This document shows positions 1 to 64,000 of a stretch of DNA of 64,000 nucleotides, piece after piece (the first letter of the stretch is position 1; every line of letters begins with the position of its first letter). The DNA is taken from positions 20,024,001 to 20,088,000 of the forward strand of contig NC_089277.1 in NCBI RefSeq assembly GCF_963678975.1, written 5' to 3'. A program made the translations under genes and the position numbers. Source of the stretch: Dysidea avara (taxonomy: Eukaryota > Porifera > Demospongiae > Dictyoceratida > Dysideidae). The notes under the pieces are model-generated. The model worked only from the letters and a program-made list of their open reading frames with translations. It ran no database searches and had not been told where the DNA came from.

Positions 1-745
1 TCTCGCTACAAGTTGATTTGTGTGTAGCTGATCTTTCTGCAGGTTGATTTGTTTGTAGCCGGTCTCTCTACAGGGTAATTTGTTTGTAGCTGAACTCTCT
101 ATAAGGTGATTTGTTTGTAGCTGATCTCTCTGCAGGTTGATTTGCTTTAGCTGAACTCTCTACAGGGTGATTGCTTGTAGCTGAACTCCTTGTATTGTGT
201 CTAGTTTCTAGCTGATGTCTCTACAGGGTGATTTTTGTAGCTGAACTCTCTACAGGGTTATTTGTTTCTAGCTTATCTCTCTACAGGTTGATTTGTGTGT
301 AACTGATCTCTCTACAAGCTGATTTGTTTGTAGCTGATTACTCTGCAGGTTGATTTGTTTCTAGCTGATCTCTCCACAAGTTGATTTGTTTGTTGCTGAA
401 CTCTCTGCAAAGTGTTTTGTTTCTAGCTGATCTCTATACAGGGTAACTTGTTTGTAGCTGAACTCTCTCCACAGTGACTTGTGTGTAGCTGAATTCTCTA
501 GAGAGTGACTTAATTGTAGCTGAATTCTCTACAGGGTGCATGATTTGTTTATAGCTGAACACTCTTCAGTGTGACTTGTAATGTTCTGAATCTCTACAGT
601 GATATATTTGTAGCTTAACTCTCCACAGGGTGACTTGCTTCTTGCTGAACTGTCTATAAGATTAACTATTTGCAGCTGAACTCCCTACAGAATAACTTGT
701 AATGTAATAGAATTCTATAATGGGGTAAATAAATTAGCTGAATGC
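1..745. repeat. 31-bp minisatellite, block A
   Basis: Tandem array of a degenerate 31-bp unit (core TAGCTGAACTCTCTACAGGG followed by TGATTTGTTTG). Roughly two dozen units run from the window edge to about 745, so the array starts outside the window. Units vary at ACTC/TCTC and GGGTGA/AAGTGA positions and decay toward the right end. The same array, better preserved, recurs at 2938-5010. No protein-coding signal is seen. Confidence 0.9.
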
Positions 746-2520
746 TCTATTAGGGTGACCGTTCTATTAGAGTATCTCGATCTCGCATTTGCTACACGGA
801 GTTGGCTTTCGAATCATAACTCAGTGGTTTGTAATCCGATTCTTCTGTACTACTGCAAGGACGTTCTATGAAGATTATTCCAGCTATGCACCGATTTTCA
901 GCTCATTGCTCTAAGCGGTTTGCCTAGTAGTAGGCATTCCAGTATCCGAGATTTTTAAATAAAAAAATTCTCCGTATATTCCCCAATAGAACCCTGGCAC
1001 AAAATAACAACTCGTGTTTAACTTGGGATTGCTCCGTAGTGCGAGCTCCAATGAGGATGAAAATCGCTATGGGGTTTGTCCACACGCTGATCATCATAAA
1101 AATCTTAGTGTTGTCGTGCACATTACATATAAGTAAGTTTTGTGTTGTTTTGTAATCTTTTCAAGCCTTGTAATGTATGTAGAATACTTTAAAACTTTAA
1201 AAAACGTACTGTCGGATAGAAGGTAATCACTGGTGCTTACTTTAAAGTGCATAGTTACTTCGCTCGGGTTAGCGATTTTCAGCTCCAGAGTAATTTTCTG
1301 ATGGCTGTGTCATCAGCTCAAAAATACAAACCACTTCAAAGTCGGCATAACAATGCCGTAATTGAAACCACAACTCCACCTTAGGTATTGTTGCATCATT
1401 GTGGCACCTCCACTTTAGTTGTTTACCTTTATTAGTTGTTAACTTGATGTTTTTACTTACTTGAGATAGCCACTTGCCTATGGGTATACACCATTGTATT
1501 GAGAAATGTGCAATAGGAGAAACACATTTGCTCACCACAAAACTTACAAAGATTGTTGAGATCCGATACGATCTGAAGTTACTCCCATTACATGTACAAA
1601 CCTGCAGCTAGAAGCAACTGCAGTTTCAAGGCAGTCCAGATTGCTAGATGGCTTCTTGTTTCAATTGTGCCATTTTTCCCTTTAAAATGTATGGGGAGCT
1701 CTGGAGAAAAAATATACCTTTTTTCAGTTTTTAAGCACTGTGCATGCCAAAGTAGCTAATTCCAACCCAACAAACTATATATTTCTGAGATCAGCATTCA
1801 ATACTCTATCTATTGAGCATATAAAAAGTCCATTTTTCCAAAATTTTAAAATCAGGCTGGAATGCCTACTAGTAGGCGTGAAACTAATACTTGTTTTATT
1901 CATAAAAATCGATCGTGTAATTGTGACACAGGTTGGGTTTTGTGTCATATCTCCATCGTCTTTATCTCGATTCCTTTCAAACCACTAAAAGGCACTCCTA
2001 CGATGGTTACTCCATCTACATAGCAATTTTCTACTCATTCCATGAAGCGGTTTACCCTGTAGGCGTGACAACAAATCGATCTTGTTTTACGCGAATAATC
2101 GGTAATAACACCTGAACCATCCATCGGATTTGCACCAAATTTGATGCTAGGATTCGCCTTTGGACTCCTTTTCTGTGTGCCAAATCTCAAGGTGATCGGA
2201 GTACGCGTTTGCATTTTATAGCAATTTTTGCAAGTGTGCTAAAACACGAAGAAGAAAAAAAACCAAGAAAAAAAATCGAAACTTTGGCAGCTCGTATATC
2301 GGAAACGGCTGGAACGATTTCCTTCCAATTTGGAATGTAGACTCCCCTGGCTGGCGAGAAACTCTGTAGCAAAGTTGGGTCCAATCAGATGAGGGATCAC
2401 CGAGATACAAGGTGTGAAAATGACGTTTTGTTTCTTCCTGTCAATATACTCACGGTGTGGCGCGCCGGTTTCTTGGGCTGCACGACACACTACCGTGTGT
2501 CTTGATATCTGATACAAAGC
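746..2520 (+). repeat. Interspersed repeat tail, copy A (interrupted)
   Basis: The sequence from 746 to 929 and from 1872 to about 2520 matches 5030-5880 in the same order and orientation: the GTTCTATTAGAGTATCTCGA stretch, the TGACACAGGTTGG stretch, the GAAGAAGAAAA stretch and a final ACACACTACCGTGTGTCTTG. Copy A is split by the TA-flanked element at 930-1869, which copy B lacks. Minisatellite plus tail therefore form one transposed or duplicated unit present twice. No transposase or RT was recognised in either tail. Confidence 0.8.
930..1869. mobile_element. TA-flanked (Tc1/mariner-type) non-autonomous element
   Basis: Terminal inverted repeats read GTAGGCATTCCAG at the left and CTGGAATGCCTAC at the right. 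TA lies on both sides (928-929 and 1870-1871). The homologous site in copy B (around 5225) reads TTGCCTGGTAAACACG with a single TA and no insert, so this is an empty-site-verified insertion of 940 bp. The interior holds only short, unconvincing ORFs. TA target duplication is characteristic of the Tc1/mariner/pogo superfamily; the source of transposase is unknown. Confidence 0.75.
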
Positions 2521-2522
2521 AA

Positions 2523-2816
2523 CCAAACTGTAAAAAAAGAGTGCGGCTCTGAGAAAGGCTATGGTGAAAAAAGATGTGAAATCCAAGGTGGCGGCCAAGA
2601 AATGGCTGTGATGGTAGGTTAATGGTAAAAATTTTAATAACAACAATTCAGGTGAATTTGGTGCCGCTTGGTCTTGGCACAAAATTCACCTGAATTGTCG
2701 TTATTAAAATTTTTACCATTAACCTACCATCACAGCCATTTCTTGGCCGCCACCTTGGATTTCACATCTTTTTTCACCATAGCCTCTCAGGGCCGCACTC
2801 TTTATTTACAGCTTGG
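2523..2816. mobile_element. Palindromic foldback element (about 140-bp arms)
   Basis: The sequence left of about 2664 is almost exactly the reverse complement of that right of about 2675; for example AAGAAATGGCTGTGATGG pairs with CCATCACAGCCATTTCTTGG. The loop is about 10 nt. Related arms reappear at 52560-52625 and 57760-57800, flanking a LINE. Long apparent ORFs across this stretch simply read through both arms and are rejected as genes. Confidence 0.75.
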
Positions 2817-2937
2817 CTGTTTTGGATTAGATTTCACTTCTTTTTGTATTTGTATACCCCAAAGCCGGCCTATGGCCGGTTTTAGGGCTTTTTAACCTAT
2901 CATTTTTTTCTTTACTACAGGAAGAAGAAAAGATGAA

Positions 2938-5010
2938 GCAGGGTGATTTCGTTGTAGCTGACCTCTCTGCAAGGTGATCCTTCTAGCTGATCTCTCTACA
3001 GGATGACTTGTTTGTAGCTGAACTCTCTACAGGGTGATTTGTTTGTAGCTGAACTCTCTAAAAGGTAACTTCTTCTAGCTGATCTTTCTACAGGGTGATT
3101 TGTTTGTAGTTGAATTCTCTACAGGGCGATTTGTTTGCAGCTAAACTGCTGAACTCTCTACAATGTAACTTCTTCTACCTGAACTCTCTACATGGCGACT
3201 TGTTTCTAGTTGATCTCTCTACAGGGTGACTTGTTTGTAGCTGAACTCTCTACAAGGTAACTTCTTCTAGCTGATCTTTCTACAGGGTGATTTGTTTGTA
3301 GCTGAATTCTCTACAGGGCGATTTGTTTGCAGCTGAACTCTCTACATGGTGACTTGTTTCTAGCTGTTCTCTCTACAGGGTGACATGTTTCTAGCTGAAC
3401 TCTCTACAGGGTGATTTCTTTGTAGCTAGCCTCTCTGCAAGGTGATCCTTCTAGTTGATCTCTCTACCGGATGACTTGCTTGTAGCTGAACTCTCTACAG
3501 GGTGATTTGTTTGTAGCTGAACTCTCTACAAGGTGACTTCTTCTAGCTGATCTTTCTACAGGGCGATTTGTTTGTAGCTGAATTCTCTACAGGGTGATTT
3601 GTTTGCAGCTAAACTGCTGATCTCTCTTCAATGTAACTTCTTCTTGCTGAACTCTCTACGGGTGGCTTGTTTCTAGCCGATCTCTCTACAGGGTGGGTGA
3701 CTTGTTTCTAGCTGAACTCTCTACAGGGTGATTTGTTTGTAGCTGAACTCTCTACAAGGTAACTTCTTCTAGCTGATCTTTCTACAGGGTGATTTTTTTG
3801 TAGCTGAATTCTCTACAGGGCAATTTGTTTGAAGCTGAACTCTCTACATCGTAGTTTCTTTGTAGCTGAACTCTCTAAAATGTAACTTCTTCTAGCTGAA
3901 CTCTCTACATGGTGACTTGTTTCTAGCTGATCTCTCTACAGGGTGACTTGTTTCTAGCTGAACTTTCTATAGGGTGATTTGTTTGTAGCTGAACTCTCTA
4001 CAAGGTAACTTCTTCTAGCTGATCTTTCTACAGGGTTATTTGTTTGTAGCTAAATTCTCTACAGGGCGATTTGTTTGCAGCTGAACTCTCTACATGGTAG
4101 TTTCTTTGTAACTGAACTCTCTACAATGTAATTTCTTGTAGCTGAACTCTCTACATGGTGGCTTGTTTCTAGCTGAACTCTCTACAGGGTGATTTGTTTG
4201 TAGCTGAACTCTCTACAAGGTAACTTCTTCTAGCTGATCTTTCTACAGGGTATTTTTTTTTGTAGCTGAATTCTCTACAGGGCTATTTGTTTACAGCTGA
4301 ACTCTCTACATGGTAGTTTCTTTGTTGTTGAACTCTCTACAATGTAACTTCTTCTAGCTGAACTCTCTACAGGATGACTTGTTTCTAGCTGATCTCTGTA
4401 CAGGGTGACTTGTTCCTAGCTGAACTCTCTACAGGGTGATTTGTTTGCAGCTGAACTCTCTTACATGGTGGTTTCTTTGTAGCTGAACTCTCTACAAAGT
4501 GACTTCTTCTAGCTGATCTATCTACAGGATGACTTGTTCCTAACTGAACTCTCTACAGTGTGATCTGTTCATGGCGGAACTTTCTACTGGGTGATTTGTT
4601 TAGCAGCTAAACTCTTTGCATGATTGTTTCCTTGTAACTGAACTCTCTACAAGGTGACTTCTTCTAGCTGATCTCTCTACAGGATGACTTGTTTCTAACT
4701 GAACTCTCTACAGTGTGATCTGTTCATAGCAGAACTTTCTACTGGGTGATTTGTTTGCAGCTAATCTCTTTGCATGATTGTTTCTTTGTAACTGAACTCT
4801 CTACAAGGTAACTTCTTCTAGCTGATCTCTCTACAGGGTAATGTGTTTGTAGCTGAATTCTCTACAGGGTGATTTATTTGGCTGAACTCTCTACATGCAT
4901 GATGGCTCCTTTGTAGCTGAACTCTCTATTAGGTACCTTCTTCTAGCTGACCTGACTACTGGGTGACTTGTTTGTAGCTGAATCCCCTACAGAATAACTT
5001 GCAATGTAAT
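2938..5010. repeat. 31-bp minisatellite, block B
   Basis: About 65 tandem units of the same 31-bp monomer as block A. Units fall into recognisable subtypes (ending GGTAACTTCTTC, GGTGATTTGTTTG, GGCGATTTGTTTG, GGTGACTTGTTTC) that recur in a similar order roughly every 185-280 bp, giving a loose higher-order arrangement. The array decays at about 4900-5010, then passes into the shared tail. Confidence 0.9.
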
Positions 5011-5880
5011 ATAACTGAGTAAATAATTATGAATGCATCTGAATGCTTTATTAGGGTGACTGTTCTATTAGAGTATCTCGATCTCGCATTTGCCGCACGT
5101 AGTTGCCTTTCGAATCATAACTCAGTGATTTGTTATCCGATTCTTCTGTACTACTGCAAGGACTTTCTATGATGATTATTCCAGCTACATACTGATTTTC
5201 AGCTCGTTGGTCTAAGCGGTTTGCCTGGTAAACACGAAAACTAATGGTTTTTTTATTCATAATAATTGATCGCGTAATTTTGACACAGGTTGGATTTTGT
5301 GTCATATCTCCATGGTCTTTATCCCGATTCCTTTCAAATCACAAAAAGGCACTCCTACGATGGTTGCTCCATCTACATATCAATTGTCAACTGATTCCTC
5401 CAAGGGGTTTACCCTGTAGGCGTGACAGACCTTCGACCTTATTTTACGCAAATAATCGGTCAGAACTCCGTGAATGTTCATCGGATTCCTACCAAAGTTG
5501 GTACGGAGATCCGCCTTAATGAGCCCTTTAAGTGTGCCAAATGTTAGCCCAATCCGAGCACGCATTCGTGTGTTATGGCGAATTTTGCGAAGTGTACGAA
5601 ATGAAGAAGATGAAGAAGAAAAACGAAGAAATTAAAACGAAATTTTGTTCGCTCGTATTTCGGAAATGGCTGGAGCGATTGTCTTCAAATTTGGTATGTA
5701 GACTCCCATAACTGGGCGGCACGTATCTAGCAACTTTGGTTCCAATCGGATAAGGGATCACAGAGCTACATAGGTGTGAAAATTGCGTTTTCTTTCTTCC
5801 TGTTAATATACTCACGGTGTGCGCGCCGACTTCTTGAGCCGCACGACACACTACCGTGTGTCTTGATATATATATATACA
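5011..5880 (+). repeat. Interspersed repeat tail, copy B (uninterrupted)
   Basis: Direct copy of the tail seen at 746-2520, without the 930-1869 insertion. It ends at ACACACTACCGTGTGTCTTG followed by a TATA-rich stretch. Related sequence in the opposite orientation is visible at about 51215-51650 (TATTAACAGGAAGAAAGAAA and the TTCTTCGTTTTTTTCTTCTT region), so the family has at least three members here. Confidence 0.75.
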
Positions 5881-5909
5881 TATAATGCATGGAATGTATG
5901 GCTCTACAG

Positions 5910-5970
5910 GTGCTGATCCAGAAATAAACCTTATTAATTTATTTAATAAGGTTTATTTCTGGATCAGCAC
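5910..5970. repeat. Near-perfect 28-bp hairpin
   Basis: 5910-5937 (starting GTGCTGATCCAGAAATAAAC) is the exact reverse complement of 5943-5970, with a 5-nt loop. No flanking duplication is evident. It sits between repeat copy B and a LINE tail. Confidence 0.8.
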
Positions 5971-6042
5971 ACGTATATATATAGGTGTATATTTTGATCT
6001 ATTTGATCTATATCTACACGTATAATCAGGTGTATATTTAGG

Positions 6043-6690
6043 TTCATGTGGATTATGTTCTTGGTAGAGTTAGAAGGAAACTTTTGCTACAAATCGGGTT
6101 AGGTTGGCTTCCTTTAGAGTTCTGCAGTTGCTATATCAAGCTTATATGTTTTACCGGTGTTGGATTATTGTGATACTGTGTGGTTACCATCAAATTCTAG
6201 TAGTACTCGTCGTTTGGAAAGACTCCATTCTAAGTTTACATCATCTTTCCATTCCTCTGATAACTTTAACTTCCGATCATCTTTAACTGAAAGGCGTACT
6301 TTTCACATAGCTGTACAGATTTTTAAAATTCTCAACAAGATTTCCCCTCATTTACATGGGATTTTTTCATATGCTGTGGATGTTACTGGTCGCTCTGGTA
6401 GAAATTTACACCGATTATTTGTTCCAAGTGTTAGAACTAATTATGAAAAACAGTCTTTGGCGTACAGGGGTACGGCCATATGGAACAGATTACCTAAAGC
6501 ACTATACAGTGCTAAAACTGTGAATGGTTTTAAAACATTATTTTGTACAATGTAATTCTGTTTTGTTGTGTATGTATGTACTTATATTGTATTGTATTTT
6601 TTTTTTGTTGTGCTCTCAGGTCATAGCTGAAAAACAGCCTTCTTTGGCTGACGCTATTTTCCCTGATTAAATATCATTTAAAATAAAATA
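6043..6690 (+). pseudogene. 5'-truncated non-LTR retrotransposon (RT C-terminus and 3' end)
   Basis: The frame 6157-6555 encodes about 132 aa typical of the region after the RT domain in CR1/jockey/L2-like LINEs: an LDYCDTVWLPS segment (cf. the LEYASPIWAP segment of the LINE at 57035-57677) and an AIWNRLPKAL segment near the C-terminus, then a stop. Upstream sequence is out of frame with it, so the copy is degenerate. After the stop comes a T-rich 3' region and an A/T-rich tail ending near 6690. RT catalytic motifs are absent because of the 5' truncation. Confidence 0.7.
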
Positions 6691-6699
6691 AAAATAATA

Positions 6700-8370
6700 T
6701 ATAGCTATGCCAATGAAAGGCTTTGGTTTATAGGATAAACAAGGTGATCATGAGTTCATGCAGTTGGGGATTTTCACACTAGTGGTTAATTAACATGTGT
6801 CCCTTCTCTATATGAATGGGTTCCTATGTACAATTAAGCAGAATTGTAAGTATTGCAATAATGACAATATACTTAAGGTACTAGGGGGGCTTAAGTAGGA
6901 ATTTATTAATAAATATAAATAATATTATAGCCAGGAACTTATTGGGTCCAGAGGACTAAAAACTGCTGATTCAACCCGGTTATCACCACCTTATGGACAG
7001 CTAGCTGAGTGGAATATACTGTATAATGACAACATCTTTAATTGATAGAAAATAATGCAGTTGAAAAATGTACCTCTTTCTGCCAGTAACTGAACATATA
7101 GTGATGCTATACCACCCATTGAATATAAATATATAGAGATGTAGCCTTAGACCTGAGTCAAGTACAGTATATGCTGGCATAATGGTGAGAAATAGCAACA
7201 AGCAAAATGCTATAATATTATGGTATGGGCTATAGTACATCTGTGTGTGGCACCTGAACACATGACTGCATTGAATAACTGTGAACTATGATAACCTGAT
7301 TCACCTCTCATTCGACATAACTTAGAAGTAACATAAATTGTATGTATGCAGCTTTATAATTTGCATCTTCCACCATTTTTTATTGAATAGCACATAATAA
7401 TTTATGTTCATCACTTTAAAAGTTTATGTATAGCTTAGGTACAGTATTATTTACAATTTCAAGGGTTGTGGCACAATGACAGTGCAAGTTAAGATTAGGG
7501 TGATTTTGCTGGTAATTATGAAATAGATAAATTGACTCAGCAATGAAGCAATCCCATGAGAACTTCTCCTGCATGTTACACCATGCAAAACATTTGAAAT
7601 ACATAGGTGTATATAACTGATGTATTATTATGATATACACCAAGGATACACATGTGTGGCACATCTGTTATACACCATGGTTGTACCTGTGTATAGATAC
7701 CATTTACACTACTATGTATAATATATGAGTATAATTGACTTATACACTACTGGTTAACCACGTGTATAACCTCTGTTTACATAAGTATAATATGTGCATA
7801 TGTAAGAAATACATATTTGATATACTCACCAATGTATAATTGTGGTGTAACTCAATGTAGTATATCTGATGTGAATATCTTTACTATTATAAGATTAGAG
7901 GTTTCATATTAAAAAATTTAAAATTGTACAACATTGAGTAAACAACATGAAATGTGTCCAGTAGTGTTCACTTTGATAAAAGTAGCAGGTACATCATTCT
8001 TCTATATAGGTCTCATCATCAAATGACGTCTACAGACAAAAGAAATCACTTAACAATGATTCAAATGCTCTTTTGTGGCCTTACCAATGAAACGAAGCTG
8101 ATAAATTCACCAGATGTACATGTGTGGACATAATTCTTCTTCCTAGTTCACATCTCCTAAACTCCACACACTGTTCTACAATAGAAAAGGTGTATTCTCC
8201 AATAGACAACTATGAAAAGCTATTATACCTGTTCACTGCATAAACACAGTTAACTCAATCATGATCATGTGCCTGGCATCTACACAATGAAGTATCAGTA
8301 GCATGTGATTCTACAATTCAGCCCTACAAAATGAATACTTTAAAATAGTTAGTCAGTAATACGACAACAG
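6700..8370. other. AT-rich intergenic stretch, no gene recognised
   Basis: No ORF with coding character, RNA gene or clear element boundary was seen. 7670-7870 is rich in GTGTATAA/TTATACAC-type short inverted words reminiscent of a degenerate MITE, and similar wording recurs near 15050-15200, but no termini could be fixed. Confidence 0.4.
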
Positions 8371-8373
8371 ACA

Positions 8374-8900
8374 TACCTGTAACTATTGAAATGCTGTGCA
8401 ATCATAATAAGCAGCAGCAGTTCCATTGCCACTATCATTGAAAAGAAAAATTAAAGCTGGCAAGAAAGAAGCACTACTGCTTACCAAGCTATTATTATGT
8501 CAGTGCATGATGCAGCAAACTATGCCGCCAAAGCAACTTCCATACAATACCTGCATTGAATCATCAGCCCGTAAAACAGTATAGACAACAAGTAAACTAA
8601 CAAACCTTTTAAATGTGCTTTTGTACCTAAAGACAAAACTACATAAACAGAAACTTTAATGAACCACACGCACAATTCATGTACGCTTACCGTGATACTA
8701 GTGGAGCACGACGCCTTGACCTAGTCTTGAGAGCGATACAACTACGCGCGTCTAGCTAACACCTAAAAGATTAATATTTAGTACACCACGGCAATAAGAA
8801 GTGAACATTAATAGCTACACTGACTCACCTCTGGAGGCGGTGCTCACATAAAAGTGCCTCCGACCCGACAGAACAGTGCGCAATGAAACAAAGTATCATC
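8374..8900 (-). ncRNA. Possible spliced minus-strand transcript, apparently non-coding
   Basis: Read on the minus strand, several segments are bounded by good splice sites: a donor CAGAG/GTGAGT ending an exon at 8829; an acceptor CTTTTAG at 8764-8763 and donor ATCACG/GTAAGC giving an exon 8691-8762; a further acceptor/donor pair giving 8551-8596; and a donor CTTG/GTAAGC at 8485. Joining them gives no long reading frame (an ATG in the first exon is stopped in the second). The series is suggestive rather than proven; transcript data would be needed. Confidence 0.3.
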
Positions 8901-9180
8901 GATAAAAACTCGGATGAAAAGAACTGCGCTAGACTTCACACACTGCTAGTCTGAGCTCTCGGCAAAAGAGGTCTAACCGCATCCGGTTGTAAAACTAGTG
9001 TTGCTTATAAATTCGAACACTTACGAATCACGTGATTTGATACTCTGGAAGAGCTCATCGTCCTAGACCACCGCGCAAATTCCTACAGTTATGTGGCAAA
9101 CTGGACAGACAGTAACTAGTTAGTTATTAGTGTTGATTCCGCTGTGAATACTACCTTCACTACTACATTCCTCTTGGTGA
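8900..9180. promoter_or_regulatory. Possible bidirectional promoter region
   Basis: This stretch is richer in CpG than its surroundings. It separates a minus-strand splice donor (8829/8828) from a plus-strand donor (TTCCTCTTG/GTGAGT, exon end near 9178). It includes a CACGTG E-box-like word near 9030. Divergent first exons on both sides would fit a shared promoter. No start sites can be fixed from sequence alone. Confidence 0.3.
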
Positions 9181-10023
9181 GTGGATATGTTCATAGATCC
9201 TTAGAGTGTAAAGGATCTATGATATGTTTGTATTGTCCTTTACAGATTACTTAAGCATGTTATACTTTATGTACTAGTCTCACCTGGCTAGACCACTTTA
9301 TCTTTGTAGGGAGAAAAATGGGTGTGGTCCAGTTTGAATAGTCGCACTCATTCTGGACACACCTCTAAGCATGACATCACTGCTTTTGCACGTGTTAGTC
9401 CCACTGTGTCATATTATGTGTCTCACTGTGTCATAATATAGTATGTCTCGCTGTGTCATTTTGTATCTCCCACTGTGTCATATTGTATAGCCGGTCACCA
9501 TCATTGGTACGACGCTTTGATAGACCACCACCATCCGAAGTGTAGGTTAAGAGTGATGTATCAAGTATTATGTACAGATGATTTAGTTTGTATGTATGTT
9601 CAGGAGTCCAACAAATCTCGCATAGCCAGACTGACTAAGCCTTTTGCTATTGAGCAACATGCTTGTTTTGTATCCTGTTGTGTTCAAGCAAACACTGTGC
9701 CACATTTTAAAGTATAATAGTCTCAGAACCTAAACAGTAAGAAGATAATGGCTTTGCCAATTTGCACCAAGCAGTGGAACTTCCCCTGAAAAAGTTGGTC
9801 TAGCTATGTGAGATAGGAGGGTGTCCTGATATTCAAAATGAAATATAAATTCATTACAGTGGAACCTGTGTATTAAAGACACCTTGGGATCAACCAAAAA
9901 TGTCCTGATTATTAAGATGTCCTGATTTTCCAGGTCAGTTTACATGTAAAAGCTGGTACTTTGGGGCCTCAACTAAGTGTCCAGGTTATGCAGGTGTCCT
10001 CTGTAAAACAGTAATTGTATATT
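9181..10023. other. Non-coding; partial MITE-like end near 9858
   Basis: The run ACAGTGGAACCTGTGTATTA near 9858 resembles the termini of Tigger/pogo-type MITEs (compare the element starting at 10024), but a matching right end was not located. The short ORF at 9475-9717 has no recognisable motif and is not called. Confidence 0.35.
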
Positions 10024-10481
10024 CAGTCGAACCTCTCTAATCCAACACCTGCATAATCCAGAATCCGACTGAAATGTCATTTACCAACATTTTTGTATAG
10101 AAAACAACCTCTGTAATCTGACAACTCTGTACCCCATAATCCGACACAAACTGTGATTCTCTAGACTTGGAAATGCATTGTTTTTGACCTTTGTAATCTG
10201 ACAGAGAATAATAGCGGCATTAGAATAATCACAGAAAATAATTTTTAAGCAACCAAAGTATTTAATTGGTTGACAGTAATAGAAAAAAGCTGTAATACTT
10301 ACAAATTCTAAAATTAATTCATGTTTAAAACATTGTGTGATCTGTTTTACCTGTTATTTACTGCATAATCTGACATATTGTATAATGTCGGATTACAGAG
10401 GTGACTTGATAATCCAACAACCTCCTTTATTCAGCAAAATCTATGGCTCCCATTGAGCGTCGCATTAGAGAGGTTTGACTG
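10024..10481. mobile_element. Tigger/pogo-like MITE
   Basis: Inverted termini CAGTCGAACCTCTCTAAT (left) and ATTAGAGAGGTTTGACTG (right) enclose 458 bp with repeated 'TAATC(C/T)GACA' words and no ORF. TA-rich flanks (TATATT / TATACTG) fit TA target use, but a one- or two-base slip prevents a clean duplication call. Confidence 0.65.
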
Positions 10482-11220
10482 TATACTGTAAAACAATCAT
10501 TGTACAAACTGTTTGCTCATGGCTAAAATGACAGCTAACAAGTATGTGCAATATGTTTCTGTAAAATTAATTATTGTGTACAGCCTACTTTGTGTCTGGT
10601 AACTTTTCAGGTGTGATATGTGTAGAGCAACCCTCTATGAGCACAATGATCTAATTCATGGAAATTTTGGCACCACAATGACCCAACCAACCTGGTGTAA
10701 CAAATTTTGTATTGCAAAATGCAATAAAAGACATATCTCATGACACATAATAGATACCTCAGATTTTGTTGGAAAAGTAGTGCATGGCAAATAGATACCT
10801 CAGATTTTGTTGGAAAAGTAGTGCATGGCAATTTAAATGAGCTATAGAAGAAGGAAATTGGAGAAAAATTTAGTGCATCGATTTTTTTAAATTCCACGTA
10901 GGGCTACTACAGTAACTGAGTGTCATATGTTTGTACAGGTATGTGTGAAGGTCATCCTAGTTGATTACAGTGTTTATAGGGATTAGTGTACTGCAAGGAT
11001 TCCATGTATATATGTATTCCTATTCATAGTGTGGGTGGCTATTGAAAGTTTTATGGTGTGTACTCCTGTTTCTACAGTACCTACACGATGTGATGGAGAA
11101 GGCTACACTGCAGGAGAAAACTGTGGTCTCCCCTGGAACTTACATCAGTGATCAAGCTTATCCTTTTTATGAATGAGATAAGTGAGCCTACATGTGTGTA
11201 TAGGTAGGCTACAGTACATT
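10482..11220. other. Non-coding; contains a 41-bp direct duplication
   Basis: No gene is recognised. At 10748-10830 a 41-bp unit containing CCTCAGATTTTGTTGGAAAA is repeated twice head to tail without change, a recent slippage or duplication event. Confidence 0.5.
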
Positions 11221-11250
11221 ACACATGCACACACACATATGCATAATAAA

Positions 11251-11706
11251 TAGGGACCTGCCGATTATGCTGATAATTTTACCTATTATGCTATGCTGCA
11301 CTGTTCAAAAAATTCACCTATTATGCTTAAATTAATGCTCAATATTTACCTATTATGCTCGATTATGCTCAATGTTCATGCCTTAGTTCATATGCTTTGC
11401 TACTAGTTTAACACTATATAGAAAGAAAAAAATGAGTGGCTGGAACACAAATAATAAATTCTTGCTGCATGCCTGCATGTAAGAGACAAGATCGATATAC
11501 TCTAATAGAACAGTCAGTTTGATGATTGTTCTATTAGAGTTACTGACTGCTCTATTAGAGTATATCGATCTTATTTTGCAATTATCATTTTCCCAGCAAG
11601 AGTTTACTATCGTACAAATATTTAACCTATTATGCTGGCATTATGCTCAATGCTTTTAGGTACCTATTATGCTCAAAATTATGCTAACATAATCGGCAGG
11701 TCCCTA
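11251..11706. mobile_element. hAT-type MITE with 8-bp target duplication
   Basis: The left end TAGGGACCTGCCGATTATG and right end CATAATCGGCAGGTCCCTA are inverted. Flanks are exact 8-bp direct repeats ATAATAAA (11243-11250 and 11707-11714), the hAT hallmark. The interior repeats CCTATTATGCTC words near both ends and has a central palindrome built on CTCTAATAGA/CTATTAGAG. It has no transposase. It landed inside a unit of the 55-bp minisatellite. Confidence 0.85.
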
Positions 11707-12009
<303 letters not shown>

Positions 12010-12107
12010 TACACTATGATGACTAAAATACTTGAATTGGCATTTTCTGGTTATACTCTGGTGGCTAAATGAAACCAGACCAGTGAGTGATATGAGATCA
12101 GCCATAA

Positions 12108-13161
12108 TTTGAGACAATTATGATAAATTACTGAAATTCCTCTATAATCCATCCTCAGAGGATCTACGAAATTTTCTTGGAGGAAGCAACAGCAGCCTGT
12201 ATGTACCTCATAGATTGTCAAGTTTCACTTTGTCATGCTTCACGTTCCAGTGGTGGTCTGGTAAAATGGCAATCATTGCTGTAAACTGGCATTACAATGG
12301 ATGTTCATGACTGTACACAAACAAAGAATGTTGGGTGTAATCACATACATATAGTTAAAGAATCTGTGAATAATTCTACACTGTGCGTAGTAAGTGACCA
12401 ATCTACAATGAATCATTTTTATTATAGACTAAAGTCTCCATCACACTATACGAAAGTATGCAGCTTACTTTTTGGTCTCTTGTATGACTTAACTGAAATC
12501 ATACCCATAGTGCTAAACATTATAGAGTTATGAAGGCGTCAGCAGAAAATTTGGCTAAATAGAAAATTCCATAGAAACGAGTTTGGTCTAGGATGTGCAG
12601 ACATGTGGTCGCACCTACCCAGTGAATCAGCATTTGAGACAATTATGATAAATTACTGAGATTTCTCTATAATTCATCCTCAGAGGATCTATATACGAAA
12701 TTTTCTTGGAGGAAGCAACAGCAGCCTGTATGTACCTCATAGATTGTCAAGTTTCACTTTGTCATGCTTCACGTTCCAGTGGTGGTCTGGTAAATTGGCA
12801 ATCATTGCTGTAAACTGGCATTACAATGGATGTTCATGACTGTACACAAACAAAGAATGTTGGGTGTAATCACATACATATAGTTAAAGAATCTGTGAAT
12901 AATTCTACACTGTGTGTAGTAAGTGACCAATCTACAATGAATCATTTTTATTATAGACTAAAGTCTCTATCACACTATACGAAAGTATGCAGCTTACTTT
13001 TTGGTCTCTTGTATGACTTAACTGAAATCATACCCATAGTGCTAAACATTATAGAGTTATGAAGGCGTCAGCAGAAAATTTGGCTAAATAGAAAATTCCA
13101 TACAAACGAGTTTGGTCTGGGATGTGCAGACATGTGGTCGCGCCTACCCAGTGAATCAGCA
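12108..13161. repeat. Tandem segmental duplication (about 529-bp unit, two copies)
   Basis: 12108-12632 and 12633-13161 are head-to-tail copies differing at few positions, including a 4-bp ATAT indel near 12694. Each copy holds a 78-codon ORF (12297-12533 and 12826-13062, plus strand) differing at one residue (Pro/Leu). No motif is recognised in the ORF and codon-level constraint cannot be judged from such a young pair, so it is not called as a gene. Confidence 0.85.
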
Positions 13162-13974
13162 CTGAGGTGCACCATTACTCATGGAGAACAACAGCACTTG
13201 CATGTGTCCAGCTCATTAAAATTTTCATTAGAGATAGGTACTATAACCAATCATATCAAAGAGGTGAGCATATGCTCGCTTCCAGTGGTTTTACACGTTT
13301 CTCTACGCCTGAATAGTCCGTACTAAATATATATTATGTAAGGCCTACTTGTTCTTTCAGTGTGTGCTATCAAACGTTTGGGTAGCTGGCCTTTGTAACA
13401 AAATTTATTAAGGAAGAACAAGTAGCCAGGTGACTATAGTGTTACTACAGGTGACTATATTAATATCACAGTCTTGGCCAAATGTATGTATGCATGTTGC
13501 TAGTTACCACTGTGGCTTACATACTGTTCTTAAAAGTTAAATTGACTACCTACCTTATATAGGACTTAATAATAATTTTCAAGTATACAGATCCTCCTAA
13601 TACTTTGTGTATGATATGACGATGAAGCCAATGTTCCCGGTACTGCAGCGGTATAAATGTGGTGTACGACATTACCCAAAAGCATAGATGTTATGTACGC
13701 CAACAGTCATGTTCCACCAGCAACTGTTAAGTATGCCTAAATACTGTATAATTAAAAAAGCATCGATGAAATGACAACAAATGCTAGAAATTTTTGAGGG
13801 ATGAAATTCTTGCAAATTTGTGAATATTGACAGTTTTCTATATAATTTTATATTGATGAAATCATTGAGTGATTACCTTAGTGAAGTAATGTATAATGAT
13901 GCTCTCTAGATTTTGTGAATTTAAAGTCATGTTTTACACAGTTTTGCACAGTTTTGTCCCTCATAACCTATAGC

Positions 13975-14730
13975 CTGTGTGCACTTACTACTGATATTCT
14001 TGGTATGATAGATTCAACCAGTAAAGTGTGCCAGATTCACTCAGTAGGGAGTACTCAAGTTGTACGATGACCTTTGTGCACTAACAACCGATATCCTTGG
14101 CAGATTCGGTCAGCAAAGAGTACTGAAGTTATAATGACAGACAATCGGTAAGTATGATCATGGCCTTTGCATACTAATAACAGCTTATATTCTTGACAGA
14201 TTCAGTCAGCAAAGTATACTCAAGTTATTCAATGGACAATAATGACCATGGTCTTTGTATGATGGACAACTTGCAATGGCCTTTTGTGCACTAACAATCA
14301 ATATCATTCGGCCATCAAGGAGTACCCAAGTTTACGGCAGACAACTGCTAAGTATGACCACGGCCTTTGTATAATAATGACCGATATCCTTGGCAGATTC
14401 ACTCAACAGAGAGTACCCATGTGTACGATGGACAGCTGGTAAGTTTTCACTAGCATTTGTTCACTAACAACTGATATCCTTTGCAGATTCAGTCAGCGAA
14501 GAGAACTGAAGCTGTATGACATACAACTGGTAAGTACTGTATGTCTGAGCATTCACAACTTTACAACTGTTCTGAGCATTTACAACTTTACAACTGTTCT
14601 TTTGCAGTTTCTTTCAGTCAGTTATAAAGTTGTACCATAAATTTTATACTGGTAATTGTAGCCTATGTGCTCTTTAAAATAACTATGTCTTGGCAGATGC
14701 AGCCTGGTGAAAATAGTACTACATGTATGG
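13975..14730 (+). repeat. Tandem exon-like units, each with acceptor and donor
   Basis: Six or seven degenerate units of about 90-120 bp. Most contain a pyrimidine-rich ATATCCTTGGCAG acceptor-like word, about 42-45 bp starting ATTCAGTCAGC, then GACAGACAACTG followed by GTAAGT. Clear units have the AG near 14106, 14395 and 14486, with decayed ones between. The exon-like segments are 42-44 nt and do not share an open frame, so a repeated non-coding exon is the likelier reading. Alternatively the splice-like words are coincidental parts of a minisatellite. Confidence 0.55.
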
Positions 14731-16020
14731 CTTGAATTGATGTACAGCAACCACCAACTGGGTCAGGCCTGGTGTAGATGAAGAAAAGCCACCATGACAG
14801 AGAACATCTTAATGTTTTTTTTCTATACAAATGTAATTCTACATAAAGGCAAGCTTAGATTAATGCCACTTGGGATGACAATGGAGCTGTTGTTGTGTGT
14901 GTTACAGTTTATTGAATTACATTTTTATACATAAATTCTTTAAAAATAGCACAGAATACATAAGAATTTAATAATAAGTTAGCTGTATGTACTGTGCCCA
15001 CGTAGCCATGCCAACAAGCTGTGGTAAGCTATACTACATTGTGTATATCTATTACATATGTACACATGATGTATACACACCAGTGTATAGCAGCCAATTT
15101 GTAATACACAGGATATACAATTATAGTATATCATATTCATACATACCTGTGTAAATTGAATGTATAATTGAGTTATGTCTACTAGTGTGCACCTGAGTAT
15201 ATCAAACTTTTTGCACAGTGTTATATAGTAGGGGGTGCACTGTTAAAACAGTTGGTTGCATATCACACCAAACTGCAGATGATATGCTTCCTCACACCGA
15301 GCATTCCATTTGTTGTGTGCATTACTGACCATTCTACCCATAGTACGTAATGCACACTGTATTCCCGGTATGATCTACATCCATAATGCATTATTATAAC
15401 CATTCTAGCCATTGTATGTAATGCAGACTGTTTTTTTGGTATGATTAACATCCATTTACAATTACAAATACATATTTCAAAATATTGCTAATTATATTTA
15501 TTGTTCTAGGTTTCGACACTGCATATCTGAACATCTGAAGATGAATGACATCCATGGAAACTGCATACGGCTATCACTATCTTCTATTTCTGCAGTTGTT
15601 TCTACGGCATTATGGTATGCATTGTGAACAGATGAAGCCAAGAAACAATGTACTTACCATGCATGGTTGAAATCTCTTTCAGAAGCAATGTATAGCTAAT
15701 TCTGTCAATTATTATAGATTATGAATTTTAATGTAAGAATTGTACGGTATAATACCTGCTGTTATTGAATCAGTTGTGTCTTAATAGCATAAGACTGGTC
15801 TTATACATTTACAAATCGGTGTTCTGGGAAGAAAAAATGATTGATAAATCATAGCATTCCATAATCTTACCATGTTTGGTGGTCTGGCCATCCTGACTAT
15901 ATAGCAGTATTTCAATCCATGTCACTAGAACTAATTGCTGTTTGCTAGAAAGGATATGATATGTGACATGATAACACCTTTGTACTGTCCGTACCTGGTG
16001 TCACTTCAGACCTGTCACTT
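14731..16020. other. Non-coding; short two-copy repeat near 15300-15450
   Basis: No gene was recognised. The words CATTCTACCCATAGTACGTAATGCA and CATTCTAGCCATTGTATGTAATGCA mark two imperfect ~80-bp tandem units at 15290-15460. TATA- and TACA-rich wording at 15040-15200 resembles 7680-7870. Confidence 0.4.
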
Positions 16021-16023
16021 CTG

Positions 16024-16266
16024 TCAACACTTTTCTGTCAGCATACCTATATAAAAAGTAAAAGCCACTGCAAGTAACACAGTTACCAACCTGCTATCAG
16101 TGCTAGTATGTAAACCCCGGTCGCCGGAACTGAGAGAATGGCAGTTAATTGAACCGGCCCCCTGAGCCGCCGGCACAGGAGCCTGCGGAGCGCCTTCGTA
16201 CAGTTCATGGTCGACTGCAGTATGTAGCCGCCTGCTAAAAAGTTTAGTCAAGCAAGAAATTATCAT
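16024..16266 (-). CDS. Candidate small single-pass membrane protein or exon
   Basis: An 80-codon frame with a true ATG at 16266. The N-terminal ~17 residues (MIISCLTKLFSRRLHTA) are basic and amphipathic, like a mitochondrial presequence. The middle is Pro/Ala/Gly-rich. Residues 58-73 are strongly hydrophobic (LVTVLLAVAFTFYIG), followed by a short tail ending TEKC. The segment is clearly more GC-rich than its surroundings. A good acceptor (ACTAAACTTTTTAG) lies at about 16232 and a donor (TATATAG/GTATGC) near 16053, so it could instead be an internal exon in the same frame. No family recognised. Confidence 0.33.
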   Translation of the reverse strand: MIISCLTKLFSRRLHTAVDHELYEGAPQAPVPAAQGAGSINCHSLSSGDRGLHTSTDSRLVTVLLAVAFTFYIGMLTEKC

Positions 16267-16267
16267 C

Positions 16268-16900
16268 AGTATAATGAAACAAACCCAATAGTCTGGTATG
16301 GTTCAACCCAGTTGCGGCAGCTCAGTCCAACACCGGCCTACACCATGCACCACCAGCTCCGACAACTTTAAGTACAGCCCTACTCAACAACCTCCGTTTG
16401 TGAATATTCGACTCAACGTCGTATGTCCAAACGGTTGCTAACAAATTGCAGCTGTCGATAGCATCCTCACGTGAGTGTTATAGGGATGGTGACAATTAAA
16501 TGGAACACGGGATGGAACATCGAATCATGTGAGTACAGCAAGGTTAGTTGTGATTCCAAGTATGTGAAATCTTATCTACTGTACGATTCCTTGTCAATGT
16601 AGAGTCACTTCACCATCACTTGAGGCGCCTACGCAAAAATACACTGAGTCGGCTAGCTACCTGAGCTACCACTAACCAGACAATCACTCGCTGCCAAGTT
16701 TGTGGCCGACTACCGCTACTATGCTGCTTTTATTCCAGATAGATATACAGTACTCATGTTGAAAGTTTGCAGCATCAGATTGAGGTCACTCTGCAATTGG
16801 TAGTCACTTCCACACTGCCAGTTGATGATGGGTGATGCACTTTCAACTGGAGTAATGAACTGTGATCATCAATATTTTTCCTTCTTGATCACCATTTTAT
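16268..16900. other. Non-coding, possible 5' region of the 16-kb candidate
   Basis: Moderately CpG-containing sequence upstream (minus sense) of the candidate at 16024-16266. A plus-strand GTGAGT donor-like site lies at about 16529. No ORF of note. Confidence 0.3.
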
Positions 16901-16904
16901 GTAG

Positions 16905-17511
16905 AGGTTTCAGAAGAATCTGGAAACACATATTTACAGAAAGCCATTACATTTAAACTCACGTCCGTCAATAGCCATGATGTTTTACAGAACTTAGGTC
17001 ACTATGGATGTATAAAACATGGGGTGCTCTATTAGCATCTCGAAAACCACCACTGCAAATTGGCCACTGAACAAGTATGTCTTTAAACACTATAACATAC
17101 CCATAATATTATTGTCTGAGGAGTATTGTAGCTTAATTCGGGCTGGTGGGACGAAATTCACGTTTGACCGAAATCTTTTTGGCGACTAAAGCATACTTAG
17201 TCACTGACTTTTCTCAAAATATAGTGCTGGATAATCTTTGTTTATATGTTTATATATAATACTGACAAGCATCTATCAAGAGTTCATAATATTATGAACT
17301 CTTGCTTCCATCCTTCACTGTTTCTTTACACAGTCTCCAAAGTCAAGTTACAAAAATTCATACGTCCAGAAGTCTGAATCACATCTATTATTTTCACATG
17401 ACTTCCAATGTTTCTTATAGATTGTCAGGGCTATTACATATGGCATAAGGTTAGACATAATGGTGTCCTGTGATAATACATGTTTACGGATTCTTCTGAA
17501 ACCTTTATGGA
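16905..17511. mobile_element. MITE with AGGTTTCAGAAGAATC termini
   Basis: The left AGGTTTCAGAAGAATCTGG and right GGATTCTTCTGAAACCT (reverse complement) enclose about 607 bp without a coding frame. The target duplication is not clean (TTATG-like words nearby), so exact ends are approximate. Confidence 0.5.
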
Positions 17512-18267
17512 TTAAAGTGAAAAACTAGTGAATTATCCTAATTGTAAGGTCCAAGGTTGTGTGTTTCTGCAACACCAAGCCAGCAACAAAACAGTTTCAT
17601 ATACAGCCAAGCCAACCCACGTTTTGTAGTGACAGTACAGGGTCAGGGCCCGGAGATTTTGAGTGGTCAGGGGGTCATGAACACTTTTATTGATCTGATG
17701 TGATATTTCATGTGTGAAGCATGTATATGTGTGATTGAATTCATCGCTTTTACATTACATTTTGTCACTTTTGCACAAGAATTCATCATAATTGCATCGT
17801 CTGCAGTAAACTAGCCGCTTATCACAAGGTGGATCATTTTACCATAGAGAATACCACTTGAGACACTAGATACCAAAGGCCTTCAAGTTAATTAGTTTGT
17901 TGGCGAGTGACCACACCCATCACCAATGGTTAAGCAAAAATTGCAAAGCTGTTAAAGAAGCTGTAAGAAGAATTAAAGAGTTGTTTACAACAATTGTGCT
18001 TTAACAAGATTGTCAAGCACTTGCTATAATCTTGTTTTCGTGTTTACTGCAGCTGCCAATCTTGTTAAGGATGATAAAATCAATAGCAAAAGAGAATTCT
18101 GCAAAAGTGACAAACTCTATTGCAAATGGGACAAAATCAATTGTAAAAACCTGTAAATTCAATGTCACGTCCTCCAGTAGATTGTATTATTCATGATACA
18201 ATAAATTGTGAAAGTTTAGTTATTTGAGATTTGGCAGAAATTTGCTTTACTGACCAAACTAAGATAA
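17512..18267. other. Non-coding stretch
   Basis: Nothing recognised beyond short internal repeats of AATCTTGTT around 18005-18070. No ORF over 60 codons. Confidence 0.35.
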
Positions 18268-18570
18268 GGCCACTTCAACTAAATCTTTTGTTTCTCGGGC
18301 CCGACTGACCCTATATTTTTCAGCATAAAATAATTATGTTAATCACATGATCACCTTGCAAAGAGTGATAACGCCACGAAAGAGTTGCAAATTTATCTTT
18401 AAGCTCTTAAAAAGTAAGTAACACTAAATACCTCAACATATAGCTGCCTACTCACAAGTGATACAGCAACCGTAATGTAGCTTAGCCACCACTTGACTCG
18501 CAATATCACTCTTCAGCTAGCAAAATAGCATTTTACCGACCTTTATTACAAAGATTTAGTTGAAGTGGCC
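18268..18570. mobile_element. Harbinger-like MITE (GGCCACTTCAAC termini, TAA duplication)
   Basis: The left GGCCACTTCAACTAAATCTT and right AAGATTTAGTTGAAGTGGCC are perfect inverted repeats. TAA flanks both sides (18265-18267 and 18571-18573), a 3-bp duplication typical of PIF/Harbinger. 303 bp, non-coding. The first seven bases match the element at 37384-38100. Confidence 0.75.
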
Positions 18571-18589
18571 TAATGGTACTACTTATAGC

Positions 18590-18800
18590 TGGATCCCAAC
18601 CTGGCTTACTCGCTACCACGTGGTTTCAAACCCACTCTCTCCATTTTGAGATACCTTTTACTAGAACAAATCACTAATAAATTCAGCTACTACCCCAGAT
18701 CTACCTGTGATTGGAATAACCTACTCATTGACACTATAGAATCTCAATCTCTGGAAACATTTTTAGGTAACTATAATATAATTCTTATTTTGTGATTTGT
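18590..18800 (+). pseudogene. Possible LINE 3' coding fragment
   Basis: One frame reads FSYYPRSTCDWNNLLIDTIE, then SQSLETFLGNYN, matching the usual C-terminal pattern of CR1/jockey-like RT proteins (aromatic, P, R, then W-N-x-L, then S-x-x-x-F). Upstream is stopped. Too short for firm assignment. Confidence 0.4.
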
Positions 18801-20600
18801 AACCTCCCCAAATATATCAGTTATAACTGTACTCTTCAGTATTCATAATCATAAGTGGCTACAGCTATGGCCCTACTTTTTTCATAGAAACACTTTTAAT
18901 TCAATTAAGAAGAAACCTTTTGCATATTAATAACCATATAATATGTGCGCTGTTCTATTACTTTTATACTAAGTGGCTTTTACTTTTATACTACATACCA
19001 TAATATTCCTTTGCCAGCACTTTTGAGAGCTCTGTGTGGGGAAATCAAGTATTCCCATGGCATTTTCAAACTTTGTACAAACAGACTGTTAACTATATAG
19101 TTTGTTGCATTTAGAATGTGAAGAATATTTGTCATCATATAGTGCATAGTGGGTCTGCCAACATTTGCATGGGCAGTGGTCACAGAATGTACAACAATGA
19201 CCAGATGGTTTATTACCACACAAACTGTATGGGATGCAAGACTACATTTGGCTATAGGCCAACATTACCTTTTATCTGTCACTGTGCAATGAAACCATTG
19301 GACAGTATACATCAAAAATTGTTCTCAACGTGTTTTAGTCAACTAACGTAATCCCATGTTACATACAAATATCCTGTAGTGATTCACATAGAATGAAATG
19401 ACCAACATTAATTATTCTTGGTCCAGGAATATAGCTATAGTACTCTAACACAACAGAATTACTCTCCTTGCACTTGCTTGTGCATATCCAGCAAATTCGC
19501 AGCAATGAATATATACTACTCTGGTGAACGATCAACTTATTACCAAACATGGGAGGAATTATGTATAGTGCAGATTTTATTTGTGTTTCGTCTTCCAGTT
19601 GTATTGGTAGGAAATAACATGCACGTTAGAGGTTTTGCAGGGAATGTTCACATAATATGTGCGCAGGCATTGTGGGTGAATGTACATACCAAAACCCACA
19701 ATACATTACAAAATTCATAGCTACATGTCAACCCTCAATATTATACATATTTGCTACTAGAGATAGCCACTTGTTACAATGGCTTTTTAGCATATCCCAG
19801 TAAAACTTCTCGCTTTGTGCTTTTAAAAATCAATGTAGAATCCTCAATCCACTAGTCAGTGCATACATGGCTAAGGAATGTGTACTGCAAAACCTCTATG
19901 TATATACACTGCAATACATTTATTTCATTTTCACAATTTTAACATATATAGTTAACTTTCGTGGACAATGTATTTGTATTTGTGTGGTTATCTGCACAGT
20001 ATGTGTACACAACCAAAAAGTTCATGAGTACTACACACAACACAGCACATTGATAAATGACTGAACACCTTGAGAAAACAGTTTTTAGTTTTGTATGGTT
20101 GATGAAAGGGATTCAGAGAATATCCCTCACTTAGACCTGTGTACAGAGTTGCTGTATGTTGAGTACACATTAGTTGGGCCAGTTGCCAGCATCATACATA
20201 AAGCCCGTATTGTCCAAGTACATCCATAAAAACACTGACCACAGGTCGGGGAAACTTTGCCTCAACAAGATACCAAAACTGAAAGCTACGTATTCTATTG
20301 TTATCTCCATACTGAAATAATATTGCAAACAGTACAGTTCATACAAAGTTATACAAGAACAAGATACATCTTTTGTATCACTGTTTCAACTGGTTGACGA
20401 TGATCCAGTGTCAGCTCCTATCAAATGAGATAGCTTTCACTCTGCATGCACAACACCACATAATACACACAAAAAATGTTTAATGAGTGTTTCCACAGTT
20501 TCTAAAAATAATTTTACCGTCAAAATATCCAAATAGCTACTCTAATAGAGCAGTCATACTTTTCAACAAAACATTTGTCATGCTACGTAAGTGCTAGTAT
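18801..20600. other. Non-coding; several unconvincing ORFs
   Basis: ORFs of 60-100 codons on both strands here have no motif, overlap each other and are compositionally like the background, so none is called. Confidence 0.4.
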
Positions 20601-20605
20601 GGGTG

Positions 20606-20692
20606 TTCACACACAACACACACACACACAACACACACACATAACACACAACACACACACACAACACACACACACCTACATGTGTGGTGCGT
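20606..20692. repeat. ACACAAC/CA-rich microsatellite
   Basis: Alternating runs of CA dinucleotides interrupted by ACAAC and ATAAC. The apparent ORF spanning it (THTQHTH composition) is an artefact. Confidence 0.9.
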
Positions 20693-20934
20693 GCGTGCAT
20701 GCGTGTGTGCATGACACACTGCCACAAAAACAAACAGACATTAAAAAAGTCCAGGTAAACTGGTCTAGCCAGACTAAATTAACTGGTTGAGCTCAAAAGA
20801 ATGCACGTGAGAGTGTAAGATACATCCTAGGTGGAGTGTGCATAGGGATGAACACATGGATCTTTAATTATTGCCCACTCATGGTTATCCCCCCCACCTT
20901 GAGTCATTTCCTAGATGAAGGCCTGTATTAAAGA

Positions 20935-21225
20935 CAAGGCTTAGAATCTTTGTTTATGTATAGGTTATTAATCCCACTTGTGACCCTCGGTTTTACCATA
21001 GACTTTCTCTACGCGGATATCGAATACTAAAAACTCACCCTGTTACTATACCAGTCCGCGCACAATTTAGTCAACTCGTTTCTTCATGATCCTTCAGTCT
21101 CTAAGCCTTACTCCTTCGAGTATTTCTCCCCCAGACCCTGATGCTGACGCTCTTGCAAGTGCCTATTCCGGCATAAATGTTCCAGATAAGAGGCGCTTAT
21201 TCCTGTGGGTATGACGTCAGCACAG
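20935..21225 (+). repeat. Interspersed repeat, copy 1
   Basis: Shares order and wording with 23681-23976: AAGGCTTAGAA, GAATACTAA(A/G)AACTCAC, CATGATCCTTCA, GAGTATTTC/GAGTTTCTAA, AAGAGGCGCTTAT, then GACGTCA/GGCGTCACAG. Function and class unknown. Confidence 0.65.
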
Positions 21226-23318
21226 CAGTTATATTACTATAGGAAAAGTATAACATGTCATGAGGTAAGAAATAACTTTATTTGTACCCACTCCAACATT
21301 TGCATACAGCTCCATGCAATCTGTTCTTATTTTCCACCCTAAGAACGTTGTCACCTGATGAAGCAATAGAAGCAGAAATGCATTGTGACTGCTATAAAGT
21401 TCTTAGTTACCTGACTATTGACAATATCATTGTCAGTGTCTACAGGCATTCTAACTGTCTTTACAGATCTAGAGTTCCTCTTTTGTCTTCAATTTACTCT
21501 CTGTACCAATATAATATAATATAAACAAGTTTATTTGCATATAAACTAACTTTTGATAGTTTATTTCCATAAGTAGAAACTACGAGGACTTGTAAGCCTC
21601 CAGTCTCCTGGATGAGTTCACCGATGTGATCACAGAGACACCATCTAAACTGAAATCTCGACAGTCATTCTCCAAGGATACTGAATATACCTTGGGTCTG
21701 TAACCATTTAATCAGGTAGAGTCGATGCCGCTGAACCATATTATTCAGATAAAATCAACATATGCATAGCTACTCTAAAATAACAATCATACATTTCAAC
21801 AGAGCAGTCGTCATGCATACGTGTGTCAAACAGTAGCTAACCATACATGAAAATATACACCTAAATAAGCAAAGCAACTACTCCCTGTATTTCAGAACTT
21901 GAAACCAGGTGAGCAACATTTCCAGAACTAACCCTGGACACACACAAAAGCAAACAAAAAGCAAAGCCTTCAGCTGTCATGCTAGTATGGTCATGCCTAC
22001 CCAGTGAACAAGCACAGGAGTCAGTGCAGGCAAATCCTAGGACTAGTAACCCCGCAGGAGGCTGTACCATATCCCACAAGTGAAGGTGTAGGCACCCGAA
22101 GTCTCACCTACACACACACGCACACACGCACACACGCACACACACACACACTGTACAATATTATCTAGCATATTCCGATTTAATATCATTTAAAATGGTT
22201 ACCCATATCACTGTGTGAACAGTCTCCTCCACCTGATACTACCGTGCACCCATACCCTAGTCACAGCTATCATTGAAACCTATATTAATGTAGTAAAGGT
22301 AGGCCATTGACAAAGTTTATCAGTGAGTTATATCATTAGGTGAAAGTACAACCATGCACTTGCTTAGTTGTGAGAACGTTAATTGAGCATGTACAGTGTA
22401 TCTTAGGATTAATCTAAAATTTCAATACCACTATATATGAACCCATAAACAATAACTATATCTGTATACATCTGCTGACTTGCTTTTGAGGTTACTGGTC
22501 CATAGTTCTATTACATGAAAAACAATCTGGTTAATCAAGTGTTTTGAATGTAGGTAATTAGCTGGACCAAATTTGGATATCAAACTGGTCTAGCCGGACT
22601 GATTTTGTTTGACTAAATGGCTGGACCATTATTAGCATCTAAATAGGTCTACCTATAGGCATATGTAAATAATTATTATAGCCAACTCCAGCTAGCTCCT
22701 GTTTGTATAATGAAAGCCGTAGAGCAGAATAGCAAGTTATATTAATGTAGCAAATAGCCAACATGCAGTTTTAAAAGAGTGCATACAGTTACCCTCTACT
22801 GTAACTAGACAGAAACCGGTGTATCATTAACACTCACCTGCAGTACTTCAGTGGCTACCAAGGGCTGAATGGCTAGTTACACCATTGCTAAGATGTACTT
22901 ATATTACAAAAGTGCATGACTGCTCCAAACACAAGGCCACTCTAAATAAAGACTCTGTTTCCCGTCCTCCACTGGGCATACATTTATGCAAGCGAGCAGT
23001 CCATTTCCATTATATAAAATTGGTAGCTTTTCCTGAACATAGCCAGCATAAAATTAAGTTGCAGGTAGAACAAAATGTTAATTTGTAGAGACTCAATGCA
23101 CACGACACATTATAAAATTGAAACTGTTCAGTATGCAAGAAAAAACGGAAGAATTATAATATTATTAGTGACACGGATGCAGGCAGTGGACTGGAACAGA
23201 GAATTATTTGGAGCGACCAAAGCAATGCAGTTTCATTGTAGAGGCATGCATGAAGTTAGTCAACACGGATCAAATTTAAATTTGATTGACTAAGATTCAG
23301 CCAAACTTTCATTGGATG
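21226..23318. other. Non-coding; short CA microsatellite at 22110-22152
   Basis: No gene is recognised. ACACGCACACACG-type repeats lie at 22110-22152. ORFs at 21282-21524, 21861-22079, 22885-23088 and 23075-23293 lack motifs. Confidence 0.4.
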
Positions 23319-23571
23319 CATAGGCGACCCTGTTAAAAAATCTTGGGGAAAAGTTGCTGTATAGATTGGCATTGTTATTTTTAGCATTTTTCATGTTTTT
23401 AGAACAAATTTTAGGCTGTTTTCAAGCCTTTAAATTGCAAAATCCTGCAGCTTCTGGGGGTTGCACCCCCAGACCCCCCTGAAAATTCTACTTTATACTA
23501 TAGCCAAACAACAATAGTTATGCTGTTCCCTACTTGGCCCCCCCTGTAGGTCAGGTCTAGAATCGCCACTG
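23319..23571. mobile_element. hAT-type MITE with ATTGGATG duplication
   Basis: Termini CATAGGCGACCCTG and (reverse) CAGTGGCGATTCTAG are imperfect inverted repeats of the CANNGGCGA class. Exact 8-bp flanks ATTGGATG lie at 23311-23318 and 23572-23579. The interior has the GGGGGTTGCACCCCCAGACC hairpin common in such MITEs. 253 bp, non-coding. Confidence 0.85.
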
Positions 23572-23680
23572 ATTGGATGCCAAAGCTGGTTGACTGAAAA
23601 TGGCCCAGCTGGGTCTGGGTATGAGACAGATGGTATTCATTATCAACTCTAACAGTTACACAACATATAAAGGAGCTTGG

Positions 23681-23976
23681 AACAAGGCTTAGAACCGAAC
23701 CAGAGTTTATTTAACCCACACTTGTCACGGGAGTTATAATTGTAATCTATGGTTTCCTGAAACCGTTGCTTATCAAATACTAAGAACTCACTCTGTGCTT
23801 CAGTTTACTCGACTCGTCATGATCCTTCAACCTCTTTCCCTCAAGAGTTTCTAACAAGCTCCCAAACCCATCTCGCATCCAATGCTTTTGTATGCGCCTA
23901 TTCATAAACGCTCCATATAAGAGGCGCTTATCTTCCCATATAAGAGGCGCATATCTCTGAGCTATGGCGTCACAGG
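23681..23976 (+). repeat. Interspersed repeat, copy 2
   Basis: Direct-orientation partner of 20935-21225, about 2.7 kb away, diverged. It carries a doubled CATATAAGAGGCGC word. No coding frame. Confidence 0.65.
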
Positions 23977-24782
23977 GTATGATATTTCATACCAATATGT
24001 TAGTGTGATATGCTAACATTTTTAGTATGCAATGCATGCAGATCTGTTTCATACCTTCTAGTGTAGCAACTCAGTATGCAATGCATACAATTTTGGTATG
24101 AAATGCACTCAGGCTTTTTAACAGTGTGGATGAACATGAGGTGGGTAGCCACACACCATGCATGGTTTTGGTGTCACTCAGTTAGACATGCAATTCTGTA
24201 TATATACTAGCTAAATGAATTTATAATGCTAATCACATACAATGCTTTATATTATACAGTTACGTAGCTTAATTGTCAAAAATATTTTATCAACATGTAC
24301 TAAATCCCAGTATAAATACAGACTGAGATCATTTATAGCAGCTAGTTTGTATACAACCATGAATGAAACTCAGTGTCTAAAATCATATATGGCTATCTAA
24401 AGTAATGGTTAGTAGTATTACTGGTTAAACCCCCGGTCCATGCAGCTCTTCAACTATACTGTCCTAAACTCATAGTGCTATGAAGCAAGTGCCCCATTAT
24501 CTGAAGGTGTGAATACAGTAAAGTTTTAGTAATAATATCACAAATAACACTTCTCTGTTCCCAATCAGTATAGAAATCAATCAATCAATCAGTCTTTTTT
24601 AGTACTTTAATTAAAAATCAATTATAATTAATTCATTCAGATGCATGCAGTACATATGTACACATACACACATGCACACATATATCACACACATATTATT
24701 ATATATGCACATGTATGTAAGTAAGATTGCAACTACATGTATATGTCCTATAAATTGTCACTGTACATTAATATATATAGCA
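23977..24782. other. Non-coding; short palindromic words near 24000-24110
   Basis: ATGCAATGCAT words recur three times with GGTATGA/TCATACC words around 23985-24110, suggesting a degenerate small MITE. The rest is featureless AT-rich DNA. Confidence 0.35.
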
Positions 24783-25149
24783 TCATTTCTCTTCAATGTT
24801 ATTATCATTTTCATCACAATCACTACTGTCATCACCACTGTTAGAAACATGTTCATCAACTTGACCGGAACGTTCTATACTGACATCCTCACTACTAACT
24901 GAATGACCAAGAGTTGACAAAATTAGGTGAACCTGAAATCCATTAGGATAGCGCTTCTTGTCTTTATAAGCATGATCCAATTCAGAGTGTGGTAAAACAA
25001 GAGTGGTTTGTTCTTGGGTGATCAGTTCTGGTGGTGTATCTACAAACAGACCATGCAGCATTACCTCCTTAGGATAGTAGTACAAGAAAGCAGTTCTTAG
25101 GGGATTATAATTACAACAATATAAAGTGACCCACTGATCAAAAATCTGA
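24783..25149 (-). CDS. Probable terminal coding exon, unknown protein
   Basis: A minus-strand frame of about 122 codons from a splice acceptor (ATCCCAATTAG at 25151-25150) to TGA at 24785-24783. The sequence looks like real protein: a hydrophobic/aromatic stretch (VTLYCCNYNPLRTAFLYYYP), a middle segment containing ELITQEQTTLVLPH, and an acidic serine-rich C-terminus (DDSSDCDENDNNIEEK). The in-frame extension upstream of the acceptor is intron-like. Upstream exons would lie at higher coordinates, beyond the MITE at 25313-25859, and were not found. No family recognised. Confidence 0.45.
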
Positions 25150-25312
25150 CTAATTGGGATAAATCGTATTGGGTAAGAAATAATGCATGCTATAAAATAA
25201 TGATTATGCATAATTATTTTAATTACTTCAGCAAACAGTTAAATTGATATAACTTTTATGCCATCTTAATGCAACCTCTTTTCCAATGTGAGTTATGTGT
25301 GTTTGTTACAGT

Positions 25313-25859
25313 CAGAGATGAGGTAATGCATTATGTAATATAACGCGTTACGTAATATATATTACAATTCACGATTCTGAATAATATAACGCGTTACTTT
25401 TGGAAATGCAGTAATATAACTTTTAGTTACTTTTGGAAGCTATAATTTTGTTACTAGTAACGAAAAAGTTTTATTATTACGCTAGAAGTGAAAAGTAACA
25501 AGTAACTTTACCAGTTATCATATGAATAACGATGAAGAAGTAACGCATTATGAATGGATTTTAGTGCAAATTATCTATTCTACTATTAATTAATCACCTT
25601 AATCCATTAACCTTTCATCTATAATGGTGCTCAGGTGTTGCATTTATGCGTGACTGATGTGCATCATGTGACTGCATGTGGTTTATATGTTAACTTAGCT
25701 GTCTTAATAAAGTAACTTAGCATAATATAAATTAGTAACTTAATATGTAATATTATTAAGTTACTCTTTATTCTAAGTAATATGTAACTGTAATATATTA
25801 TACTAATATAAAAGTAATATGTAATGTATTACTTTCATGAAGTAACTTCCCCAACTCTG
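25313..25859. mobile_element. hAT-type MITE with GTTACAGT duplication
   Basis: The left terminus CAGAGATGAGGTAATG and the right (reverse complement) CAGAGTTGGGGAAGTTACTT are typical hAT ends. Exact 8-bp flanks GTTACAGT lie at 25305-25312 and 25860-25867. 547 bp, filled with GTAATATAACGCGTTAC-like words. Non-coding. Confidence 0.88.
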
Positions 25860-25867
25860 GTTACAGT

Positions 25868-27639
25868 AAAGTGTAATTTTATTGTTGCAATTTCTAAACT
25901 TGGACAGTCTTCTTTCTTGAAGGCAGCCATGGGTGGGTTAAGGACAAAACAACTGTACCTTGATGAATTCCTTATTATTTTCATGGTGAACACAATGAGA
26001 CAAATTGCAACTCCACAGCTTGTTAAACTTGTGACGTAAAATGATTGTGATTAAATGAATGCCTGTAGTTTATTCTCAGTATAGTCACAAACACCGTACT
26101 AATTGATTGTTTTGTATTTCCCATTGTCTATCACAAGTATTACATAAGACTGAAGTTGTAACAGTTTTCCCTCTAGACAATGATTGCAGAGAAGCTAAGC
26201 AACAAATTTTGATGAAATCGTTCACTTTGTGATAAAAGTACCAAATTTTCTGTAGAAATTGAGGAAGGTATACTATAGTACTACCCAGAGGTAACGTTAC
26301 AATCCCTCATAAGTGCTCAAATCCAGGCCACAACTCGACATGACTCATGACTGGAATACATCATGTGCGAAAGCATGCGGTTCCTGGAACAACCACATGA
26401 GGGAGCTTGCATGTCATGGTGAGTTAATTAACACACACATGCCAAAGAAATTGTGGGTCAAAAATAGGCTACACGAGTGCCAGCTGCTCGTGAGTGTAAC
26501 ATTACCTCTGGGTGGTACTGTAAGTCATTTGGGATATGATGCCACATCAAAATCATTACCTCAGGGCATGTTTTTGAAACTATTAAACTAGGTAATAAGC
26601 CCATTTTTAGCTGTCAGGAAACCATACAAGTGCATCCAAGATTTGTCTTGCTTAAAATTGCATAAAATGTATTCAAATTTATAGATGCAATAAGAAAGTC
26701 TTTCAAAAAGTGGCAAAATAACCTGTTTTCAAACACTTCTAATGGAGCCAATATTTCAGTACTAAAAGTACTGGCACAACGTAATAGAAATAATATATTG
26801 CACATCTATGGTTTCATGTACCATAATCCTCTGTGCTTCTTAACATGGCAAGCTAATAACCTGGATGAACACCTCAGCTTTTGGATATGACAATCCCTTG
26901 CTTGTCTATTCTGATGCAAAGTTTTAGTATACTTACTATTAAACACTTTTATGGCTTCTCCATACATTTTCTATTGATTTTACTTTTCAGGTTCGTTGAG
27001 CTTTATATGATTGGTAATTTTAATGGCACCGTATCTATACAAATTAAGCAAATGTTGTACCAAGTTTGGTACTAAATTATCAAAAAGTGAAGGATTTTTT
27101 TTCTAAGTCATGAAAATATAATAAAGTTTTAGGAGAATGCAAACTAGTCAGCTCAGCAGCAGGTTCTGTTTAGTGGTTTACAAATAATAACAAAGTTGTT
27201 AATCCACTACACAAACAACATGTTCACAATCACCACATGCATTACTCTTAATAATAATGGTTAGGTACTACATATATAATGGTTAGGTATACGATGGGTA
27301 TCTGACTGAGGTGCAGAAGTGCACAATTTGATTTCTACTGTATATTTTCCCACATTATTTGTCGGGATGTGCTTGCTGGCAAATTTTTTGGAGAAATACA
27401 TTGGTAAAAACAAAGCAAAATGCTGGAAAATGGGCACCAAGGAATGGCAACTTAACACATTTTGTAGGAAAAAGATGGAGATACTCTAATAGAACAGTCA
27501 TGCATAGTATTATGACAACATATGCTCATAGAAATGATCAAGATGCTCTAATAGCACAGTCAATATGTACAAAATATTCTAATAGAGCAGTCACCCATTG
27601 TAAGCTTGAGATACTGCAATTGATTTTATTGAAGCTCAG
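25868..27639. other. Non-coding stretch with CTCTAATAGAG modules at the right
   Basis: No gene recognised. GATACTCTAATAGAACAGTC at 27478 and related modules at 27542 and 27577 recur three times within 120 bp. Confidence 0.4.
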
Positions 27640-27738
27640 CAAAATAGAGAAATTTCGAGCAAAATATTGAGCAAAATAGGTAAGAAAAAATTGCTGGAAA
27701 AAAATAGGTGGAAAAAGCAAAGTTGGCTCATCCCTAAC
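27640..27738. mobile_element. Solo terminus of the 58.7-kb hAT family
   Basis: Ends with GGCTCATCCCTA, preceded by AGGTAAGAAAAAATTGCTGG and AATAGGTGG words. This aligns closely with the reverse complement of the left end of the hAT element at 58667. The opposite end was not found, so it is a truncated copy or a MITE whose other end has decayed. Confidence 0.65.
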
Positions 27739-28312
27739 TATTTGGTTTGGGAATGTATGAGGAAACTACTGTAACAATAAGTCTAGTAGTATATGTACTA
27801 TGATTCCAGAAGTGCATTCAAGTTTTTCAAATCTGTCCATAACACCAGATTGGAATCTGAACTAGAGTATATTAGTTTACAAAATAAGTGCACATATAAT
27901 GTTATTAAATCTGTTATTAAAGAAATAGTTAACACCTTACCTCTTATTTTCAGTGACAAGTTGCAATGACCAAAGCTAACCAGGGGTGGATCCAGGAACT
28001 GGCAAGGGGAGGGGCACAACAGGCTAAATTGTAAATGGTTGGTATGGAGAGCCAGATCCTCTTGTTAATTGCTACATTTTTGAAGCAGCAAATAATAACC
28101 TCTTAGTAGTGTTTCACAGCTGATTTTACCATTTTGGCCTTTGCAAAAATGCAGCAACACGATAATTATTTTTAAAGGCGCTTAGTATGTACGAAGGTGC
28201 TGGGTGACAATTTAATAGCTAGTTTAACTGATTTGCTTTGGTTTTAGGTGAATTTGTAATACTAGACGGTAGTAAAATGTGCATATTTTCATGAGTTATA
28301 AATTGATCTTGG

Positions 28313-31005
28313 CAGTGGCCGATCTAGGAATTTATAAAGGGAGTTTCCAGTTTAGAAGGTGGAGATATACACTGACATGAGATATGCAGAAGTTTTCTCT
28401 ACATTGTCTGATTTGGTAAGGGGTCATTCCATGTCAAATCAACAAGGAATTTAGGGTCACCTCTCGGATTTTGACGAAACTTGGTGTGTTTGTAGTACCT
28501 ATGGTGCTTATCACTCATGCAAATTTTTAGCTCTATACATTCCATAGTTTCTGATTTATGACCACAAATATTTTGAATATTTCATGAAAATTTGGTCCAT
28601 CTCTAGTTACAAAATCAACTGCAACTTTGTACTGTGTACATATTTTTAAACACACTTTTCAGTGATGGAAGACTGTTGATTGACCTTTCCAGTGATCCCT
28701 AAATTATGGGATATCTACTTGATTATGGTTCAAAAGTACTTCATTGAAAACTTTAATCCTTTATATTTTGAAAAATGCAGCTTGAAATTTTTCGAATTCT
28801 TTTGTGAATAATGATTGGGTCATAGTCTATGTTTGATAAAATTTTTGTGGTGGGACCACAATGGGCTCAAGAGATATAATGAATTATGTTGTGGTATGCG
28901 GTGGAATTTGCAGTCTATTATTGCTGTATTGGAGTGTACACCTCCAATAACCACTTACAACAAGGCCATGCCAAGTTTGTCTTACAGAGTGAAGGTGTCT
29001 AGATGCATTGCAACCTGTATTAATGACCACCTGTATTGAAAGACCATCTATAAGCTGTAGCTAATTTATACTTTAATTGGATATTAATGTTTTGCACCAA
29101 AACATCAACCCTTTCTAGCAAATCCAAAAATGGTCCTTATTAGACAGGTTGATTATAAATGAGATTATCATGCGTCCATAAACACATTAATGTTGTACCA
29201 TCTCTTCAGTTATACCTTATTTATTAAGTAAAATCTCGCCGTAGTGCACTCACATACATATCCCCACTCTACACTATTCAAGTTACGTACATGGCTGCAT
29301 AGGTACAATAGACCTCCTCAAAAAGGATACCTGGGCACCTTAATAGCCTCATGATCTTACTTTATAATTGTACGTACATTTTGTGCCCAAGACAAGTGTG
29401 TGGTTTCTCAAAAATGAACACTTTATCAATGGTCCAGGGAATAGAATAGTTACACTATATACAGTAGATGCATTACTTGTACCAAGAGTTTTTATATTAT
29501 TAACACTTGCTTGCACCTCAATGTGTGATTTATAGTACTGTAATTACTAAAATGGTTTTTCAAAGTATTTTGGGTTGACGCTTTGAAGATCAGTACAGGC
29601 AAATGTTAAGTATGTGGTCAGCATGTCCTATGTGAGTATGTGCATGAGTTTATGACTTGATCTTCAAAGTGGTCATGAATGTAAAGTAATGTAGTAATTA
29701 ATTTCACATATTGAGGTACAATTAATGCATGTATGGTAAAACCCCTCCATTGCTAGGAACATAATAAAGTGCTCATATTACAGAAGCCACAGAAGTATCT
29801 TGGTCTAAATGTATGTGCACCACTAGAGTGGGAGTACAGTGTATAAACAGGTGTCCAGGTAATCAAGATATCCAGGTATCCCTTCTGAGGAGTTCTGTTG
29901 TATGTATCTATGTAGCCACATACGCAACTTAAATATGGCTAAGTCCACTACAGTGGTATTCAACTTAATAAAGAAGGTATTTGTGAAGAGATAGTACATT
30001 TATATGATGTTCATGGACACATGGTGGTCAGATCTGTAATTTATAGTCAACCTGTCTAATAAGGACCATTTTTGGATTTGCTAGAAAGGGTTGATGCTTT
30101 GGTGCTATACATTAATGAAGTATAACTTAACTGCAGCACATAGATGGTCTTTCAATACAGGTGGTCATTAATACAGATTGCAATATGCACCTAGACACCT
30201 TCACTCTGTAAGACAAACTTGGCATGGTCTTGTTGCGAGTGGTTATTGGAGGTGTACACTCCAATACAGCAATAATAGACGGCAAATTCCACCGCATACC
30301 ACAACATAATTCATTATATCTCTTGAGCCCATTGTGGTCCTACCACAAAAATTTTATCAAACATAGACTATGACCCAATCATTATTCACAAAAGAATTCG
30401 AAAAATTTCAAGCAGCATTTTTCAAAATATAAAGGATTAAAGTTTTCAATGAAGTACTTTTGAACCATAATTAAGTAGATATCCCATAATTTAGGGATCA
30501 CTGGAAAGGTCAATCAACAGTCTTCCATCACTGAAAATTGTGTTTACAAATATTTACACAGTACAAGGTTGCAATTGATTTTGTAACAAGAGATGGACCA
30601 AATTTTCATGAAATATTCAAAATATTTGTGGTCATAAATCAGAAACTATGGAATGTATGGAGCTAAAAATTTGCATGAGTGATAAGCACCATAGGTACTA
30701 CAAACACACCAAGTTTCGTCAAAATCCGAGAGGTGACCCTAAATTCCTTGTTCATTTGACACGGAATGACCCTAAGGTGAGACCAAAAAAAACAAAAAAA
30801 ACAAAAAAAAGGTCACAGCCTATTGATAGTATATAAAATACCTTAAATAACTTGCTACATACTGCTTTAATAGCTACTGTGAATGCTCTATTAGAGTATC
30901 TCGATCGAGGCGCATGCCGCAATATTTAAAACATTTAATTGTTACGCAATCATTTTTCAAAGGGGGTTTCCGTCGAAACCTTGAAACCCCCTAAATCCGC
31001 CACTG
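28313..31005. mobile_element. Middle element of the nest (CAGTGGC MITE)
   Basis: The left end CAGTGGCCGATCTAGG and right end AAATCCGCCACTG are inverted. CTTGG flanks both sides (28308-28312, 31006-31010). Its own sequence matches the simple 334-bp copy at 32464-32797 throughout, including the poly-A-rich GGTGAGACCAAAAAA stretch and the CTCTATTAGAGTATCTCGAT module. It is interrupted by the foldback element at 28421-30772. Confidence 0.85.
28421..30772. mobile_element. Innermost element: foldback with about 740-bp inverted arms
   Basis: 28421-29160 is the imperfect reverse complement of 30037-30772. Termini are GGGTCATTCC and GGAATGACCC. TAAG flanks both sides (28417-28420, 30773-30776), and the empty site GGTTTGGTAAGGTGAGACC is preserved in the sister MITE at 32570, confirming a 4-bp duplication. 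The interior 29161-30036 has no coding frame. Long-arm foldback architecture with a 4-bp duplication does not fit hAT or mariner; the class is undetermined. Confidence 0.85.
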
Positions 31006-31229
31006 CTTGGCCTAACAAAGTTTAGTATTCATAAGTAGTATAGCTAGCTAGCTATATGACTATTCCACAAGGTGAGGAGGGGGGCATTTGCCCCAAATGC
31101 CCCATCCTGGATCTGCCATTGCTAACACTATGTATAAACATTATAGTGATTGACCATGCAATTGTTAGTTACATTGTACATTGTGTCAGAGAGTCAAAGT
31201 GCAAACATAGTAATGCAGTTGCAGGTTAT

Positions 31230-32215
31230 CTGTTGATAACTGGGCAACTAACAGTACACTTGAGCAAATACAGTACACTTGGGCAACTAACAGTACACTC
31301 GGGCAAATACAGTACAATTGGGCAACTAACAGTACACTCGGACAAATACAGTACAATGGCAAATACACTACAATTGGGCTAGTGGCCCAAGTGTACTGTA
31401 CTTGTCCAAGTATACTGTTAGTTGCCTAAGTGTCATGTATTTGCCCAAGTGCAATGGTAGACCTAGGATGGGACATTTGGGGCAAATGCCCCCCCCCCCC
31501 CTCACCTTGTGGAGGAGCCAGCCATACTTCTGAGTAAAATACTAAACTTTGTCAGGCCAAGATCGTTTTATAAAACTCATGAAAATATGCACATTTTACT
31601 AGCATTTATTAGAAATTCACCTGAAACTAAAGCGAAACAAAGCCAAACTAGCTGTGAAATTGTCACCCAGCACCTTCGTTCGAACTAAGCACCTCTAAAA
31701 TAATTATCATGTTGCTGCTGTTTAAGACATTCACAGCCTTTTAAACAGCTCTTAAGACTTCACAACCATCTGCAAAGGCCAAAATGTCAAAAATCAACAG
31801 TGAGATACTACTACGAGGTGATTATTTGCTGCTTCAAAAATGTAGCAACTAACAAAAGAATCTGGCTCTCCCCAGCCACCTAAAACTTAGCCTGTTTGTG
31901 CCCCTCCTCTTGCAACTACAGTACAGTTGGGCTAATACAGTACACCTGTGCAAATACAGAACAATTGGGCAAATCACAGTACACTTGGGCTAATACTGTA
32001 CAATTGGGCTAATACAGTACAATTGGGCTTATACAGTACAATTGGGCTAATACAGTACAATTGGGCTAATACAGTACAATTGGGCAAATCACAGTACACT
32101 TGCAGTACACTTGGGCTAATACAGTGCACTTGGGCAAATACAGTGCACTTGGGCAACTAAAGTACACTTAGGCAACTAAAGTATACTTGGGTAAATCCAG
32201 AATACTACAGTACAG
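31230..32215. repeat. Tandem array of about 20-bp GGGCAACTAACAGTACACTT units, split
   Basis: Short units with variable cores (GGGCAAATACAGTACACTT, GGGCTAATACAGTACAATT) run at 31235-31450 and 31915-32215. They flank the inverted MITE copy at 31453-31915, which appears to have inserted into the array. Apparent ORFs (YSTIGLIQYNWANTVQLG-type) only reflect the unit. Confidence 0.85.
31453..31915. mobile_element. Inverted copy of the CAGGGGTGGATCCAGG family
   Basis: Reverse complement of the outer element at 27981-31121: it starts CAATGGTAGACCTAGGATGG, passes a run of C, then ACTAAACTTTGTC and the TCACCCAGCACCTTCG stretch, ending CCCCTCCTCTTG. It lacks the nested insertion, so it shows the family's simple length (about 460 bp). 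The homologous leading part of the direct copy at 31020-31121 is in opposite orientation. Confidence 0.7.
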
Positions 32216-32463
32216 AAATGTCACGAAAACAACTCCACTCAGACAGCACCAATGATCACATACATAATGTCATTGTAATAAAATTATATGAGATAAGTAC
32301 AGTGTTACCATGTGAAGTAATCCATCATGAAAATACCCTTTCTAGTTAGTGTAGTGACCTGTGTGTAGGATTGTAGTATTGCACCTGTTAACTGTTTAAA
32401 CTATATTATTAAATGTATAATATTCATATAGCAGTTGTAAGGTTTAGCATGTGGGTGGCTTAG

Positions 32464-32797
32464 CAGTGGCGGATCTAGGAATTTATAAAGGGGGTTTCCA
32501 GTTTAGAAGGTGGAGATATATATTGACATGAGATACGCAAACGTTTGCACTACATCGTCTGGTTTGGTAAGGTGAGACCAAAAAAAAAAAAAAAAAAAAA
32601 GGTCACAGCCTAGTAATAGTACATAAAATATATTAAAAACTTCCTACACACTACTTTAGTAGCTACTGTGACTGCTCTAATTACAGTATCTCGATCGAGA
32701 CGCACGCCGCGATAATTAAAACATTTAATTGTTACGCAATCATTTTTCAAAGGGGGTTTCCGTGGAAACCAATGAAACCCCCCTGGATCCGCCACTG
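32464..32797. mobile_element. CAGTGGC MITE, simple copy
   Basis: Termini CAGTGGCGGATCTAGG and CTGGATCCGCCACTG are inverted, with CTTAG flanks (32459-32463, 32798-32802). 334 bp. It holds a poly-A run in GGTGAGACC(A)nGGTCAC and a CTCTAATTACAGTATCTCGA variant of the shared module. It serves as the empty-site reference for 28421-30772. Confidence 0.88.
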
Positions 32798-32802
32798 CTT
32801 AG

Positions 32803-34040
32803 CTTACACATTATGATACATGGCTTCTCGAATAATTTCAGCAGTGAATAAATTCCATCACATATACACAAAATTTAATATGATGATAGTGCAACACTAC
32901 TACAATACTTATTGTATGATGTTCTACTGTTCATGAGCTATGCTGTTGCTATTTTACAGTGGTAACACAATGTGAAGTAAAATTTGCAAAAAGAAGTCTT
33001 CTAGGTGCATCCAATTTACCACCTTTAAAACAATTCATAACTTCAGGTTAGAATCTATTGACCTGAGAAATTTTCTCACAATGTACGTTAATGAGTGGAG
33101 AAAGTTTCAGGTATTGTTGTATCTTGCAAAGTAAGTTATGGTCGTCTAAGTTCATTATAATTGGATATGTGGAAAACACATTTCTGCAAATCCAGTCACA
33201 AAATTTAAGGTAGGAGAAGATTGGTTTGGAATTGATGTTATCAGACCAAGAATTCTACATGGTACGGGGCCAGGAACTACTGAAACATCACAGCTAGGAG
33301 GTACCCTGCACCTCTTGGTCTACTGCAAGTTTCTTCCTCATAATAAAATAAATACAAACCAGGAAAAGGAAGTCTACATATGAAGACAAGAAACAAAGCT
33401 GAACTCAACCAAATTAAGAATTTCCTGTTGATCAAATGATGTGGTCGGTTTTGAGGAAAGTTTAGTTTGGCTTTAGTTGAAATCATGAGAACCAGATAAC
33501 TTGTAATGATTTCATGTACTATATATAGCAGCAAACTAGACTGTACGTATTTGATGTTAATTTTGATAGGTGACTGGAATGACAACCCAGGCTAGGTGTA
33601 TCCAACTACCAGAACAACAGCGTTGTTATTGAGGGTAACATCAATAGCTTTATAGTGTGTATGTAACATGTTCCATTGTTCATGAGCTATTAGCTATAAT
33701 GTTTTACTGTGAAGAAAAAATAAAATTGGGAGAAAATTGGTTTGGATTGAAGTTACAGAATTCTATGTGGTATGGGACAGTATCTTTATAATTTTTATAC
33801 TATAAAACTATAAAACCTTAACCATAGTGTTAAAATTTTATCATTACCTACTTATATGGTTTCTGAAAACTTTATTAGCTGTGTTGATGAAAAAGGAATG
33901 GAGCATAAAAATTGAATGTACATTATTTTTACCTTTTAGACTGTAAAATAACCAAGGTTAGTGCCTAGAGCTGTTATAAAAACTATACTCAAATTAATGC
34001 AAGATACTTAACTGCTGTAAGTGACTGATCCATTAGAGTA
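32803..34040. other. Non-coding, 3' of the PTEN-like gene
   Basis: No gene recognised. TTTCTGCAAATCCAGTCACAAA and similar words recur at 33183 and 42783, suggesting another dispersed repeat. Confidence 0.35.
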
Positions 34041-34046
34041 TGCAAT

Positions 34047-34052
34047 TTTATT
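34047..34052 (-). terminator. AATAAA polyadenylation signal for the PTEN-like gene
   Basis: TTTATT on the plus strand reads AATAAA on the minus strand, about 10 nt beyond the TGA at 34064-34062. It supports an mRNA ending here if the last donor-like site is not used. Confidence 0.5.
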
Positions 34053-34061
34053 TATAATTTA

Positions 34062-35483
34062 TCACTTAAGAAATGTTGTATTATAATACAATTGGTGCAA
34101 GCATACCCAAACAGATAATGGTAAAATCTCACCTCTGGTACTGTTTCCTGAACCATCACTGTCATCATCATTGACCATTATAGGATGAAGGGCATTCCGG
34201 CGATACTCCAGCAAAACTGGATTATTGATGACTGGTTTGTGGATCAGCCTGGTACATCCAGTCGTTATATCGACTCCAGCCTTTCTACCAGCACTTTTGA
34301 ATGCCTTTCTCAATTGCTTCTTTGTCATTTGCACATCTTTGTACATAAACTTTTCTGACATATTCTTAGTGCCAGCAGAAATATCTGTGGATTTACTGCA
34401 TTCTTTGTTTAAAACAGAAGACACAATATTATCAATTTTACTATGAACAGTATTGTCAAGGTTACTGAGAGACAAAGATCTTATCCTGCTTTCCTCAGAA
34501 AACTTGGGACTTGATAGACCAAATGACCTATTTAAAGTTTCACCGATTTTCTCTGACAGCACATGAGACACAGGTCGCTTGGAAGGGAAGTACTCCTTAA
34601 CATTCAGTGTAGAACATCGAAAAGATATATCTGCTTGTTGATTTAGACGCACATTAGTGAAAAACGTGTTGAACCAAAATGTGAACAACTTTTCTTTTTG
34701 ACCAATGATTGACTGGTGGAAAAACTCCACCTTAACATCTCCGCATAATGGTAACTCCTGTGGTAGCATCAGCTCAGCAAAAGCATCAGATTTTTTGATG
34801 TGGTTGTACACTTTTGATGTATACATCTTAACCTTTTGCAATGTGACAGTGAAATAAGGGGTAAAACTCAAAACATTTGGAATGCCAATCAATTTAATGG
34901 ATTGAAGCAAGACAGTTTTAGGATGGTACTGGAGGTTATTATTGAGCAGATAGCCATAATATCGAACATAGCGTCGTTGACTTGGAACTGAAACACCTTC
35001 TTTGTTTTGTGCTCGTGCTTCACCAAAAAACTGCAAGACTTCTTTGGCACCATCAAATACTCCATTGTGCAGTAGATATGAACAGACCATTGTTCCTGTT
35101 CTGCCCAGTCCATCCTTACAGTGCACAACTGCTACATTGTCATCATCAGCGTTCAACCATTCATCCATGTCTTGGCAAAATACCTGGATGAGTTCAATAG
35201 ATGGAGGATTGTGGGCTTCAAATGGATAACTGGCTACTCTATACTGAAACCTGCTACTATCATAGCTCTCTACACAAAGGTTGTATATTTTGAAATGCCC
35301 TGGGTATTTATCTTCAAGGAATCTACTAATTTCATTACTATGTCCCTTGGATACGCTCTCCCTTCTTCTGCTTGGAAAGCTCATGGCAATAATCCGTGGT
35401 TTAATGTATGACAAATCCAGATCATATCCACTTTCAACATATCTTCGACCCTTTTCACTTGTCCTATTGAATAATCCAGCCAT
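34062..35483 (-). CDS. PTEN-like phosphatase with altered active site
   Basis: 473 codons from ATG (35483) to TGA. Residues 10-30 match the PTEN N-terminal PIP2-binding and start region (GRRYVESGYDLDLSYI). Residues 30-185 are the phosphatase domain with the P-loop HCKDGLGRTG at 121-130, and ~190-310 the C2 domain (GDVKVEFFH, FWFNTFF). Catalytic Cys122 and Arg128 are present. However, the loop that supplies the general acid in PTEN reads YPFEAHNPP, with Ala (GCC) at residue 90 in place of PTEN Asp92. P-loop positions equal to PTEN Ala126 and Lys128 are Asp and Leu. In PTEN this enzyme removes the 3-phosphate of PIP3; here activity is probably lost or altered (inference). The whole conserved part is one exon. 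A donor-like GAG/GTGAGA at 34133/34132 could end the exon before the last ~23 codons. The C-terminal 160 residues are unlike PTEN. Confidence 0.9.
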   Translation of the reverse strand: MAGLFNRTSEKGRRYVESGYDLDLSYIKPRIIAMSFPSRRRESVSKGHSNEISRFLEDKYPGHFKIYNLCVESYDSSRFQYRVASYPFEAHNPPSIELIQVFCQDMDEWLNADDDNVAVVHCKDGLGRTGTMVCSYLLHNGVFDGAKEVLQFFGEARAQNKEGVSVPSQRRYVRYYGYLLNNNLQYHPKTVLLQSIKLIGIPNVLSFTPYFTVTLQKVKMYTSKVYNHIKKSDAFAELMLPQELPLCGDVKVEFFHQSIIGQKEKLFTFWFNTFFTNVRLNQQADISFRCSTLNVKEYFPSKRPVSHVLSEKIGETLNRSFGLSSPKFSEESRIRSLSLSNLDNTVHSKIDNIVSSVLNKECSKSTDISAGTKNMSEKFMYKDVQMTKKQLRKAFKSAGRKAGVDITTGCTRLIHKPVINNPVLLEYRRNALHPIMVNDDDSDGSGNSTRGEILPLSVWVCLHQLYYNTTFLK

Positions 35484-35485
35484 AA

Positions 35486-35510
35486 TACCCTACAACATGT
35501 AGTGAAAAAA
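35486..35510 (-). promoter_or_regulatory. Splice acceptor just 5' of the PTEN-like start codon
   Basis: On the minus strand TTTTTTCACTACATGTTGTAG ends at 35490, six bases before the ATG. It is a good acceptor, implying a 5'-UTR intron and an upstream non-coding first exon between about 35.6 and 36.1 kb. Confidence 0.5.
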
Positions 35511-36830
35511 TTTTATTATGATACAATACAGCTGTATACCAAAAGCTAAACAACTGAGAGGAAGGGATATCATCACTACTTGATGAATTGCTGGCAAAGG
35601 TGTATTATAGATATAAAGCCAAGACTGAGACCAGGACAATATCTGGCGATGCTGTAAAGTGCATGCATGACATTGATCTGTATGTGGAGCATTGAGTAAA
35701 CTCATAGCTAATGAAGTATTCAGTACTGTGTTGAGTAATCAGCTATATTCGTCAAATACAGAAACCTGTGCTAGACTGATTGATTTATACGTCTTGTGGT
35801 TCAGTAAAGACAAGTGTATAGAGGAAATAAATAAGGCCGGGGCCTAGACACAGGTGTATCAAGAAGCTAGCACTTTCAGGTACTGCTAAGTACTGCTTGC
35901 CATACCACTGAAATGAACTGTGGTTTTCAGCTAATCATCCGGCCGGCAGCAGACGTAGACGATAGCCGAGCCTCAGAGTCTGGGGCACGAGGGTTCGGCT
36001 ACGCCAGACCCGGCTTAAGCCATAGCTAGCTACGTAGCCGCTCGGTGATATGGACAATAAAATAATAATTATTTTATTCGGCAACAGAAGCTCGAACAGA
36101 ACATAAAAGATCTATGAACAAAAGAAACAATATGGGCAAAAATGAATTCAACCGTTTTGGAGTACGTAAACCTTCAGCACTGTATCCTGAACTTCATCTA
36201 GCGATTTCACCAAGTTATGTAGCTATCTCTGACTCGATCACTAGTCCCTGCATGGTCGCCCCAGACCACGTATTAACATGTCAGTTATCCATGTCAACAC
36301 TTTGGTAGTTTGGTTTGTTTTCTTGCCGATATAGTGTTTGATGATTTGCCATGCCTGCAATAAAGTGCTGTGTCTACCAAATCAGCTGTCTACGAATCAA
36401 GTCTGCTATCTACGATACAGTTTGTAATCTACAATCTAGCTACTAGCTAGCTATATTCACTGTATTAGCTAAGTGCAAAGTATCACTCACCCTTTAATAT
36501 CGTCGGATGGTGTAGTGCTAATTAGCTAATTCTGAGAATGAGCGCATCTGAGCCGATTTTGCGTGATCTTTTATCAAATAGATCACGAGATGTACCATCA
36601 CACTAGCGGTATGCGGACCTGTAAATTTTGCTCCTACTTACCCTGGCTCGCGCTAATACCCACGTGCTTGTGTGCGTGCGTGTGTGCATGTGTGAGTGGG
36701 GGTAGGTGGCAGCAGATTTTAATCTTAGACTCTGTAATTTCCGGTGTACGTGACTGAAATCCTCAATGGTATAGTGCCTTGTGCTGTTCAGATTATAGCT
36801 AACCCACTAGCGTGAGTTAGCTAAATTAAA
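35511..36830. other. Likely 5' flank of the PTEN-like gene
   Basis: 35935-36020 is CpG-richer (CCGGCCGGCAG, GGTTCGGCTACGCC) and could hold the promoter of the minus-strand gene. No ORF with recognisable motif. Confidence 0.35.
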
Positions 36831-36931
36831 CGCAGTGGATATTTGTCCCGAAGCCGGATACTATTTCTGTTTGACATCCGTCCGGCAGTGTCACCCATAA
36901 CTCGAGTATCAAACACACTAGTTGTATGAAG

Positions 36932-37018
36932 GTAAGTTTTTGGGTGAGTTCGAGGCGAGCTAGGGTTGGAGCGAGCGAAGCCAACCCTAGCTCGCCTCGA
37001 ACTCACCCAAAAACTTAC
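36932..37018. repeat. 87-bp perfect hairpin
   Basis: Two 38-bp arms (36932-36969, 36981-37018) with an 11-nt loop. The arm starts GTAAGTTTTTGGGTGAGTTC and includes CGAGGCGAGCTAGGGTTGG. No mismatch was seen, so it is either recent or maintained by gene conversion. It lies inside the Mutator-like element. Confidence 0.9.
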
Positions 37019-37169
37019 AGAAAGTGGAAGTCATCATTGTGCTTAACAGGCAAACGTCACGTTAGCGTTAGGGTTAGGGTCGGTTCAGCTTTGGTTTCTT
37101 CTTCACTGGGTATTCTTCTTATAGACTATAGGTTTCTTCTTGAATGATGTAGAAACTAAGAAACGTGGG

Positions 37170-37383
37170 TAGCTGGGAGCCACGCAGCACAGTGGTTACA
37201 ATCCTTGGCTAATGCACTGGAGGTCCCAGGTTCAGTTCTCGGACAATTAACCTTTGGAACCCAAGAATTGAACCCAAGGACTCTGCTCAGTCCTGGGATG
37301 ATGGAAACAATACCATCATCCCAGCACTGGGCAGAGTTTGCCTCTCTGCCCACTGTTTAAGTGTTTTAAAAAAAATATTATTA
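37170..37383 (+). mobile_element. tRNA-derived SINE-like unit
   Basis: GCAGCACAGTGGTTACAATC resembles a tRNA A-box region. About 45 bp later AGGTCCCAGGTTCAGTTCTC resembles a B box (consensus GGTTCRANNCC) with G at the second A. The tail has a TGGGATGATGG hairpin and ends in an A-rich run. It is not a functional tRNA: no acceptor-stem pairing is seen. It probably derives from a tRNA-headed SINE. Confidence 0.55.
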
Positions 37384-38100
37384 GGCCACTACAATGAGAT
37401 TACTTGTTTCTCATCAACCGCCCGCACCAAAATTTTCTTTTGCCCATGCGCACTCATTATTGCACAAGATTGCAGCATGGCTTTTTTGAGTGTTGTGGTA
37501 GTGAGTTTATCACGTAGAAAAGCACTATTTCCATGAAAAACTGCAATCCCATTGAGATACAGACACCATTTATGAGTGTTTTTTACTTCTGTGTTGATTA
37601 GAGAGCTTTCTGGAGCATCAACAACCACCAAGGCATCAACAGTGAGTGCTACAGTGTACATTAGACCATACACTAGCATTGGTATCGTGACCTGCATGCC
37701 CTATGTGCAGGGCCATCATATCTAAGAGACATAGTAGCTTTAGTGTTGCTACTTCTGCCACAAGCTTACACAGCCCCTCCCCCTAATAAGACTGACCAGC
37801 CTACATGTGCTAACACTGCTGCTGCATGGTACATGACTCCAAGACTGGTGGAACTTTCGTAAAGGACTTGAATGCTTTGTTACTGAAGTTGAAGTTTATG
37901 TGCACTTGGAATTTTACCCTCAGTGTGCACCAGTGCTTGGTGTGCATCCTGCCAATAGCCTAAAATAAAGGATTATTATACTGGTTTTGTACAAATATGC
38001 TATGGCTTGTGCAATAATGAGATAATGAGATAACCCGCCCGCCCGCATGTGTTACTCTATGAGAAGTTGATGAGAAACAAGTTATCTCATTGTAGTGGCC
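37384..38100. mobile_element. Harbinger-like MITE (GGCCACTACAATGAGAT termini, TTA duplication)
   Basis: The left GGCCACTACAATGAGATTAC and right (reverse) GGCCACTACAATGAGATAAC share more than 35 bp of inverted repeat. TTA flanks at 37381-37383 and 38101-38103. 717 bp. The 102-codon minus-strand frame inside (37389-37697) has no transposase motif and starts within the TIR, so it is not called. Confidence 0.78.
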
Positions 38101-38233
38101 TTATCATTGTAAAAAGAAAAAAAAATTCTTAAACAGGTCATGGTTTTGGTTTTCTTTTTTCGTTTGGAAGCCTTTTTGTCTAAGTTTTTTTATTCATGTG
38201 ACTGCCGGACGGATATCCACTGCCTAAATTAAA

Positions 38234-39540
38234 TCTGCTATATAAAAAGAAGGCTCATGTCACAGCCTTGTACAAATGCTGTACAGTTTATTAGGACCAA
38301 GGTAGTCAGAATATTAATATACCACCAGCCTATATAGCTACTAGACAAATTAGCTGTTAACTTCCATTAAGTGGGCCTTAAAAATTATACTGTAACAATC
38401 TCTGTTAAAACCCAGAAAAACTACTAGCTAACCTTTATATGCATGACTCTGGTCCTCATTGAAAAAAAATTTTTGAAAATTTTCACAACTGCTTATCTTA
38501 TAATTATTAGCTATGACCATCATTATTGGTTATCATAAGAAGGCTGAGTGGGAACCACTACATTGACTGAAACTTTGCTTAGTGAAAAATACACTGATCA
38601 TAGGCGAACCTGAGGGGGCTTTGCACTTCTTTTGCCCTTCTTTTGCCCCCTTGGACTTAGAGGACTAGAATATTGACACCAGAAACAGCAATCATGCATT
38701 CGTATGCACTGTATTCAGAAGCACAAAAAGCCAGAAGCTAGGTAATTAGAAGACAACAGTTATGAATGTTATGAACTGTACACTGTGAAGAAAGTGAAGC
38801 AAATAAGTTCAAAATTTTTGTGCAGAGATTGAGATACTCCAATAGAACAGTCACTACTCTAATAGAACAGCCACAGTTCCAATGTCATCAATTGATAATT
38901 TTGCAAATAATAACAATACTACCTTAGTACGCTTTACCATCAATTTGTCAGATAGGCTTATGTTGTGTTAGCTAAATATCTATCAAAATGCTCCCAAATT
39001 CAAACCTAGGAGGTCCAATTTTATCCAGAAGGTAACTAACTTAACTCTTAGAAAGTGTACGCCATCTAGCCACAGCTACCAAGCAAAGTTATATTCAAAT
39101 GAATATAACTTGTGTACTAGAGTCCATTCTTCTCCAAATTTCTTACCCCCCCTTCCCCCATCAACAGTGTCTATTAAATCCACCTATGATATTGATGTCA
39201 TGCACCATATATAAATAGCTATTACATGACTTAATCCATGCCCATAGATTGCAAAGCCACACAGTTTAAGATTCACAAGATAATTAATAATTATTGGAAG
39301 TTAACCATTTATAATACCATAGTTGTTTCACTGCCCACACAAAAGTCTCTATAGTAGCAGTGAAATTTATCCCGTATTTCACTGGACAGCAGTAAAAGTT
39401 GTAATTGCAATTTCATTGGCTAGAATTTATGTAACACTGTAGCGCTAATTAGTGTTGAGTCAGACACATGTTTAGTACATAGTGACAAATTCCGTACGTA
39501 GATGTGTATACGCAGCGAGTATGGTATTAACTGGGAATAA
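38234..39540. other. Non-coding; two adjacent CTCTAATAGAG modules at 38829-38872
   Basis: Nothing else is recognisable. The doublet reads GAGATACTCCAATAGAACAG then CTACTCTAATAGAACAGCC. Confidence 0.4.
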
Positions 39541-39542
39541 CA

Positions 39543-39650
39543 TATGGGTATAGCAGTGAAATTTGGGATAAATACCACTCTTGCTGCATTGGAAATGGAA
39601 ATTTCAATGCAACACTTGTGGTATTTATCCCAAATTTCACTGCTACCCAT
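39543..39650. repeat. Palindromic MITE-like hairpin
   Basis: AGCAGTGAAATTTGGGATAA near 39552 is repeated inverted as TTATCCCAAATTTCACTGCT ending 39644. Outer ATGGGTA words match except for one base. The total arm is about 40 bp, the centre about 30 bp. A related half-copy lies at 39358-39390. Confidence 0.7.
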
Positions 39651-39840
39651 GCTATTACTAGTACAAATGGCACCAAAACCATGTGTAATTTGATGGTACC
39701 AAAATTAATATAGCATCATGTTATATTGATCAACACAGAAATTTTACTAAAGGAAAACAATTATTTGGGTTTAAGTTTACAAGGCTTAGTTAAACTGACA
39801 CATTAAAATGAGTTATTAACATGATAGTAGCAACAACTAA

Positions 39841-40279
39841 CAGTGGTGGCTGGATCCAGGAGATGGTAAGGGGAGAGGCACAAGCGAGTAAGTTGGTGGT
39901 GGTTGGGGAGAGCAGATTCTCTTAATAATTGTTAGTAGGCTAGCTAATAGTTGCTGTATTTTTGAAGCAGCTAATACTCAGTATCTCACTGTTGATTTTT
40001 GCCATTAATTTGGACTTTTTAAGCTGGCTGTTTTAAAGGTTATGAATGTCTTTACACTGCAATTATTTTTAGAGGCACTTAGCATGGAAGAAGTTGCTGG
40101 GTAACAGTTTGACAGCTGCTTTGCATGAATTTAGTTTCAGGTAAATTTGTAGTAATATGCATAGTTTTCATGAGTTATACAAATATTTTGTCCTGACAAG
40201 GTTTAGTATTTCAATTGAAAGAAGTAACTATGACTCCTCCACAAAGAGAGCCCAAATTCCCATCCTGGATCTGCAATTG
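39841..40279. mobile_element. Third copy of the CAGGGGTGGATCCAGG family
   Basis: CAGTGGTGGCTGGATCCAGG at the left and TCCTGGATCTGCAATTG at the right; the interior aligns with 27981-28312 and 31453-31915 (GGTAAGGGGAGAGGCACAA, ATTTTTGAAGCAGC, GAAGTTGCTGGGTAACAG). CTAA occurs on both sides. Confidence 0.7.
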
Positions 40280-40776
40280 GCTAAGTTCAAAGTGAGCTCT
40301 ATAAGCTGAGTTCAGAGTTCATCACTACAATTTCAACAAGTCATGCTGTGGTTTCTGGTGAAAAGCAAAGATCAGTAATAACAGGAGCCCATGCATGCAT
40401 AAGTGCTACAAGGCACACCTGCAATGCTTATATTTGGGCTCCTAGTAATAAAAATCAGTTATATTAATGTAAAAATAATATCACAACACAATGATGAATC
40501 ACCTTGGCAAGGGAGGGTTGTAGGTGTATAAAGCAGGGGATTGGGGGTGCAGTCCCCCATAAGCTAAATGTATTAATAATTTTATACAGATTATTATATG
40601 AAAAAACTCTAATAATTATGTGCTCTGTTGATCAGAGGTATATTATTATTAATTAGCAAAGCCCACCAGGGGCAACATGCTAATGTTCATTACAATTACA
40701 TACAATACCAATCAGATTGTTCTTAAAAGTGTCAATGTCAGATATAGATAGGGATCAGTACCCAGGTGGTCATCAC
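40280..40776. other. Non-coding stretch
   Basis: No gene or clear element boundary. A GGGGATTGGGGGTGCAGTCC word near 40530 resembles hAT-MITE interiors. Confidence 0.35.
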
Positions 40777-41204
40777 CAGGGGCGTAGCTAGACGTTTAGT
40801 GACGGTAGGGCCTAGGTGGGGCACACCTTCGCATCAAGTCCTCCCATGCAACATAAATATAAGACATACGAGTCCATCTCACTGTGGACTCTTACACATC
40901 TATATAGAAATCTTATTAAAGTGCATGGTTGTGCCTAGCTAGCTAAATATACTGCTACACTGCTGTTTCTGCAGCTAATCGACCCTACAACCTACGCTAT
41001 TGCTCGGTCAGCATGCAATTTTACCTAATTTCTTCTTCCACACCTCAGGGGCGTAGCCAGGGGGGTTCAAAGGGTTCGGACGAACCCCCTTTTCAGAGTT
41101 AAGTTTTTTAAATCGTGATACTGGTTAACTAGAACTGAATTAACTTACACAAATCCACTGAAATGGGTAGCTACAGGTCTTCAGGCAGAGGAATTCAAGT
41201 ACCT

Positions 41205-41345
41205 CTGTTCTATACCATATGCGTATTTTGTACCATACGCGTATGGTACATACCATATGCGTATACGCGTACGGTACAACCATACGCGTATGGTACGGAA
41301 AATCGTACCATCTGAGTATAGCTAACCTGGACTACCTGGTATGCG
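41205..41345. repeat. Cluster of CATACGCGTATG palindromes (left)
   Basis: Repeated words ACCATACGCGTATGGTAC and variants (ATATGCGTAT, GTATACGCGTACGG) occur 5-6 times. The cluster is mirrored at 45165-45305. These are candidate transposase-binding subterminal repeats (inference). Confidence 0.75.
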
Positions 41346-41674
41346 TATAACATCAAGCAGAAGGTTTTTGCACTGCCGTACCTATTGACTACGCCGGATG
41401 GAACTCTGCTTTCATTTCTTTTCGGGTAAGAGGGAGGGGGAAGCGCTAGTCTTGCTTAGCGGTTTCTGTTCAGTGAAGACCGAGATATTCTAATAGAGCG
41501 ATCATATTTAGCTATTCTATTCTCTAGAGCTGAGATGTATTTAGCTTTACTGCGATTAAGATATAATTTTCTTTACTGCATGATGCAAATTAACCACCTT
41601 GTTGATATCCCAGCAATCCATTTCTGACGCCCGTATCCAATGTACATAGTACCAGAGGTCATAATATGAGACTT

Positions 41675-41905
41675 ATGCAACCAATGACACGGATTTATTC
41701 TTATAATATATGTACTCCTTTTTCCCTTCAGCAATTAAAATCTGGAATGATCTACCCCAAAATGTGATTGACTCCAATTATTGATCAGTTCAAACAAAAA
41801 CTAGCAATTATTTAATTTGTACTTGTATCGGTATGTTGTGACCTGTGCACTAGACTCTAGTATAGAGGTCTGCACAGTATTACCAATAATAATAGTAATA
41901 AACCT
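41675..41905 (+). pseudogene. LINE 3' end fragment
   Basis: One frame reads FFPSAIKIWNDLPQNVIDSN and then a stop, the usual C-terminus of CR1/jockey-like RT proteins. Downstream GAGGTCTGCACAGTATTACC then an AATAATAGTAATAAA tail resembles the LINE tail at 57710-57750. Severely 5'-truncated. Confidence 0.65.
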
Positions 41906-43847
41906 ATTTAAAATAAAGCATTTCTTAAAATAAAAGAATATTGATGGCATGACATCTTGCATGACTATATATAAGTGATGAAACTGACATCTTTATTTAT
42001 GATAAAAACAATCATGAATTCATCACACTGTTGGCAGATCCAGTCTTGAATTGTGTTAAGTCCTGCTGATCTGGTAGGATCTGATGGAATTCTACATATT
42101 CAAAATTAATAAAGGTCAATCGCCTGGGTTGGAAGCTTTACGAAAAACATGATAACACCTAGCTACATACAGTATAAGTCTGAAAAGTATAAATCAAAGG
42201 AAGGGGATTAAATATAATATGTCTTGATTTATACATAGTCATTGGTGCATAATCTATAACAATGTATCTTGTTGTCTGTTTAACATTTCATTTCATCAAA
42301 GTATCTGACAGTTCCACTAAATACAATAGTGCCATCACCCATACAATTATGATGGTTTATGTAAGCAGATTATTTTCTTGATGTCTTCTGACTTTTGTAC
42401 ATATTGATTTATTGGCTCATCCAGCTGTCTACTGCCTTATTTGTCATGGATTTTCATCTCACATTTTTATATCAAATGACTTCATTTCTCCATAGTGGAA
42501 ATGCTATTGATTTGAAAATACACAAGCTGGCATACTGTACGTTCTTTAGAATAGTTGAGTTTAAATGACCAGATTTGTGAAAAAGGTACCTTTTCCACAC
42601 ATTTTACATACCAGCAAACAAAATGGTGTAACACTTGACTCCTTACACTGATAAACTTGCTCTTAGTATCAAAATGCTGCTAGATACTATAGTAGCTACT
42701 GTACACTCATGGATAATTATAAGGTATATGTTCAAAAACTTATGAAACCCCGAAGTTCATGGGTTAAATTTTGTGTGTGGAAAGGTACATTTTCGCAAAT
42801 CCGGTCACAAATTATCTAGCTGTTGCATAGCAACTGCACACACTGACAATATATGGTAAATTTTATTTTTTGTTTCTTCTTCCACACAGTACATTGTGGC
42901 TGCAATTGCTACACATATGTTGCTTTCTATTGGATTCGTGGTCCATTGTTTAATTGATATAATGAAAATTCAAAAACTAGCCCATTATTACATAATGCTA
43001 TGGCTCCTTCATATCTGTAATAGAGTTAATGATGTAATGTAATGATGTGACATGATGTAATAATATTTATGCATATATACCTGTAATATTAATATTGTGT
43101 ATTGTAGTTGTAAGAGTTAGTTGTTATTGTGTACTTTCAGTTATTGATTAATAATATTATATACAGTGGTCTGTTTTGCCTATAAACGGTCTGCCCAAGA
43201 GCCTATGCTTCCCTACAATTAGAACAATACCCACACATATGTGTTTACAAATACACCTGAAGATAGTCAAAGATTAGTACAATAATTAAAGGCTATAGAG
43301 CGATATTACCCAAAACACTCTACTAGGGGCTTCTCTATATACTTGTATATATGAACTTTGTAAAAATGTGTTTGGGTTTAAAGGTGCCTTTCAACATAAA
43401 ACAAGAGCAGCATGCTCCTTGCCTTACTCAGAAACTGAAATTTGAAGTTTGATCTTCTAAAGTATTATTTAGGACAAAAGACATTGATTTGTTAGGCTTT
43501 AGAATTGTGCCAGCATATTGGTATTCACAATTTTTCAATGAATATAACAGGAATGCATGGTGATATAAACACTAAGCCTGCAGTAGAGGTAGCATTGTAG
43601 TTAAATATAAACATAAGATTTTGATATAATTATCCATATAAATACACATTAAAATACTGCATTCTGATTGGTTAAAACATAGCAACCATATTAAATAATT
43701 TACATCCATATTGGCAAATCAAACCAATTTTTTCAGGGCATGCATATATATATATATGTGTATTATTTCATTAAATATTTTATTTTATTGTTACTACATA
43801 TAATCTATTATTTATACCTTTAATTTGTTACTTAAAAATGGATATTT

Positions 43848-44312
43848 ATGCCTGGTGGCACTAAAGGAGTATTGAGCAGACAATTACAATCAGATGAGCT
43901 CAAGAAGTACATTGTAATGATTGCTCAAACAGAGGAAGACCTGGAGAATGCTGATACAATAACATTGAGGGAGGTAGGAAAGAGATATAACTGTAGAGAA
44001 AGTAATTTTTCAGTTTGAAAATTAATGTAAACCTACATGGCTGTAACTTATAGCAATATTAGACATGCTATACTCTAAGACTGATGTGCATAGTAATTAA
44101 CGGCCACTGACACATGCAGGATGTCAGTGGACCATCAGTGTGCTGCCATATGTCCCAATTCTATCATACCAACATCTGCAACTTGTATGTATGTAGGTAT
44201 ATGTACACTGTAAAGTTAATTATTATTAATTGTGCATTTTTTTTTAAAACTGTAGTTTGCTGAATCTTTGTTATTGAATGAAGCATGCACATTGCCTAAT
44301 GAGATGAAGTAG
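43848..44312 (+). CDS. Candidate two-exon small protein inside the 41.0-45.4 kb element
   Basis: Exon 1 (43848-43973) starts ATG and encodes 42 aa (MPGGTKGVLSRQLQSDELKK and on to a TITLRE end) up to a donor GAG/GTAGGA. Exon 2 (44256-44312) follows a TTTTTTTTTAAAACTGTAG acceptor and adds 18 residues beginning FAESLLLNEA, then TAG. Both are phase 0, so the joined frame is open (60 aa). No family recognised. It may be a fragment of a transposon gene together with the exon at 44532. Confidence 0.35.
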
Positions 44313-44531
44313 GAAAACATAACATGGCAGAGATTTTATGATGAGTTTATGAGTTCTAATGAATAATTCAGTAATGAATGTATATTATCTAGCATTGTTT
44401 AATTGTTATAAGTGTGTTGTATAGCTACTCACTACTTACTGTCATGCTTGTGGATGGGAAGACAATGTGTTTAGCTATACTCTTATCTGAATGTACTCTT
44501 TAACATCCACATTAATTTTTGCTGTATAGGT

Positions 44532-44570
44532 CCAGTGTGATGAATGTGAGTGGTGGTACTATTTACAGTA
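44532..44570 (+). pseudogene. PHD-finger-like exon fragment
   Basis: After an acceptor GCTGTATAG the frame reads VQCDECEWWYYLQ, matching the VQCDxCxxWYH core of PHD-type zinc fingers with Tyr in place of the zinc-ligand His. It ends at a possible donor TTTACA/GTATGT. It does not join in phase to exon 2 at 44256-44309. It may be a remnant of an element-encoded gene. Confidence 0.4.
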
Positions 44571-45164
44571 TGTATAATCAAGAAAAGTATACGTAAACAA
44601 GAAATTGGATCCTCAAAAGAAGAGTGTTACTGTACATAGTATATCAAAATGCAAATACAGTGAGGAGCCATGCATGGCATGTTGCACAACTGATGACACT
44701 TATGAAATTCATTTTTCAAGTTATTAGCTTTGCACAAGCAGTATATGTATAATTCAGTTAGAACCTACTAGCTACCATGCACGTTGTAATTGCTCTCCTC
44801 GCTTATTTACCTAATTGCATGTGTTGTAAATTGTCATGCAGTTATCCACATTTATAATTGAGTATGAGACCATCTGCATGTTTCTGATAGCTATAAAGTA
44901 GCATACATGCACAGTACCATTCATGTTAAGTTCTGCAGACAAAGTGAAATCATGTGCGTAAGATTTAGGTACATCAGTGTAGGACAATAGTGGGAAATGC
45001 ATGGGCATGGCAAGGATAAAATGCATGTGTGTGCTGATGAATAAATCTACATAGTTACAGCTCAGTAGTAAGCAGATTATTATGTTATCTTCTAAGTTTA
45101 CTCAGCTAGAAATGCTTGTAAAGACAGCCCATTGTAGCTAGGTGATGGCAAGGCTAGAAGACAC

Positions 45165-45305
45165 TGCATAATACGCATATGGTACGTACCATACGCGTAT
45201 GTCCATACCGTACGCGTATGGTACGGAAAATCGTACCGTACGCGTATGGTATGTATGGTACATACCATACGCGTACGGTACAAAATACGCATATGGTATA
45301 GAACA
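45165..45305. repeat. Cluster of CATACGCGTATG palindromes (right)
   Basis: Inverted counterpart of 41205-41345, with words ACCATACGCGTATG, ACCGTACGCGTATGGTAC and ATACGCATATGGTA. Both clusters share GGTACGGAAAATCGTACC. Confidence 0.75.
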
Positions 45306-45789
45306 CCTCTAGTCGCTATTGCGAATGAATATATAAGAATACACATGTTTACACGTGTACACGGCCCCAGACCCCCGCTGTGGAGATTCTATACTTAGGG
45401 CAGAACCCCCCTTTTGGAAATCCTGCCTACGCCCCTGCAGCTCTCACGGATTAACTCTTGATCCAAATTTTAATCGGCTAGCAACATGTCACACATCAGT
45501 ACTGCAGTGTTGGAGATCCGCTTAACCACAGCGGGCATTAAAAGGAATGCGTAGTAGCATGTGCCTCATCATCTTGACAATCTCCTTAGTATCACAGGTC
45601 TAATATCCAATCACTATCAGCTCACTATTCACAACCTTTTTGCAGTGAGCATTAAAAGGAATACTTCATTTATTAAACCTCTTGCACGTCTTCTTTCAAG
45701 AACACCTCACTCAACACCTGTCATAGAGTAGTATGTTATCACCTTGACTTGATATAATCACGATGCGTACAGCCTCATTTTACTGACAC

Positions 45790-46944
45790 CATAGATAATA
45801 TACGAATATGGATTGGAAACGTCCGTATTATTTACATAGTGACGTCATAGACCATCCTCGTTACGGTGCGCGAAAAGTTTAGTCGTTACAGGTGGAACAT
45901 TTTGCATTTCTTATAAGCTACAAATACGTGTTTGTTGGTTACAGCTGGGTTACAAAGCACCTACACTCATAGGCGGCGGAAAGGGGGGGCTTAGCCACCC
46001 CTCAGAATGATATCACAACGAAATTATCTTTCTTGGAGTGGGGCTGAAAACCGTGATAAAGATCGAGATACTCTAATAGAGCAGTCACTCTAATAAAGTA
46101 GTCAGTGTGTAGCGAGCTATGTAAGGATTTTTATGTAGTTTATCAGCTAGAATTGGTAACTGGTGAGGTGGAAAGCTCTTGTCAGTTGGTTGTGACCTTT
46201 TTTTTTGGTCTCACCTTACCAAACTATAGAAATAAGTCTGGGTTAGCCCAGCCCCCCCTCATATCAACTACTTCCTCCGCCGCTGCCTACACTAATTGGA
46301 GGCTGGACTGGTTATGGATACTGGCGAGTAGCAAACAACAGCGTAACAAGATGCAAGTTGAAGTCAGTGTAGTGTTTTATAACGGTTGGGCAAATTTCCT
46401 GAAGAAATAAAAAGTGCAGCATCGTTTGTTTCTTGTTCTTAACTTCACTTATAGCAGGAAGAGTGGCTTTAGCTAACCAGGTATCCGATGTTTCACTGTA
46501 TACTCGGACTGTTTGGATAAAACGACAGAAAACAGGCGCTACTTTGGGCAATTGTTTTACCCAAGCCGAACAAGTCTTTGGCTAAAAATTCCTTTTAGTT
46601 TATCAAACATTTATTTGATTGTGGTGTAGAGGCTACGTTAAGATAGCTGGTAAAGATGCTTCTGAAATATTTGCTAACGCGTACCTGCCAGTATCCACCT
46701 GTCGCCAATGATATTCCCTCCAATGTCCATAGACAAGCTGTGTTCTTGTTCAGTACAAAACGCTACACAATAAACAATGTAAAAGGAATGTCCACGCCTT
46801 GAAACTAGCCTTCAAACAAGCGAGAGAAAGCCAAACAGCCACCTAGTGCATTTCAACAAATTTCCAAATGTATTGGCGCACCGTAACTAGGATAGGTAAA
46901 TAATTTAACGGGCGTTTCCAATCCATGTTCGTATATTATCTATG
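45790..46944. mobile_element. Nested element with CATAGATAATATACGAA termini
   Basis: The left CATAGATAATATACGAATAT and right (reverse) CATAGATAATATACGAACAT are inverted, both followed by GGATTGGAAACG. CTGACAC(C) flanks both sides (45783-45790, 46945-46952), i.e. 7-8 bp. It contains the MITE at 45968-46285. No transposase. Confidence 0.75.
45968..46285. mobile_element. hAT-type MITE with CCTACACT duplication
   Basis: Termini CATAGGCGGCGGAAAG and CTTCCTCCGCCGCTG are inverted. Exact flanks CCTACACT lie at 45960-45967 and 46286-46293. 318 bp. Carries GATACTCTAATAGAGCAGTC. The inverted sister copy is at 63299-63681. Confidence 0.9.
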
Positions 46945-47315
46945 CTGACACCTTCCCTCCAACTCACACATTTGAACTCGCGATCACGTGATAGTGGGAA
47001 TTTAAAGGAATTTTAATTTTCTTTGTCCGCTGATGTTAGTAATAGCGACATGACAAGAAATTGTATCTGCAGCGATGATATTCATATAAGAATCTGCATG
47101 GTAGCGTTGTGAAAAATCGTCGAACGTCGAATCACGTGACTTGCAACATTTACTGACGGTGGGGCCTGGAAAGCTGACGGTGGGACACAGGCCCCAGTGT
47201 AGCTATGCCACTGGTCATCACTCATCATATAGTGCACCAAGGCATGCAGGTACAAAATTTTATTTTGATGATAATTTCAGACCAATAACAGATATCTTGA
47301 TTCTGTTTTTTGCAC

Positions 47316-47599
47316 TAGTCTGCCGCCGCCCGCCCCTTCGCATAAAGTAAGGGTCTGGTGAAATACAGATACTAAATCATTTCTAGCGCCCAGATTCGGC
47401 GCTAGCCAATTAGTGCATGCCAATGACGTTCATACAGAAATCGCCTTGGCAACACAATGCTTTTGTTCGAATTGAAGTGCAATTATCTGACGTAACAAGC
47501 ATTACGTTCGCTGTCTAATTGGATTCCTTTTGAAATGATTAGGTATTTGTATTTCTCCAGACCCTTACTTTTTGCGAAGGGGCGGGCGACGCCAGACTA
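47316..47599. mobile_element. Mutator-like MITE, GC-rich termini, 9-bp duplication
   Basis: The left TAGTCTGCCGCCGCCCGCCC and right (reverse) TAGTCTGGCGTCGCCCGCCC are inverted over about 50 bp. Exact 9-bp flanks TTTTTGCAC lie at 47307-47315 and 47600-47608. 284 bp, non-coding. Its GC content contrasts with the surroundings. Confidence 0.85.
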
Positions 47600-47608
47600 T
47601 TTTTGCAC

Positions 47609-48667
47609 ATCATTATATTCAAATATTACTATTTATTTGTATACTTGTTGTCATGGTAACAACCATAAAATGTCACAATTTACATGTCAGTGATTTTTAG
47701 CTTTTTTGAAACTAGTCCTCCATACTTCTGAGTTTTGCTAAACAATTGTAGTTCATGAAAGCTCTTATTGAGCCAAAGAATTTTTGTTGAACAGATTTGG
47801 AAAATTTGCTTTTACAGAGAAGTTATACCCATTTTTCTGATTTTCATAGATTTAGAAAAAATGAAACTTGTTTCACATGCTTATAAATTTTTATGAATAT
47901 TCATTGTTTTCTTGAAGAAGATTGGCTAGACTAAAACTTATGTTTAACAAATTCTAAATTAAATTTTAGTTTTTGGTGTAAAGTCAATTTATGGCTTCGG
48001 CCATGCATGCTGCAGCAATTCAGACAAGGAAAAACAATATAAAGTAGTATAGTATGGTATACTAATGAGTATGACATAGTATACTAATGAGTATGACATA
48101 GTATACTGACATAACATAAAAGTACAAAAACAATGGTAGAACATACCTAACTAATTTTAGAAAAAATGGGTGGGCAAGCAAGTTGAATATTTTTAGAAGT
48201 TCATGCCTTGGTGCACTATACATTTTACGTGTTTGCAAAATATTCCTAACAGATTAACTGTGCCCATGCATGGGATGACGCAGATGCAAGTTTTCATTAT
48301 ATACTAAATTTTATTGTTGTAGCTGCTTATATACATTATGTTGGAATTACTCAATTTCATGTTTCTTGCTGCTAAAATCTTACTTTGATTTCTACTACTT
48401 GCTGACCTTCTACTCACTTACTTCATTTGGTTGTATATGGAAGAATTTAGTAATGCACATTACTGTTGCTTTTGTTGTTTCCACTTCTAAATTTACTCTG
48501 TACAGTCACTTCTACTTGCTCAATATACCTGCATGCAAAGTATAAAGCATCAGTTAACGAACTACATACCCCCTCCACAGAACTTCATACGAGATTGAGA
48601 TAATTTAATAGAGCACTCAGTCAAATACTCTAATAGAATAGTCGACTCACATACATATAATACCATT
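47609..48667. other. Non-coding stretch
   Basis: Short tandem ATGAGTATGACATAGTATACT words at 48060-48110. CTCTAATAGAG modules at 48594-48645. No gene. Confidence 0.4.
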
Positions 48668-48747
48668 ATGAATCCTCCACAGTTACTTAGTGAGCTAGCT
48701 TCAACAATGCAGGTACAGCAAACTTCAAGAACTGCAACAGCAAATTG

Positions 48748-48780
<33 letters not shown>

Positions 48781-48844
48781 GCAGCAGCAACAACAGCAGC
48801 AAGCAGCAGCAGCAGTAACAACAGCAGCAATGCAAAAGATGTAA
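48668..48844 (+). CDS. Short Gln/Ser-rich ORF over a CAG/CAA tract
   Basis: ATG at 48668; 58 codons to TAA. The start MNPPQLLSELASTMQ looks protein-like, then CAGCAGCAACAA repeats give Ser/Asn, Gln and Ala runs. A donor-like ATGCAG/GTACAG follows residue 15, so only the first part may be exonic. The trinucleotide tract (48749-48828) makes all three frames open, so coding status is doubtful. Confidence 0.25.
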
Positions 48845-49069
48845 AGTGAAGGTATTTAATGAATAATATAGTTTTTCTCAGGTTGCTTGCAAAACGCAAA
48901 ACAAAAACAGAATCATGTGCACAATTCACGTGAGGATTTAAAATGAATTTCTGATTGGATTTTGCTGGCAAAATATTAACTGTAATCCTTGGTAGCTCAA
49001 GATATTTGTACTATGGTTCACGTGTTTGATCACATTTCTGTTCTAGGTTTTTGCAAGCAACCTGGTAAT

Positions 49070-50195
49070 GGACTTTATCCGAAATTACGTTACAGACATA
49101 AAAATGGCTGCTGTAGTGTGGGGACATTCGTAAAATTTATATGGGCGACTATGGGAAGAAATTTTTTGAACGGCAGCCAGGAAGATGTCGAGCTCTAACC
49201 AGCGGTTATGCCCCATATGGTCATAAATTAATTAGCTGAAAGAATAATCTAGCGTTGTTTTGAAAATCAACCAAAAATTGCTTTTACGCACTCGTTGTAA
49301 CATCTTATAGCTAGTGGGCAATGGACCTTATCCACAATAATTGACAAAATGGCTGTGTTTATGCACTTGTCAATTTCATGCCCCACCCCCCACCCCAGGT
49401 GTCCCCACACCCCAGGTTGGGATTTGACATTGCTTCTTTCCCCCACCCCTGGGGCAATTGACAGTTCAGTGTCCAATTCACTGACCGATTTCTAAACAAT
49501 AAAATCGCACTTGCTATAATTTTTCTAGCTACAGGTGTATACCAGGCTATTACTAGTCGTATGCATGAAGTATATAGTGTGCTTTTATACTCTATTTTGA
49601 GGTCTTGCACAGTAATAAAGTATAATAATATAATAGTATACGCTTAGTCAACCTTAATTGAGGTGTTGTCAAATCCCCTACTATGGGGGTGGGGACATAG
49701 TGGGGATTTGACAGCCGATTTTGCCCCAGTAGTGGGGAATTTGACACCACGATTTGTCAAATCCCCTGTATTCCCCCACCCTCCCCCGGGGTGGGGATGG
49801 GGTATGAAATTGACAAGTGCATTAGTGTGGGCACTTCGTATGTAATCACTAAAAATTAATGAGCTTTGTTTGCGAATTTCACGACATGGAACTATTGGAT
49901 AATAAAGGTAAAAGGCTAGTTAGCGTGATGTGGTGATGCAAAATAGTCCCACCAGACGAAACCATACTTATTATTATTATTGTTATTGTACTGCTTTACA
50001 GTGACTTAAGTTTGCTATCGACGTAAAACCATGCACATGTGCTTTGTAATTAAGTATGCATGCCTCACCTTACCCCTTGCTGAAGTATGTAAACATTAAC
50101 ATAGCGAATCGCCATCTCTCCCAATAGCCTCTGTACAAACGCGTCCACACTATCGGCCGCCATTTTGTGCTTTGACGTCATTGCGGATAAGGTCC
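49070..50195. repeat. Inverted-repeat element with GGAC(T/C)TTATCCG ends
   Basis: GGACTTTATCCGAAATTACG at the left and (reverse) GGACCTTATCCGCAATGACG at the right, each followed by an AAAATGGC then TAGTGTGG word. A third similar end at 49322 precedes the nested MITE at 49362-49821, and a fourth lies near 57808-57880. Possibly two nested or tandem copies; duplication not found. Confidence 0.4.
49362..49821. mobile_element. MITE with TGCACTTGTCAATTTCAT termini, G/C-run interior
   Basis: The left TGCACTTGTCAATTTCATGC and right (reverse) TGCACTTGTCAATTTCATAC are inverted. TTA flanks at 49359-49361 and 49822-49824. The interior has GGGGTGGGGACA, CCCCAC and GGGGATTTGAC words; a LINE-like GAGGTCTTGCACAGTAATAA tail lies inside at 49598. 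Same family as 53701-53914. Confidence 0.7.
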
Positions 50196-50241
50196 AAACC
50201 CGAAACGAAATGGAAAACGGTCAAATCATCATATAAATGTA

Positions 50242-51083
50242 TCCTAGAGTAAAACCCTTGTATAGTGGCCACCTCTTAAAGACAACCTTCTTATAAAGAC
50301 CACTTCCATACAAAGACCACTTTGCAATTAGATCTCAAAGATGGCTAAGGCATACTGACTAAGATCACTTCACGGTCACTTTTAATAAAGACCACCCTCT
50401 TTACAAAGACCACACCTCACATTGTAATGATACCTAGGTTCCAAACATCTGCATGTTTCATGACTTATCAAAACAGCTAAGTTAACTACACTCTTAAGGT
50501 TATCATCTCCTTATGAGACATCACTTTTTGTTGATACAGTATGGACTGTGGACCAAGGACTTGACACATTCTGGTACAAAATAAGCGATAATGGTAGATG
50601 ACTTGAGTGAGGTGTGAACCAAAATATGGGAGATGAAATTGACCCCTTTCTATGAGTCATGAAATATGTGTTTGATGCTTATCAAATATTACCATGTAAC
50701 TAAGAGATGGTCATATAAAAGATGACCATGAAGTGGCCTTACGTACCTATCTTTAGAACCTAATTACAATGCAGTTTTTGTATAGAAGTGGTCTTTGTAC
50801 AGAGGTGGTCTTTAAAGGTGACACTAAGTGAGGTTTCACCCTAGAACCGTAAGAGCCTAGCTGTTTTGATAAAGTCATGGAATAGGTGCTTGGAATCTTA
50901 GCTATTATTACAATGTGAGAGGTGGTCTTTGTAAAGAGGGTGGTCTTTCAGCAGATCATGAAGTGGTCTTATAAGGTCAGCTGTCTTTGAGATCGAATTA
51001 CAATGTGGTCTTTGTATGGAGGTGGTCTTTATAAGAAGGTGTACTTTAAGAAGTGGCCACTAAACAAGGGTTTCACTCTAGGG
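50242..51083. mobile_element. TA-flanked MITE (CCTAGAGTAAAACCCTTG termini)
   Basis: Left TCCTAGAGTAAAACCCTTG and right (reverse) CCCTAGAGTGAAACCCTTG, continuing inverted for about 110 bp (AAAGACCACTTCCATACAAA). TA flanks at 50240-50241 and 51084-51085. 842 bp of AAGACCAC/GTGGTCTT words, non-coding. Tc1/mariner-like by target. Confidence 0.72.
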
Positions 51084-51199
51084 TACATTTTTATGATGAT
51101 TTGACTACTTCCGTTTTTCATTTCCACTTTCCATTTCCGATTTCCATTTCACTGTTTCCAATTGTAGTATTAGCAAGAGTTAATAATTGAGAGGAGGGT

Positions 51200-51660
51200 G
51201 TCCAACACAATACAGAACCTCTACCACACCGTGAGTATATTAACAGGAAGAAAGAAAACAGCTTTTTAAGGCGTGCATAGCTCCATGGCCCCTTCTCCAA
51301 AGCACATCATTTTTGCGTTATAGCTGTCCCCCAGGTAGGGTACGCCACACAGCAAATTTGATTAACTTCGCAACAGCCATTTGCGAGATAAAGTTCGTTT
51401 TAGTTTCTTCGTTTTTTTCTTCTTATTTGCCGTTTGGGCGGGCTTCGATTTCTTTTTGCACACTTTGCAAAATTGCTATAAAACGCAAATGTGTAACTCG
51501 ATTACCTTGATCTTTGCTGCAAATGAAGAGCGTGTAACGGTGGATTCATGTACCAAGTTTGTTGTGAATCTGAGGAATATTCAAGGAGTTATGAGCATTT
51601 ATTCACGTAAAAAAATATCAAACTTCTGTCACGGCTACAGGGCAAACTGAGTATAGAAAT
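51200..51660 (-). repeat. Diverged relative of the 5011-5880 repeat tail
   Basis: The words CACCGTGAGTATATTAACAG, TTCGTTTTTTTCTTCTTATT and TTTGCAAAATTGCTATAAAA correspond in inverted orientation to the tail of copies A and B. Reading frames here are not conserved. Confidence 0.5.
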
Positions 51661-51797
51661 ACCTTGAATATTGGTGTATAGATAGGTTGATCATCGTAGC
51701 AGTGCCTTTTGATAGTTTGAATAGCAATAGAGTTACAGCAACAAAGTTATAAAGCAAAAACCAAACAAGTGTAAAATCGTGGGATCGAGATACTCTA

Positions 51798-52051
51798 CAC
51801 TGTTAAAAATAAAGAGTAACCACCTCTCTGAAGAATTCCCAGTGTAGGGAGGATTTAACACCCCATGGAGAGTAACCAACACTCTGAAGAGAATAACCAT
51901 TACTATGAAGAGTAAGTGACACCACCTTCAGAGCATGTGTTACTCCCCAGTTACTCCTTTAGAGTAATGGTTACTCTCCATGCAGGGGTGTTAAATCCTC
52001 CCTACACTGGGAACTCTTTGAGAGTTGTGATTACTCTTCATTTTAACAGTG
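51798..52051. mobile_element. TA-flanked palindromic MITE inserted in a CTCTAATAGAG module
   Basis: Termini CACTGTTAAAAATAAAGAGT and (reverse) CACTGTTAAAATGAAGAGT. Arms of about 100 bp share CCCAGTGTAGGGAGGATTTA. TA flanks at 51796-51797 and 52052-52053; removing the element restores GATACTCTAATAGAGCAGTC, so the insertion site is verified. 254 bp. Confidence 0.9.
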
Positions 52052-52099
52052 TAATAGAGCAGTCACCGCAGGGTAAAAAAGGTGTGCAAAAAATGTTGA

Positions 52100-52190
52100 A
52101 AAAAAAACAAAAACTTACCAGACTTTGAATTAGGGACCTCCATACCTAACACCTGTACCCTTAACCACTGAACCACTGCTACCTTGGCTG
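52100..52190 (-). mobile_element. tRNA-derived SINE-like unit (minus)
   Basis: Minus-strand GGTAGCAGTGGTTCAGTGGT resembles a tRNA A-box region and GGAGGTCCCTAATTCAAAGT a decayed B box, followed by a T/A-rich tail toward lower coordinates. Similar layout to 37170-37383. Not a functional tRNA. Confidence 0.45.
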
Positions 52191-52439
52191 ATCACCTCAC
52201 TTAATTTCTGCTTTATAAATTAAATGTTTAGTTGAAATCTGCTTATAATCAAACGTTTGTAATTTCATAGATCTACCAAAGAAGGACTAGATTGTTCTAG
52301 AACATTCCATGTGTGTTCTGTTATAGTCCTCAAAAAAATGTGCACTCTATTAGAGTATTACAATAATATTATCACATATTGAATTAAATCATGCAATGAA
52401 ATACATTTATAAGTCTGTCTTCAACATAGAAAAGAAGAA

Positions 52440-52616
52440 ATATGAGTAAAAACAAACATCAAAGCCAGCCATATAGGCTTGTTTTTGGGGCCTTATAAAG
52501 TACAAAAAGAAGTGAAATCCACGCAAAAACAGCCAAGCTGTGAAAAAATGGTGTAACCTTAATAATCCTGAGTGAAAAAGTTGTGATATCAAAGGTGGCG
52601 GCCAAGAAATGGCTGT
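52440..52616. repeat. Left part of a palindromic element split by a LINE
   Basis: GGTGGCGGCCAAGAAATGGC then TGTAATGATGTTAATGCTTA matches the arm of the foldback at 2523-2816. The complementary arm (AGCATTAACATCATTGCAGCC) resumes at about 57771 after the LINE. The element was thus entered at or near its centre. Confidence 0.65.
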
Positions 52617-53083
52617 AATGATGTTAATGCTTAATAATGCATTGAACTCTGGAGAACAAATTGATGCTTTGTTTCTTGACTTCTCCAAAGTATTTGATAA
52701 GGTACCTCACGAAAGACTTTGTCACACTATGGAATAAATGGCCTCTTGCTAGATTGGATCAAAAGTTTTCTGACAGACAGAACACAATCAGTTGTTATTG
52801 ATGGAGAAAGTAGCTGTCCTTCTACAGTACTTTCCGGCGTGCCACAAGGTACAGTTTTGGCACCCTTATTATTTTTAATATTTATAAATGATATTACACA
52901 AGATCTCCAGTGTACTGTTAGACTTTATGCAGATGATATCTAAATTTACAACATCATTCATCTTCCCAATGACTCTGAGCATCTTCAACAAGATTTATGT
53001 ACTTTACAAGCATGGGCCAGGAGATGGCAAATGGAATTTAACCCAGCTAAATGTGTACATCTTACAATTTCAAATAAACATCA
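52617..53083 (+). pseudogene. LINE reverse transcriptase, 5' part (truncated, interrupted)
   Basis: The frames read ALFLDFSKVFDKVPHERL (RT motif A region), then after a frame break GINGLLLDWIKSFL, SGVPQGTVLAPLLF and YADD (RT catalytic Asp pair). A TAA stop follows immediately where a codon is expected. The copy is 5'-truncated at about 52617 and degenerate. It is interrupted at 53084 by the pogo-type element and resumes at 57035. Jockey/CR1-like by motif style. Confidence 0.85.
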
Positions 53084-53085
53084 TA

Positions 53086-53110
53086 CCGTACAGCCGGAAA
53101 TTTTCGAAAG
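53086..53110. repeat. Left terminal inverted repeat of the pogo-type element
   Basis: Pairs with 57008-57032 with a single C/T difference at position 6. TTTCGAAAA subterminal repeats continue to about 53208 and may bind the transposase (inference). Confidence 0.9.
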
Positions 53111-53208
53111 CAAAAATTTTCGAAAAAGTGTTCCTGATTTATAATTCGAAACTTTTAATTTCGAAAATTTGCTCCTGACTTTTAATTCAAAACTTTTTAT
53201 TTTCGAAA

Positions 53209-54995
53209 ATGTCGACTGATACTTCGACGTCCCATTCAGATCGTTGTATAAACTCTGTGGTTCGTGGTCATCACATATATAAGGATATATGGACACCTGT
53301 GATAGGAGAGGAGTTGACATGCCGAAGAGAAGTTGGAAACATTCATGACTTGCACGCGGTAGCCACCATCCGTGGCAGCGATGTCGTTGGTCACGTACCA
53401 CGTACAATATCGCTGCCTTGTAATGTGTTCATAAGGAAAGGGGGGACAATACGCTGCATCATCACAGGTCACAGGCAGTACTCTCTTGATTTAGATAGAG
53501 GAGGCCTTGACGTTCCATGCAAGCTGAAGTTTGAGGGCAGCAAAAATTCAATAGACCAGCTGTTGGAGAAACTTCGTAATGCACCTGTAGACAAAGCGCC
53601 TGGAAGTGTACCTATGTCGACTAGTAACCAGCTACAACACAGTAAGTTTAATTAGCTATCAAGTGGTAGCTAGCATTTTGGTATTACATGATAGCGCTTA
53701 TGCACCTATCAATGTCACTACCCCAGGTTGGGCAGCAGGTGGGGATTTGCAGAGGATTCATCACCCAAACTCATCTGCAGGCATTTGCAAGCCATATTGT
53801 CAGTATTTCCTGTTAATAGGGGATTTGTAACTCAAAGCTGTTCCCAGGGTTGGGGAATTTGTCACCTATAGCGTTTGCCAAATCCCTGCCTTTGCCTTGA
53901 CAATGATAGGTGCATTATAACTTCTAGAGGTGGTGTGTAATTAATTGAAAGCACTATATTCAGTGGGATGCATGAATTAGAGCATTACAGGCTTGTTATA
54001 CTCCGCGGCTGCTAAAGAATGCATGCGTTTAATTGCAAATTGCATGCATGCATAGAGTCTCACGTTGACTGCCGTTTCCCAGGAAAGTGTGAAAGTAAAT
54101 GTGTTCATATTGTTATAATTAAAGACATGTTAATCAACACCAGCATCCTAATGGAGTGCTCACACCTAAGAAGTTGGGATCGATGTCAGCACTTCAAGCA
54201 TTGCTTTAAGACAAAAGGTTGCACATGCAGTAGTCATGTTATAGTGCTATAATCATCAGTAGCAGTACTATTATAATAGATTCACATTATATGTTTGTGT
54301 TTCTATGGTTGTTTTTTCTCTGGGCAGACCATCATTTAGCAACTATACAGTTAGATCAGAAGGATGATAAGCAGTCAGCAACGCCATTGAGAAAAGTTCT
54401 ACTGCCACCATCTCTTCAGAATCCTCGTTCCACTGTCAATGCAGTAGAAAATCCAGTGTGGCTGCACTTGTACAAGTACACACTAATTCATGCAGATTTA
54501 AGTACTTTGCTTACATCAGGGTCACCACTAAATGATAAACACGTTAATCTGGCACAAACCATTCTGAAGAAGCAATTCCCTAAAGTATCTGGCTTGCAAT
54601 CTACACTTTTACAATTCAAAGCGCTAGACAAAAAGTATTCGAGTGGTATTCAAATTGTACATTGCCCAAATGACCACTGGATTACCATTTTCAAGGAGAA
54701 TTCTTCAGCCAATGTAATCTATGTGTATGATTCCGTTTTTGATTCTCCTAATACAGCAGTGTATACAGTTGCATGTAACTTGTTTAGTGTTGAAGATGAT
54801 CTGTCTGTTGTGATGGTACCAATGCAAAAACAGGCAGCTGGCTCTAATAATTGTGGTCTTTTTTCCATTGCTGTGGCTACCGCTTTAGCTTTTGATAGTA
54901 CCCCTTCTAAATTACAATTTGTAGAAAGTGAAATGCGTAGCCATTTAAAAACTTGCTTTGAGAAGGGAGCGATGAGTATGTACCCCATACATTAG
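53209..54995 (+). CDS. HIRAN-Ulp1/SENP-like protease, two exons
   Basis: Exon 1 (53209-53641, 144 codons plus one base) holds a HIRAN-like domain: residues ~18-75 include VVRGHHIYKDIW, CRREVGNIHDLHAVA and GSDVVGHVPRTIS. The donor is ACA/GTAAGT. Exon 2 starts at 54328 after TTGTTTTTTCTCTGGGCAG; phases match (1), giving about 366 aa. Exon 2 encodes a C48-type cysteine-protease fold with the triad in order: NDHW (His), VYDS (Asp), then QKQAAGSNNCGLFSIA (oxyanion Gln and catalytic Cys). HIRAN domains bind DNA ends (known for HLTF); Ulp1/SENP enzymes cleave SUMO or related modifiers. The gene lies inside the pogo-type element, tail to tail with its transposase, so it is element cargo. A role in removing SUMO at transposition sites is inference. 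The intron carries a MITE (53701-53914). Confidence 0.8.
53701..53914. mobile_element. MITE in the intron of the HIRAN-Ulp1 gene
   Basis: Left TGCACCTATCAATGTCA and right (reverse) TGCACCTATCATTGTCAAGG are inverted. TTA flanks at 53698-53700 and 53915-53917. The interior has GGTGGGGATTTGCAGAGG and GGTTGGGGAATTTGTCA words like 49362-49821. 214 bp. Confidence 0.7.
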
Positions 54996-55470
54996 TGTTA
55001 CACACAGTACTGTGTAAAGTTTAGTGCTGTACACCTGCAAAATTTTTGTCACCGGTTAATTGCCTACCAATAATTGGCAATAACCGGTTAATTGGTTTGT
55101 TTGTATATTGGCAGACATAATGCGAGTCAACAAGCCTGCTGTAAGGTTTAGGGTGGTACCAAAGTGACCATCAACATCTTGTCTAGCAGTAACAGTTATT
55201 ACAATCACATTCTTTGAGGTTATGTTATGATGCTAACACTTAACAGCAGGGGTAATTTATGGTTTACCAAGTGGGTGGGCAATAACCGGTTTAAAGGTTT
55301 CTTCACCGGTTATTGGCTGACCTAGACAACACCGGTTAATAACCGGTTAATTGGACACCGGTGTACAGCACTAGTAAAGTTGATTTTAAAACGTTCTTTT
55401 TGTATTTCAAATATTTAATACAATAATATATACTAACAAGGTAATGATAAGGTAAAGTAAAAGGAACGTG
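54996..55470. other. Region between the convergent genes; CCGGTTA words
   Basis: ACCGGTTAATTGG and AACCGGTTA words recur with inverted partners at 55048-55360 (start TGCTGTACACCTGCAAAA, end CACCGGTGTACAGCAC), suggesting another small palindromic MITE about 350 bp long inside the transposon. No coding frame. Confidence 0.5.
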
Positions 55471-56939
55471 TTAAAGTAGTCCAGCCTTACGGAAGCCATT
55501 AGTGGCTATCTGGGGGTTCATCTTTAAGTAATCAAATGTATTCTTGAGCCATGTAACACCCAAAGGCTTAACAACGCTTAAAGAAAGGTTTACATCAGGA
55601 GTGGAGCATCCATGTTGCAACTGAATTTTGACCTGTTCAGCATACCAACCTTGAAATTCATTACGGAGGAACTCCTTTACAGCCTTGTTAACGCTGATGT
55701 CCAGGGGTTGAAGCCTGTCCGTGCAGTTGGCTGGAACTAGCAAAACATCTATGTTGTTTTCTTCCAGCGTTTTCAGCACAACCTCAGTGCATTGGCCTTT
55801 AAATCGATCAAATATGACTAAACTGCGGTGATCACTTGATAAACCAAGCTCGGACTTCTTCTTTGTCACATAAGGTAACAAAACATTGTGTATATATTGC
55901 AAGGTTGTTACTTGATTAGACCAATGATTCTCAGTAAACGTTGCATGCCAATCAGTTGGAAACTTTGGTTTGGGGAGGCACCTTGGAGTTTTCCCAGCAT
56001 AAACTATTTGGGGTGGCAAATAGTGACCAGACATAGTCACACAAAGAACAGCAGTAATTTGGCGTTTGTCGTCTGCTCCCACTATTTCAACCCGTTTGCT
56101 ACCCACTTCAGCCATTGTCCAATTACTAACTGGCACATAATGAATGCCTGTTTGGTCCCAATTCAACACCAAGCTGTCAGGGATTTCTTCCATTTCAATG
56201 AGAGTTTTTGCATCATACAAAAACTGAGCTTTACCTGCCTCAAAATCTATCAAACTCATCTTGGGCTTTTTAGTAGTTGCACTTCTCTTTACGAAATGTA
56301 TCCTGGACAGCAATGACTTGGCCCAAGCTTTTGTAATAGATATTGGACCTCCATTAATTGACAAAAGATTGCTATCGCGATACTGGACCATTCCAGAACC
56401 TGCCGCCATCACAATGGCTGTATTGACTACAGCACCACTCGAGCGCAAGTGCTTAATGTACATAATCACATAATCATCAAGTTCCTTTCCCAGTAGCAGT
56501 GGGCGGCCTCTTTTTTGTTAGGAAGCTCATTAATGACCACTTCTTGTTTACTCTCCCCTTGATTCTCGTGTTGATGCTCTCGCACAAGTATCTTCAGCTC
56601 CCTCAGATATCGTGCTTTCCAGGTAGCGACGCTACTGACCGGTATTTTGTCTCTTGCCGGATGCAGGGATGCATAATGGCGAATTGTGTCAGTTATTCCG
56701 TGGTCTATAGCTCTTTTGGCGATCTCAGCCCTTTCCTTTCTGCTGTAGTGTTGATACCTTCCTCGCTTGGCATCCGGTTCTTCTTTCTCAATCAATACTT
56801 CCCTTATAGCAGTGTTAGCTGCTTTAATAGCACTGCTGGGAATCGATTTAGACAGTACCCCCGACGGGTTTGGCAAGTCTACAACAGAAGTCGGGTCGCT
56901 TCTACTTCGAATAACAAATCCATACTTTAAAAGCGCCAT
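55471..56939 (-). CDS. pogo-type DDD transposase with one frame break
   Basis: ATG at 56939. The N-terminal part has a helix-turn-helix-like segment (RKERAEIAKRAIDHGITDTI, then SVATWKARYLREL). At 56511-56516 an A6 run in the sense strand breaks the frame: the upstream frame stops after 21 further codons, while one base more (or a -1 slip on AAAAAAG) continues as RGRPLLLGKELDDYV, typical of the family, into the downstream frame starting near 56510. The C-terminal ~330 codons hold the DDE_1 catalytic core with all three aspartates: LNWDQTG, VIFDRFKGQ, LQPLDISVNKAVK. It ends at 55471 (GFRKAGLL). In this superfamily the enzyme cuts at the terminal repeats and inserts at TA. Either a recent one-base deletion or programmed -1 frameshifting explains the break. 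Confidence 0.85.
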
Positions 56940-57007
56940 TTCCGAATATATTCGAATAATCAATTTTCGAAAATGCTCCGGATTTTCGAAATTTTCGAAA
57001 TTAAAGT

Positions 57008-57032
57008 CTTTCGAAAATTTCCGGCTATACGG
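57008..57032. repeat. Right terminal inverted repeat of the pogo-type element
   Basis: Reverse complement of 53086-53110 with one mismatch. Ends CTATACGG followed by TA. Inside it TTTCGAAAATTTCGAAA words precede the transposase start and may overlap its promoter. Confidence 0.9.
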
Positions 57033-57034
57033 TA

Positions 57035-57760
57035 TTATTGAACATAACTATTACTTATTTGATCACCTAATTCAAAAGGTCTCCAAGGAAAAATATCTAG
57101 GAATAACATTTGAACATCTTACTTGGAAAAATCATATTCATAACATCTGTCATAAGGCCAATTCAGCCTTAGCTTTTCTGAGGAGGAACATCAATCATTG
57201 TCCAATTTCTGTAAGATCTCATTGCTATAAGTCCTTTGTCAGACCCATACTAGAATATGCTTCACCTATATGGGCCCCTCACCTTCAATCTGATATTTGT
57301 GGCATAGAAAAGATTCAACGTAGTGCTGCAAGGTATACAATGAACAATTACTCCTGGAGAAGTAGTGTTACTAACATGCTCACATCACTTAATTGGCCCT
57401 CTCTAGAATCACGACGCACATTTTGCAAACTAGTCATGTTTTATAAGATAATCAATTGTCAAATGGAAGTTCTATCTATCTCATTAACATCAATGTCATC
57501 AGTTACCAGAGGTCATTCACAACGTTTCAGAATCCCACAAGCAAGAATCAACTCGTACTTATTTTCCTTTTTACCATCCACTATTAAATTATGGAACACT
57601 TTGCCAGAAGATGTGGTCAATCAGCCATCTATAAACTGTTTTAAGGACGTTTTGTTAAACCATCTGAATTTACTTTGATTTTGTTTTGTATCTGTGTGTT
57701 ATACTCCTTGATGGAGTCCTACACAGTAATAAATAAATAAATAAATAAATAATGGATGTG
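57035..57760 (+). pseudogene. LINE RT C-terminal part and 3' tail (continues from 53083)
   Basis: The frame continues from the 5' part across the restored TA site with EKYLGITF, NICHKANSALAFLRRN, RPILEYASPIWAPH and the C-terminal LFSFLPSTIKLWNTLP, ending at 57677. The 3' end is GATGGAGTCCTACACAGTAA followed by an (AATA)n tail, typical of LINE 3' termini. No stop within this ~210-codon segment. Confidence 0.85.
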
Positions 57761-57973
57761 AAATTTTTTTAGCATTAACATCATTGCAGCCATTTCACCC
57801 AGGCTTTTAAGTTTACGAACGTCCCCACACTATAGCGGCCATTTTTATGTCTGTGACGTAATTTTTATAAGGTTTATTGGTACCTCACAATGAAACCTAG
57901 TTATCACGTGTCTAAGATTATATTCAGAAATCACACCTACTAGACTATGTACTGAACAGCTCGACGAGCTGAA
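57761..57973. repeat. Resumed foldback arm and GTCCCCACACTAT repeat
   Basis: AGCATTAACATCATTGCAGC at 57771 is the inverse of the arm at about 52605-52625. 57808-57880 carries the GTCCCCACACTATAGCGGCC word shared (inverted) with 49095-49130 and 50145-50165. No coding content. Confidence 0.5.
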
Positions 57974-58106
57974 ATGACGGGAACGGTGCGTCTCTTAGAA
58001 ACTCAGTCAACAAATCAATCTGATGATTCTGTTAGGTATGAAATGTTATTCGATTCTGTAAGATGGGGTTATCCTGTACACGCTTTTATTGGAAAGATAC
58101 TGCGAG
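57974..58106 (+). CDS. Candidate first coding exon, unknown protein
   Basis: ATG at 57974 opens 44 codons plus one base (MTGTVRLLETQSTNQSDDSV, then RYEMLFDSVRWGYPVHAF, then IGKILR) to a donor TGCGAG/GTAACT. Composition and the clean donor suggest a real exon. Downstream lies a poly-T tract ending in TTTTTTTTTTAG at 58166; using it adds about 16 codons in phase before a stop. Alternatively the next exon lies beyond the foldback element (an acceptor near 62698 is also in phase). No family recognised. Confidence 0.35.
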
Positions 58107-58112
58107 GTAACT

Positions 58113-58114
<2 letters not shown>

Positions 58115-58150
<36 letters not shown>

Positions 58151-58166
58151 TTTTATTTTTTTTTTA
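58115..58166. repeat. Poly-T tract
   Basis: About 34 T followed by interrupted T runs. Could be the tail of a minus-strand retroelement or an extended polypyrimidine tract, 8 bp after the donor of the candidate exon. Confidence 0.8.
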
Positions 58167-58858
58167 GATAAAACAGTACATAATAAACAAAAACAAATTA
58201 TCTTACATAATAACTAGTTATTAGTTAACTAGTTATTAACTAGTTATTAATAGCTATAAGTTACACTGTAGTTTTCAATATCACAATATAGTTGTTACCA
58301 TGGTAGCTACCTATCGAGTTAGCTAGAAATTCTGCAAGATGATGATTCTACGCACTTAGAAAGAATCGAAGGATAGGGTCCGCAATCCGAAAAATCAGCT
58401 TCTACAAATCAATCCCCCTACCATTGTGGGATGTTCATTGTAGTATCCCATTGCTTGATCCACCATGAAACCGGAGGGACGATTGTTGTCTTCACAGAAA
58501 TATCGTTTTCAGTATCTCGCAAGATGCAAAATTTATTTTTAAAATTTCGTTCTCCACACAAAGGACCGAATGAAACTTGCTACTTAGCCAAATCGTATCC
58601 AGAGTTGTTGTAGTTGAAAAGTACGCACAGAAATAAGTAAATAATCTGCTGGGTGCCCGGCACAGGTAGGGATGAGTCTATTTTGCTTTTTTTCTCACCT
58701 ATTTTTCTTTCCAGCAATTCTTTTTTTACCTACCTATTTTGCTCAATATTTTGCTTGTCAACAATCTATTTTGCTCCATAGTTGGTGTACAATGTAATAA
58801 TAATAATTACATGTAATAATCAATAAGCACTGTTTACATACACTATGGTGTTTAGATA

Positions 58859-60895
58859 TTAGTGATTGTATCTTAGCATGATTGATGCCTCCATATAATC
58901 CTTTAGTGAATTTCCTTGTAGGTCACCAAATCCTGAATTCAATAGTGAGAACACCCTTTCTGCAGCAGCCGAGGAGGGCTGTATGGTCAAGACCTTCTTT
59001 ACAGCATTTGACCATAAAGGCAAATCAGTTGCATTGAGCTTCCACCATTCCAGAGCAGCAAGTTCATCACTAATACCATCCGCCTTAGCTACATAAGAAG
59101 GAAGTTCAGCCTTCAAATTTTCAAGCTCGTCATCCTTAAAGAAGGGAACAACCTGCAATGCATTTACATGAGAAACATCTGGCTTAAGCATTACTATCTT
59201 GTGCGGATTGAAAACTCTCACAGCCTTAAAAACTAAAATTTGCTCCTTTAAGGAAGAATCTAGCAGTTCTTGAAAGTAATCTAGAGCTGGTTGCATACAG
59301 CTTCGAGCATAGCTGCGATGCCTCTGCTGTGCAGTTGATTGAGTAGTGATACTGCGAATAACAGCTTCAGTGTTTGGAGTATGAGCTGCCCTGACTGCTG
59401 CAACAACAGTCTGTACTATTTCATAAGCTGTGAAACTCAGTGGCCCATCTCCTTCAAGGTTATATGTAGCCTTAACAAACACCTCCCCCCAATCAATAAC
59501 AGCAGCAAGCTCAAGCTTTAAGTGTTCAAGCTTTTCACGGTCAGTTAAAATAGCTAGTAACTTTGGACGAGATGCAGGGCCTAAGTCTGTATTTTCACTT
59601 AGGAATGGTTCGATATCACCAAACTGGAGCATTATTTGCTTAAAAATTTCCCATTTGCTCCACCACCTGGTAGCACTATACGATGCCATTGCCTTTCCTG
59701 TTTGTTGTTTCCATAGAAATTTGGCTTTAATGCTATGTGAAAAAAGTGCTAGCCAATTACCAATAAACTCAGTCAGGGTTGGTACTTTGAAGTGCTCTCC
59801 AACACGATCAAAAGCATGGCTGAAGCATCCAATATCTATTACATTAGGGTAAACAATCTTCAATGTCCTCATTGCTACACTGTTAACAGATGCTCTATCT
59901 CGCATAGCAGCAATAAGATGGCTGGAAGAAATGCTGTAGAACACTGAAAGCACTTGTACCAATTCGTGTGCAATTTCTTCCCCAGTGAGAGATTTTGAAA
60001 GCAGTTGGATGGCTAGAAGCTGCTGTTGAATTTCAAAAGAATCATTTACAAAGCGCACTAAGACTGCTAATGCCTCTCCACTATGAGAGGTACCATCAAA
60101 AATGACACTCAAGAACTGACCCTGGAGTGATTGCTTAATACGTGCCTTTTCTTCTTCTAAAATAAAAGGAATAAGGTCAAACATAAATCTGCGATCTGTA
60201 AGGCGATAGCCTGTCTCCTCAAAAAGACTACGAAACTGGTCAACCTTACTTAGTGGTACACCCGCTTGAAGAAATGTTTTGACCACTTTGACTCGGAAAA
60301 CCTGCTGTTGTTCCGGAAGAGTCTCACCTCGCCCATGAGCTTCTGCATTATACCTTTGCAGAGATTGTGCAATGTCTGAGTCTTTAACATTCCTTTGTTG
60401 CAGCTTTTTCTTTCCATTAGCATGTTTAGTAGACTTTAAGTGATACTCAATACTGCTCTTTTTGAGGGGTAACTCTTCCCGGCATCCTTGGCAAAAAAGC
60501 TTTCCAGTAGCTACAGTAAAGGGTTCCTTGGAATATTCGGTTACTCTTTGCTGGGGCTTGATCGTTTTTGGGTTGCTCTGCGAATTCGAATGTAATGCTC
60601 TCTTCCTGCCAGCTGGTGGATTTTTGGCAATTTTTCTCTTACGAGAGAAGTCAGATGCACTTGGTGCCTTTAGCACACTAAGCAAGGACACTCCACTAGA
60701 CGTTGGCGTCGTTGAGTTGCTGGCACTTCCGGTAGAACGAGTCCTCGAAGTTGTACTAGTCGAAGTTGTTGTAACATCTGACTCGCGAGACGATTCACGG
60801 TCATCATCATTACTAACAATGCTAAGACTGTCATCTACTTCACTAACATCGCTTTCAGCACTTGAACTGTAGTCAATGCGTTCTATCACATCCAT
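58859..60895 (-). CDS. hAT-family transposase
   Basis: 678 codons from the first in-frame ATG (60895) to TAA at 58861-58859, with no internal stop. Residues 1-75 are Ser/Thr/Asp-rich and disordered-looking. At about 140-165 a BED-like zinc finger is seen (FCQGCREELPLKKSSIEYHL, then KSTKH). The middle carries the RNase-H-like catalytic region (SVIFDGTSHSGEALAVLVRF; RDRASVN; SATRWWSKWEIFKQ). The C-terminal hAT dimerisation region ends WSNAVKKVLTIQPSSAAAER followed by VFSLLNSGF. In this family the enzyme excises and reinserts the element with 8-bp duplications, which fits the flanks here. Confidence 0.92.
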   Translation of the reverse strand: MDVIERIDYSSSAESDVSEVDDSLSIVSNDDDRESSRESDVTTTSTSTTSRTRSTGSASNSTTPTSSGVSLLSVLKAPSASDFSRKRKIAKNPPAGRKRALHSNSQSNPKTIKPQQRVTEYSKEPFTVATGKLFCQGCREELPLKKSSIEYHLKSTKHANGKKKLQQRNVKDSDIAQSLQRYNAEAHGRGETLPEQQQVFRVKVVKTFLQAGVPLSKVDQFRSLFEETGYRLTDRRFMFDLIPFILEEEKARIKQSLQGQFLSVIFDGTSHSGEALAVLVRFVNDSFEIQQQLLAIQLLSKSLTGEEIAHELVQVLSVFYSISSSHLIAAMRDRASVNSVAMRTLKIVYPNVIDIGCFSHAFDRVGEHFKVPTLTEFIGNWLALFSHSIKAKFLWKQQTGKAMASYSATRWWSKWEIFKQIMLQFGDIEPFLSENTDLGPASRPKLLAILTDREKLEHLKLELAAVIDWGEVFVKATYNLEGDGPLSFTAYEIVQTVVAAVRAAHTPNTEAVIRSITTQSTAQQRHRSYARSCMQPALDYFQELLDSSLKEQILVFKAVRVFNPHKIVMLKPDVSHVNALQVVPFFKDDELENLKAELPSYVAKADGISDELAALEWWKLNATDLPLWSNAVKKVLTIQPSSAAAERVFSLLNSGFGDLQGNSLKDYMEASIMLRYNH

Positions 60896-61219
60896 TGTAG
60901 ACACTATTTCACACGTGATTATTCGCTAACATGTATTGTGGGTTCGCCTTCGGGTCAAAGTTCAGCTAGAGCCATACTCATTTAACGTACGAGTGTTAAA
61001 CGTAGCTATGGTAAGTTGTTACTTGTGTTAGTTATGCAGTTACATTCACACTGTCTGAAACAGATCTGAGATTAACAAATTTTGCTTATTTTGCGCCTAT
61101 TTTGCTCGATTTTGCTCCTATTTTGCTCGATTTTGCTCCTATTTTGCCAGCATTTTGCTTGTTGCTCTTGTATTCCTATTATTCCAATAATTTTGCTGGC
61201 GAAATCGACGCATCCCTAC
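60896..61219. promoter_or_regulatory. 5' flank and right end of the hAT element
   Basis: Between the transposase ATG and the terminal repeat. Holds four or more CCTATTTTGCTC words at 61080-61160, likely transposase-binding subterminal repeats, and presumably the promoter. Confidence 0.5.
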
Positions 61220-61420
61220 CGCACAGGGTTGTTTTCTTTGAAAAAACAGACAAAGAGATACGAAGTTTTGAATTCAAACTGCCCTACCACTCAGGGTAAG
61301 AGAAGCCAACTCTTCCTCATAGTGTTTCGATATGGTTGGATGCATAGTCTGTCTATGCTGTTAGTTTGGAAAAGATCTGAGACTTCTCACCATCTGGGTG
61401 ACGAGCGTCAAATTTTTCTG

Positions 61421-61670
61421 CAGCATCAAAGAATTGTGTCGCGCTTTCTAGCCATTTCCAGTGCTTCTGCAGCCACAACAATCATCAATTTACAACAATC
61501 ATTACAAAATTTTAAGTACCAACTGAAATTATTATTACTTTCCCCTACCAATCAGTAATCCCATAATCAATCATATTGTAAAACATTTTGTATGCATGTT
61601 TCATATGTGCGTTAATCCTCAAACTGAGGCTGCACATTTTTGGAAAATAAATAAATTATAAACTAAAACT
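61421..61670 (+). pseudogene. Possible LINE 3' tail in the foldback centre
   Basis: The frame ends with NLQQSLQNFKYQLKLLLLSP and stop, then CTCAAACTGAGGCTGCACAT and an AAATAAATAAATT tail. The layout resembles other LINE ends here, but the coding part is too short for firm assignment. Confidence 0.4.
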
Positions 61671-62109
61671 ATGGCAAAAGATGTCCCTGAACGTTTGGTA
61701 GCAGCAGTTGTCAATTATTATTTCATCCACGGCTTCCACGCCTCGCTCTAAGCTATGCATCCAGGGAGGTAGCAAAAATCGTCCAAATTTGACTTCACCC
61801 CTCACGCTTCACAGCAGCTTCAAGTTTTCACTAGATCAGCCTACATCACCATTATGCTGCAAAACATCCAAAAACAAACCAAAAAAAGCACAAAATCTTT
61901 CATTTTTGATTCGAGCTGGGTGGAGCTCCTGGTGAGCTGCTGGTATACTGCACCATATGAAATCACAGAAACACCAACTACTACTACTACCAAACGTTTT
62001 GATCCATCATTTATCATCATTCTAAACAAAATTAAGTGACCAGTGTGTCATCAGAAGTACTGGAAAGCACTTTGGTACCATTGAGAGAATCCCTGAAATG
62101 ACGCACGAA
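61671..62109. other. Centre of the foldback element
   Basis: No gene recognised. Short ORFs on both strands (61708-61935, 61841-62029, 61854-62039) overlap and lack motifs. Confidence 0.35.
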
Positions 62110-62589
62110 ATTTTTGACGTTCTTCACCCAGATGGTGAGAAGTGTCAGATCTTTTCCAGACTAACAGCATAGACAGACTATGCATCCAACCCTATCACAT
62201 CACTATGAGGAAGAGTTGGCTTTTCTTGTCTTGGCTGGTAGGGCAGTTTGAATTCGAAAATTTGTGTTTCGTTTTCTGCTTTTTGAGAGAAAGCAACCCT
62301 GTTCCGGGAACCCAGTGAACCATTTGCTTATTACTGTGCGTACTTTTTAACTACATTAACTCTAGATAATACCTAGCTAAGTAGCAAGTTCTATCCTGTT
62401 CTTTGTGTGGAGCACGAAATTTTAAAAATAATTTTTGCATCTCACGAAATACCAAAATCGATATTTCTGTGAAGACAACAATCGTGCCTCCGGTTTCATG
62501 GTGGATCTAGCAATGGGATACTACAATGAACAACCCACAATGGTAGGGGGATTGATTTGTAAAAGTTGATTTTTTGGATTGCGGACCCT

Positions 62590-63298
62590 ACAAAGGATCA
62601 TTATTCATTATGTATCATTTTTGTTGTAGTTAACTACTTTTCTACATTTTAATACAAGCATTTTATCTACGTGTACACCCAGCAATCTTCATGTGGCAGT
62701 TTTCAAGATATTAGCTAACTATAGAATAGATCAGGTATGATTAGATGTAGATTAAATGTATTATTATTATTATTATTACTAGGACCGCGTCACATACAAC
62801 CAAGTACATACACCAACGTGACAGCCCCCGGTGAGGCTATTAGGTGGTGAATGCATTATCCCCAAATCAACTCAATATGTCACAGTAGTGACAGATATAA
62901 CACAATAGTGGCATGGTAACTAAAGGCCACCAGTAGCTAAGTGCCAGTACATCATTGGTGTGGTATAAATGGCACAGTGATGTGTACAAAGTATATGTAT
63001 ACAAAACATACAGGAGAGAACTATACATTATTGCAGTATTGTATGCAGCAATACATTATAGGCAACATCACCAGATAAAAATTATTAGCCAATATACAGC
63101 ACAGTATATCCAACATCAACTAGAGCTACATAGGGTTCATCAGTGGTGTAGCAATGGCACAGTGATGGGTGACACACTATAATTATGCATACACAACTTG
63201 CAGGAGAAAGCTACACAATACTGTAGGAGTATGCAAGCCAGATGAACCAGATAAAGGAAGACAGCCAGCCAAGCCAGCCAGAGCCTAGAGGTAGTAGC
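62590..63298. other. Non-coding; (ATT)n microsatellite and short repeats
   Basis: ATT repeats at 62760-62780. Around 62885-63190 two imperfect copies of a segment with GTGGTGTAG(C/T)AATGGCACAG/GGTATAAATGGCACAGTGAT and TATACAAAACATACAGGAGAGA/CATACACAACTTGCAGGAGAAA. A splice-like CATGTGGCAG acceptor at 62698 and GATCAG/GTATGA donor near 62734 bound 36 nt in phase with the 57974 exon. Confidence 0.35.
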
Positions 63299-63681
63299 CA
63301 GCAGCGGAGGAAGTAGTTGATATGAGGGGGGGCTCCGTTGAGCTGACCCAACTTATTTCTATAGTTTGGTAAAGTGAGACCAAAAAAAAAAAAAAAAAAA
63401 GGTCACAACCAACTCACAAGAGCTTTCCACCTCACCAGCTACCATTTCTAGCTGATAAACTACATAAAAATCCTTACATAGCTCGCTACACACTGTCTAC
63501 TTTATTAGAGTGACTGCTCTATTAGAGTATCTCGATCTTTATCACGGTTTTCAGCCCCACTCCAAGAAAGATAATTTCGGTGTGATATAATTCTGAGGGG
63601 TGGCTAAGCCCCCCCTCAGCAGACCTAGGGGGGGGGGCTTTAGCCCCCTAGCCCCCCCCCCCCCCCTTTCCGCCGCCTATG
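63299..63681. mobile_element. hAT-type MITE, inverted sister of 45968-46285
   Basis: Aligns with the reverse complement of 45968-46285 over its length, including the A-run in GTGAGACC(A)nGGTCAC and GACTGCTCTATTAGAGTATC. GTAGTAGC flanks both sides (63291-63298, 63682-63689). It is longer by homopolymer G/C runs near 63625-63668. Confidence 0.82.
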
Positions 63682-63883
63682 GTAGTAGCTACGCCAGCTA
63701 GGTGAAGGCAAAAATATTAAGCACGTATTGAATTGCCTGACACCAACACAAAGAAAGTTCGCCATGCCAGCTGCATAAGACAAAATTGTTTACTTTTATT
63801 TTATATGTAACTGTAAGCTTATTGTAAAGAGCGTGGCATATGTCAGTTTAATGTTTTCTTGTATTGTATTGTATTGTATTGTA

Positions 63884-63959
63884 TTAATGCTTTACAGCGA
63901 CCAGCACCGAGGGGTCACCAACTGCTTCGAAATCTCGTACACCTTCAGTGAAATCCTGC
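63884..63959 (-). CDS. Possible terminal coding exon, unknown protein
   Basis: On the minus strand an acceptor CGTATTTCAG is followed by 24 open codons (QDFTEGVRDFEAVGDPSVLV, then AVKH) and TAA at 63886-63884. Codon usage looks protein-like and the segment is GC-richer than its flanks. Immediately after the stop come ACAAT repeats (about 5). The upstream part lies outside the window. Family not recognised. Confidence 0.35.
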
Positions 63960-64000
63960 CTGAAATACGAAATTTTATGTTGTTATAGTGATTCTGATTC

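Follow-up and report, generated by a model that had tools for sequence, protein, structure and literature searches.

A two-gene element in a reverse transcriptase relic

The window, a stretch of 64,000 nucleotides from the Dysidea avara genome (NC_089277.1, positions 20,024,001 to 20,088,000), contains a pogo-type transposon with two convergent genes: one for a transposase and one for a predicted protein in which a HIRAN domain precedes a Ulp1/SENP-type cysteine protease (Table 1). The inverted termini and TA duplication reported for this element in the original prediction hold up, with the 25-bp repeats matching at 24 of 25 positions and, when the TA and one more base are included, at 27 of 28. 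A 24-base terminus pattern with up to three mismatches allowed occurs at two sites only in the window, which are the two element ends (shuffled sequences would be expected to give none), and its opening CCGTA is common to other subfamilies.

The element is inserted in a reverse transcriptase relic. When the flanks are joined through a single TA, the surrounding frame is open across the junction; to the left of the insertion lies a piece of reverse transcriptase (RVT_1, 1.7e-10), to its right a piece with no Pfam match, and the relic has stops elsewhere. The two genes are separated by a short non-autonomous element, itself no part of the two-gene system, which the C14 and C3 copies lack and which has at least 30 further copies.

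Table 1. Features of the element in the window and other copies of its family
Feature	Position	Strand	Remarks
Whole pogo-type transposon	53086..57032		coordinates exact on re-check
TA target-site duplication, left	53084..53085	.	
TA target-site duplication, right	57033..57034	.	
Left terminal inverted repeat	53086..53110	+	25 bp
Right terminal inverted repeat	57008..57032	-	25 bp
HIRAN-Ulp1 gene, exon 1	53209..53641	+	open frame; GT donor at 53642
HIRAN domain	53251..53541	+	aa 15-111; alignment A1
Predicted intron	53642..54327	+	GT-AG, 686 bp; joins two frames in phase; from DNA alone
HIRAN-Ulp1 gene, exon 2	54328..54995	+	stop codon included
Ulp1/SENP-type (C48) protease domain	54456..54986	+	alignment A2
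Protease residues (first codon base)	H 54675, D 54729, Q 54831, C 54852	+	
Nested short non-autonomous element	55022..55373	.	352 bp; ends TAGTGCTGTACACC; 8-bp target duplication GTAAAGTT
Pogo-type transposase gene	55471..56939	-	start codon at 56939; two frames meeting near 56512
Transposase catalytic D residues	56155-56157, 55807-55809, 55699-55701	-	
Window-family copy	C14:13440812		both ends and both genes
Window-family copy	C3:44582447		both ends and both genes
Window-family copy	C1:31732955		both genes in part
Sister (83%)	C14:14612711		both genes, broken
Window-family copy	C15:2442979		HIRAN exon and much of transposase lost
Window-family copy	C3:47780436		HIRAN piece only

The transposase gene

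The window transposase matches the Pfam model DDE_1 at 1.2e-14, the best value among ten transposases that all match it at E <= 1. Its catalytic aspartates are spaced by 115 and then 35 residues (DD35D); the second interval lies within the 29 to 59 residues expected between the last two aspartates of pogo elements, for which the TA target-site duplication and short terminal inverted repeats are likewise characteristic. All three aspartates are invariant in the ten aligned transposases, and in the profile alignment they are kept in 35/35, 46/46 and 46/46 of the loci having a letter there. The DDD transposase of the original prediction is borne out by this match and spacing, with the correction that the frame of the window copy changes once. 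The N-terminal DNA-binding motif HTH_Tnp_Tc5 was found in two of ten transposases (best 0.0086), the window member having been scanned without its N-terminal part; that part alone (P0003) has no Pfam match, and a search of PDB with the transposase profile gave nothing meaningful.

The HIRAN-Ulp1 gene

The second gene is predicted to encode 366 aa in two exons, the first of which has three further copies that are 97% identical. The window protein alone matches HIRAN at E = 0.064 and has neither a C48 match in Pfam nor a match in PDB; the HIRAN and Ulp1 calls depend on profile matches of relatives in the same genome, with Pfam HIRAN in 9/9 relatives (best 5e-8) and Pfam C48 in 8/9 (best 4.1e-7), each at E <= 1. 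The earlier assignment of a HIRAN-like and a Ulp1/SENP-type domain to one gene thus stands by way of the relatives, and the profile check proposed for its exons succeeds with them and fails on the window protein alone. In one relative inspected in full, neither domain reaches its Pfam threshold, the scores being 21.4 of 24.7 and 16.2 of 20.7 bits; there are also pogo-linked loci above the C48 cut-off, such as C13:7479639 (31.2 bits) and C9:1374979 (30.8). The family profile finds SENP1 at 5.3e-5 in an alignment that puts H, D, Q and C in register, and the family HIRAN profile reaches HLTF in PDB only at E = 0.57. There are weak matches, too, to other models of papain-like or CE-clan-like type (YopJ-type in 4/9 and ElaD/SseL-type in 2/9 relatives, best 1.7e-4), so the substrate of the protease could be ubiquitin and not SUMO.

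The four protease residues are invariant in 10/10 aligned sequences (alignment A2). Across the loci having a letter at the column in the profile alignment, H is kept in 49/49, D in 48/49 and C in 49/50; the Q column, where there is a length difference, holds Q in 39 of 48 and K in the remaining 9. For HIRAN, under a correspondence taken from the profile alignment with HLTF, the equivalents of N91, D94, H110 and K113 (as R) are kept in 47/49, 46/49, 49/49 and 47/49 loci; those of Y72 and Y93 are not conserved. Since 25 distinct open frames, some truncated, contain HIRAN and Ulp1 together, the two form one protein, in which the linker is variable. AlphaFold single-sequence models of the two domains reached pLDDT of 36.9 and 32.0, leaving both folds unconfirmed by model, and Foldseek with the poor Ulp1 model returned nothing at E <= 0.001. 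No PHROGs match was better than 0.06, and there was none in NCBIfam.

Spread of the gene pair within the genome

The genome searched was the window's own (550.8 Mb), from which all copy counts come; counts from match lists are lower bounds ("at least"), and the loci examined are the best-scoring ones and not a random sample. Copies without the second gene, or a second gene residing mainly outside such termini, had been named beforehand as signs of chance capture. Neither pattern was found: HIRAN and Ulp1 are both present, convergent to the transposase, at 30/30 top transposase loci, and the transposase is present at 28/30 top HIRAN loci in this one genome. Transposases at the 30 loci range down to about 52-57% identity with that of the window, so that the structural reading, in which a pogo-class element has a HIRAN-Ulp1 gene of its own, extends to a diverse lineage. 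Full copies keeping both genes were also sought, and two of the window family are of this kind (Table 1). Near-identical copies within the lineage are apparently recent.

Wider sampling gives the same arrangement. Among the matches listed, HIRAN and/or Ulp1 lies beside 99 of 116 transposase matches (the lists show no such match for the other 17), and a transposase match lies within 2.5 kb of 65/150 HIRAN matches; all 67 HIRAN matches with a transposase within 8 kb are convergent with it. Random placement gave a mean of 0.19 and a maximum of 2, in a control for which the lengths of C5 and C11 were guessed and 20 Mb was assumed for contigs outside its list. Again among the matches listed, 69/150 Ulp1 matches have a HIRAN match, upstream and on the same strand in 69/69, and 78/150 have a transposase match, convergent in 78/78. 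The same Ulp1 type is also found in this genome as a fusion with P-element-like proteins that have a PHD finger.

After merging into 51 loci, 42 show the transposase, convergent in 42/42. TA-bounded inverted ends were found in 26/51, in a search designed to require a TA at each end; in most loci without a terminus pair the stretch examined probably did not extend to both ends, and some pairs were anchored on an inner TA, making element lengths approximate. Comparison of copies in one subfamily shows flanks that are unrelated as far as the TA. Searches of viral contigs (P0002, P0001, P0004 and the terminus), genome contigs (the spliced protein) and phages (P0002) found no relatives.

Shared history and selection

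Gene trees were compared for 20 elements, these being the 45 with enough sites minus any at least 93% identical to one kept. The transposase and HIRAN-Ulp1 trees share 12/17 splits, with one well-supported split in conflict; 16/20 elements have the same nearest neighbour in both genes, and distances in the two are correlated (Mantel r 0.689, with 0/10000 permutations as high).

Values of dN/dS were calculated on open segments, excluding segments shorter than 180 bases and pairs with fewer than 50 shared codons, with individual values listed for no more than 40 pairs in each domain. The clearest comparisons fall between 0.07 and 0.28: C2:19817190 against four relatives gives 0.10-0.11 for HIRAN, 0.11-0.15 for Ulp1 and 0.07-0.09 for the transposase, and the window family against its sister C14:14612842 gives 0.23-0.26 for Ulp1 (155 codons) and 0.10-0.28 for the transposase. 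Medians over all pairs with dS of 0.08-1.5 are 0.35 for HIRAN (17 pairs), 0.56 for Ulp1 (53) and 0.18 for the transposase (21). At low dS the values for Ulp1 range from 0.42 to 0.92, several of these pairs including copies that are visibly degraded, and four pairs of near-identical copies give 0.4-0.9 from 5-12 differences. Both genes are under purifying selection in the clearest comparisons. In several subfamilies the two are enclosed by termini of the same type, and they have much of their history in common; co-location, shared splits and dN/dS together identify an old, co-inherited two-gene lineage and not a single capture.

Relation to known systems

No pogo-type element with HIRAN-Ulp1 was found in the literature, Repbase and other eukaryotes lying outside the comparison. 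KDZ/Zisupton elements carry a Ulp1-type protease, as here, with an unrelated transposition enzyme. In the passages of a survey drawn on here (PMC7386202), elements have one or two ORFs that encode transposases, whereas the second gene in the window encodes HIRAN-Ulp1; the terms "HIRAN domain", "Ulp1" and "SENP" appear nowhere in the survey's full text. Ginger1, as excerpted from PMC2836005, is likewise a cut-and-paste element with a Ulp1 protease, for which a role in transposition or repair has been suggested, but its Gypsy-integrase-like transposase is fused to C-terminal Ulp1 (or OTU) and PHD domains, whereas the pogo transposase here is accompanied by a second, convergent gene in which HIRAN precedes the protease. 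Membership in Ginger1 was rejected on these grounds, the transposase being DDE_1 and the protease a separate gene. Ulp1 is also found on Mutator (PMC2836005), Cryptons (PMC3212892) and the Utopia and NeSL retrotransposons (PMC4640811), all with unrelated transposition enzymes and, in the passages cited, with no mention of HIRAN.

Similar in layout, tail to tail, are the RAG-like transposons with their convergent RAG1L and RAG2L (excerpt of PMC7204232), which are also two-gene cut-and-paste elements with a transposase and an accessory gene; they differ in their transposase, their 5-bp duplication and the Kelch and PHD domains of RAG2L, where the window element has a HIRAN-protease partner. For HIRAN itself, excerpts on HLTF report binding of the 3'-OH at ssDNA ends, requiring N90/N91 (PMC11237066), and stacking of Y72 and Y93 on DNA (PMC4666394). 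The HIRAN of this lineage shares the N91, D94, H110 and K113 (as R) positions and, on the same excerpts, differs from HLTF in having neither motor nor RING, in lacking Y72/Y93 and in being fused to a C48 protease. C48-class proteases are carried by several unrelated mobile elements in the sources excerpted above; with near-identical copies, a partner protein in one frame and a DNA-end ligand known from HLTF, why they are carried is now directly testable here.

Proposed function of the second gene and alternatives

The two genes together resemble a machine in two parts more than a passenger picked up by chance. We think it probable that the window holds one copy of a two-gene pogo-superfamily lineage in which the second gene supplies an accessory factor, most likely a SUMO-type protease that would be directed to DNA ends or to complexes of the transposase. 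SUMO is central to transposon silencing and DNA repair. The DD35D transposase would cut and paste the element at TA, and HIRAN could carry the protease to the free 3' ends expected from pogo-type excision, or to the complex of transposase and DNA. There the protease may strip SUMO or a SUMO-like modifier from the transposase, host silencing proteins or repair proteins, allowing excised ends to be joined and new copies to escape silencing. The catalytic residues and four HLTF-like HIRAN positions are compatible with such a DNA-end and deSUMOylation role, but the loss of the DNA-stacking tyrosines of HLTF speaks against it. A bolder version, offered tentatively, is a two-component pogo transposition in which an obligate, co-evolving, DNA-end-directed SUMO protease would serve the transposase at excised ends and new insertions, in a partnership like that of RAG1/RAG2.

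A serious competitor, which we hold to be possible though not the likelier account, is host evasion: the protease would act mainly away from transposition and deSUMOylate host silencing proteins, while HIRAN would direct it to chromatin or to damaged DNA in general. The recurrence of Ulp1 proteases on Ginger1, Mutator, Cryptons, Utopia and NeSL, as given in the excerpts cited above, and the P-element-like fusions in this genome speak for it; however, the steady tie to one transposase lineage and the agreement of the gene trees fit a closer partnership equally well.

Rather unlikely is a protease that would stop or time the reaction by cleaving or de-modifying the element's own transposase. Co-inheritance with the transposase would suit it, as would the true endopeptidases known among C48-like enzymes, but no polyprotein is apparent and the longer transposase frames (467-488 aa) are separate from HIRAN-Ulp1. 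Many elements encode repressors, and HIRAN alone could bind ends; a catalytically dead DNA-binding repressor limiting copy number is nevertheless very improbable given how consistently H, D and C are retained across loci. Least credible of all is chance capture, in which one pogo element took up a host HIRAN-Ulp1 gene as a passenger: transposons do capture host genes and the window copy alone could be read so, but this reading, rejected along with that of a single relic, is contradicted within this genome by both domains at every top locus of so diverse a transposase, by the transposase at nearly all top HIRAN loci, by shared tree splits and by the low dN/dS of the clearest comparisons.

Distribution of the two genes

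The HIRAN-Ulp1 gene carried by pogo-type elements of Dysidea avara is not one single capture. A search of the genome protein by protein (550.8 Mb, 108 contigs) returned at least 116 matches to the transposase and at least 150 each to HIRAN and Ulp1. Among the matches listed, a transposase lies within 8 kb of 67 of the 150 HIRAN matches, convergent in all 67, and within 2.5 kb of 65; loci placed at random yield on average 0.19 HIRAN-transposase pairings at the shorter distance and never more than 2. Within the same lists, HIRAN accompanies 69/150 Ulp1 matches, always upstream on the same strand, transposase accompanies 78/150 (convergent in 78/78), and 50/150 have neither, long PHD-finger fusions among them. 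At least 99 of the 116 transposase matches have HIRAN or Ulp1 (96 by matching lists and 3 more by eye); the other 17 have no such partner among the matches listed.

Reading of individual loci answers, for this genome, the original question whether other copies keep both genes: HIRAN and Ulp1 are both present at all 30 loci fetched for the transposase (among 51 merged loci read), and the arrangement is convergent in 42/42 merged loci with the transposase in view. In the loci retrieved with HIRAN as query the gene mostly stands beside a transposase, seen in 22 of 30 at first and in 28 after seven were lengthened by 2.5 kb, six of which gained it. The remaining two are C14:3869776 (contig:position), which was extended, and C3:47779138, which is degraded and was left unextended.

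Shared history, selection and subfamilies

The element is a co-inherited two-gene unit in which each gene shows signs of selection. Across 20 elements, distances in one gene correlate with those in the other (Mantel r 0.689; 0/10000 permutations as high, the largest 0.336), nearest neighbours agree for 16/20, and FastTree trees of the two genes have 12/17 splits in common, with one conflict among the well-supported splits. The clearest dN/dS comparisons, at moderate synonymous distance, involve C2:19817190 and the window family. Between C2:19817190 and each of C1:57837078, C1:7665002, C9:1372215 and C13:7477404, the ratio is 0.10-0.11 in HIRAN, 0.11-0.15 in Ulp1 and 0.07-0.09 in the transposase; the window family and its sister C14:14612842 give 0.23-0.26 in Ulp1 (155 codons) and 0.10-0.28 in the transposase. 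The same sister against two relic pieces on C15 gives 0.20 and 0.37. Weighing against these low values, the median for every pair with dS 0.08-1.5 taken together is 0.35 for HIRAN (n=17), 0.18 for the transposase (n=21) and 0.56 for Ulp1 (n=53), the last from a list with many pairs near saturation and low-dS pairs at 0.42-0.92, several involving degraded copies; near-identical copies are uninformative. Given low values in the clearest pairs and the higher Ulp1 median, Ulp1 is clearly under selection in some lineages, and overall this selection is looser than that on the transposase.

Open frames with both domain matches comprise 25 distinct sequences of 243-471 residues, some truncated and some in several identical copies. 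Inverted ends at TA occur in 26/51 merged loci, in several sequence types mostly beginning TACCGTA, and elements measure about 2.95 to 3.95 kb. One subfamily occupies 11 places (left end found at 11, right end at 9) whose flanks are unrelated right up to the TA. The HIRAN-Ulp1 frames at C10:16552537-16555905 and C10:16626220-16629588, about 74 kb apart, are identical; this pair is perhaps a segmental duplication.

The window copy

Features of the window copy and of other loci carrying Ulp1 (L, locus read from the genome; C, contig)
Feature	Position	Strand or placement	Remarks
pogo-type element	53086-57032		TA at 53084-53085 and 57033-57034; 25-bp inverted ends
Transposase gene	56939 to 55471	minus	DDE_1 domain, 1.2e-14; DD35D triad
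HIRAN-Ulp1 gene	53209-53641 + 54328-54995	plus	two exons; 366 residues; predicted in-phase GT-AG intron
Nested unrelated 352-bp non-autonomous element	55022-55373	between the two genes	ends TAGTGCTGTACACC; 8-bp duplication GTAAAGTT
L076	C3:25333800-25339500		1196-aa open frame; transposase-like part, Ulp1, PHD finger; PF12017 P-element HTH match
L077	C1:48123000-48128800		1244-aa open frame; transposase-like part, Ulp1, PHD finger; PF12017 P-element HTH match
L078	C12:4757500-4762500		1224-aa open frame; transposase-like part, Ulp1, PHD finger; without PF12017 match
L079	C82:27500-31500		822-aa frame with Ulp1

Besides the element's two ends, the terminus pattern (up to 3 mismatches) has no further site in the window, where none is expected by chance. 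The left flank encodes a reverse transcriptase piece (Pfam RVT_1, 1.7e-10), and a Pfam scan of the right flank piece gave no match. When the flanks are rejoined via one TA, the reverse-transcriptase frame stays open over the junction, with stops elsewhere in the relic, which marks precise insertion of the element at TA. The transposase has one frame change, in an A run near 56512; the C14 copy is intact across that spot but broken at other places. The nested element, presumably hAT-like judging by its 8-bp duplication, is absent from the C14 and C3 copies and has at least 30 more copies in the genome.

Identity of the HIRAN and Ulp1 domains

The predicted domain pair is recovered from same-genome relatives and not from the window protein alone, for which Pfam gave a weak HIRAN match (0.064) and no C48, and PDB no match. 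At E <= 1, relatives matched HIRAN in 9/9 cases (best 5e-8) and Peptidase_C48 in 8/9 (best 4.1e-7); the one displayed in full is under the Pfam cut-offs for both, and weak additional matches were to YopJ-type (4/9) and ElaD/SseL-type (2/9) models. Run against the genome, the C48 model places several pogo-linked loci above cut-off (e.g., C13:7479639 at 31.2 bits and C9:1374979 at 30.8). The protease part, searched as a profile, matched SENP1 at 5.3e-5, with H, D, Q and C all in register, and a Ulp1-like SUMO protease at 2.6e-4. These four residues are invariant in 10/10 aligned members; across the wider locus set H is kept in 49/49, D in 48/49 and C in 49/50, and the Q column, where the alignment differs in length, holds Q in 39/48 and K in 9/48.

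The HIRAN profile reached HLTF at 0.57 at best. By profile alignment, HLTF N91 is kept in 47/49, D94 in 46/49 and H110 in 49/49, and K113 appears as R in 47/49, the last three residue numbers being counted from N90/N91; D94, H110 and K113 are residues with functional roles in HLTF. The Y72 and Y93 positions are changed in pogo-linked HIRAN in the same alignment. In HLTF, passages of PMC4666394 describe these two tyrosines as stacking onto the bound dinucleotide.

Possible function

A HIRAN domain would direct the SUMO protease either to ends freed by excision or to the end complex. Tc1/mariner-group DDE transposases leave 3'-OH ends with short overhangs. The SUMO system is active in both repair and transposon silencing, so end joining could be helped, the transposase protected, or silencing of new copies lifted. 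The HIRAN of HLTF binds a single-strand end with a 3'-OH, according to passages of PMC11237066. Whichever of these kinds applies, HIRAN-Ulp1 is most likely an accessory factor for the element.

Ulp1 beyond the pogo lineage

Judged from sequence, this Ulp1 subtype seems common to unrelated transposons of the genome, and what would then distinguish the pogo lineage is the HIRAN fusion. In the three PHD-finger fusions scanned with Pfam (L076-L078, 1196-1244 residues), the transposase-like part comes first and Ulp1 stands ahead of the PHD finger; HIRAN was looked for, with no match. Frames at C4:36563211 and C12:5665627 equal such fusions in length. Separately, C1:63779406 and 17 other places on many contigs give 18 near-equal Peptidase_C48 matches (111-116 bits, mostly 165-aa frames), apparently a further repeated Ulp1 family.

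Passages of the literature place Ulp1 on Ginger1 and Mutator elements (PMC2836005), Cryptons (PMC3212892), and Utopia and NeSL retrotransposons (PMC4640811), and additional ORFs on ciliate Tec and TBE elements (PMC7325037). The two-gene convergent design is, in passages of PMC7204232, already known from RAG-like transposons. Full-text counts of "HIRAN domain," "Ulp1" and "SENP" are zero in PMC7325037 and in the pogo superfamily survey PMC7386202. No pogo element with HIRAN or Ulp1 was found in titles, abstract starts and some passages of papers listed by searches of the openly licensed PMC literature; a database entry for such an element, for instance in Repbase Reports, may already exist.

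Other features of the window

At 58862-60892 on the minus strand, an open frame of 677 aa encodes a hAT dimerisation domain (8.5e-10); inverted repeats at 58374-58666 and 62298-62590 (87% complementary) flank it. A PTEN-like phosphatase frame (PTEN_C2, 2.3e-18) occupies 34062-35480, also minus, and arrays of ~31-bp, TTGTAGCTGAACTCTCTACAGGGTGATTTG-like repeats extend from 22 to about 4930.
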